DNA of 30,771 nucleotides, from positions 1-30,771 of the IMG/VR virus record IMGVR_UViG_3300031839_001069, one strand, 5' to 3'. Below the pieces are notes generated by a model. The model was not told where the DNA came from. It saw only the letters and a program-made list of their open reading frames with translations, and ran no database searches. A program made the translations under genes and the position numbers. The stretch is from a virus. Below, piece after piece: positions 1 through 30,771 of the stretch. Position 1 is the stretch's first letter. Each line of letters starts with the position of its first letter.

Positions 1-121
1 TGAGGATGGGTATGTTTTGCATGTATTCCCATACTTCATCAGGAACGGGTTGTCCTATGTATTCTTCAAAGTCTGATCGGTTTAAATTGAGTGATGCGTT
101 TTCTAGATATTGTTTAGACAT
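1..121 (-). CDS. Partial copy of the 60-aa hypothetical protein (cut by window edge)
   Basis: The ATG is at 121-119, behind the Shine-Dalgarno AGGAGAA. Only 40 codons are present before the window ends. It duplicates the complete gene at 30527-30709, and the three base differences inside the gene all fall in third codon positions and keep the amino acid (Ile, Pro, Phe). It is therefore the same gene seen again at the contig end, from a slightly different genome in the population, rather than a second gene. Function unknown; the reading begins MSKQYLENASLN and is acidic. Confidence 0.85.
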   Translation of the reverse strand, partial: MSKQYLENASLNLNRSDFEEYIGQPVPDEVWEYMQNIPIL

Positions 122-183
122 TGTTATTCTCCTATTTCAACATTTTCAATATAGCAGTCGTCTTCTTGTCGATTGCAGTCAAC
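1..183. repeat. Left copy of 183-bp terminal redundancy
   Basis: This stretch matches 30589-30771 with four substitutions, at positions 5, 47, 68 and 151 of this copy, and no indels. It carries the first 40 codons of the 60-aa gene and the last codons of the 69-aa gene. The simplest reading is that the contig runs once round a circular or circularly permuted genome, or joins through a terminal repeat, giving a unit length of about 30,588 bp. A true diverged tandem repeat is possible but less likely. Confidence 0.95.
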
Positions 184-333
184 CCAATGAGTGAGTGCTG
201 CATAGTCTTCAACATCGACGGTACCATCATCATTTATTCTGACTATACCACCTTCAACTAGATAGGTGACTTCTTCAGGTGATATGGGAAGAGACACACG
301 GAAAGATGCGTCAAGATAGAGTGGGTTAGACAT
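124..333 (-). CDS. Hypothetical early protein, 69 aa
   Basis: A complete small acidic protein starting MSNPLYLDASFR. The start is supported by AAAGGAG seven bases upstream of the ATG. Promoter P1 (366-394) lies directly upstream, and the 60-aa gene follows after two bases on the circular map, so the two form a short operon. The middle (about residues 18-50) has a hydrophobic/acidic pattern and the end holds two cysteines, but I recognise no domain. Small size and a dedicated promoter next to the other tiny genes suggest an early host-takeover or regulatory role; that is inference from position only. Confidence 0.8.
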   Translation of the reverse strand: MSNPLYLDASFRVSLPISPEEVTYLVEGGIVRINDDGTVDVEDYAALTHWVDCNRQEDDCYIENVEIGE

Positions 334-365
334 ATTATTTCTCCTTTGTTATAGTATGTGTTTAT

Positions 366-394
366 ATTATAACTTGCCTCCCTCAAATTTGCAC
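366..394 (-). promoter_or_regulatory. Early promoter P1 (GTGCAA-17-TATAAT)
   Basis: On the minus strand the -35 hexamer GTGCAA is at 394-389, followed by exactly 17 bases and TATAAT at 371-366. The 69-aa gene starts 33 bases further on. The same RTGYAA-17-TATAAT layout recurs at three other intergenic sites (30232-30260, 30480-30508, 29569-29597). A 17-bp element shared with P3 lies 18 bases upstream of the -35. The -10 is a perfect sigma-70 match, so host polymerase is the likely reader. Confidence 0.75.
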
Positions 395-403
395 GCGCTT
401 GTC

Positions 404-559
404 TTATTTCTTTTTACCTACCCGTGTTTTGTTGTAGGAGGTTGCGATGGATACACATGTGGCGTAATTATAGCAGGTCTCTATGGTACCGTCAGGATAC
501 TTTACAGCGTATCGGCCATAAAACATAGGTGAAGGAATTACAAATGCATTCTCATTCAT
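404..559 (-). CDS. Hypothetical protein, 51 aa
   Basis: A short gene whose ATG at 559-557 lies inside the end of the methyltransferase gene (stop at 554-552), with AGGAGG six bases upstream. The product starts MNENAFVIPSPMFYGRYAVK and ends in a lysine-rich tail. It has two cysteines (residues 29 and 35) and many Tyr/Thr residues. The overlap with the MTase suggests translational coupling and membership of the same operon. Its 3' end contains one copy of the ACACGGGTAGGTA element. No family recognised. The good ribosome site and tight packing make it a credible gene. Confidence 0.7.
   Translation of the reverse strand: MNENAFVIPSPMFYGRYAVKYPDGTIETCYNYATCVSIATSYNKTRVGKKK
413..429 (-). promoter_or_regulatory. 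Shared 17-bp element upstream of P1
   Basis: The minus-strand sequence AAACACGGGTAGGTAAA is identical at 30526-30542 and lies 18 and 17 bases upstream of the -35 boxes of P1 and P3. In each place it forms the 3' end of a gene (51 aa and 60 aa) but in different reading frames, so conservation is at the nucleic-acid level. A near copy with one mismatch over 15 bases is at 2241-2255. It could be an activator or UP-type site, an RNA processing signal, or the trace of a duplicated gene-promoter module. Confidence 0.55.
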
Positions 560-1145
560 TCTCGTCCTCCTTTCTTAAGGGCATAGGAACTCCTGCAAGA
601 AAGTCTTGTATCGTCCCATTTATCTCGTTGCCCATACAGTCCCATCCTTTACGAAACCTTCTTGCAAAAAGTTCTAGTTTTTCACAGTCGTCCCAATGTT
701 CATCAATACGGTCTTGAATAGTTTCAGGTTTTTTCGAATGCTTTGTTCTTGCTTCTGATAAAAGCTGCCTAGTATTTGTCTTTACTCTATCAGGACACTT
801 TCCTTTCTTCCCGACCAACACATATTCTACTTGTGAGCAGGAATAGTATCCTGGGTTAGGTATTCTTTTATCCCATACAAATGCCATAGTCGAATACTTG
901 AAACCCCAAGCTTTCATTAATTGGAAAGCTTCTGGAAGTTTCGGACCTGTCGCCCACAAATACAAGATACAGTTCTTTGCTCGTATGTTCTTGATTGGTA
1001 GCGAACACATATCTTCCATTGACATGGTTGTGTATTCATCGTTAACACCTACCTCTTTGAACTTATCTTTGTTTTCTTTCTGTGCCATTCGCGCACTGTC
1101 ATAAGGCCACGGTGGGTCCGCAAGTATTATGTCATACTTCTTCAT
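552..1145 (-). CDS. MT-A70 family DNA adenine N6-methyltransferase
   Basis: The 197-aa product shows the MT-A70 signature: the catalytic DPPWPY motif at residues 10-15, the LYLWATGPKLPEAF block followed by AWGF, and a C-terminal HSKKPE...ELFARR...GWDCMGNE block. The family transfers a methyl group from S-adenosylmethionine to adenine N6; phage members are usually of this length and act as solitary DNA methyltransferases. There is no neighbouring restriction enzyme, so self-protection against host restriction or marking of phage DNA is the likely role. The ATG at 1145 has GAGGA upstream and overlaps the end of the zinc-ribbon gene. Target sequence not deducible from the protein. Confidence 0.93.
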   Translation of the reverse strand: MKKYDIILADPPWPYDSARMAQKENKDKFKEVGVNDEYTTMSMEDMCSLPIKNIRAKNCILYLWATGPKLPEAFQLMKAWGFKYSTMAFVWDKRIPNPGYYSCSQVEYVLVGKKGKCPDRVKTNTRQLLSEARTKHSKKPETIQDRIDEHWDDCEKLELFARRFRKGWDCMGNEINGTIQDFLAGVPMPLRKEDENE

Positions 1146-1341
1146 TATTGTCCTCTTTTCGTAGGAGTTTAATTTTCTCTAGCCAAGTTGCCGTTGGGTG
1201 TCGACACGCGTAGCAATATGATTGAAAGTGGTAATATGTTCTGAAGGTCTGATCGCGTTTCACCCATTTCTTTTGTTTTCTCATACCAAACATGTAGCCT
1301 GGTAGAGTGCGACCGCAACGGGGACATTTACGCTTTACCAT
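1132..1341 (-). CDS. Small zinc-ribbon-like protein, 69 aa
   Basis: Two CxxC pairs (Cys6/Cys9 and Cys43/Cys46), 33 residues apart, with basic and aromatic residues between, are what a small zinc ribbon looks like. The N-terminus is MVKRKCPRCGR and the C-terminus is charged. A GAGAGGG ribosome site precedes the ATG, which overlaps the upstream gene; the 3' end overlaps the MTase start. Likely binds nucleic acid or acts as an adaptor, possibly working with the MTase that follows. Metal binding is inferred from the cysteine spacing only. Confidence 0.75.
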   Translation of the reverse strand: MVKRKCPRCGRTLPGYMFGMRKQKKWVKRDQTFRTYYHFQSYCYACRHPTATWLEKIKLLRKEDNNEEV

Positions 1342-1588
1342 CCCTCTCCTCTAGTTTGTAGTGTGTTATTTGTATTTTACCTGTATCCCACTTCCCTTCG
1401 CATGCAACCTTGAGGTCGAAGCCTGGGATGATATGGTTCATGGGTATTTCAAATATGGCGTAGCCGTCGTCTTCAGGTTTTCCCATTTCACCTAGTCGAT
1501 GTCTCATCTCAGGTACATTTTGTAGGAACTCATTTTCTATTTCATTGATGTGTTTCTGGAACAACGCGTCTTTCTCTTCTTTTGTCAT
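1328..1588 (-). CDS. Hypothetical protein, 86 aa
   Basis: I take the start as the ATG at 1588 (MTKEEKDALFQKH) rather than an upstream in-frame start at 1669. The 1588 codon forms an ATGA overlap with the stop of the preceding 93-aa gene and has a GGTGG ribosome site. The product has a charged helical N-terminal half and a C-terminal half that looks beta-rich, ending in a basic/acidic tail. Every junction in this operon overlaps, implying coupled translation. No family recognised. Confidence 0.7.
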   Translation of the reverse strand: MTKEEKDALFQKHINEIENEFLQNVPEMRHRLGEMGKPEDDGYAIFEIPMNHIIPGFDLKVACEGKWDTGKIQITHYKLEERDGKA

Positions 1589-1866
1589 CGTAATGTGTCC
1601 ACCTTTGGTATGCTGTTTTCTAATTTTAATGTCCATTGTTTTTGTTCTCGCTCCAGTTGTGACCTCCACTTCCTGAGGCGTGCTTGCACCTTGCTGATGT
1701 CTTTAATGCATGCTTCATAATGTGGACAGGCGCGCTTCTTTATCTTGGTGTTTTCCATATAAGCTGTGACTGTTGCAAGGTTTAGCTGAAGGTTTAGTAT
1801 CTCTGATAGTTTGCTGTCAATGTCATTAATTTCGTTTCTATAGACTGAGGGTTTTACTTTTGGCAT
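1585..1866 (-). CDS. Predicted coiled-coil protein, 93 aa
   Basis: Begins MPKVKPSVYRNEINDID and is dominated by charged heptad-like stretches (about residues 8-37 and 56-85), consistent with a coiled coil. A CPHYEAC stretch in the middle gives two cysteines and a histidine. The AGGAG ribosome site is seven bases from the ATG. It overlaps the upstream 127-aa gene by 13 bases and the downstream gene by four. Function unknown; co-transcription with the MTase suggests a DNA-metabolism or early role. Confidence 0.72.
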   Translation of the reverse strand: MPKVKPSVYRNEINDIDSKLSEILNLQLNLATVTAYMENTKIKKRACPHYEACIKDISKVQARLRKWRSQLEREQKQWTLKLENSIPKVDTLR

Positions 1867-2237
1867 CGAATTACTCCTATGTTTTTTATAAGATGCGTTT
1901 CTTCTGTGTTTGTTATGCTTCTGTTCTCTTCACTTTCATCCCAACTCCACCCATTCTTGAGTGTAATTAAGGTGTCTTCGATCAGTAACACTTCTTCTTT
2001 TATTTCCTTGCCCGTGAGTGTTGTCACTACAACGGTGTCACCTACATCTAAGTCTGTATATTGTGATAGGAATTCTTTGAATGCGTCTGCAAATGGACTC
2101 TCATCAAGTGAGAAAAGGGAGGGGGAGCTTATAGCATTAGACGAATTAAATGGCAGAACATCCGTTTTTATTGTGCTCAACCCCTCACCTAATACCATAT
2201 TTTTTTCCTCTTGACTGCCTGATAATATATTACTCAT
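1854..2237 (-). CDS. Hypothetical protein, 127 aa
   Basis: Starts MSNILSGSQEEKNMVLGEG. The first 50 residues are Ser/Asn-rich and probably disordered. Residues about 60-125 alternate hydrophobic and charged residues (DVGDTVVVTTL, EEVLLIEDTLITL), like a small beta-barrel fold. The start overlaps the 3' end of the 148-aa gene and its ribosome site (GGTAG) is the tail of the conserved GGGTAGGTA element. No function can be assigned. Confidence 0.7.
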   Translation of the reverse strand: MSNILSGSQEEKNMVLGEGLSTIKTDVLPFNSSNAISSPSLFSLDESPFADAFKEFLSQYTDLDVGDTVVVTTLTGKEIKEEVLLIEDTLITLKNGWSWDESEENRSITNTEETHLIKNIGVIRCQK

Positions 2238-2676
2238 CTCTACCTACCCCTGTTTGTACAAAAAGTGATGACCCTAGGTATTGTTTTGGATGTGGTTTAG
2301 AGGACGCTGAATAGGCTTTCTGTTCACTTAAAAAAGTTTTATAGGTTTCCATACCATTTGCTCTTACAAATTCATTCTCGTTTATTCTCGTCACTTCTAC
2401 ATTTGGGTCAGCAAAGTCAAAGTGATAGTTGATATACCACTCTTCTTCATCATCAGACCAGTGCAATGTTGAAATATCTGAGGGACTGAGGAGGTGATAG
2501 TGTATCCAGTCTTCATTCATATTGTCTTCTTCAACATGTTTAATTAAACAAAAGAATTCTTTAGGTTCTTCATCACCTGTAGGAGACCATTCTGTAAATT
2601 GATATGTAATTATTCTTAACATATCTCCTTCAGTATAGTTGAAGTGCTGAGGTTTATTTTTATCTTTATATTTCAT
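2230..2676 (-). CDS. Hypothetical protein, 148 aa, first gene of the MTase operon
   Basis: The first gene after the AT-rich region, so it probably leads the operon of six or seven overlapping genes that ends with the MTase and the 51-aa protein. It starts MKYKDKNKPQHFNYTEGDML and is acidic and aromatic in its middle third. The ribosome site before the ATG is weak (GGTGA about ten bases upstream), unlike most genes here. Its last codons carry the near copy of the GGGTAGGTA element. No family recognised. Confidence 0.7.
   Translation of the reverse strand: MKYKDKNKPQHFNYTEGDMLRIITYQFTEWSPTGDEEPKEFFCLIKHVEEDNMNEDWIHYHLLSPSDISTLHWSDDEEEWYINYHFDFADPNVEVTRINENEFVRANGMETYKTFLSEQKAYSASSKPHPKQYLGSSLFVQTGVGRDE
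2241..2255 (-). promoter_or_regulatory. Near copy of the ACACGGGTAGGTA element
   Basis: The minus-strand sequence AAACAGGGGTAGGTA differs at one base from the copies at 413-429 and 30526-30542. It is again at the 3' end of a gene. Here its GGTAG also lies where the ribosome site of the 127-aa gene is expected, so in this place it may simply be a Shine-Dalgarno. No matching promoter is visible downstream. Confidence 0.35.
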
Positions 2677-2707
2677 ATTTCATATTCACCATTAATGTTA
2701 CTGAGTT

Positions 2708-2728
2708 ATTGGCCGTTGTCGGCCGTAT
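2708..2728 (+). repeat. Inverted-repeat arm A with paired GGCCGT
   Basis: Two GGCCGT hexamers start at 2711 and 2721, one helical turn apart. The whole block is the reverse complement of arm B at 2934-2953 apart from the short spacer between the hexamers. In DNA this AT-rich, two such blocks are very unlikely by chance, and they probably bind a protein dimer or a replication initiator. Confidence 0.7.
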
Positions 2729-2780
2729 TCTCATATTCTTATCTCTATATCTATATCTTCTATTCTTATCTCTTATATAT

Positions 2781-2808
2781 ATTATATCTAGTAAACTAAG
2801 AATTGTAT
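2781..2808 (-). promoter_or_regulatory. Weak candidate promoter for the MTase operon
   Basis: TATAAT (2786-2781, minus) preceded after 16 bases by ATACAA (2808-2803). This resembles the phage's RTGYAA-17-TATAAT promoters but differs in one -35 base and in spacing. It lies about 105 bases upstream of the 148-aa gene, where a promoter is needed. In such AT-rich DNA a chance match is quite possible. Confidence 0.3.
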
Positions 2809-2933
2809 AATATTTTTTTTAAATAAAATATTTCTAAATAATTTTGTAAATTACTAAAGAACTGAATATATATAATTATATACATACTAAATACTACAGA
2901 ATAATTATACTCTATAAACAATAGAGATACATT

Positions 2934-2953
2934 ATACGGCCGTAACGGCCAAT
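2934..2953 (-). repeat. Inverted-repeat arm B with paired ACGGCC
   Basis: On the plus strand ACGGCC occurs at 2936-2941 and 2945-2950. The block mirrors arm A at 2708-2728, and the intervening 205 bases are almost pure A/T. Confidence 0.7.
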
Positions 2954-3131
2954 AAATGTTATATATTTATTTTAGTTATTTTAGAATAATAATTATACAT
3001 TTCAGTTTTATTTAGTATTATATAAATATCTTCTTATCTTCTATCTCAGCTTCATTAAGCTACAGTTCTTTGAAATTTTAGAAAAATATATTAGAATAAT
3101 TTAGAATAATTATTAGTAAGAAGATATGTAT

Positions 3132-3166
3132 AAAGGACTGAGTTTCTAGACATTGCTCAGTCTTTT
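3132..3166 (+). terminator. Hairpin with plus-strand U-run (terminator-like)
   Basis: Arms 3132-3142 and 3156-3166 pair over 11 bases when read as plus-strand RNA, including one G-U pair that would be a mismatch in minus-strand RNA. The 3' arm ends in TTTT. The structure therefore favours the plus strand, yet no plus-strand gene is visible upstream. It may end a small plus-strand RNA from the AT-rich region or block counter-transcription. Confidence 0.4.
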
Positions 3167-3194
3167 CTCCAAATGAAATGTATAGTTGAAAGTT

Positions 3195-3225
3195 AAGAGA
3201 GGGGTTTCATATCCCTCTCTTTTTT
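3195..3225. terminator. Bidirectional-looking terminator after the nuclease gene
   Basis: Arms AGAGAGGG (3196-3203) and CCCTCTCT (3213-3220), with a nine-base loop. The plus-strand RNA ends in a run of T (3221-3225), and the minus-strand side begins with the stop codon of the 174-aa gene. It sits exactly where a terminator for that gene is expected, but the U-run is better on the plus strand. Confidence 0.6.
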
Positions 3226-3748
3226 ACTTACCTATCCAGTATGAACCAATGTATGGGTTCTTCTCTTTCAACTGCTTACAGTTCCATCGTTTGGGATCGA
3301 GTTTAATATCAGTAAATTCTTGTTGTATTTCACTTCTTCCACCCACAGTAATGAACTTCATTCTTTTGTATGTACCATCTCCTTGAGATATTTCACCATA
3401 CCAAATTGGAAAGTTATGTTCTTCATTGTGGTATCTCAGTTTATCTGCATTGTAGAGGTGAAGCCATCCTTCGTGGTTTACAACAACTAATTTAATTTGA
3501 GCATCACTTACCCAGCAACTTGGTTTTTTAGATGTCATACATTTAATTTCAATGATTGGATATTTGTACCAACCTGAATAACTCTTGACTTCTATTCCTC
3601 CAATATCTGACCAACCATCAGGTCTATCTTTACCTCCCATTGGTTTGATATGAAGATGTGGGTTCTTAGTTGCTAATGCTTTTAAAACTCTGAATTCTTG
3701 TTGCGTTCCCCACTCAAACGCATCTTCCCATTTATATACTGCTTTCAT
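3224..3748 (-). CDS. Candidate PD-(D/E)XK nuclease, 174 aa
   Basis: The N-terminal half has the layout of a PD-(D/E)XK nuclease: a helix with Glu18 (GTQQEFRVLKAL), then PDG at residues 43-45, Asp48, and the ExK triad EVK at 53-55; a second EIK follows at 67-69. Such enzymes cut DNA with metal ions, as resolvases or endonucleases in phage recombination and packaging. The C-terminal half is rich in Trp, Tyr and basic residues and is not recognised. A strong TAGGAGGAAG site precedes the ATG. It stands alone between two terminators, next to repeats and the AT-rich region, which would fit a role in replication or genome processing. The family assignment rests on motif spacing only. Confidence 0.55.
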   Translation of the reverse strand: MKAVYKWEDAFEWGTQQEFRVLKALATKNPHLHIKPMGGKDRPDGWSDIGGIEVKSYSGWYKYPIIEIKCMTSKKPSCWVSDAQIKLVVVNHEGWLHLYNADKLRYHNEEHNFPIWYGEISQGDGTYKRMKFITVGGRSEIQQEFTDIKLDPKRWNCKQLKEKNPYIGSYWIGK

Positions 3749-3897
3749 GCTTCCTCCTAATGATAGCTTTGCTGTATCATCTATAGCAGAGGTTTTTTCC
3801 TACTGCTGGTTGACGATAGACAGCAACACAACTCAACACAACTTAACTCAACTAATATAAGTATCTTTATCAGGAGTTTTTTCTTAGAATTTTGCAC
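3749..3897. other. Upstream region of the nuclease gene with repeats
   Basis: No gene is visible. It holds the 10-bp repeats at 3824-3853 and an imperfect hairpin around 3785-3807 (AGCAG/CTGCT arms flanking a T-run). TATAGAT near 3785 could be a -10 for the nuclease gene, but no convincing -35 was found. Confidence 0.35.
3824..3853 (+). repeat. Tandem 10-bp repeat CAACACAACT
   Basis: Two perfect copies of CAACACAACT (3824-3833, 3834-3843) and a third degenerate copy TAACTCAACT (3844-3853). An inverted relative (CAACTCAACATAAC on the minus strand) is at 3945-3958, and the word ACAACTTAAC recurs at 3994-4003. Ten-base spacing puts the copies on one face of the helix, as for a protein-binding iteron. 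Confidence 0.65.
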
Positions 3898-3934
3898 AAA
3901 AAAAGAGACAAAGCGCCTGACTACCTTGTCTCTT
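3898..3934 (-). terminator. Intrinsic terminator of the virion/lysis operon
   Basis: In minus-strand RNA, arms 3934-3926 and 3911-3903 pair over nine bases (AAGAGACAA/TTGTCTCTT) with a 14-base loop, followed by seven U from 3904 to 3898. It lies about 65 bases past the stop of the holin-like gene and would end the long late transcript. Confidence 0.8.
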
Positions 3935-3998
3935 AGTTTGTAAAGTTATGTTGAGTTGCAGCTATTCTTGGAGGAATAACATAAATTAATTGTACAAC

Positions 3999-4241
3999 TT
4001 AACGGTTATTTCGTATATCAGCTTTTATCTCTTTCATCTGCTCTTCTAAAAAATATAAGCGTTGGTCTAATTTAGTGATAGCTTCTTTAAATAGCTCTCT
4101 ATCCTTCTCAGCATCAAGCAATATTCGATCGATACTCTGGTTCTGGAAATGCACAAATTGTCGGTTCATATACAAAGCAACAATGACAGCAGCCGCAGGG
4201 CCAGTTAAGAAGGGTATAAGTTCCATCAATAGTGTTTCCAT
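3999..4241 (-). CDS. Holin-like protein (one membrane span plus coiled coil), 80 aa
   Basis: Residues 9-25 (IPFLTGPAAAVIVALYM) form a single membrane span and residues about 33-78 are a charged heptad-like helix, ending in a basic tail. This layout matches small holin-type proteins of the BhlA/UviB kind, which make lesions in the inner membrane at the end of infection. A GAGAGGT ribosome site precedes the ATG. It is the last gene before a strong terminator, a usual place for lysis genes. No endolysin is recognised nearby, so the holin role is plausible but unproven. Confidence 0.55.
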   Translation of the reverse strand: METLLMELIPFLTGPAAAVIVALYMNRQFVHFQNQSIDRILLDAEKDRELFKEAITKLDQRLYFLEEQMKEIKADIRNNR

Positions 4242-4267
4242 ATCTTACCTCTCAGAAGGACGAGGAT

Positions 4268-4295
4268 GCTGGAGAATGTATTTCAAGACTCCAGC
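4268..4295 (-). other. Hairpin between the fibre gene and the holin-like gene
   Basis: Perfect 7-bp arms GCTGGAG (4268-4274) and CTCCAGC (4289-4295) around a 14-base loop, in the 78-base gap. There is no U-run after it on the minus strand, so it is not a standard terminator. It could be an attenuator or an RNA-stability or processing element setting the level of the holin-like gene. Confidence 0.45.
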
Positions 4296-4319
4296 CCCTA
4301 TAAATACCTATTTAGCTTA

Positions 4320-5462
4320 TTAAGCGGACTTATTAGCCAAGTATCGAACTTCTAGAGTATCAGATGCACTTAAGTTAGCACCAAAGGTAAGAGTTGTGGT
4401 ACCATCTGTGGTTGAAACTGTATACTCATCAGCACCTGAAGGACTGCTTTGTACTTGCTTTTGCAACAAACCGTTTTTAAATGCAAGAACCATCGCGATC
4501 ATTGCATCATCTACTTCAGCTGTTAGGGCAAATGATAATGTACTTCCATTTGGTGAGTAGTTGTCTGAGTTACTCTCAAAATTAATTTGAGCATATCCAA
4601 CTTCTCCATTACCAATTTTACCAGCAGTAACCGCAAGGTTTGCAATTTTAGCAGTTGAAACAGCAGCATCAGCAATTTTTGCAGTAGCAACAGCAAGGTT
4701 TGCCAATTGTGCACCATCAACTCCACCATCTGATATCTTAACACCATTAGCACCAACTGCAAGTGTCGATCCGTCAAGGTCGATTGCGACTGTAGCAGCA
4801 CCAGAACCATTGTAGGTAAAGTCAGCAATACCATTCCCATCAGTTAAAGAGTCAAGGTTAGTTCCTAAGTCTTTACCTGAAATACTTCTTGCAGCCAACT
4901 TACTAATAGCAATAGCAGCAGATGCGTTAATTTCTGAGTTGGTAATGTCAAGAGCAAGTTTGCTTTGAGCAATAGCAGCGGAAGCATTGATATTTGCGTT
5001 GACAATATCAAGTGACAACTTTGATTGCGCGATTGCGGCATCACTTGCTATTTTTGCATTGTTAATAGCACCATCTGCAATTTTTGCATTAGCAACTCCA
5101 CCGTCTGCAAGACTAATACCACCTGCACCTAATGCGAGTGATGAACCATCAAGTTTAATTTGTAGTTCACCAGTTGCGAATTCCAAACCTTTGTTTGAAG
5201 CCAGGTCAACAGCGATAGTATCAGGTGAAGTAGCAGTATCAATACTAATACCATCACCACCTTGGAAACCATCGATAAGAGAACCTGTAACGATAGTGTG
5301 AACATAAGCGGTAGTAGCTGGCGATGTGGAATTGTCAGCCTCTGCTTTTGTTGCGAATTGAACACCTGATGCAGCTCTAAAGTCGAACGAGCCACTAAGG
5401 TTAATTTTGCCAGCTTCAATACTTTCGTTTTGTATCTGGACGCCTCTAATTTGAACAGCCAT
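4320..5462 (-). CDS. Repeat-rich tail fibre-like protein, 380 aa
   Basis: Residues about 120-190 and 250-290 consist of short repeats of the form (A/N)AKIA..A(I/V), such as NAKIADGAINNAKIASDAAI, typical of trimeric phage fibre shafts. A larger block is duplicated: LDGSSLALGAGG at 105-116 and LDGSTLAVGANG at 229-240. Residues about 310-375 form a compact C-terminal domain that resembles the separate 95-aa protein next door. The composition (Ala/Ser/Asp/Gly, few aromatics) suits an exposed fibre. Probably attaches to the particle or host surface; receptor unknown. Confidence 0.7.
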   Translation of the reverse strand: MAVQIRGVQIQNESIEAGKINLSGSFDFRAASGVQFATKAEADNSTSPATTAYVHTIVTGSLIDGFQGGDGISIDTATSPDTIAVDLASNKGLEFATGELQIKLDGSSLALGAGGISLADGGVANAKIADGAINNAKIASDAAIAQSKLSLDIVNANINASAAIAQSKLALDITNSEINASAAIAISKLAARSISGKDLGTNLDSLTDGNGIADFTYNGSGAATVAIDLDGSTLAVGANGVKISDGGVDGAQLANLAVATAKIADAAVSTAKIANLAVTAGKIGNGEVGYAQINFESNSDNYSPNGSTLSFALTAEVDDAMIAMVLAFKNGLLQKQVQSSPSGADEYTVSTTDGTTTLTFGANLSASDTLEVRYLANKSA

Positions 5463-5474
5463 AATTTATATCTC

Positions 5475-5762
5475 CTAGCTTTGTGTTTTAATTTCCGGTG
5501 AGAATATCACCGATAGTTTATCACCCACCTGCGGCACCGTGGCGATTGTGAATTGAGTTGTTGAGTCGACGGTTATTTCGCTTCCTTCTGGTGGGCCTTG
5601 GAAAAGACCATTCAAGAATACATATATCCGTGACGATTGAAATTGTTTTGAAACTGTAAATTGTGCTGTGCTTCCATCTATTTGCGATGTTAAGTCTTCG
5701 GAGGAAAGGTCCGAACCTTGTAACGGTACAAATGGTCCTGCGAAGGCGATCTCTGCTGGCAT
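5475..5762 (-). CDS. Small fibre-associated domain protein, 95 aa
   Basis: The pattern FTVSKQFQSSRIYVFLNGLFQ, then a polar stretch, then TQFTIATVPQVGDKLSVIF parallels the C-terminal domain of the adjacent 380-aa fibre (VLAFKNGLLQ ... TLTFGANLSASDTLEVRY). This suggests the two share a beta-sandwich module by duplication. The whole protein is little more than that module. It is likely a virion or fibre accessory protein. The gap to the neighbour is only 12 bases, so they are co-transcribed. Confidence 0.65.
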   Translation of the reverse strand: MPAEIAFAGPFVPLQGSDLSSEDLTSQIDGSTAQFTVSKQFQSSRIYVFLNGLFQGPPEGSEITVDSTTQFTIATVPQVGDKLSVIFSPEIKTQS

Positions 5763-5773
5763 ACATCACCTCC

Positions 5774-6199
5774 CTATTCGAACCACGCAACTTGCACCTC
5801 TGTAACCGTAAATGTTCCTGCATCTGTCTTAGCAAAAATATAAAGGTTATCATTAGGTGCTGCGTGAAATATATCAACTTTAAATGTGCACGAAACTGTG
5901 CTATCTCCGACGGCGTTTTCCAAAGTGGATTGGGATGGAGGCAAGAGAAGTCTTGTTCCATTCTCATCTTCATATCCTTTGAGTATAACGCTTGTTGCAT
6001 CACCACTTATTGTTCCTTTAAGTCTTACTAATTGTATATTGCCAGAATATATTCTTCTAGTTTTTATTGAACTTGCACTTCCACCGTCATCAACTAAGTT
6101 TAAGTTTATTTCTAATTTTTTGTCTGTTCCATAATTTGTATCAAATGTTGTGTTAACAGTTGACCTAATTCTGTGCACAAACTTTCCAGTTTTACCCAT
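5774..6199 (-). CDS. Hypothetical virion protein, 141 aa
   Basis: Three in-frame starts lie together (TTG 6205, ATG 6202, ATG 6199). AGGAGG at 6211-6206 touches the TTG, so the ATG at 6199, six bases away, is the likely start. The product begins MGKTGKFVHRIRS and then alternates hydrophobic and polar residues as a beta-rich protein without cysteine clusters or membrane spans. Its place beside fibre genes suggests a minor structural protein. No family recognised. Confidence 0.65.
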   Translation of the reverse strand: MGKTGKFVHRIRSTVNTTFDTNYGTDKKLEINLNLVDDGGSASSIKTRRIYSGNIQLVRLKGTISGDATSVILKGYEDENGTRLLLPPSQSTLENAVGDSTVSCTFKVDIFHAAPNDNLYIFAKTDAGTFTVTEVQVAWFE

Positions 6200-6231
6200 C
6201 ATCAACCTCCTCAGGGTGTCCTATTAATATC

Positions 6232-6504
6232 TTATTTTTTTCCTTTCTTCTTCTTTGGAAAGTCAATACTTCTTGCCTTCCCACCCCTTAGAACAGAATT
6301 TACACGAGCCATTGCCCATTGATGTGCTGTCATACCTTTTCTCGATCCGCTACTCATGTAAGCAGCAAGTCCTTTATCATATGACTTCTTCAGTTGTGAA
6401 GGTGTAAATTTACTTTTTGCCGCCTTTTTTCTTAGGGCTGCCATTACGCCTTTTCCCTTTCCTTTTGACGACTTTTTTGCTGGGCTTTTTTTTGCTTTTG
6501 CCAC
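6232..6504 (-). CDS. Lysine-rich basic protein, 90 aa, GTG start
   Basis: The start is GTG at 6504-6502 with AGGAGA six bases upstream. The N-terminal 35 residues are Lys/Ala/Ser-rich, residues about 36-80 form a more ordered part (SYDKGLAAYMSSGSRKGMTA then HQWAMARVNSVL), and the tail is poly-lysine. From memory, similar 'AY.SSGSR.GM.AH.WAM.RVNS' stretches occur in marine phage virion proteins; I cannot check that here. It overlaps the 83-aa gene by 95 bases in another frame. DNA binding or condensation inside the head is a reasonable guess from the charge. Confidence 0.75.
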   Translation of the reverse strand: MAKAKKSPAKKSSKGKGKGVMAALRKKAAKSKFTPSQLKKSYDKGLAAYMSSGSRKGMTAHQWAMARVNSVLRGGKARSIDFPKKKKGKK

Positions 6505-6661
6505 GCTCTTTCTCCTCCATCTTCTCTCTTAAAGCTGCAGCTTGTTTTACCTTGCCTTGCTTGTAGAGTTTCGATGCTTTTTTAATTAGTTTTGCACGCT
6601 TGCTTCCTTTCGGAGCACCATATTGTTTAGGTAAAGACTTTACCTTTGCCTTTCTTTTCAT
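6410..6661 (-). CDS. Very basic lysine-rich protein, 83 aa
   Basis: The ATG at 6661-6659 overlaps the stop of the 31-aa gene as ATGA. Nearly half the residues are Lys or Arg, in runs such as KSKKKPSKKVVKRKGKRR; the middle (about 22-52) could form a helix. The last 95 bases are also the start of the 90-aa gene in another frame, so one purine-rich stretch encodes two basic sequences. It probably binds nucleic acid by charge. No family recognised. Confidence 0.65.
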   Translation of the reverse strand: MKRKAKVKSLPKQYGAPKGSKRAKLIKKASKLYKQGKVKQAAALREKMEEKERGKSKKKPSKKVVKRKGKRRNGSPKKKGGKK

Positions 6662-6753
6662 TTCTTCTTCTTCTTAGGAGCCTTTCTTTTGATTGGCTTC
6701 TTAGCAGGTTTCTTTTTCTTTATCGGCTTACTTTTGTATTTGTATGCTGGCAT
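6658..6753 (-). CDS. 31-aa poly-lysine mini-protein
   Basis: An ATG at 6753 opens a 31-codon frame, MPAYKYKSKPIKKKKPAKKP then an IKRKAP segment and five lysines. Sixteen of 31 residues are lysine, with regularly placed prolines, like a histone-tail or protamine-type peptide. It begins one base after the 47-aa gene stops and ends in an ATGA overlap with the 83-aa gene. The upstream GAGGAAGAATAAA supplies a ribosome site. The tight packing supports translation, though such a short frame could be mainly a coupling device. Confidence 0.6.
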   Translation of the reverse strand: MPAYKYKSKPIKKKKPAKKPIKRKAPKKKKK

Positions 6754-6754
6754 T

Positions 6755-6898
6755 TTATTCTTCCTCTTGTTGTTGTTCTGGTGTTTCCACCGTTGGTTCT
6801 AGAGTACATGTCGCCCATTGCGTGGTAATTACTAAGGCCATACCTACAAAGCCAACACGAATTTTATTCTCGTTCATCCATTGTATTAATTTTTGCAT
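6755..6898 (-). CDS. Single-span small membrane protein, 47 aa
   Basis: The ATG at 6898 is preceded by GAGGAG, which forms the last codons of the 17-aa gene. The product begins MQKLIQWMNENKIR, has a hydrophobic stretch at about 13-30 (VGFVGMALVITTQWA) and ends in an acidic Glu/Gln tail. One short span with a positive N-terminal side suggests an inner-membrane protein. There is a cysteine at 31 but no proper lipobox. A second holin or lysis regulator is possible; so is a role in ejection, given the neighbours. Confidence 0.6.
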   Translation of the reverse strand: MQKLIQWMNENKIRVGFVGMALVITTQWATCTLEPTVETPEQQQEEE

Positions 6899-6900
6899 AA

Positions 6901-6954
6901 TTACTCCTCACATCTGCATGGGTCACATTGACACTTCTTACATTCGTCACTCAT
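6901..6954 (-). CDS. 17-aa cysteine-rich micro-peptide
   Basis: The frame MSDECKKCQCDPCRCEE runs from an ATG at 6954-6952, which overlaps the stop of the 112-aa gene (ATGA), to TAA at 6903-6901. Five of 17 residues are cysteine in a CxxCxCxxCxC pattern, which could hold one metal ion or form disulphides. Its GAGGAG codons are the ribosome site of the next gene, so it may serve as a coupling leader as well as, or instead of, making a working peptide. Confidence 0.5.
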   Translation of the reverse strand: MSDECKKCQCDPCRCEE

Positions 6955-7289
6955 TTTTTCCTCCGAGTTTTAGTTTTCTTTTTGGCTACACGCCCTTTCG
7001 TACCTGTAGTTTTCTTTGGACTGGATGCTGACCATAAGTCTTTGCATGCCCAGTATTTTGCTGTTGTCTTGTCTTTTGCTTTATCACATCCATGACGCGC
7101 TCTAAATGACTTTCTTGCAGCTTTACTGATGTTATGGCCAAAACCTTTCGCACCATAGTGTATAAGTTTTTTGCGACCATTCTTCATTACAACAACCATC
7201 TTCTTTTTGTTGGGTTTGTATGAACGCGCGGGTTTGCCGACCTTCAGTCGTTTCTTTGCTGCTGCTGCTTTTGATTGTTTTTTAGCCAT
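6951..7289 (-). CDS. Basic Lys/Arg-rich protein, 112 aa
   Basis: Both ends are strongly basic (KKRLKVGKP...; ...KKKTKTRRKK), with a hydrophobic MVVVMKNG segment at 31-38 and a more ordered centre at about 43-86 (HYGAKGFGHNISKAARKSFR, then ARHGCDKAKDKTTAKYWACK). Cys68, Cys82 and His66 could bind a metal. From memory, similar 'FRARH.C..AKDKTT..YW.C' stretches occur in marine phage proteins; unchecked. It follows the 1889-aa gene and is upstream of the other basic mini-genes. Packaged DNA-binding protein is my best guess. Confidence 0.75.
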   Translation of the reverse strand: MAKKQSKAAAAKKRLKVGKPARSYKPNKKKMVVVMKNGRKKLIHYGAKGFGHNISKAARKSFRARHGCDKAKDKTTAKYWACKDLWSASSPKKTTGTKGRVAKKKTKTRRKK

Positions 7290-7303
7290 CCCTATAATAC
7301 CTT

Positions 7304-10300
7304 TTATTTTTCAAATTTCTCTAATGACTTGTCAAGTCTTCTTTCTGTTTCTTTCAATGCTCTATATTCTATTTCCAAGTCGCGTGGTACACGAACTGCA
7401 CGCTTCTTTAAAAATAAATAGTCAAATGCAGGTGTGATAAAAGGTGCTTCATCCTTTCCAAAGTAAGTTAGTTCTGTATTTGGTGGTGCTTCAATAACAC
7501 CTTCTCTAACCAGTGCATTGTAATAGTCATTGAAACCTCTTTGTATACCAGCACCTGCTAGAATTAATTGGTCAGCCAAATAATAATTGTATCCAGTGCT
7601 GCTTCTAAAACGGTATTGATAACCATCAAATGTTGGTGAACCCGGTACTCGTCTTTCCAAAGGTCTTACTTCAATGTCATACCGATCGAGATAATAGTAT
7701 GGGTTACCACCATCTGCCATTAAATACATCATCATTGTGTGAGGTTGCATTGATAAGAATTGTGAACCATAAATACCTTGTTGCATTTTAAATAGTTCTT
7801 TTGCCGGCACACCTTTTTTGTAGTCAACATCTAGTTCTCGCATAAAGTCTATCATTGGTAGATATAAGAAGTCTGCTATACCTTCTTTAAAACGAGTTGA
7901 TGTATCTTCAGTTCTACCTGTTGCAATTGATGTGGCAAAACCTGTTAACTGACCGATCGACATAAGTGAACCAATGTATGGTGACCTCATGTATGTTTCA
8001 ACAATTCTATTCTTGCTATCATAACTATCAGTCACATCTCTCAATGCCAGTGCCTGTAATGTTTGGTCACCTTGCGTGTAATATGTTCCAAAAGCGCGTG
8101 ATAAGTCAAGGTGATATTTACTCATTGCTGCAACACGAAGAGCACCACCTGATGTTGTAAATGCTTTTAATAATTCTAATGTGCTGAGTGTTGTGAATGA
8201 CATATACAATGCCATCTTTCCAAAACCTCTTCTAAATGCTGGTGGCATCTTACCATAGTCCAACATTACCTCTCTTGCCATCAGAGCAGCACTATCTACA
8301 GATGCACCTTTTTGCAAAGCTGCTACAAATATAGACTCTCTAAATGCACGATCAGTTTCGTCTGCCCACCTCATAAATGGAGACATTGTAGGTGAAAGAG
8401 GTGAAGCTAATTCTGATGGACCTGATAATATATCTTGTGTTGCACGACGACCGTAACTGGCACCACCTGCAAAAAAGTCTTGCATATATTTTTTCGGGTC
8501 TAATGCACCTTTAAAGTCACCGGAGGTTTTAAACAATGCACCATATCCAGGTACACCTCTTGTAAAGCGTTGCCATCCTGATGCTTCTAGTGCAATATCA
8601 CTATAAAATGCGTCACCTAAGTTGATACCTTGTTGTGACACACCTAAGTTGCGTCGTGTAAATTCTTGATAGACCTGAGCGTATGTAAACCTGGTGCCTG
8701 GCAGAATGCTATCTGGAGCTGCTTGCGCCATATACCTTAGTTTCCTATAAGGCGTCAAACCAAGTACACTGCCAAAGGTCTGTGAAAATACTGTTGGCCA
8801 ATACTTTGGATTGGTCACATATGTTATTAAATTAGCGGTAAGTAAGTTTTCCATTTGATAAGGAATGTTTGGAACCATCTTACCACCTAACTGACCTGAT
8901 ACGAATGTTCTTCGCAAACCATTGAAGTAGTAATTCATCATTCCTTGTGCATATTCACTAATGTCTCTGTTTCTTTGTAGCTTGCTGAAGTTTTGTGTTA
9001 CTATGTCAGTATCTAGCGCACCTAGTTCTCTTATAATTTTGTTAATACTATCTAGTTCTGCTTTTGCCATAGGATATAATATATTTCTGTCAAAACCTTG
9101 CGGACCTTTAAACTCGATCTGTCTTAATTTATAGTTGTAGTTTTCCATCAAGTCTACAGGTGATACTTGTCTTTTTAATGCTGTGACCTCAATGTAGTTT
9201 GCCATCGCGTTTGAAGCACCACCATCTAACATTGCTAAAAACCTTCTTGGGTCTAGTCCACTTTCTTTATATGCTTTACCTATTTGATTGTCACGCATTG
9301 CAAAATTGTCTATCATTGCTTCTGCTTCTGCAAAATTCATGTCATTAATTAAGTCATCAAGTCCATTTGTAATGCGATACTCAACCAAGTCTGTTATTAC
9401 TCTTTGCATTGTTTCATGTGATAAAGGTCGACCAAAGGTGTTATATGCTACTTTTGCTGCACCTCCTAGTGACTGTGCAAAAGGTTCTGTTACAAATGTT
9501 TCATTCAATGCAGTTTTTACAATTCTATTTACTTCTTCGCTTACCATTACGGCAGCGATTGCATCATTTGACTTAACAACTTTGTCCAAACTAAACTCAG
9601 GATATTTTTGTATAATGTCTGCAATTGTTTCTTCTGCTTTTGCAAATGCTGACATATCACCAACATCTATTTTTGAAATTAATTCATTGACTTCTGCATT
9701 AATACGAGCATTTGGTCCAAGAACAGCATGAACATATTTCTTTGCAAACACATTCATACGAAGTTTGTCAAATATGTCTGGTGCTTTATTTATTGCATTG
9801 TACATTTGCTGTTTAGACATCGAGCTTATTTCTGCAAGACTAAAGCCTTTTTGCTGCAAGTAAGCAACTGTTGTATAAATACCTTTTTGTTTTTGTACCG
9901 GACCAAAACCTTCAAACAAATGACCAACCGGACTTCTTTCCAAAAACATACCAACTCTTCTGGAACCTAAAAATTCTGTATCTGGTGCACCTCTCAACAT
10001 AGCAAATTCATCCTGTAACTGATCGTAATTACGAGCAACATTACCAAATGCACCTTTCATTGACCGTTCAAGTCTTTGTACACCTTCATTAACTTGTGTG
10101 TTAAATATCTGTGTTGAAGCACGGGTTTGTGCAGTTTGTGCCTGAACATTAGATGGTTTCTTTAACAATGGGTCTGTAACTTTTGCTATAGCTTTTTTAA
10201 TGTTGACCGGTGTATATGAACGATATGCTTGCTTCAATGCAGTCAAACCTATAGCACCTCTTCTCTCAAAAGGTTCAACCGCTTCTTCTAAAACGCGTGC

Positions 10301-12973
10301 ACCTTTTGCTTTAAATGCAGAGTCTGATGCATCAAGCACCAACCTGTCAACCATTCTATTAGTTATGTAAATACTTTCAGCAGTTGTCAATTCTGCTTTA
10401 CCTGCCAGTTCTGCAAGATATGAGTCACCTGATACACGAGCTATTTCTTTAACTTCTTCAGCGTCTAATAATTTATATCTTATTCTACCTGTATCGTCTG
10501 GAATAAATTCAATAACATTTGACTTACCATCTGTTGTTAAAACATCTACAATTTCGTCTTTGTAATTTGCATCCATCCATTTCTTACTAACAATAACTCG
10601 ATCCGTTAGCATGATGTAGTCATCAAGACCAAACTTAGTTGTTTCTTCTAATGCAACACCTCTTAATTCTCTTCTTCTATCCAGTACTTTTTCTGCATCT
10701 AGTACACCAAAGTCATCAATAACATTTGTACCTCTTTCCAAAGCATCTTGTGCCATTGGTCCTAATATTTCTGTTTCTGACTGTACTAATTCTTCCAGTG
10801 CCTTTTTTGCCTGTTGAGGTGACATGCTTTCAACAGCACCAAATGCTCTTGCTCCAATGATGCCATTATCAGCTGATAAATTTAATGCTCTTCGCCCACC
10901 TCTTGCCTGTAATTCTAGAGCCTGTACAAAGTCTGATGTTTGGTCTGCTACTTTTGCACGAACTGAACTAACTTCATCAAACAATGTGTTTCTTATATTT
11001 GGTAGGTCATCAAGTGCACCAGCCAATGTTTGACCGTCTGTTAATTTTGCAATAACCTTTGCATCTGCTGCGGCTGCCATTGTAATAGGTGCTTTTGCTG
11101 CAATTGCTGGTAGTACTTCGTCGCCTAATTTTACAAATGCAAAGAGTGGGTTACCACCACCAGCAAGAACATCTAAGCCAAACTCACCAGTTCGAAGCGC
11201 GGTTCTTCCTATTTTACCCGTTACTGGAGCACCTGCTTTACCAGCTACAAATTCAACCGCACCTCTAACAGCTTTTGTAGGTTTACCAAGTGTTGCGATC
11301 GCCTTTGACTTACCAACAGGAAGAGGAATTAAAAATTCACCAACTGTACCTGCTAGAAGCAAACCATCTTTTGCACTTGCAGGTAATTCTGCACCAAACA
11401 CACTATCTATTTCTGCCAAGTCGTTACCAAGACCACGCATTGTTGCGGTTTCTACCAAGACTTCTTTTAAATATGCTTCACCCATACCAAGTAAGTCATC
11501 GTTTGCTACAGCTTCTGTATATTCTCTTCTTGGTGCCTTCAACATCTCTTGTAGTTCTGATGTTTGTGTTTCTTCTTCTGCTGGTGTTCTATCAATTAAA
11601 CCTAAGTTTTCTGCACCACTCATTGCTGGGTTAACAACTAGTCGTAACAAACCTGCTGTATCACGAAGTATCATCATACCTGCAGACTCAGTGATAACAT
11701 CTGGGTTTTCAATATATCCACCTTGATAAAGAATATTTCTCATTTGTGGTGAGTATTTTGTTGTCGTTAATGCAGTCAAACCTTCTGCACCAAACTCAAT
11801 GAACGGATCAGTAATTGAAGATATAAGACTTTTCTCAACAGGAAAATTTTGCTTTATTCTTTTTGCTTCAGAATTTGGAAAACCTAACTCATCTCTAAAT
11901 GTCATATCAATTATTTCACTGACATATGCATTTGCAACCGGTTCTAGTTCTTGTTTAATTACTTCCATTTCATCAACTGAGTAACCAAAAAGTTGTGGTG
12001 ATGACAGAGGATTGATACCAATAGCTTCAATGTCTTCTTGTTTTTGTACCAATTCTTGTAGTACATCACCTTTCAAGCTTTCAAAATATTGGTCTCTTGC
12101 TTGCTGAGTGGTAAGTTTTGGTGTTTGTGTTTTATTTAATTTATCCATCAACGCATTTTGTGCATTTTGGTTATCTCTAAATGTATTGATGTTGCCAGCA
12201 GTAATTTGTCTAATTTTGTCCATCTCTGCTCGTTTTCTTTCTTCTTGAGCAGATATAGGCAAGACTTGTGGTGCCAAAGCAGCCTTTGCAGTTTCTGTTA
12301 ATGTCATTTCATCTGCTAATTCTGGTTGCATTAACAAACGACCAGGTGCGACTGGTGTAGGTTTAATATCGAAAGGTTGTACACTTCTTGCCTTTCTTGG
12401 TGACTTTACAGAAAAGACTTCTTCATTTGCTCTATCCTGTGCAGTTGTTCCTACTTTATCGAGCTCCCCTTGTACGAACATTGCTTGGTCGGCACGATAT
12501 GAGTTAATGTCAGGGTCAAGAGATATTGACACATCCATTGCATTGTAACCTGCAGGAGGTGGGTTTGCTGACTCATATTGTACACGATATAGTTCACCTA
12601 GTTGCACCTCATCTGGAAAGCCTTCTGACTTATATCTTTCTACGGCCGCAGAATATACTTCCTGCTGCTTTTCGTCTAGCAGGCCCGGGATAATAAGGCT
12701 TTCAGCTTGAAATACATCCTTGTCCATCTGCAAAGCATCTAGACTTGGTGTTTCTACATCTGTATCAGGGTCCAAACCCGGTGTTCTTCTTTGTTCAAGT
12801 ATAGGTTGTTGTGTGGGGACTGGAGGTCTAGCAGCATCTTCACTCTTTTCTGTTCTAATTGCGTCAAGAAACTCTTGTGCGCCTGACATGTCGCCTTCGT
12901 TATACAGTTCCCTATAAAAGTCCAACTGTCCTTCTTCTAGCTCTTTGGCTGCTTCTTCTGGTGTAGGTGGCAT
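7304..12973 (-). CDS. Giant internal virion/ejection protein, 1889 aa (T7 gp16-like position)
   Basis: The largest gene, almost one fifth of the genome. The N-terminal ~200 residues are acidic and Pro/Gln-rich, the central ~1000 are mostly helical (Ala/Glu/Lys/Leu), and the last ~500 are more hydrophobic and aromatic. Near residue 1600 a stretch FRESIFVAALQKGASVDSAA...REVMLDYGKMPPAFRR resembles, from memory, a motif of giant polyvalent or ejection proteins. No transglycosylase signature (E...GLMQ) was seen. It follows 197- and 683-aa genes in the same order as T7 gp14, gp15 and gp16, so it likely lines the ejection channel. T7 gp16 is 1318 aa; this is far longer. Ribosome site GGAAAATAGAG. 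Confidence 0.75.
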   Translation of the reverse strand: MPPTPEEAAKELEEGQLDFYRELYNEGDMSGAQEFLDAIRTEKSEDAARPPVPTQQPILEQRRTPGLDPDTDVETPSLDALQMDKDVFQAESLIIPGLLDEKQQEVYSAAVERYKSEGFPDEVQLGELYRVQYESANPPPAGYNAMDVSISLDPDINSYRADQAMFVQGELDKVGTTAQDRANEEVFSVKSPRKARSVQPFDIKPTPVAPGRLLMQPELADEMTLTETAKAALAPQVLPISAQEERKRAEMDKIRQITAGNINTFRDNQNAQNALMDKLNKTQTPKLTTQQARDQYFESLKGDVLQELVQKQEDIEAIGINPLSSPQLFGYSVDEMEVIKQELEPVANAYVSEIIDMTFRDELGFPNSEAKRIKQNFPVEKSLISSITDPFIEFGAEGLTALTTTKYSPQMRNILYQGGYIENPDVITESAGMMILRDTAGLLRLVVNPAMSGAENLGLIDRTPAEEETQTSELQEMLKAPRREYTEAVANDDLLGMGEAYLKEVLVETATMRGLGNDLAEIDSVFGAELPASAKDGLLLAGTVGEFLIPLPVGKSKAIATLGKPTKAVRGAVEFVAGKAGAPVTGKIGRTALRTGEFGLDVLAGGGNPLFAFVKLGDEVLPAIAAKAPITMAAAADAKVIAKLTDGQTLAGALDDLPNIRNTLFDEVSSVRAKVADQTSDFVQALELQARGGRRALNLSADNGIIGARAFGAVESMSPQQAKKALEELVQSETEILGPMAQDALERGTNVIDDFGVLDAEKVLDRRRELRGVALEETTKFGLDDYIMLTDRVIVSKKWMDANYKDEIVDVLTTDGKSNVIEFIPDDTGRIRYKLLDAEEVKEIARVSGDSYLAELAGKAELTTAESIYITNRMVDRLVLDASDSAFKAKGARVLEEAVEPFERRGAIGLTALKQAYRSYTPVNIKKAIAKVTDPLLKKPSNVQAQTAQTRASTQIFNTQVNEGVQRLERSMKGAFGNVARNYDQLQDEFAMLRGAPDTEFLGSRRVGMFLERSPVGHLFEGFGPVQKQKGIYTTVAYLQQKGFSLAEISSMSKQQMYNAINKAPDIFDKLRMNVFAKKYVHAVLGPNARINAEVNELISKIDVGDMSAFAKAEETIADIIQKYPEFSLDKVVKSNDAIAAVMVSEEVNRIVKTALNETFVTEPFAQSLGGAAKVAYNTFGRPLSHETMQRVITDLVEYRITNGLDDLINDMNFAEAEAMIDNFAMRDNQIGKAYKESGLDPRRFLAMLDGGASNAMANYIEVTALKRQVSPVDLMENYNYKLRQIEFKGPQGFDRNILYPMAKAELDSINKIIRELGALDTDIVTQNFSKLQRNRDISEYAQGMMNYYFNGLRRTFVSGQLGGKMVPNIPYQMENLLTANLITYVTNPKYWPTVFSQTFGSVLGLTPYRKLRYMAQAAPDSILPGTRFTYAQVYQEFTRRNLGVSQQGINLGDAFYSDIALEASGWQRFTRGVPGYGALFKTSGDFKGALDPKKYMQDFFAGGASYGRRATQDILSGPSELASPLSPTMSPFMRWADETDRAFRESIFVAALQKGASVDSAALMAREVMLDYGKMPPAFRRGFGKMALYMSFTTLSTLELLKAFTTSGGALRVAAMSKYHLDLSRAFGTYYTQGDQTLQALALRDVTDSYDSKNRIVETYMRSPYIGSLMSIGQLTGFATSIATGRTEDTSTRFKEGIADFLYLPMIDFMRELDVDYKKGVPAKELFKMQQGIYGSQFLSMQPHTMMMYLMADGGNPYYYLDRYDIEVRPLERRVPGSPTFDGYQYRFRSSTGYNYYLADQLILAGAGIQRGFNDYYNALVREGVIEAPPNTELTYFGKDEAPFITPAFDYLFLKKRAVRVPRDLEIEYRALKETERRLDKSLEKFEK

Positions 12974-12975
12974 CT

Positions 12976-15027
12976 CTATTTTCCTGTTTTATTGTAGTAT
13001 TCCATTGCTTGCTTAAATTGTTCTGTATCTTTACCAAACTTTTTCTTGACAACTGTTCCATCAGCCTTAATAAACTGTACAGTATTTACATCTAAGAATT
13101 GATATCCAAAACCTTTATCAGCACCATCTTTGAAATAAGTTTTACCAAACTCAATACCTGCTGGTACCTCAGGTGCATCTGGTACTTTCAATTCTGTGGT
13201 TGTTGCTTCAACCGGTTGTGGTTTTACACCAGTTGCTTCTTCAACCAATGCTTCCAATGACTTAGCAGGACCTTTTCTTATAGCATCACCTGATGCTAAA
13301 CGCTCCATAAAGAGTGCTTGTGGGTCGTCTAATTTAATTTCATCAAGCAGCATTTGTGATGTAGGTGTACCGTCTAATTTATCATATTGCTTCATAAATT
13401 CATCAACACCACCAACTGACTGAGCGTGTTGACGAAGTACTGCTGCTTGTTGTGGTGGTCTAGCTTCCATCAACCTATCAAAGCGTTTTTGTACACTATC
13501 CATTGTTTCACCACCGGTGATGCCAAGTTCACGATCGCCTTCCATTCTTGGTTTGAGTGTCATGTCTGCTGCAAGGTCGAGTTGTTTTGCATACTCATCT
13601 TTTTCTTTTCTACCTGCCATTCCTATACGACTAGAAAACAAGTCATCAAAGCCACTCATATCGATACCAGCTTTCTTGATGTCTTTAATTATTTGTGGTC
13701 CTGATAAACCTTGTTCTTTGGCTGCTTCATCCAATGCAGCAACTGCGTCAGTCTTTGCAACCTCATCTTGTTTTGGAGGTGCAAGAGCAGAACTACTTGC
13801 ATCACCAACTTCTGCTGGGTTTTGTTGAGTATAGTGAATTGCAATACCTAGTGCAACCTTTCTTTGTTCATCATCAGCAATTAAGTCTTTTAATAATTGG
13901 TGTACATCTGTATCTCTACCATTTCTTTTTGCTTCCACAACTTGTCTTGCTGCTTTGATAACCGGGTCACCTGCATCTACATCTTCACCAAATAGACCGG
14001 TTACACGAGCATCTGTTCCACCAACTGAGTTATAAGCTTCATAATTAACTTGACCTCGTTGTGTCAAACCTCGCATTTGTTTTTGTTTTCTTAATTGTGC
14101 TCTTTGTGCAGGACTGAGTGGTGCATATTGTTCAGAATATATTTGTCTACCACGATCGATAATTCTACCTAGGTCAACATCTTCACCATATCGAGTTTCC
14201 ATTTCATCTTCAAGGCTTTCTAACCTTTGTTTAATTTCATCTCGTTCTTTTGCATATTTTGTTTGGTCTTGTGGTGACATTGCTGTCAAACCAGGTATGT
14301 CTATTCTAAAGCGTGGTTGTCCTTCTGCAGCTGTAACAACTTTACCTTTATCATCAAAGAAAATTACTTTACCATCTTTGTCAACCTGAAAATAGTCTTT
14401 GTCAATTTGGTCAAGTCTTGGTGCTATTTGTCTTTGCTTTAATTTTTCATCTGATAGTGACAAAGCATTTTCATCAACACCCATACCACCTGCTGCCTGT
14501 GTACGAAGAGCAGCACCTGTAAATGTTTTACCTTGTGCAGTCGCAGCATTTTTCATAGCAGCGATCAGTGCTTTTGCCAATACAGCTTTTTGTAACTGGT
14601 CTTTACCTGCGCCTTTACCACCTACATTTTGTAAAGCTCTATCAAATGTGGTTGACACAGAACGACCTGCTCGTAAGTCTGCTTCCATTGCTTGTCTAAT
14701 ATCAGGTACATTAAAACGACTAATATCAAAACTATCTTCTGCTTCTGAGCGTACTTTTTGTCTAGCTTTATTATATTGTAGTCTTTGACTGTCTTGCATT
14801 TTGAGGCGTTGAGTTACTTGTGCTTCGGTAACACCACCTTTTCCACTGGTTGTTTTAAAACCTGTAGCAAGAGCTCTTTCATAGTCGGCTAATTTACCTT
14901 CAAGGTTTTCGATCCGATCAGCAAGCATCGTAAATTCTTTTTCTGCAAGTGCAATGCTTTGTTGCATTCTTTGCTCATGCGTTTTAAAATACGCATCATT
15001 ATATAATTGATATGTAGGTTCAGCCAT
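12976..15027 (-). CDS. Internal virion (ejection) protein, 683 aa (T7 gp15-like position)
   Basis: Starts MAEPTYQLYNDAYFKTHEQR at a TAATG overlap with the 197-aa gene. Residues 20-75 and several later stretches are charged heptad-like helices; the rest is polar, Gln/Asp/Lys-rich and without membrane spans. The last 80 residues look beta-rich (GIEFGKTYFKDGADKGFGYQ). Size and place between the 197-aa and the giant gene match T7 gp15 (747 aa), a core protein ejected into the host envelope. Sequence-level homology cannot be shown here. Confidence 0.65.
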   Translation of the reverse strand: MAEPTYQLYNDAYFKTHEQRMQQSIALAEKEFTMLADRIENLEGKLADYERALATGFKTTSGKGGVTEAQVTQRLKMQDSQRLQYNKARQKVRSEAEDSFDISRFNVPDIRQAMEADLRAGRSVSTTFDRALQNVGGKGAGKDQLQKAVLAKALIAAMKNAATAQGKTFTGAALRTQAAGGMGVDENALSLSDEKLKQRQIAPRLDQIDKDYFQVDKDGKVIFFDDKGKVVTAAEGQPRFRIDIPGLTAMSPQDQTKYAKERDEIKQRLESLEDEMETRYGEDVDLGRIIDRGRQIYSEQYAPLSPAQRAQLRKQKQMRGLTQRGQVNYEAYNSVGGTDARVTGLFGEDVDAGDPVIKAARQVVEAKRNGRDTDVHQLLKDLIADDEQRKVALGIAIHYTQQNPAEVGDASSSALAPPKQDEVAKTDAVAALDEAAKEQGLSGPQIIKDIKKAGIDMSGFDDLFSSRIGMAGRKEKDEYAKQLDLAADMTLKPRMEGDRELGITGGETMDSVQKRFDRLMEARPPQQAAVLRQHAQSVGGVDEFMKQYDKLDGTPTSQMLLDEIKLDDPQALFMERLASGDAIRKGPAKSLEALVEEATGVKPQPVEATTTELKVPDAPEVPAGIEFGKTYFKDGADKGFGYQFLDVNTVQFIKADGTVVKKKFGKDTEQFKQAMEYYNKTGK

Positions 15028-15620
15028 TAGAACATCTCCAGGTATTTAGCAAGTTCTGGGTCTATACCGGTACTTTCTTCACCTCGTCTAAACGCCATCT
15101 CTTCCATCATTTTATTTTGCATATATAAGTCTGAAGCACTAGAACCAGCAGCACCAAGAAATGCTGATATTGCAGACATTTTACTTGCATCTCTTGCACT
15201 TTCACGAGCTTGTAAGTCTCGTATTTCTGCTTCTTGTTGTCTTGCTCTTGCTATATCTGCTTGTGCCACCTTTGCGCTAGCTGCGTCAATAGCTTGTGCT
15301 TCTGTTTCTGATTGTTGCATTAATTGGTTTAGTGCATCACCGCTTGATAAAGCGCCTGATGAAGCCAATAATGCTTGTTGTCTTTGTAGTCTTTCTTGTG
15401 CAAGTGCTTGTTGTGGGTCTAATAAAAGCCTGTTCATTGCTGATTGTTCTGCACCGGTCAAACCTAATGCACTCATTTCCTCAAGTCTTTCTAACTCTTT
15501 CAACCTATCTTCTTGTGCATCACCAAAAAGTCTTCGACCTTGTGCGATCTGACTACCTGCTGCGCCTATTCCTTTTGCTAGTGCTCCACCTGCTAATATT
15601 CCAATTGTAACCGGGTCCAT
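15027..15620 (-). CDS. Internal virion protein, 197 aa (T7 gp14-like)
   Basis: The N-terminus MDPVTIGILAGGALAKGIGA is a Gly/Ala-rich hydrophobic segment of the kind found in gp14-type ejection proteins that insert into the host outer membrane. The rest is a long Ala/Gln/Glu helix (about 35-160). Length equals that of T7 gp14 (196 aa), and it is first in the trio 197/683/1889. AGGAGGCATTAATT precedes the ATG. This is the best-supported of the three ejection assignments. Confidence 0.7.
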   Translation of the reverse strand: MDPVTIGILAGGALAKGIGAAGSQIAQGRRLFGDAQEDRLKELERLEEMSALGLTGAEQSAMNRLLLDPQQALAQERLQRQQALLASSGALSSGDALNQLMQQSETEAQAIDAASAKVAQADIARARQQEAEIRDLQARESARDASKMSAISAFLGAAGSSASDLYMQNKMMEEMAFRRGEESTGIDPELAKYLEMF

Positions 15621-15650
15621 AATTAATGCCTCCTATTATATGCCTTTTTT

Positions 15651-16319
15651 TTACACCCTGTAGTAGGCGCATAATGAATAAGTAAAAAATTTAAGTGGTA
15701 CTGCTCTAGTATTCGAGCGTACTTGTAAAAATATGTGATGATATCCTGCTGATACGACAGGAAAAATAGCATGCGTTTGATAGTATCTGCGTCTATAAAA
15801 GCCTGGAATGTCATTACCAAGTCCGGATGTGACTGATAAGTCTTTTTCTTTTGCAAAAACACATGATGTATAATTTAATGTTGTACCATCCAAGTCAGCA
15901 AATACACCAAAGTCAGCATTACCTGATACATTAATTGGTAGGCCTCGAGGTGAAACAGATAATTTTAACATTACATCAGCATCTTCTTCTAGATAAAAGC
16001 TTATTCCTGCACCTGGTATATTATCTGGGTTGTCAGAAAAGTCAGCAACAAATTTACCACCATATCCTGGGTGGAATGCAGGCATATCAGATGTTGCAGG
16101 TCCTTTAAATATTCCGCTCATCATTTCATATTCGTTATCGATCGGATGATATAGACCTTTCATAAAATGTTTGGCTTCTGCCCATTTACCAGATGTTTGT
16201 ATGTCACCTGCTACAATGCCACCATTGAGATACTTTTTGATAGCATCCACATTTTGTTGAAATTCTTCTGCTTCTATCTCTGTATTTGTTGTAAATGTAT
16301 TTGGTATAGTAAGTGCCAT
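15651..16319 (-). CDS. Fibre-like virion protein, 222 aa
   Basis: I choose the ATG at 16319 (MALTIPNTFTTNTEIEAEEF), which shares one base with the stop of the 370-aa gene (TAATG), over an in-frame start at 16349. The first 50 residues, including EIEAEEFQQNVDAIKKYLNG and then GDIQTSG, resemble the N-terminus of the 370-aa protein (AEINANNNALEGSLGSGDID), suggesting a common virion-anchoring module. The rest is beta-rich and aromatic. Probably a tail fibre or appendage subunit. Confidence 0.65.
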   Translation of the reverse strand: MALTIPNTFTTNTEIEAEEFQQNVDAIKKYLNGGIVAGDIQTSGKWAEAKHFMKGLYHPIDNEYEMMSGIFKGPATSDMPAFHPGYGGKFVADFSDNPDNIPGAGISFYLEEDADVMLKLSVSPRGLPINVSGNADFGVFADLDGTTLNYTSCVFAKEKDLSVTSGLGNDIPGFYRRRYYQTHAIFPVVSAGYHHIFLQVRSNTRAVPLKFFTYSLCAYYRV

Positions 16320-17431
16320 TATGCCCCCGGAGTTGCGTGTACAATGCAACTAGTTTGTATTCTTTCAATAGCGATCGCACCTTCAACACCATAAAGAGGT
16401 ATCGGGTCACCATCAGTGTTGGTTCTTGACGGATCGCATATTTCATATTCTAAGAAAGCGCCGATGTCTTGTCCAATACCACCACCTGCTGACTGTGCGT
16501 GCATACGCCAGTAACCTGATATATAAAGTTGGATGCCAAATAGTTTTTTGCCAGCAGCTACATCATCTTTTACTTTAAATGTAAATGTACCATAGTGGTT
16601 TTGTGGACCACCAAGAGCATTATTGTTGTCAGCACCATCCTTGTCACATTGCTTCATTATGAAAGGTGATGTTGAAACATCCGATGCTGCAACAAAAAGC
16701 TCTGGTATAATGGTCACATGGTCCCATCGTCGTTCATCAAAGTCAAAATAATTGTTAGAAATAGAGTTGATACCAGTAATTTCACTAGGGTCGAGGAAGT
16801 CAGTGCCATCTACAAGTCCTGCCTGTTTTGGTGTTTGAAAGTCACTATCAGTCAATGAGTTTGATGTGACATTAAATTTAGGATATATTATCCAGAACCA
16901 TTCACCAACACCACTACCATAAGGTCTTGTTGCACCACTTCCGCCATCTTTTGTAGTTGTATCAACTAATTTAGATAGCAATTCTGTTGAAGGTGTATGA
17001 TGTAAGTTATCAATAACATTAACATTAAAATTAACTGATATTAATTCATTACCTGCTAGGTCTACACCTGCTGTACCATTTAGTCTTAATTTGGTACCTT
17101 TACTTATTGCTGTGTTTGTTGTACCTGTGTCGTCGTGGTTAAGTGGTACTTCTTTTGGTTCATTAGTATCAACAGAATATGAATTGTATCTTGCATCAGT
17201 TGCTGGTAATGTACCAAAAGATAGTTGGTAACCATTATTTAATTGACCAACTTCTCTAATGTGCAAGCTTTCTGATAAGTTACGAAAGTCAATACCTTCT
17301 GATCGCATGTTTTCTTCATCAATATCACCTGAACCTAATGAACCTTCCAATGCATTATTGTTTGCATTTATTTCTGCACTATCAACCGGTCCATTGTCCG
17401 GATAGAATGTTTTTAATTTTACTTCAGCCAT
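16319..17431 (-). CDS. Fibre-like virion protein, 370 aa
   Basis: Begins MAEVKLKTFYPDNGPVDSAE behind GGAGAAGAAA. The N-terminal 45 residues carry the I.AN.N.L...IGSGDI-type pattern typical of phage fibre N-termini. The remainder is Asn/Gly/Thr/Asp-rich and beta-strand-like, with a stretch of receptor-like aromatic residues (GVGEWFWIIYPKFN near 175-190). It is followed without gap by the 222-aa protein of similar start. Likely a tail fibre or host-recognition protein. Confidence 0.6.
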   Translation of the reverse strand: MAEVKLKTFYPDNGPVDSAEINANNNALEGSLGSGDIDEENMRSEGIDFRNLSESLHIREVGQLNNGYQLSFGTLPATDARYNSYSVDTNEPKEVPLNHDDTGTTNTAISKGTKLRLNGTAGVDLAGNELISVNFNVNVIDNLHHTPSTELLSKLVDTTTKDGGSGATRPYGSGVGEWFWIIYPKFNVTSNSLTDSDFQTPKQAGLVDGTDFLDPSEITGINSISNNYFDFDERRWDHVTIIPELFVAASDVSTSPFIMKQCDKDGADNNNALGGPQNHYGTFTFKVKDDVAAGKKLFGIQLYISGYWRMHAQSAGGGIGQDIGAFLEYEICDPSRTNTDGDPIPLYGVEGAIAIERIQTSCIVHATPGA

Positions 17432-17440
17432 TTTCTTCTC

Positions 17441-18118
17441 CTATCTGTAGTAATTATGCGAATATAATTGTCCGCCCCAATAGCTTAAAACTACTTGGTC
17501 ACTACTTTCACTCAGCAACGCAGGTACTCTTGCACGAATTGATATTTGTTGTGTACCTTTTGAAATAGGTATTTGTACACTTATATTAGTTGTAAAGAAC
17601 ATCTGAGATAATGCAGGACATAAGTAAACAACAATACCGTTGACTAAAACTTGCCATTGTACACGCTTTCTAGCAACCTTTGTTGATGTAAAATTTTTGT
17701 AATAAGCCCAATATTGTGGAATGAAAGTATGACACTTCCATTGAACATGTAGCATTCCTTCTTCTGTATCGATACTATCGCTAGTTATTTCAAAAAAGCT
17801 ATCACCTTGTGCAAGAGGAGGTTGTGTATAAACATAGCCTCTAATTCTATTACCTCTTGGGTTTTCATCACTTATGTTTGTATTAAAGTTAGTATCATTT
17901 GTACTATCAGCAAAAGGTATATGAATATTGTCTGATGTTTGTGCTGTACCTAATGCTTGACCATTGACACTGTTTGTACCAATACAGTCTTCAGGTAAAT
18001 TATCTCTATCCATACCACCATTTACAACAGATGTGTAATTAGAATATGCAATATCAAATTGCCTACCTTCTACAATACAGTCTCTTTCAAATGTGGTTTT
18101 ACCCCATCTGTATCCCAT
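17441..18118 (-). CDS. Virion protein, 225 aa, probable tail appendage
   Basis: The ATG shares a base with the stop of the 708-aa nozzle gene (TAATG), with AGGGGGT as ribosome site. The product starts MGYRWGKTTFERDCIVEGRQ and is Asn/Thr/Tyr-rich and beta-like, ending in hydrophobic strands. It has four cysteines. Lying between the nozzle and two fibre-like proteins, it is probably a fibre adaptor or head-proximal fibre. No family recognised. Confidence 0.55.
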   Translation of the reverse strand: MGYRWGKTTFERDCIVEGRQFDIAYSNYTSVVNGGMDRDNLPEDCIGTNSVNGQALGTAQTSDNIHIPFADSTNDTNFNTNISDENPRGNRIRGYVYTQPPLAQGDSFFEITSDSIDTEEGMLHVQWKCHTFIPQYWAYYKNFTSTKVARKRVQWQVLVNGIVVYLCPALSQMFFTTNISVQIPISKGTQQISIRARVPALLSESSDQVVLSYWGGQLYSHNYYR

Positions 18119-20244
18119 TACTGCACCCCCTTTCCTTTTATGGTTTTCTTGGCATCAACTTGATATTCAACAGAGTAACCAACAAATTCAAACTGCCCAA
18201 CAACATCTAACTCAAAAGCAAACTCGGATAACGCACCGGCTGCGTGTATATCATACCTCACCTGAGTAAGAAGTTTATCCTGAAAATTAACCTTATCAAA
18301 GCGATATCTATCATCATCATATATTGGCTGGTCTTTATGGTCTGCTCTTTGCATTGTTTGCGTACCTGCTGCGTATCCAGTTTCCCAACTTCTATCTTTA
18401 TATACTTTAACATTGGGTGTAACATCACCTTTTGTTAGCACATATAAGTACAAATATTTAACATACTTCTTTTGTTGAGGCAAACCAAAGTCCAACCAAG
18501 CACTTCTAAATTTACTACTTACACCTTCTTTTTCTGCAATATCGTCAATACCTGGTCCGGTAAATTCATATCCATCGATCCGATATCCTGATATTACAAA
18601 TAGACCACCTTTTGCAGGACCACTTGATGGACGACTAAAACCTGTATATACATTGTTAAGGTCATACCCGCAGATAAAATTACCATCTTTGTCAGTTGTA
18701 ATGCTCTTTACAGGAAAACTATCGCGTTCTGAGAATGTGCCGTTATCAACATGATATACGATACCTTTGTTTAAAAATGTTTGACCATCAATGCAAAAGT
18801 AATAATGCAGCTCTCTCTCACGCTGGCTGTAGGCACCAACTGCAGCAGGTAATTTATCACGACTTGCTCTTTCAAAAAACTCCTGAATTGGCTGACTTAT
18901 CTTTTCTAATTTTAAGTCTGCACCACCATCAAGTCCACCACGAAGCAAGTATATACCGTCTTGTGACATAAATGAAAGTCCTAAGTTTGGTATCGGTACA
19001 ATGGTGTGAGGTGATAGCGTACCTACACCTTGAATGAACGGCACCAAATTAAACCCATTCACGCTATCACCTCTAATAAGGTCTATTGCATTCTCTCTGA
19101 ACACCAAGAGAGAGTTGTAATATGGTGCCAGACCCGTTATATCCCCACCTTCACGCGTACCCACCTCAAAATAAGCCGATGCTGCATATGTATCCGGTTG
19201 CAGCGGTTGTGAGTAGTACAGTCGAGTAGGGTCCATCTCACCACCATCGATGAATAAAACATTTTTAAATGTTGCTGAAAAACGACATGCTGGTGACGGC
19301 ATAAGTACAGATGATGTAGCACTTGGTGCTTGTGAAGCTAGTTCAGAATCAGCAGCAAAGTCAGTATAAGTTTCGTCTGAGTTATTATTAATTTGTCTAA
19401 CAAAGAAAAAAGTATTACCGTCATTTTTAGTTCTATATAAACGCCTTGCTTTTGTTCCATTAGGACCGGTAGGTATATCAACAATTAAACCAGTTATTGG
19501 TACACCTGTGCCTGCACCTCTTGTTGTTGTAGCAGCAGTGACTTGTATTTCATTTGACTCTTGACTAAGTGGTGACTCAGAACCTGCTTCATTTACAAAA
19601 CTTACTTTGTATTTATGTCTTGTTGTTTCACCATTTGTATCTGATGTAACACCTCGATATGTATCACTTTTTGCAGTCCATATTTGGTCATTGAACATAC
19701 TATCAGTACTATCAAGAAAGGTTTGTGGTACATCATCAGGGTCTCCAACACTTCTTACAACAGGTGTTCCAGGTATTTGTCGCCAACCTAAGTCATATAT
19801 TCTATCTGTATTTTGTGAACCTCTAAATTTAAGAGGTCCATCAAGTCCATTTGTAATAATACAATATCGACCAAATGGTTCGTATGATGTATGAGGTTGA
19901 GTAGGTGTGGGCTTCTGTCGTCCGGTTTTTAATGTAATAAGGTTTTCACCACTTGGGTTAAGTAATAAAAGCCTTCCATTTGTTTCATACAAGAAATTTT
20001 GTCTGGCACCATTATGCTGCTGAAAACAATAGACACTATCTACTTCTCTTTGTAGTGCAGCTGCGAATGGACCAAACTCATTTTGGTTTGTAAAAAACTT
20101 TTCGAAACCTAACATATTGTGCCAAGCACGGGTCTTGGCATCATATTTAAAATTTTCTAACCTGTTTGCTGAGTTATCTGGTGCAGGTATACCAATATAA
20201 ACTCCACCAAGGGGTAGGACCTCAAACTTTTGGTTTGTTTTCAT
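18118..20244 (-). CDS. Tail nozzle / stabilisation-type hub protein, 708 aa
   Basis: Shows the pattern of tail-nozzle or DNA-stabilisation proteins of short-tailed phages: ARRLYRTKNDGNTFFFVRQI near residues 260-285, then FKNVLFIDGGEMDPTRLYYS near 325-345, and PYYNSLLVFRENAIDLIRGD near 375-395, followed by FMSQDGIYLLRGG. These repeated strands suggest a beta-propeller-like body. Its length is near that of T7 gp12 (794 aa). It sits directly after the adaptor gene, as in other podoviruses. GGAG precedes the ATG. Confidence 0.75.
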   Translation of the reverse strand: MKTNQKFEVLPLGGVYIGIPAPDNSANRLENFKYDAKTRAWHNMLGFEKFFTNQNEFGPFAAALQREVDSVYCFQQHNGARQNFLYETNGRLLLLNPSGENLITLKTGRQKPTPTQPHTSYEPFGRYCIITNGLDGPLKFRGSQNTDRIYDLGWRQIPGTPVVRSVGDPDDVPQTFLDSTDSMFNDQIWTAKSDTYRGVTSDTNGETTRHKYKVSFVNEAGSESPLSQESNEIQVTAATTTRGAGTGVPITGLIVDIPTGPNGTKARRLYRTKNDGNTFFFVRQINNNSDETYTDFAADSELASQAPSATSSVLMPSPACRFSATFKNVLFIDGGEMDPTRLYYSQPLQPDTYAASAYFEVGTREGGDITGLAPYYNSLLVFRENAIDLIRGDSVNGFNLVPFIQGVGTLSPHTIVPIPNLGLSFMSQDGIYLLRGGLDGGADLKLEKISQPIQEFFERASRDKLPAAVGAYSQRERELHYYFCIDGQTFLNKGIVYHVDNGTFSERDSFPVKSITTDKDGNFICGYDLNNVYTGFSRPSSGPAKGGLFVISGYRIDGYEFTGPGIDDIAEKEGVSSKFRSAWLDFGLPQQKKYVKYLYLYVLTKGDVTPNVKVYKDRSWETGYAAGTQTMQRADHKDQPIYDDDRYRFDKVNFQDKLLTQVRYDIHAAGALSEFAFELDVVGQFEFVGYSVEYQVDAKKTIKGKGVQ

Positions 20245-20246
20245 AA

Positions 20247-21740
20247 TTATGCTCCGTCTTTACCGGCGACTTTGGAAAGGTTGCGATAAGGACGAAGACG
20301 AAGAGGACCACTTTTAAAACCATTTTTGATGTAAAGTGCTGAGCGCTGAGTAAGCCATCTTTCTTCTATCTTCTGCAATTCCTTATCAGCTTTTCTTTCA
20401 TAATACACTGCTTGTGTATCTTCACCATGTTTAAATAATACTTCCTGACATGCTCGATAAACGATATAACGATGTGTATCGTATGGTGACTCAGGTGTGT
20501 CAAAGTCATCTACAAGCTTGACTGGATAAGATATGTACCGAATGTTTATTGGCGTTTCCACAGTTGGTCGTGGATGTAACCGAATGCGCCATCTGGTAGT
20601 AATAGGTGCCTTGTGTCTTGCAAGCATTCTAAGCTTATCTACTGTATCAAGAGTAATGTTTGCTTGTGGCCAGTCTCTTTGCACATCATAGTCATCAATT
20701 AAGAAAAATGACATGTCATCTTGCTGAGGTATTTCAGTATATCGAGGACCGGCTAATTCTCTAAAAAAGTCTTCTTGATGTGTTGTACTATTGAAACCTG
20801 CCACGCTTTTTAGTCGTACATAGAAACGCTTACGAAGTCCTGCAACATTAAATTGTCTTGTATCAAGTGTATTGAAACGAGGAATGTTGTTTCCTTCACT
20901 AATTACTATTTCTTGTGCATCACTGATCGGACCTTCAACACCGTGCCAAACATATGCCATTGCAAATTCATATGTTCCTTGTGGCCATCCTGGTGTACCA
21001 GAGGTAGTTTCTACAAAAAAGTCTTTGTTTGCTCTTGGTATGAAATGTGTCACATCTTGGTAACCGCTTGGTTCACGATCGTATGCAAACCACATTGTAG
21101 GTGTTCCAGTGATGTCGTACCTGTAATTCGCTTGTTCTTCACTAACACGCGTCAAATTAAATATATGTCCTAGTGCATTACCAAGACCGCTTCCTGCTTC
21201 GTCAAGGTTTCTGATACCTACAGAAAGAATTTGAGCGCAGTCTTTTGGCAACATTAAATATCTTTGCAATGCCTGACCGGTAATGGTAGTTGCACCTACT
21301 GGACCTGCCCAGTTTGCAAATTGTTTGTTGTAGCTCATCTTGCTAACATGTAGTTGTGAGTTTCCGTTATCAATTTTGTCGATCACATAAATACCGCTGT
21401 TAGCGGCTGTGGTTGTGTCTGTAATTTTAAGGATGCTTCCTTCATGCGACATTTGACCGGAATTAAAAACTTGACCTATTCCTGTTGCATTATCTACACC
21501 TTCTATCATATTTTGTAGAAATGCGTTACCTGCGTTTGGTGTAATTGTAAGGTCTGTTTGTGTTACATCAGGTAATGTGTATGTGTCTAGACTTTTTTGT
21601 GCAAAAGTCCAAGGTTGTGTCATAAAGAAGTTTAGATAAACTTCATTGATGATATTATTAATTTCATTATTATATGCTGTCACATCCGGATTGTAGTCAA
21701 TGATGTTTGCGACCATGTCGCGCATTTCTTTCAAGTTCAT
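20247..21740 (-). CDS. Tail adaptor / head-tail connector-like protein, 497 aa
   Basis: The N-terminus MNLKEMRDMVANIIDYNPDV then TAYNNEINNIINEVYLNFF resembles the helical start of podovirus tail-adaptor proteins, which join portal and nozzle. The long remainder is beta-rich with Pro and aromatic residues. At 497 aa it is much longer than T7 gp11 (196 aa), so it probably carries extra domains. It is the first gene after the GC-rich terminator; read-through or a weak promoter in the 77-base gap must drive it. ATG preceded by AGGCAGAG. Confidence 0.55.
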   Translation of the reverse strand: MNLKEMRDMVANIIDYNPDVTAYNNEINNIINEVYLNFFMTQPWTFAQKSLDTYTLPDVTQTDLTITPNAGNAFLQNMIEGVDNATGIGQVFNSGQMSHEGSILKITDTTTAANSGIYVIDKIDNGNSQLHVSKMSYNKQFANWAGPVGATTITGQALQRYLMLPKDCAQILSVGIRNLDEAGSGLGNALGHIFNLTRVSEEQANYRYDITGTPTMWFAYDREPSGYQDVTHFIPRANKDFFVETTSGTPGWPQGTYEFAMAYVWHGVEGPISDAQEIVISEGNNIPRFNTLDTRQFNVAGLRKRFYVRLKSVAGFNSTTHQEDFFRELAGPRYTEIPQQDDMSFFLIDDYDVQRDWPQANITLDTVDKLRMLARHKAPITTRWRIRLHPRPTVETPINIRYISYPVKLVDDFDTPESPYDTHRYIVYRACQEVLFKHGEDTQAVYYERKADKELQKIEERWLTQRSALYIKNGFKSGPLRLRPYRNLSKVAGKDGA

Positions 21741-21762
21741 CTCTGCCTCTGTTTAAAATAAA

Positions 21763-21785
21763 GGCCCGCCCGGAAAGGGCGGGCC
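21763..21785 (-). terminator. Strong GC-rich terminator after the capsid genes
   Basis: A perfect 9-bp stem GGCCCGCCC/GGGCGGGCC with a 5-base loop. In minus-strand RNA it is followed by UUUAUUUU, a standard intrinsic terminator. It is the most G/C-rich stretch in the region and lies 33 bases after the decoration-protein stop. It likely lets capsid and decoration proteins be made in excess over the tail genes. Confidence 0.92.
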
Positions 21786-21817
21786 AAATTATATTCACTT
21801 ATTCGAGTTAAATGAAA

Positions 21818-22279
21818 CTAGAATTGCTTAAGAACAATTACATCAGCAGCATTAGCAGACGCAGTTGTCACAACATACCCAAGAGCAGGAATTGTTGAGG
21901 TGTTAGCCAAAACATCTCCACGACCTGCGGTACTTGTACCAACAAAGCGTTCACCAATAGCAGCACCTGTAGCGATGTTAGCAGAGGCTTTAAAACCTTT
22001 GATAACAACACGAACTTGTGCACCTGAGTCAACTGATTGGTCAGCAATACCGATTGCAACAGCGGTTACCCCAGCATCAGTTTTCAACTTCTTGACATAT
22101 GACATCTTGTCACCATCGGAAGTTTTACTAATGTCGAGACAAACGAGGTCACCATCAGTGATTGATTCAGAAGCAAAGAATGTTTCCAACTCTTGTCTGT
22201 TTGAGACTTTAACTGAGTCTTCACCAACTCCACTTTCATCAGAAGCGAATAATTTTTGAATTAATGTACTTGTAGCCAT
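21818..22279 (-). CDS. Capsid decoration (cement) protein, 153 aa
   Basis: Directly after the major capsid gene (12 bases) and before a terminator, where cement proteins usually lie. The reading is Ala/Val/Gly/Thr-rich with alternating strands (GVTAVAIGIADQSVDSGAQV, then VVIKGFKAS), a pattern shared with small beta-tulip or DUF2190-like decoration proteins. It starts MATSTLIQKLFASDESGVGE. It probably sits on the capsid surface in one copy per capsid subunit or per trimer. Family membership is inferred from position and composition. Confidence 0.65.
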   Translation of the reverse strand: MATSTLIQKLFASDESGVGEDSVKVSNRQELETFFASESITDGDLVCLDISKTSDGDKMSYVKKLKTDAGVTAVAIGIADQSVDSGAQVRVVIKGFKASANIATGAAIGERFVGTSTAGRGDVLANTSTIPALGYVVTTASANAADVIVLKQF

Positions 22280-22291
22280 GATATCCCCCTA

Positions 22292-23350
22292 TTAGCTTGC
22301 AGCTGTTTCCGCATCTACAAGGATACCTTGTGACGCTAAATGTTCGAAGTAAACCTGCATACGAGTATAAACATTCGCTGATCGAGAAGCATAACCAGAA
22401 ACATGTTCAAAGTCATCCATTTCGAACTGAGCGGCTGAGTCGAAACCAAGCTTCATGTAACGAGTATTTAGGAAGTAAGCAGAAATAATACAGTCACCAG
22501 TAGGTGTTGCACTTGGGTTTTGTACATCTGAACCAAGGAATGGAGTAGCAACAACCATTGCACCATTAAATGCTAATGCAAGTCGTCCACCATCAAGAAC
22601 CTTTTCATCGATGTATCGTTCCTGGTTGAACAATAACTGTTTATAAGCCTTGTAAAACTGAGGAGAACAGATGATAAGGTCTGGAGCTGATCCGTCTGGA
22701 GTATTCAATTGACAGTTAATGTAAAGGTCTGTCATATCTGAAATTGCCAAAGAGTTACCTGCAGTTCCATATTGGTTTTGCAAACGAGAGAAGGTCGACT
22801 TAGCAAGTCCACCAACAGTACCTGCTGTTTGAGAACCAAATGCACGGTTTTCGAAGAAACCGGTAGTTGAACCACCACCATCAGCCCCACCAGCAACAGC
22901 ATCGTCCATTCCGTTGAATGTATTAAGGTTACTAAGGATTGAAGAAGCGTTAGCAAGAATTTGCTTTTCTACTTCTCGTTTAAGTGCACCCATTACAGAC
23001 TTCATACGAGCTTCAGCGATATCGATGATAGCGCGTTCGCCTTTGTTTGAAAGTTCTTCCGAACGAGTGATAACAATTGGAGCTACAAAGTCGCACCAGT
23101 TAAATTCAGCTTGACGCAAAGCATCTTTTACTGCCAAATTAACAGGTTCATATCCGCTGTCCAATTGAGTGATTGAAGAATGTTCTTCAAGAATAAGTGG
23201 TACATTTAATTTTTGTCCACCGTCATAAGTTACGACTCCGCCACGCTCACGCATCTTGTCTAAAAGAGGTGTTGCTTGATAAAGCTGGTCAACCTCTTCG
23301 TCCAAAAGAATACGGAGAGTCGATGAGAGTACATCATTTGATATAGCCAT
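22292..23350 (-). CDS. Major capsid protein (HK97-fold), 352 aa
   Basis: A 352-aa Ala/Leu-rich protein preceded by the scaffold gene, with a strong GGAGG ribosome site. The N-terminal arm and long helix (TLRILLDEEVDQLYQATPLL) followed by strands (GGVVTYDGGQKLNVPLILEE) and a spine helix near 110-145 (KGERAIIDIAEARMKSVMGA) fit an HK97-like capsid. No N-terminal protease-cleaved extension is seen, in line with a separate scaffold. It has a large untranslated leader (23351-23496), so it may have its own promoter. Confidence 0.85.
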   Translation of the reverse strand: MAISNDVLSSTLRILLDEEVDQLYQATPLLDKMRERGGVVTYDGGQKLNVPLILEEHSSITQLDSGYEPVNLAVKDALRQAEFNWCDFVAPIVITRSEELSNKGERAIIDIAEARMKSVMGALKREVEKQILANASSILSNLNTFNGMDDAVAGGADGGGSTTGFFENRAFGSQTAGTVGGLAKSTFSRLQNQYGTAGNSLAISDMTDLYINCQLNTPDGSAPDLIICSPQFYKAYKQLLFNQERYIDEKVLDGGRLALAFNGAMVVATPFLGSDVQNPSATPTGDCIISAYFLNTRYMKLGFDSAAQFEMDDFEHVSGYASRSANVYTRMQVYFEHLASQGILVDAETAAS

Positions 23351-23496
23351 AATATTCCTCCGCTATAATTTTTTGTCTTGTTGTCATAATATTGTTTGTT
23401 TGTTTGCATCTGAATTGTTCCCGAAGGAGTTTCTGCAGCTTGTCCTCTCGTGATGCGTGAAAGGGGCTTGTCATTAAATACGGTTTTTTTTCCTTT
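23351..23496 (-). other. Leader between scaffold and capsid genes
   Basis: 146 bases with no gene. The minus-strand reading has a CTTCGG tetraloop-like hairpin with a very short stem near 23420 and ends in the capsid ribosome site GGAGG. I see no clear promoter or terminator. It could be an RNA-stability leader for the abundant capsid message. Confidence 0.4.
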
Positions 23497-24342
23497 TTAT
23501 CCACCTTTTTGTGCTTTTAGCCATGCATATATCTCATGACCTTTCTTAAGATGTTTAGGAACCTTCTTAATATCTCTAGCTGTTGAACCTTGCGAAAGCT
23601 TAAGACCTACCTCTCTCATTCTACTAGTCCGGTTTGATAACTCTTCTTTGAGTTGACGGTTTTGTTCTGTGAGTGATCGACCTTTAACAATGTGATAAGC
23701 ATCCTCAAGTGAAATATTTTCATTCGACTTCAACATATCTGCAATTTCTTTTTTGTAGTCCATTAAGTCAGGGTTTTCTGACTTAAATTTATCGAGTTGA
23801 GCTCGTTTGTTTAAACGATGTTGCTCTTCTCTCATAGGCTGCATCATTTCTTGCAGTCTTGCTGCGACCTCTTGTTGTATTCGAGTCTCGAAAGACTGTG
23901 TATCATAAGGGTCAAGCTCTACAGTTTCACCAGGTGTATTCTGTGCTATAGCATCAGCACCTTTCATTAGACTTTGTTGTAAGTACTCAAGTTGTCGGCG
24001 TTGTTCTGCCAATTCTTGTGTCTTACGAGTGTAGTCTGCACGAATGTTGCTAAGCAATGCACGGGCATCATCAGGTAATTCTGAAACTACCTTATTATAA
24101 TTGATACCTTTGTGGCCACCTTCATCTAAACCTTCTACTTCAGTCAATGTTTCCAATGACATTTCTTCCGGTATTGCCTCTGCTTTTGCTTTATCAAGGG
24201 CTTCACCTACTCGGTCTCGTCCTTGATACGACTTATGTTTACTAGTACTTTCTGTCGTCTCTACTGTTTCACTTGTAGTTTCGATGTCAGTCCCAGCACT
24301 TTCTACTTCCACTGCGGTGGGGTTGTTGACTTCTTCGCTCAT
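23497..24342 (-). CDS. Scaffolding protein, 281 aa
   Basis: Highly charged and helical: an acidic Glu/Thr/Val N-terminus (MSEEVNNPTAVEVESAGTDI), a long coiled-coil centre (about 95-230) and a basic C-terminal tail (VPKHLKKGHEIYAWLKAQKG). This composition and the place between portal-side genes and the major capsid gene are standard for phage scaffolds, whose basic C-terminus binds the capsid protein. A GGAGG ribosome site precedes the ATG. Confidence 0.8.
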   Translation of the reverse strand: MSEEVNNPTAVEVESAGTDIETTSETVETTESTSKHKSYQGRDRVGEALDKAKAEAIPEEMSLETLTEVEGLDEGGHKGINYNKVVSELPDDARALLSNIRADYTRKTQELAEQRRQLEYLQQSLMKGADAIAQNTPGETVELDPYDTQSFETRIQQEVAARLQEMMQPMREEQHRLNKRAQLDKFKSENPDLMDYKKEIADMLKSNENISLEDAYHIVKGRSLTEQNRQLKEELSNRTSRMREVGLKLSQGSTARDIKKVPKHLKKGHEIYAWLKAQKGG

Positions 24343-24359
24343 GTTTGCCTCCTATATTG

Positions 24360-24911
24360 TTATGCTTTCATGCGAGCCATAAATAATTCTTCTTCGTCTT
24401 CCCCTTTTGAAGGGTCGACCGTACTTACTGATATTGCCTCTCCTGACATCTCTTGAACAGGCATATCCATTTCAGCTTGAATATCACCCATTCCTTGAGG
24501 TTTGTTAAGAAAAGCTTTAAAACTTTTGTCCTGTGATGCAGCGTCAATTTTACCTGCGATCATTTTAAGGTCAGTATCATTTTCGACACCTGATAGGTCG
24601 AATTTGTAGTCATCCAAACCTGCATCTGTCACAGCTGCATTTACCATTTCTAAGTTACGCAAGAACTCAGGTGGTAAAACCTCAGGTGCTGACTTGAAAC
24701 GCGGATATGTTGGTGCTTTAAATACACGGTTTGCTTGATTGAGTGCATCTACCAAACGGTTAAGTCCGTTAACAGAAAAGTCACCACTTAAACCTGAAAG
24801 TGCTTCTTCTTCCATAGCGTCCATTTCCTTTGCTTTCATCATTAATTTAGACTTCAGCATATCTTCATCCATCAATGCGTCTTGGTCCATTTTGTTTCTC
24901 ATTTCTTCCAT
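24360..24911 (-). CDS. Head-associated protein of unknown function, 183 aa
   Basis: Starts at a TAATG overlap with the portal stop. The first 40 residues are almost all Met, Asp, Glu and Lys (MEEMRNKMDQDALMDEDMLK); the middle is a helix-turn pattern, and the end is acidic with a final MARMKA. It lies between portal and scaffold and is 17 bases from the scaffold gene. It may be a second scaffold-type protein or an internal head protein. No family recognised. Confidence 0.6.
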   Translation of the reverse strand: MEEMRNKMDQDALMDEDMLKSKLMMKAKEMDAMEEEALSGLSGDFSVNGLNRLVDALNQANRVFKAPTYPRFKSAPEVLPPEFLRNLEMVNAAVTDAGLDDYKFDLSGVENDTDLKMIAGKIDAASQDKSFKAFLNKPQGMGDIQAEMDMPVQEMSGEAISVSTVDPSKGEDEEELFMARMKA

Positions 24912-26572
24912 TATCCCTCTCCGGTGTTAAGAATTGCTTGTAAATTATTTGGTCCTGTCGGTTGCATTCCTTGTTGTAGTTCTACAGCGTCAGGTTGAAT
25001 TGCAGCACCCGATGCTTTTGCTTTTGCTGCTGATATTTGGGCTTGAGCAGCCTGATTGGCTTCCTCAATAAAGCTTTCAGGTAGACCAAGAGCTCTTACC
25101 ATCTCAGCGAGAAGGGTTGAAGCAGGTACACCTAAACCTTGTAATGTTGGTATTGACTGGATAAATTCACGCTTTCTCACACTTTCACTGATCGGTGTGC
25201 TTGCTTGGTCCTGAGCAAATACTTGGAAGTCACCTCTCAAGTCGCTTGCTTTAACCACCTCATCACGGTTGTCAATTACTACAACGTCACGGGTGTTGTC
25301 TTCTTCCATGTACATTGCCAACATAAAAATATAAATACGAGCCAACTCTTCAATGGTTGCATCTCGTTCTCTTGCCAGTCTACCTACCTCTGACGATGAA
25401 TAGGCAGCAAGTGCGGCTATTTCTGTTGCTGAAGAACGAGTACTTTCACCTCTTGTAAATGGTGCTAAGATTGACCCTTTGTCTTTGTCCCTTTGCACTT
25501 GTTGGTAGTATTGTTCGAGTTCGGGGGGTGTGGGGTTCTGAGGTAAAGTACGAATAGCACCATTAAGGTCATCATCATCAACCTCAATAAACAGTCCATC
25601 AATACCTGATGTAACTTGTGCCATACTTTCTTCATCAAAGGTACCTCGCTTTACAATATATTGACGAGATGCTTTGCGAACACCATTAGCCTGAAAGGTT
25701 CTAATTAAATTTGTTTCATATATCTGGTCATATATTCGTTTCATTGCTGAATATCCTTCAATAGGACAGTCAGGCTTTCTATTAAAATAAAAAGGTACGA
25801 TTGGCACAACTGGTTTGTTTTCATTATCTCTGAAAGGTATCATTTCTTTGTCCAAGAATTTTTCACCCATTGCCCAGTTTGGTGTGTAAAAGTATATCTG
25901 ATCGTTCACCAGGTCATAAAATTCTATTATTTCAATATAACGAAACATCTCATCAGTACCTGAATAAGACTTCATTGAATCGTCTGCTTGGTTCATGTAC
26001 TTGGTGAAGTAGTCTTTCTTTTCAACCGGTTCGTATTCTTTGTTACCAAATTTTGCTTTTGCTTCATGTAGAGGTATGTAGTATCGATGTCCCATATATC
26101 GCTGGTCTTGCAATCGCTTGGCATCTCTATCAAGGATAACATCCCAACAATTGACCGCCATCATATCCATACGCTTATAAATGTCCTCAGAATCAATTGG
26201 AAGCATTTTCATAAATGCCATAGGGTAAATTAATGCAAGACGAGAAGCGTCCTCTATCGTACTTCTGTGTTTCACCAAGAAGTCATTTGCAAGGGTTTGT
26301 GCTTTACGGCTGTCACCTACACCTCTAACTGATTGTTTAAATACGACACCTGGGTTGCGAGAGAACAGAGATGCAATATAACTTTCAATATAGCCATAAG
26401 CATCTGAGGTTTGTACTAGAATTTGCATATCGCTATCTAGTTGTTCCTTATCCCAGAAGTCAGTTTCATATGCGGACTTGTATTGCCACATCTCTCTTTG
26501 CATTTCATCCCAATAGCGATCGTGTATCTCTAAAATTCTTTTTACATCTTTTGGTTTAATATTGTAAGCCAT
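24911..26572 (-). CDS. Portal protein, 553 aa
   Basis: Directly downstream of the large terminase with a one-base overlap (TAATG). The size and the mixed helix/strand pattern with a long C-terminal helical part (about 430-530, Gln/Ala-rich) fit podovirus portals, the ring through which DNA is packed. The stretch RDKDKGSILAPFTRGESTRSSATEIAAL near 370-400 resembles the portal 'T.TA.E' segment before the crown helix. The C-terminus is Gln/Asn/Pro-rich. Confidence 0.8.
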   Translation of the reverse strand: MAYNIKPKDVKRILEIHDRYWDEMQREMWQYKSAYETDFWDKEQLDSDMQILVQTSDAYGYIESYIASLFSRNPGVVFKQSVRGVGDSRKAQTLANDFLVKHRSTIEDASRLALIYPMAFMKMLPIDSEDIYKRMDMMAVNCWDVILDRDAKRLQDQRYMGHRYYIPLHEAKAKFGNKEYEPVEKKDYFTKYMNQADDSMKSYSGTDEMFRYIEIIEFYDLVNDQIYFYTPNWAMGEKFLDKEMIPFRDNENKPVVPIVPFYFNRKPDCPIEGYSAMKRIYDQIYETNLIRTFQANGVRKASRQYIVKRGTFDEESMAQVTSGIDGLFIEVDDDDLNGAIRTLPQNPTPPELEQYYQQVQRDKDKGSILAPFTRGESTRSSATEIAALAAYSSSEVGRLARERDATIEELARIYIFMLAMYMEEDNTRDVVVIDNRDEVVKASDLRGDFQVFAQDQASTPISESVRKREFIQSIPTLQGLGVPASTLLAEMVRALGLPESFIEEANQAAQAQISAAKAKASGAAIQPDAVELQQGMQPTGPNNLQAILNTGEG

Positions 26573-28107
26573 TATTGTCCTCGTCTTCTAAAAGGTAATG
26601 GGCCGCGTGCTCTGATACGACGCGCCTTTGTTTTTCCAATGAAGTCTTCCATTAATTGTTTTCGCACCTCGTATAAGGAAGGTGCTGGTTTTATCTTTGC
26701 TCCCCATTGTGCGAGACAATAACTGATAACCATATCGTCTGTTCCGCCTTTGGGATGTGATGGTGCACCACCGTCGTTGCATATTGTATTCCTTAATTCT
26801 GACCACAATGTGCTTTCGAGCAAGTTAATATGCCCCTCACACATTAATTCACGCACATGGTCATAAATAGCCATTTTATTTTCCTTTCGTGTATTCCAGT
26901 CCTTACCAGTTTTGGTTTTGTAAAGGTTACGCATACCAAATTCTTTACACCGATATAGGACTAGTGAACCAGGACCATTAGCTTCTATGATAGTATACGG
27001 CTCATTGAACTCCCAGTAAATATCCCATATTTTATCTGCAAATTCTGCTGGTGCTATTTTATTACTACGATAATGGTAAACCGGTTGCAAGGTCGTTGCT
27101 GACACCACTGTAATAGCTGAGTAGTCATTACCTCCACCATGTGCCACATCAACACCCATAGCGAACCGATCGCCTGGTGCCGGCTCACAATACCACTTAT
27201 CATCACCACCCAAGTCAAGAATATCAATGTTATCAAGAATATCTGTAGGAAAGTAGACATTGCTTGTGGTCATAAAGGCTTCATCAATGGTGGTAGGAAA
27301 CTCTCGTTTAAATTTTTCTATACCCATTGTCGAAATTTGTGTACGACGCCAGTACATCTGCTGCTTTTGCAAACCCAGCTCTTGCATCAAATGGACCTCT
27401 TCTTCAGTCATAGGAGGTACACCATTCTGACCAAACATACTTTTCTTTTTATATAAGACATGCTTGTACCATGGGAAGAAACAGATATGCCAATTGTTAC
27501 GGGGTGCTGCCATACACAAACGATGATAAGCGTCACCCGGTCCATTGGTGGTTGTTTCTATAATGACTTGTCCTTCACCAACTGACGCAATTGTGTTTGC
27601 AAGGAGTTCATCTTGGTTATCAAAGAATGCAAATTCACTGATATGAGCCGAACTAAAAGTAAAAGAGCGAGTTGCTCCTCCCTTACCTCCACCGGTAAAG
27701 CTTCGAAGTTCTGCACCTGTGTCGGAGAACTGAAGAGTTCGTGCACTCTGCTTTTTAAGTTTTCGCTGGAGTGGTTTAGGCATTGAGAAGTAGAAGCTTT
27801 TGTCGATGGAATGCAAGTGGTCTGCACTGTCTCGGGTGTAGCTAATGATCGCGTGTCTTGTAGGTTCTTGTTGGACATAGCATTTCCATAAAAAATATGC
27901 CCTGATGAGTGTAGAGCAGCCTATTTGACGGGCTTTGCAAACGACAATGCGTTTATGTGTCATCAGTGCATCGAGTAATATTTCTTGTTCATCATTGAGA
28001 ACAAAAGGCACAAGCTTGTTTTTGGACTTATCAAATACTTTTAAAAATTTAAAAAAGTCTCGTGGCTCTTCTCTTAGTTTCTGTAAAAGCGGCGCAGGTA
28101 TCTTCAA
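26572..28107 (-). CDS. terL: Terminase large subunit (TTG start), 511 aa
   Basis: Motor ATPase and nuclease that cuts and pumps DNA into the head. Visible motifs: Walker A-type KARQIGCST (58-66), Walker B and catalytic Glu in HISEFAFF (Glu158), coupling motif TTTNG (185-189), and nuclease acids Asp320 (GVDVAHGGGNDYS), Glu375 (EANGPG) and Asp457/458 (TDDMVISY). The start is TTG at 28107-28105, sharing bases with the TGA of the 45-aa gene, with AGGAGG eight bases upstream. The arginine-rich tail (RRIRARGPLPFRRRGQ) may bind DNA or portal. Full length. Confidence 0.96.
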   Translation of the reverse strand: MKIPAPLLQKLREEPRDFFKFLKVFDKSKNKLVPFVLNDEQEILLDALMTHKRIVVCKARQIGCSTLIRAYFLWKCYVQQEPTRHAIISYTRDSADHLHSIDKSFYFSMPKPLQRKLKKQSARTLQFSDTGAELRSFTGGGKGGATRSFTFSSAHISEFAFFDNQDELLANTIASVGEGQVIIETTTNGPGDAYHRLCMAAPRNNWHICFFPWYKHVLYKKKSMFGQNGVPPMTEEEVHLMQELGLQKQQMYWRRTQISTMGIEKFKREFPTTIDEAFMTTSNVYFPTDILDNIDILDLGGDDKWYCEPAPGDRFAMGVDVAHGGGNDYSAITVVSATTLQPVYHYRSNKIAPAEFADKIWDIYWEFNEPYTIIEANGPGSLVLYRCKEFGMRNLYKTKTGKDWNTRKENKMAIYDHVRELMCEGHINLLESTLWSELRNTICNDGGAPSHPKGGTDDMVISYCLAQWGAKIKPAPSLYEVRKQLMEDFIGKTKARRIRARGPLPFRRRGQ

Positions 28108-28241
28108 CGGCTTTGCCTCCTTATCATAAAGAGCGCATCATATAGCACCTTTTCAAAACCTGGGCTTTGTAACTCTAAAATTAAAAACAGTTGCACTAAT
28201 TCGTCTTTGGTCATTTTTAATAATTCATCGCGTGTATCCAC
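28104..28241 (-). CDS. Small protein upstream of terL, 45 aa, GTG start
   Basis: A short frame from GTG at 28241 to TGA at 28106-28104, behind AGGAGG with a seven-base gap. The product is helical and acidic: MDTRDELLKMTKDELVQLFL then an LQSPGFEKVLYDALF section and a basic end. Its stop overlaps the terL start as TTGA, so translation is coupled. Its place next to the 88-aa gene suggests a packaging-related role; it may help a small terminase. No family recognised. Confidence 0.6.
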   Translation of the reverse strand: MDTRDELLKMTKDELVQLFLILELQSPGFEKVLYDALFMIRRQSR

Positions 28242-28283
28242 CTTTCTACCTCCTCTGGATGTGCTTTGTTATATTTGATAATA

Positions 28284-28550
28284 CTAGTCTTGTCCGCCTT
28301 CTAACACTTGCAAGATATCAGCAAACCCTTCATCAGAACCAAATGTCTCACGATACTTTATCAACACCTGACACAATTCCATAAAGGTACGAGGTGACAT
28401 CTTCCAGTCATTCTCATCATTATTCTTTACTGCAAGAAGCATCACACTTTTGATGACGCCCTCTAGGTCACCTGCATGTATAGCCTTTTTCAGTCCAGCC
28501 TTGTAATTTAAACTTTTTCTAGCAATAGCCTTTTTTGTCTTATCATTCAT
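28284..28550 (-). CDS. Candidate small terminase subunit, 88 aa
   Basis: An 88-aa mostly helical protein with a basic N-terminus (MNDKTKKAIARKSLNYKAGL) and acidic C-terminus, overlapping the HTH gene by eight bases. A small terminase recognises the packaging site and usually sits just upstream of terL, as this does. It lacks a clear helix-turn-helix, so either it or the preceding 123-aa protein could fill that role. Assignment is by position. Confidence 0.45.
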   Translation of the reverse strand: MNDKTKKAIARKSLNYKAGLKKAIHAGDLEGVIKSVMLLAVKNNDENDWKMSPRTFMELCQVLIKYRETFGSDEGFADILQVLEGGQD

Positions 28551-28914
28551 CAGAACTACCCTCCTCTATATATGCACGCAATTTTTCCACTGCGCGATTG
28601 AGGCGTTTATAACTAGTGGATACAGCAACACCATGTTGGTCTGCAATCCACTGAAATGTTTTGCCCTCATAATAATACCACTCAACCGTTTCGCGTAACA
28701 CAGGTTTTAACCTCGTCAACGCATGAGCCAATTGGTCCATCCTGTCCCACCGCCTCTCACGCTTCTCCTCATCTTCTTCTTCAAAGGGGTTGTACACATA
28801 TCCATTCTGTGTTGCTACCCAGTCGAAGAGTTGCGGATCGCCGGTTGTCCAGTGTTTTCTATAGAAACGCCTATCGCTCTTATCCATCTTTGTCCATCTT
28901 GCCATATATACCAT
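28543..28914 (-). CDS. Sigma-70 region 4-like HTH protein, 123 aa
   Basis: Residues 66-113 carry the pattern of sigma factor region 4: LTRLKPVLRETVEWYYYEGK then TFQWIADQHGVAVSTSYKRL and a final helix RAVEKLRAYI. The first 60 residues are acidic/aromatic and unlike a full sigma factor. It is the first gene of the packaging/virion operon. It could be a transcription regulator of late genes or a small-terminase-type DNA-binding protein; both use such HTH domains. The ATG at 28914 follows AGAGG. A leader of about 220 bases precedes it. Confidence 0.7.
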   Translation of the reverse strand: MVYMARWTKMDKSDRRFYRKHWTTGDPQLFDWVATQNGYVYNPFEEEDEEKRERRWDRMDQLAHALTRLKPVLRETVEWYYYEGKTFQWIADQHGVAVSTSYKRLNRAVEKLRAYIEEGSSDE

Positions 28915-28967
28915 GCTCTGCCTCTGCCACTTATATATATATCTTGTTTATTTAAAAAGTATATGTA

Positions 28968-28984
28968 AATATTCTAAGAATATT
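28968..28984. promoter_or_regulatory. Perfect palindrome AATATTCT-A-AGAATATT
   Basis: Eight-base arms around one central base, 55 bases upstream of the HTH gene. A dimeric regulator could bind this; the HTH protein itself is an obvious candidate for feedback control. Because the region is AT-rich, part of the symmetry could be chance, but a 17-base perfect palindrome stands out. Confidence 0.5.
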
Positions 28985-29027
28985 GTATTATTATATATAT
29001 CGCTTTTCTGCCTAGGAGTATTTTTTT

Positions 29028-29231
29028 ATGACAATTTTTTTCGGGTGTATATTCGGACTATGCTATCTACTACTAGCGACCAGCGCATTAGGGACCTACC
29101 CTATCCATAACACAGATACTAGTAGGCCTATCTGTAGATATATTATATCACAGAGCGGATACTATTTACAAAAGAAAGTGGTATCACCTTCTCTTTTTTT
29201 TTATTGTAAGAGAGGTGATATTAAATTCTAG
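29028..29231 (+). CDS. Doubtful plus-strand ORF, 67 aa, hydrophobic N-terminus
   Basis: The only plus-strand frame with a good ribosome site (AGGAG, nine bases before the ATG). It begins MTIFFGCIFGLCYLLLATSA, a possible signal or membrane segment, and ends one base before the stop of the convergent 92-aa gene. Against it: codon choice (many CTA, AGG, ACC) differs from the other genes, promoter P5 lies on the opposite strand within it, and every supported gene is on the minus strand. I treat it as a candidate, not a confirmed gene. Confidence 0.25.
   Translation: MTIFFGCIFGLCYLLLATSALGTYPIHNTDTSRPICRYIISQSGYYLQKKVVSPSLFFYCKRGDIKF
29142..29171 (-). promoter_or_regulatory. Candidate late promoter P5 (TTGTAA-18-TGATATAAT)
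   Basis: On the minus strand TTGTAA (29171-29166) is followed by 18 bases and TATAAT (29147-29142), with the extended -10 TG just before it. This is a strong sigma-70-type site, related to but not identical with the early set (spacing 18, last -35 base different). It would start the transcript of the HTH, terminase and virion genes with a leader of about 220 bases. Confidence 0.55.
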
Positions 29232-29510
29232 TTATGCATGTTCCATTATCCAGATACCATTATCATTGAAATAGACCTTATAAGCAGGGTCATCAATATC
29301 ATATGAGTGGATACAACCATCTATCAAAACATCTATCATTTCAATTGAATATTCAATATCATCAATAGACTCAACTTCTTCTGGATATGCTTGTCTATAC
29401 CGCTCGACTATCAAACCCCTGATATTCCTTAACTTAGACCTTAATTCTATTATTTGACCTTCCATTTCCTGGATATAATGGTCATTTGTATTGACTTTTG
29501 TTTCAAACAC
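29232..29510 (-). CDS. Hypothetical protein, 92 aa, GTG start
   Basis: The start is GTG at 29510-29508, with AGGT eight bases upstream. It is acidic and helical: a coiled-coil-like stretch at about 10-32 (HYIQEMEGQIIELRSKLRNI) followed by an acidic part rich in Asp, Ile and Tyr. Promoter P4 lies 60 bases upstream, so it is expressed alone before the virion operon. Possible early regulator or anti-host protein; no family recognised. Confidence 0.72.
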   Translation of the reverse strand: MFETKVNTNDHYIQEMEGQIIELRSKLRNIRGLIVERYRQAYPEEVESIDDIEYSIEMIDVLIDGCIHSYDIDDPAYKVYFNDNGIWIMEHA

Positions 29511-29568
29511 TTTTATCTACCTCATTTGAATGTATTAGTTGAATTTGCCTTTTTTATTAGGCATTTAT

Positions 29569-29597
29569 ATTATATCAAGTTATTTTCAAACTTACAC
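29569..29597 (-). promoter_or_regulatory. Early promoter P4 (GTGTAA-17-TGATATAAT)
   Basis: GTGTAA at 29597-29592, exactly 17 bases, then TATAAT at 29574-29569 preceded by TG (extended -10). It drives the 92-aa gene. The leader holds a small hairpin (TGCCT/AGGCA arms near 29547-29563). Confidence 0.75.
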
Positions 29598-29906
29598 AAA
29601 TAAAAGCAAAAGAAATAAAATATCTTTTCTTAGATAAGTTATACAATGATACTGATACAGGGTATGATAGATATACGGTATCTACTCGTAGACTGATGTG
29701 TTCTGTGGTAAGATAAAAATGAATGGTAATTCATAATAGGTTATCACAGATAATAAATGAATGGCTATTCAAAATGTAGACTCGCTTGGTCTTTATCCTG
29801 GTCCATCGCGTTTTTGCTTGTAAATTCGATCGGTCGCTCGGTTAATGTAGTAACCTTGATGTGATAGACGCGATGATAGATAATGAGATGAATGACGGGT
29901 AAAAGA
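29598..29906 (-). other. Non-coding region between terminator and P4, with paired small hairpins
   Basis: About 310 bases without a credible gene. Two copies of the motif ATGAATGGNNATTCA (29719-29733 and 29757-29771) start 38 bases apart; each can fold as TGAAT/ATTCA around a four-base loop. The stretch 29810-29880 is less AT-rich, with GATCGGTCGCTCGG and repeated GATAGA/GATGATAG words. It could be an operator or a pause/packaging site; function unknown. Confidence 0.4.
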
Positions 29907-29929
29907 AAGGGTCGGACAAGCCGACCCTT
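29907..29929 (-). terminator. Intrinsic terminator of the early gene block
   Basis: A perfect 9-bp stem AAGGGTCGG/CCGACCCTT with a five-base loop, followed on the minus strand by UCUUUUA. It lies 22 bases after the stop of the 84-aa gene and separates that gene from P4. Confidence 0.88.
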
Positions 29930-29950
29930 CTAAACACTCGCAACCGGTTG

Positions 29951-30205
29951 TTATACTAATTCTGCAGTCAGTGTGTGGTTGTAGTGAGGGGGTTGGAATA
30001 CTTCCATTGTATCATCTTCGTATACAAAGACTTGGTCATATCCGTTCTCATCATAGAATATTTCGTATGTGAGATATGCTTGTTCTTTGTCTTCATCATA
30101 TCCCCAGTTGACTACATTAGCTTCATCAATGCGGTGTTGATAAGTGTTTGTCTGGGTTGTTGAATTAAAGTGTTGTGTGATAATAATAGTTTTTCCTACT
30201 AACAT
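29951..30205 (-). CDS. Hypothetical acidic early protein, 84 aa
   Basis: Starts MLVGKTIIITQHFNSTTQTN behind AAGGAGG and is followed by a strong terminator. The chain alternates hydrophobic and acidic residues as a beta-rich small protein and is rich in Asp, Glu, Tyr and Thr. Promoter P2 is 27 bases upstream, so it is transcribed alone. Such small acidic early proteins in phages often mimic DNA or bind host enzymes; that is only a possibility. Confidence 0.78.
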   Translation of the reverse strand: MLVGKTIIITQHFNSTTQTNTYQHRIDEANVVNWGYDEDKEQAYLTYEIFYDENGYDQVFVYEDDTMEVFQPPHYNHTLTAELV

Positions 30206-30231
30206 ATGGCCTCCTTGGTTTGCCTGTGTAT

Positions 30232-30260
30232 ATTATATCCTTTGCCTATCGCAGTTACAT
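30232..30260 (-). promoter_or_regulatory. Early promoter P2 (ATGTAA-17-TATAAT)
   Basis: ATGTAA at 30260-30255 and TATAAT at 30237-30232 with the same 17-base spacing as P1, P3 and P4. The -35 ends at the stop region of the 62-aa gene, so the promoter fills the whole gap before the 84-aa gene. Confidence 0.72.
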
Positions 30261-30449
30261 TTATTGAGCGTCTTGGTTTTCTGTGTGTTCCAGTGCCAAG
30301 TCTTGTGCTTCATCATATACACCTTCACCGATCCGTGAAAGGAGTTCTTTGATATATTCTTCTTTGCTTGCCGGTGTGTGGCCTTCAAAGGAGTTGAGGT
30401 AGTCATTGTAAGATGCGTTTAAAGTTGAAATGAATTGTTGAATTGTCAT
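30261..30449 (-). CDS. Hypothetical early protein, 62 aa
   Basis: Starts MTIQQFISTLNASYNDYLNS behind AAGGAGAT. It is acidic and helical, with a final EHTENQDAQ tail; residues about 28-55 form a Glu/Lys/Leu-rich helix. P3 lies 31 bases upstream and P2 directly downstream. No domain recognised. Confidence 0.75.
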   Translation of the reverse strand: MTIQQFISTLNASYNDYLNSFEGHTPASKEEYIKELLSRIGEGVYDEAQDLALEHTENQDAQ

Positions 30450-30479
30450 ATTATCTCCTTGTGTTGTATTGACATTATT

Positions 30480-30508
30480 ATTATACCACTAAAGTTTATT
30501 GGTTGCAC
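30480..30508 (-). promoter_or_regulatory. Early promoter P3 (GTGCAA-17-TATAAT)
   Basis: GTGCAA at 30508-30503 and TATAAT at 30485-30480, 17 bases apart. The 17-bp element found upstream of P1 (AAACACGGGTAGGTAAA) lies 17 bases upstream here too. Confidence 0.75.
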
Positions 30509-30525
30509 TTTATGTATTATTTTTA

Positions 30526-30542
30526 TTTACCTACCCGTGTTT
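30526..30542 (-). promoter_or_regulatory. Shared 17-bp element upstream of P3
   Basis: Identical to 413-429. It ends the 60-aa gene (codons Asn-Thr-Gly-Arg-stop), while in the other copy the same bases are read in another frame. Its fixed place upstream of the -35 boxes argues for a regulatory site. Confidence 0.55.
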
Positions 30543-30709
30543 ATGTATTTGACTGCTTGAAGGAATAGACTGTGCCAGTCGTCCATTGTGAGAATGGGTA
30601 TGTTTTGCATGTATTCCCATACTTCATCAGGAACCGGTTGTCCTATGTATTCTTCGAAGTCTGATCGGTTTAAATTGAGTGATGCGTTTTCTAGATATTG
30701 TTTAGACAT
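30527..30709 (-). CDS. Hypothetical early protein, 60 aa
   Basis: The complete copy of the gene seen in part at 1-121. It starts MSKQYLENASLNLNRSDFEE behind AGGAGAA and ends VKYINTGR. It is acidic with a hydrophobic/aromatic C-terminal helix (MDDWHSLFLQAVKYI). On the circular map it follows the 69-aa gene by two bases and shares promoter P1. Function unknown. Confidence 0.82.
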   Translation of the reverse strand: MSKQYLENASLNLNRSDFEEYIGQPVPDEVWEYMQNIPILTMDDWHSLFLQAVKYINTGR

Positions 30710-30771
30710 TGTTATTCTCCTATTTCAACATTTTCAATGTAGCAGTCGTCTTCTTGTCGATTGCAGTCAAC
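30589..30771. repeat. Right copy of 183-bp terminal redundancy
   Basis: Partner of 1-183, offset 30,588. The four differences (30593, 30635, 30656, 30739) are silent third-codon changes in the two genes covered. Marks the join of a circular map. Confidence 0.95.
30712..30771 (-). CDS. Partial copy of the 69-aa hypothetical protein (3' end)
   Basis: The last 19 codons and stop of the gene found complete at 124-333, cut by the window edge. One silent difference (a Tyr codon). It shows again that the window closes on itself. Confidence 0.8.
   Translation of the reverse strand, partial: VDCNRQEDDCYIENVEIGE

Follow-up and report, generated by a model that had tools for sequence, protein, structure and literature searches.

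A mini-gene cluster in a 30.8-kb phage sequence contains a recurrent three-domain module of candidate procapsid-interior proteins

Results

Layout of the cluster

Six small frames occupy 7289-6232 on the minus strand of the window, by which we mean the whole 30,771-nt stretch of viral DNA analyzed here. The first-pass annotation had reported six mini-genes of 112, 17, 47, 31, 83 and 90 aa within about 1.06 kb, and all six frames were confirmed. It had described four products as strongly basic, which the computed net charges bore out (+37, +17, +33 and +26). The five cysteines reported for the 17-residue product are present in MSDECKKCQCDPCRCEE, and the proposed membrane protein, the 47-aa product, has one hydrophobic segment. 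The features are listed below.

7304-12973, minus strand: 1889-aa protein, directly upstream of the cluster
7289-6951, minus strand: 112-aa basic protein, net charge +37; predicted core (about residues 15-90) made up of a beta hairpin with two helices, and a disordered lysine-rich tail; phrog_7595
6954-6901, minus strand: 17-aa Cys-rich peptide, MSDECKKCQCDPCRCEE, five Cys, net charge -2
6898-6755, minus strand: 47-aa protein, single TM segment, net charge -4; conserved Cys just past the TM segment, acidic tail
6753-6658, minus strand: 31-aa lysine/proline peptide, net charge +17; length and place vary among relatives
6661-6410, minus strand: 83-aa basic protein, net charge +33; helical domain PxQYxAPxGSxR...LRxxMExxER
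6504-6232, minus strand: 90-aa basic protein, net charge +26; DUF5824 (Pfam E 2.3e-9); GTG start
6410-6504, minus strand: dual-coding overlap of the 83- and 90-aa genes, 95 nt, +1 frame
6512-6518, minus strand: Shine-Dalgarno sequence GGAGGAG of the 90-aa gene, within the 83-aa gene, where it encodes MEE of MEEKERG

Tight junctions of the ATGA or one- to two-base type, claimed for the whole cluster, were found at four of the five boundaries: ATGA overlaps join the 112- to the 17-aa gene and the 31- to the 83-aa gene, and gaps of 2 and 1 nt separate the 17/47 and 47/31 pairs. The fifth boundary, between the 83- and 90-aa genes, is the 95-nt out-of-frame overlap. Of the 50 window frames of at least 45 aa, the top three by basicity encode the 83-, 112- and 90-aa proteins.

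The 112-aa gene follows the 1889-aa frame after 14 nt. The cluster had been placed after a giant ejection protein; the position stood, and the label "ejection" rests on position and size, the gene having a T7 gp16-like place in the gene order. The 1889-aa protein matched no PHROG or Pfam family and nothing in 50,697 phage records. A nucleotide search of the same records with the cluster gave chance matches only, and the 83-aa protein had no match in them. The phage group appears to lack a cultured close relative, and the literature searched yielded no virion proteomics for phages close to it.

Evidence that the frames are genes

Because lysine codons exclude stops in AAA/AAG-rich DNA, frame length is weak evidence here. 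The same scarcity of stops is what would allow chance frames within a lysine-rich stretch, and stop-free runs of at least 112 codons occurred in 5% of dinucleotide-model shuffles. Conservation, unlike frame length, is decisive. In comparison with L005 (L numbers denote fetched loci), dN/dS was 0.07 for the 112-aa gene, 0.12 for the 47-aa gene, 0.24 for the 31-aa gene, 0.37 for the partly overlapped 83-aa gene and 0.18 for the 90-aa gene, and the 17-mer had silent changes only. Other pairs gave 0.04-0.05 for the 112-aa gene and 0.09-0.19 for the 90-aa gene, and the membrane-protein gene ranged from 0.12 to 1.07, with values of about 1 within the L007/L009/L094 group. These values point to clear purifying selection on the 112-, 83- and 90-aa genes.

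The gene set is also retained in about ten relatives with only 25-45% identity in the giant protein. Most of the set adjoins a homologue of the 1889-aa protein, often at this low identity, in L003-L011, L013, L094, L095 and L098. The first-pass annotation had named a lack of conservation of the frames as part of what would refute its reading; the frames are conserved by both dN/dS and comparison with relatives. Against chance frames, dN/dS is well below 1 in the closest pair, the 90-aa gene keeps the same start context and reading frame in 8 genomes, and the domains are conserved across about 170 loci. We consider the chance explanation extremely improbable, and these comparisons refute it for the 112-, 83- and 90-aa frames; the 31-mer is the least certain.

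The Cys-rich peptide and the membrane protein

The five Cys columns of the 17-mer are invariant in eight sequences, and its gene always lies directly 5' of the membrane-protein gene. A 16-19-aa C-x-C...C peptide coupled to a single-TM gene was seen at 6755-6954 of the window and in L004-L009, L094 and L098. The pair follows the 112-aa gene in the window, L004, L005 and L006, and the 90-aa gene in L007, L008, L009, L094 and L098. Since its position differs among relatives, the pair moves apart from the basic genes. In the gene-order comparison that had been proposed, most of the set is kept beside the 1889-aa homologue, and the 17/47 pair shifts its place. The two products are possibly a metal- or disulfide-linked membrane pair. 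A lipoprotein reading of the 47-aa protein was rejected: Thr precedes the conserved Cys and the usual lipobox is lacking.

Two further small genes were noted. An extra basic mini-gene of 40-58 aa, MPYSKYSPKQKKLA... (MPYSKYSPKQKKLAAVAPPRKKITKADLxxLRK), is absent from the window and conserved in the corresponding neighborhood of the relatives L004, L006, L007, L008, L009, L094, L095, L098 and L103. An 80-aa TM/coiled-coil protein at 3999-4241 of the window is 94% identical to L008 8188-8427, and its neighbors are far more diverged, which suggests that this gene was recently exchanged.

The overlapping 83- and 90-aa genes

The 90-aa protein is a member of Pfam DUF5824 (37.9 bits, E 2.3e-9; curated cut-off, 25 bits), a family not named in any paper of the literature searched. 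In all eight genomes compared, its gene has a GTG start in the +1 frame relative to the 83-aa gene, with an overlap of 53-95 nt. Within a few bases of this GTG, on its 5' side and still in the 83-aa gene, lies a purine-rich ribosome site. This site is GGAGG, with the variant GGAGAGGAG in L094. A ribosome site is in this case preserved within the upstream coding region.

The 83-aa domain directly precedes DUF5824 in 73 of 94 loci, within the same protein in 48 and as a separate adjacent frame in 25. In large phages it makes up the N-terminal half of a single fused protein, whereas small phages encode two overlapping genes; these are two versions of the same pair. Structure prediction gave an all-helical model of the fused 83-90 protein (pLDDT 73). 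A programmed frameshift joining the two frames was weighed since they are fused elsewhere; we disfavor it, since the +1 placement of the 90-aa gene is constant and this gene has a ribosome site and a GTG start to itself.

The 112-aa domain and its relatives

The 112-aa protein matched phrog_7595 with an E value of 1.7e-12 over profile positions 3-96 of 96. Its structure was predicted with fair confidence (pLDDT 76) as a beta hairpin and two helices with a disordered tail. Fold matches among viral models were the portal fusion of Aphanizomenon phage CL131, a protein of Roseobacter phage CRP-6, an XkdF and ORF125 of Vibrio phage ICP1; Tunisvirus and CeV proteins matched more weakly. Zinc binding through the conserved H-x-C...C was considered and is not essential to the fold family, because the ICP1 and MED4-184 homologues lack both Cys.

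DUF5754, which is Tlr6F in Polinton-like viruses (PMC12220804) and has no known function (PMC4642659), matched 23 of 55 members of the 112 family weakly (E <= 0.1; best E 0.004). None of 30 records exceeded its cut-off of 27.4 bits (best, 17.4 bits). Distant kinship between the two families is likely; we do not claim membership.

Fusions of the 112 domain to the uncharacterized viral family DUF5872 were seen at L045 3870-5291 and L053 792-1667. In Vibrio phage GR7B (L090 2184-4243), a 112-like gene lies downstream of a GDSL lipase gene; the Peptidase_S78_2 annotated for the 124-aa protein was not reproduced by Pfam.

Linkage of the domains across phages

Of 176 fetched loci that were profiled, 140 contained the 112 domain and 94 contained DUF5824, totals that reflect the way they were retrieved. 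A fairer measure comes from the 80 loci retrieved with the 90-aa protein: the 112 domain lay within 3 kb in 46 of them, always on the same strand (46/46); it came first in 41 of these 46, and the median distance was about 0.9 kb. Among the 42 90-aa-retrieved loci flanked by 3 kb or more on each side, 23 had it. The reverse test was positive in only 8 of 80 loci, indicating a wider distribution of the 112 family.

The 112 and 90 domains are fused in one protein in Melnitz gp18, L122 and L123. A single 650-aa protein of the Melnitz phages combines a cytidyltransferase domain, DUF5824 and the 112 domain, and in HTVC008M these domains are divided between two abutting genes. On these sequence relationships, the 112-, 83- and 90-aa proteins are three conserved, lysine-rich domains of a single recurrent module. 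The proposal that the cluster is a functional unit thus gained strong support for three of its six frames, from recurring neighbors, fusions and purifying selection. It did not extend to all six, the 17-mer and the membrane protein forming a separate pair that changes place together. Nor is the arrangement confined to 30-kb phages, since the set also occurs in phages above 200 kb.

Association with portal, protease and major capsid protein

Several fusions and neighbors connect the 112 domain with the phage head. It lies at about residues 510-609 of the 1393-aa portal-MuF protein of CL131, whose portal, ORF012, was detected by LC-MS/MS in purified particles (PMC6293099). It is fused to an XkdF-type protease in CRP-6 (Peptidase_S78_2/XkdF, 7e-18). 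ICP1 ORF125 has a protease domain at residues 36-160 followed by a 112-like domain at 188-265 (hhalign probability 96.6%, E 6e-10). This protein, gp125, is a predicted procapsid protease (PMC9040626, PMC7567579), and its gene has the portal on one side and the scaffold on the other. A T7-type portal was the upstream (5') neighbor in 13 of 18 scanned contigs fetched with the 112-aa protein. The portal and MCP of L041, L048 and L054 are homologous to those of the window, with the 112 domain between them. L115 has the 83- and 90-aa genes after portal and the 112-aa gene ahead of MCP; both L041 and L115 group the 112 domain with portal, scaffold and MCP.

Such arrangements could also be explained if the proteins acted in procapsid assembly or maturation, with acidic scaffold, portal or protease and not DNA as their binding partner. 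Factors of this kind would recruit cargo or aid packaging, and the mature head may no longer contain them. Consistent with this explanation, the 112 domain has portal and procapsid protease, not a DNA-binding domain, as fusion partners, and in L041 and L115 its position is between portal and MCP. The extreme lysine content of three separate partners argues against it, as does the persistence of the free proteins where no protease was found, and we consider assembly factors a rather unlikely alternative.

N-terminal sequences and prohead proteases

The T4 head protease cleaves after L/I-x-E, and T4 internal proteins carry a short N-terminal targeting peptide (PMC9026906). The domain proteins of large phages often start like MILTFNQYCILE followed by SKK, or like METRLKSFTQFIGE. 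In large phages L/I-x-E occurred within the first 18 residues of 40 of 59 domain proteins compared with 118 of 464 other frames, an odds ratio of 6.2 for sequences that are related rather than independent, the first start codon being taken as the start. A stricter targeting pattern was found in 27 of 73 versus 19 of 516, which is weaker evidence because the pattern was devised after examples had been seen. The gp21-type Peptidase_S77 was present in all six records of at least 120 kb and in none of nine shorter fragments, where absence means little. No S77, S78 or S78_2 protease was found in the window record, which may be incomplete, and no N-terminal L/I-x-E targeting peptide was found in the window proteins. 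A place inside the procapsid is thus supported indirectly, by the fusions, by the portal and MCP neighbors, and by the targeting-like N-termini and gp21-type protease of large relatives.

A second N-terminal pattern, xLKxLIKExLxExLxE, is common to DUF5824 proteins and a gene beside the prohead protease (L179 13-438; L180 946-1371; L125, L126 and L128), and may be another targeting peptide. In the four large phages L181-L184 the frame that holds the gp21-type protease domain is about 650 aa long or longer and adjoins a DnaJ-like gene.

Occurrences away from head genes

The domains also occur elsewhere. HTVC111P has the two domains far apart, near terL and near lysozyme; in Aegir the relative adjoins ribonucleotide reductase genes; and in CRP-738 it lies in front of terS, with endonuclease VII. 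These contexts, being away from head genes, leave a non-virion role open. The proteins would then be late nucleic-acid-binding or host-takeover proteins that act inside the cell and are not packaged. The ribonucleotide reductase of Aegir, the lysozyme of HTVC111P, the endonuclease VII and terS of CRP-738, and the cytidyltransferase context in HTVC008M and Melnitz favor such a role; the fusions to portal, MuF and XkdF, the targeting-like N-termini, and the detection of the portal fusion in CL131 virions speak against it. An intracellular role seems quite improbable to us.

Discussion

Conservation, selection, linkage and fusions were observed directly for this module, as were targeting-like N-termini in relatives. 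On balance we lean toward the interpretation that the cluster makes small basic procapsid-interior proteins that probably bind DNA and are possibly ejected with it. The 112-, 83- and 90-aa proteins would be made late together with the structural genes, the basic proteins would enter the procapsid, and their basic surfaces and tails would bind or neutralize packaged DNA. They would probably exit with the DNA at infection. Other phages would hold the same domains inside larger internal proteins, the 31-aa peptide would be an accessory basic peptide, and the 17-mer and 47-aa membrane protein would be a pair separate from the basic module. Capsid entry, DNA binding and ejection are steps that we infer for this phage.

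Together, single copies of the four basic proteins carry a charge of +113. T4 internal proteins are present at roughly 300 copies per head each (PMC9026906); with this copy number, borrowed from T4, the charge would offset about half of the 61,500 phosphates of the 30.8-kb genome. DNA condensation by the basic proteins is plausible from charge, and the lysine-rich tails could instead bind RNA or an acidic scaffold. The proteins may condense DNA, aid packaging, assist assembly or, once ejected, act in the host. Counting against a procapsid-interior role, the cluster genes of this phage follow the 1889-aa gene, not head genes. The suggestion that these are host-chromatin proteins found no backing; Pfam, PDB sequence and fold searches gave no HU or histone match. 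PDB searches by sequence and by fold returned nothing convincing, and no fold match to a known DNA-binding protein.

A broader and tentative possibility, which we hold to be doubtful, is that a small set of portable basic domains (112/Tlr6F-like, 83 and DUF5824) forms a general virion-interior DNA-organizing kit common to tailed phages whatever their size and, by way of Tlr6F/DUF5754, to Polinton-like and giant viruses. No function is assigned to the widespread viral families Tlr6F/DUF5754 and DUF5824, and the fusions and neighbors point inside the procapsid; if the kit exists, the phage fusions would be the first functional clue to Tlr6F. Whether the proteins lie inside the procapsid is directly testable in cultured CRP-6, CL131, HTVC111P and ICP1.

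The closest parallels are the T4 proteins IPI, IPII and IPIII (and Alt), which are small basic head-interior proteins; the cluster encodes four small basic proteins, of 31-112 aa and with charges of +17 to +37. The large-phage relatives share targeting-like L/I-x-E N-termini and a gp21-type protease in the genome. No sequence likeness to the T4 proteins was shown, and neither a targeting peptide nor a protease was found in this phage, which also differs in having three linked domains common to podo-, sipho- and T4-like phages. Among the portal-MuF and polyvalent proteins packaged in phage heads, that of CL131 includes the 112 domain as one of its modules, whereas here the domain stands alone without an enzyme domain. 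The likeness of the 112 family to Tlr6F/DUF5754 of Polinton-like viruses, virophages and giant viruses is weak, all matches falling under the Pfam cut-off. The 90-aa protein belongs to DUF5824/phrog_28338 above the cut-off; this family is uncharacterized, and the domain that usually precedes it at the N-terminus is encoded in this phage by a gene of its own that overlaps the 90-aa gene. The cluster would be a new variation on the internal head proteins of phages and not a system of a new kind.
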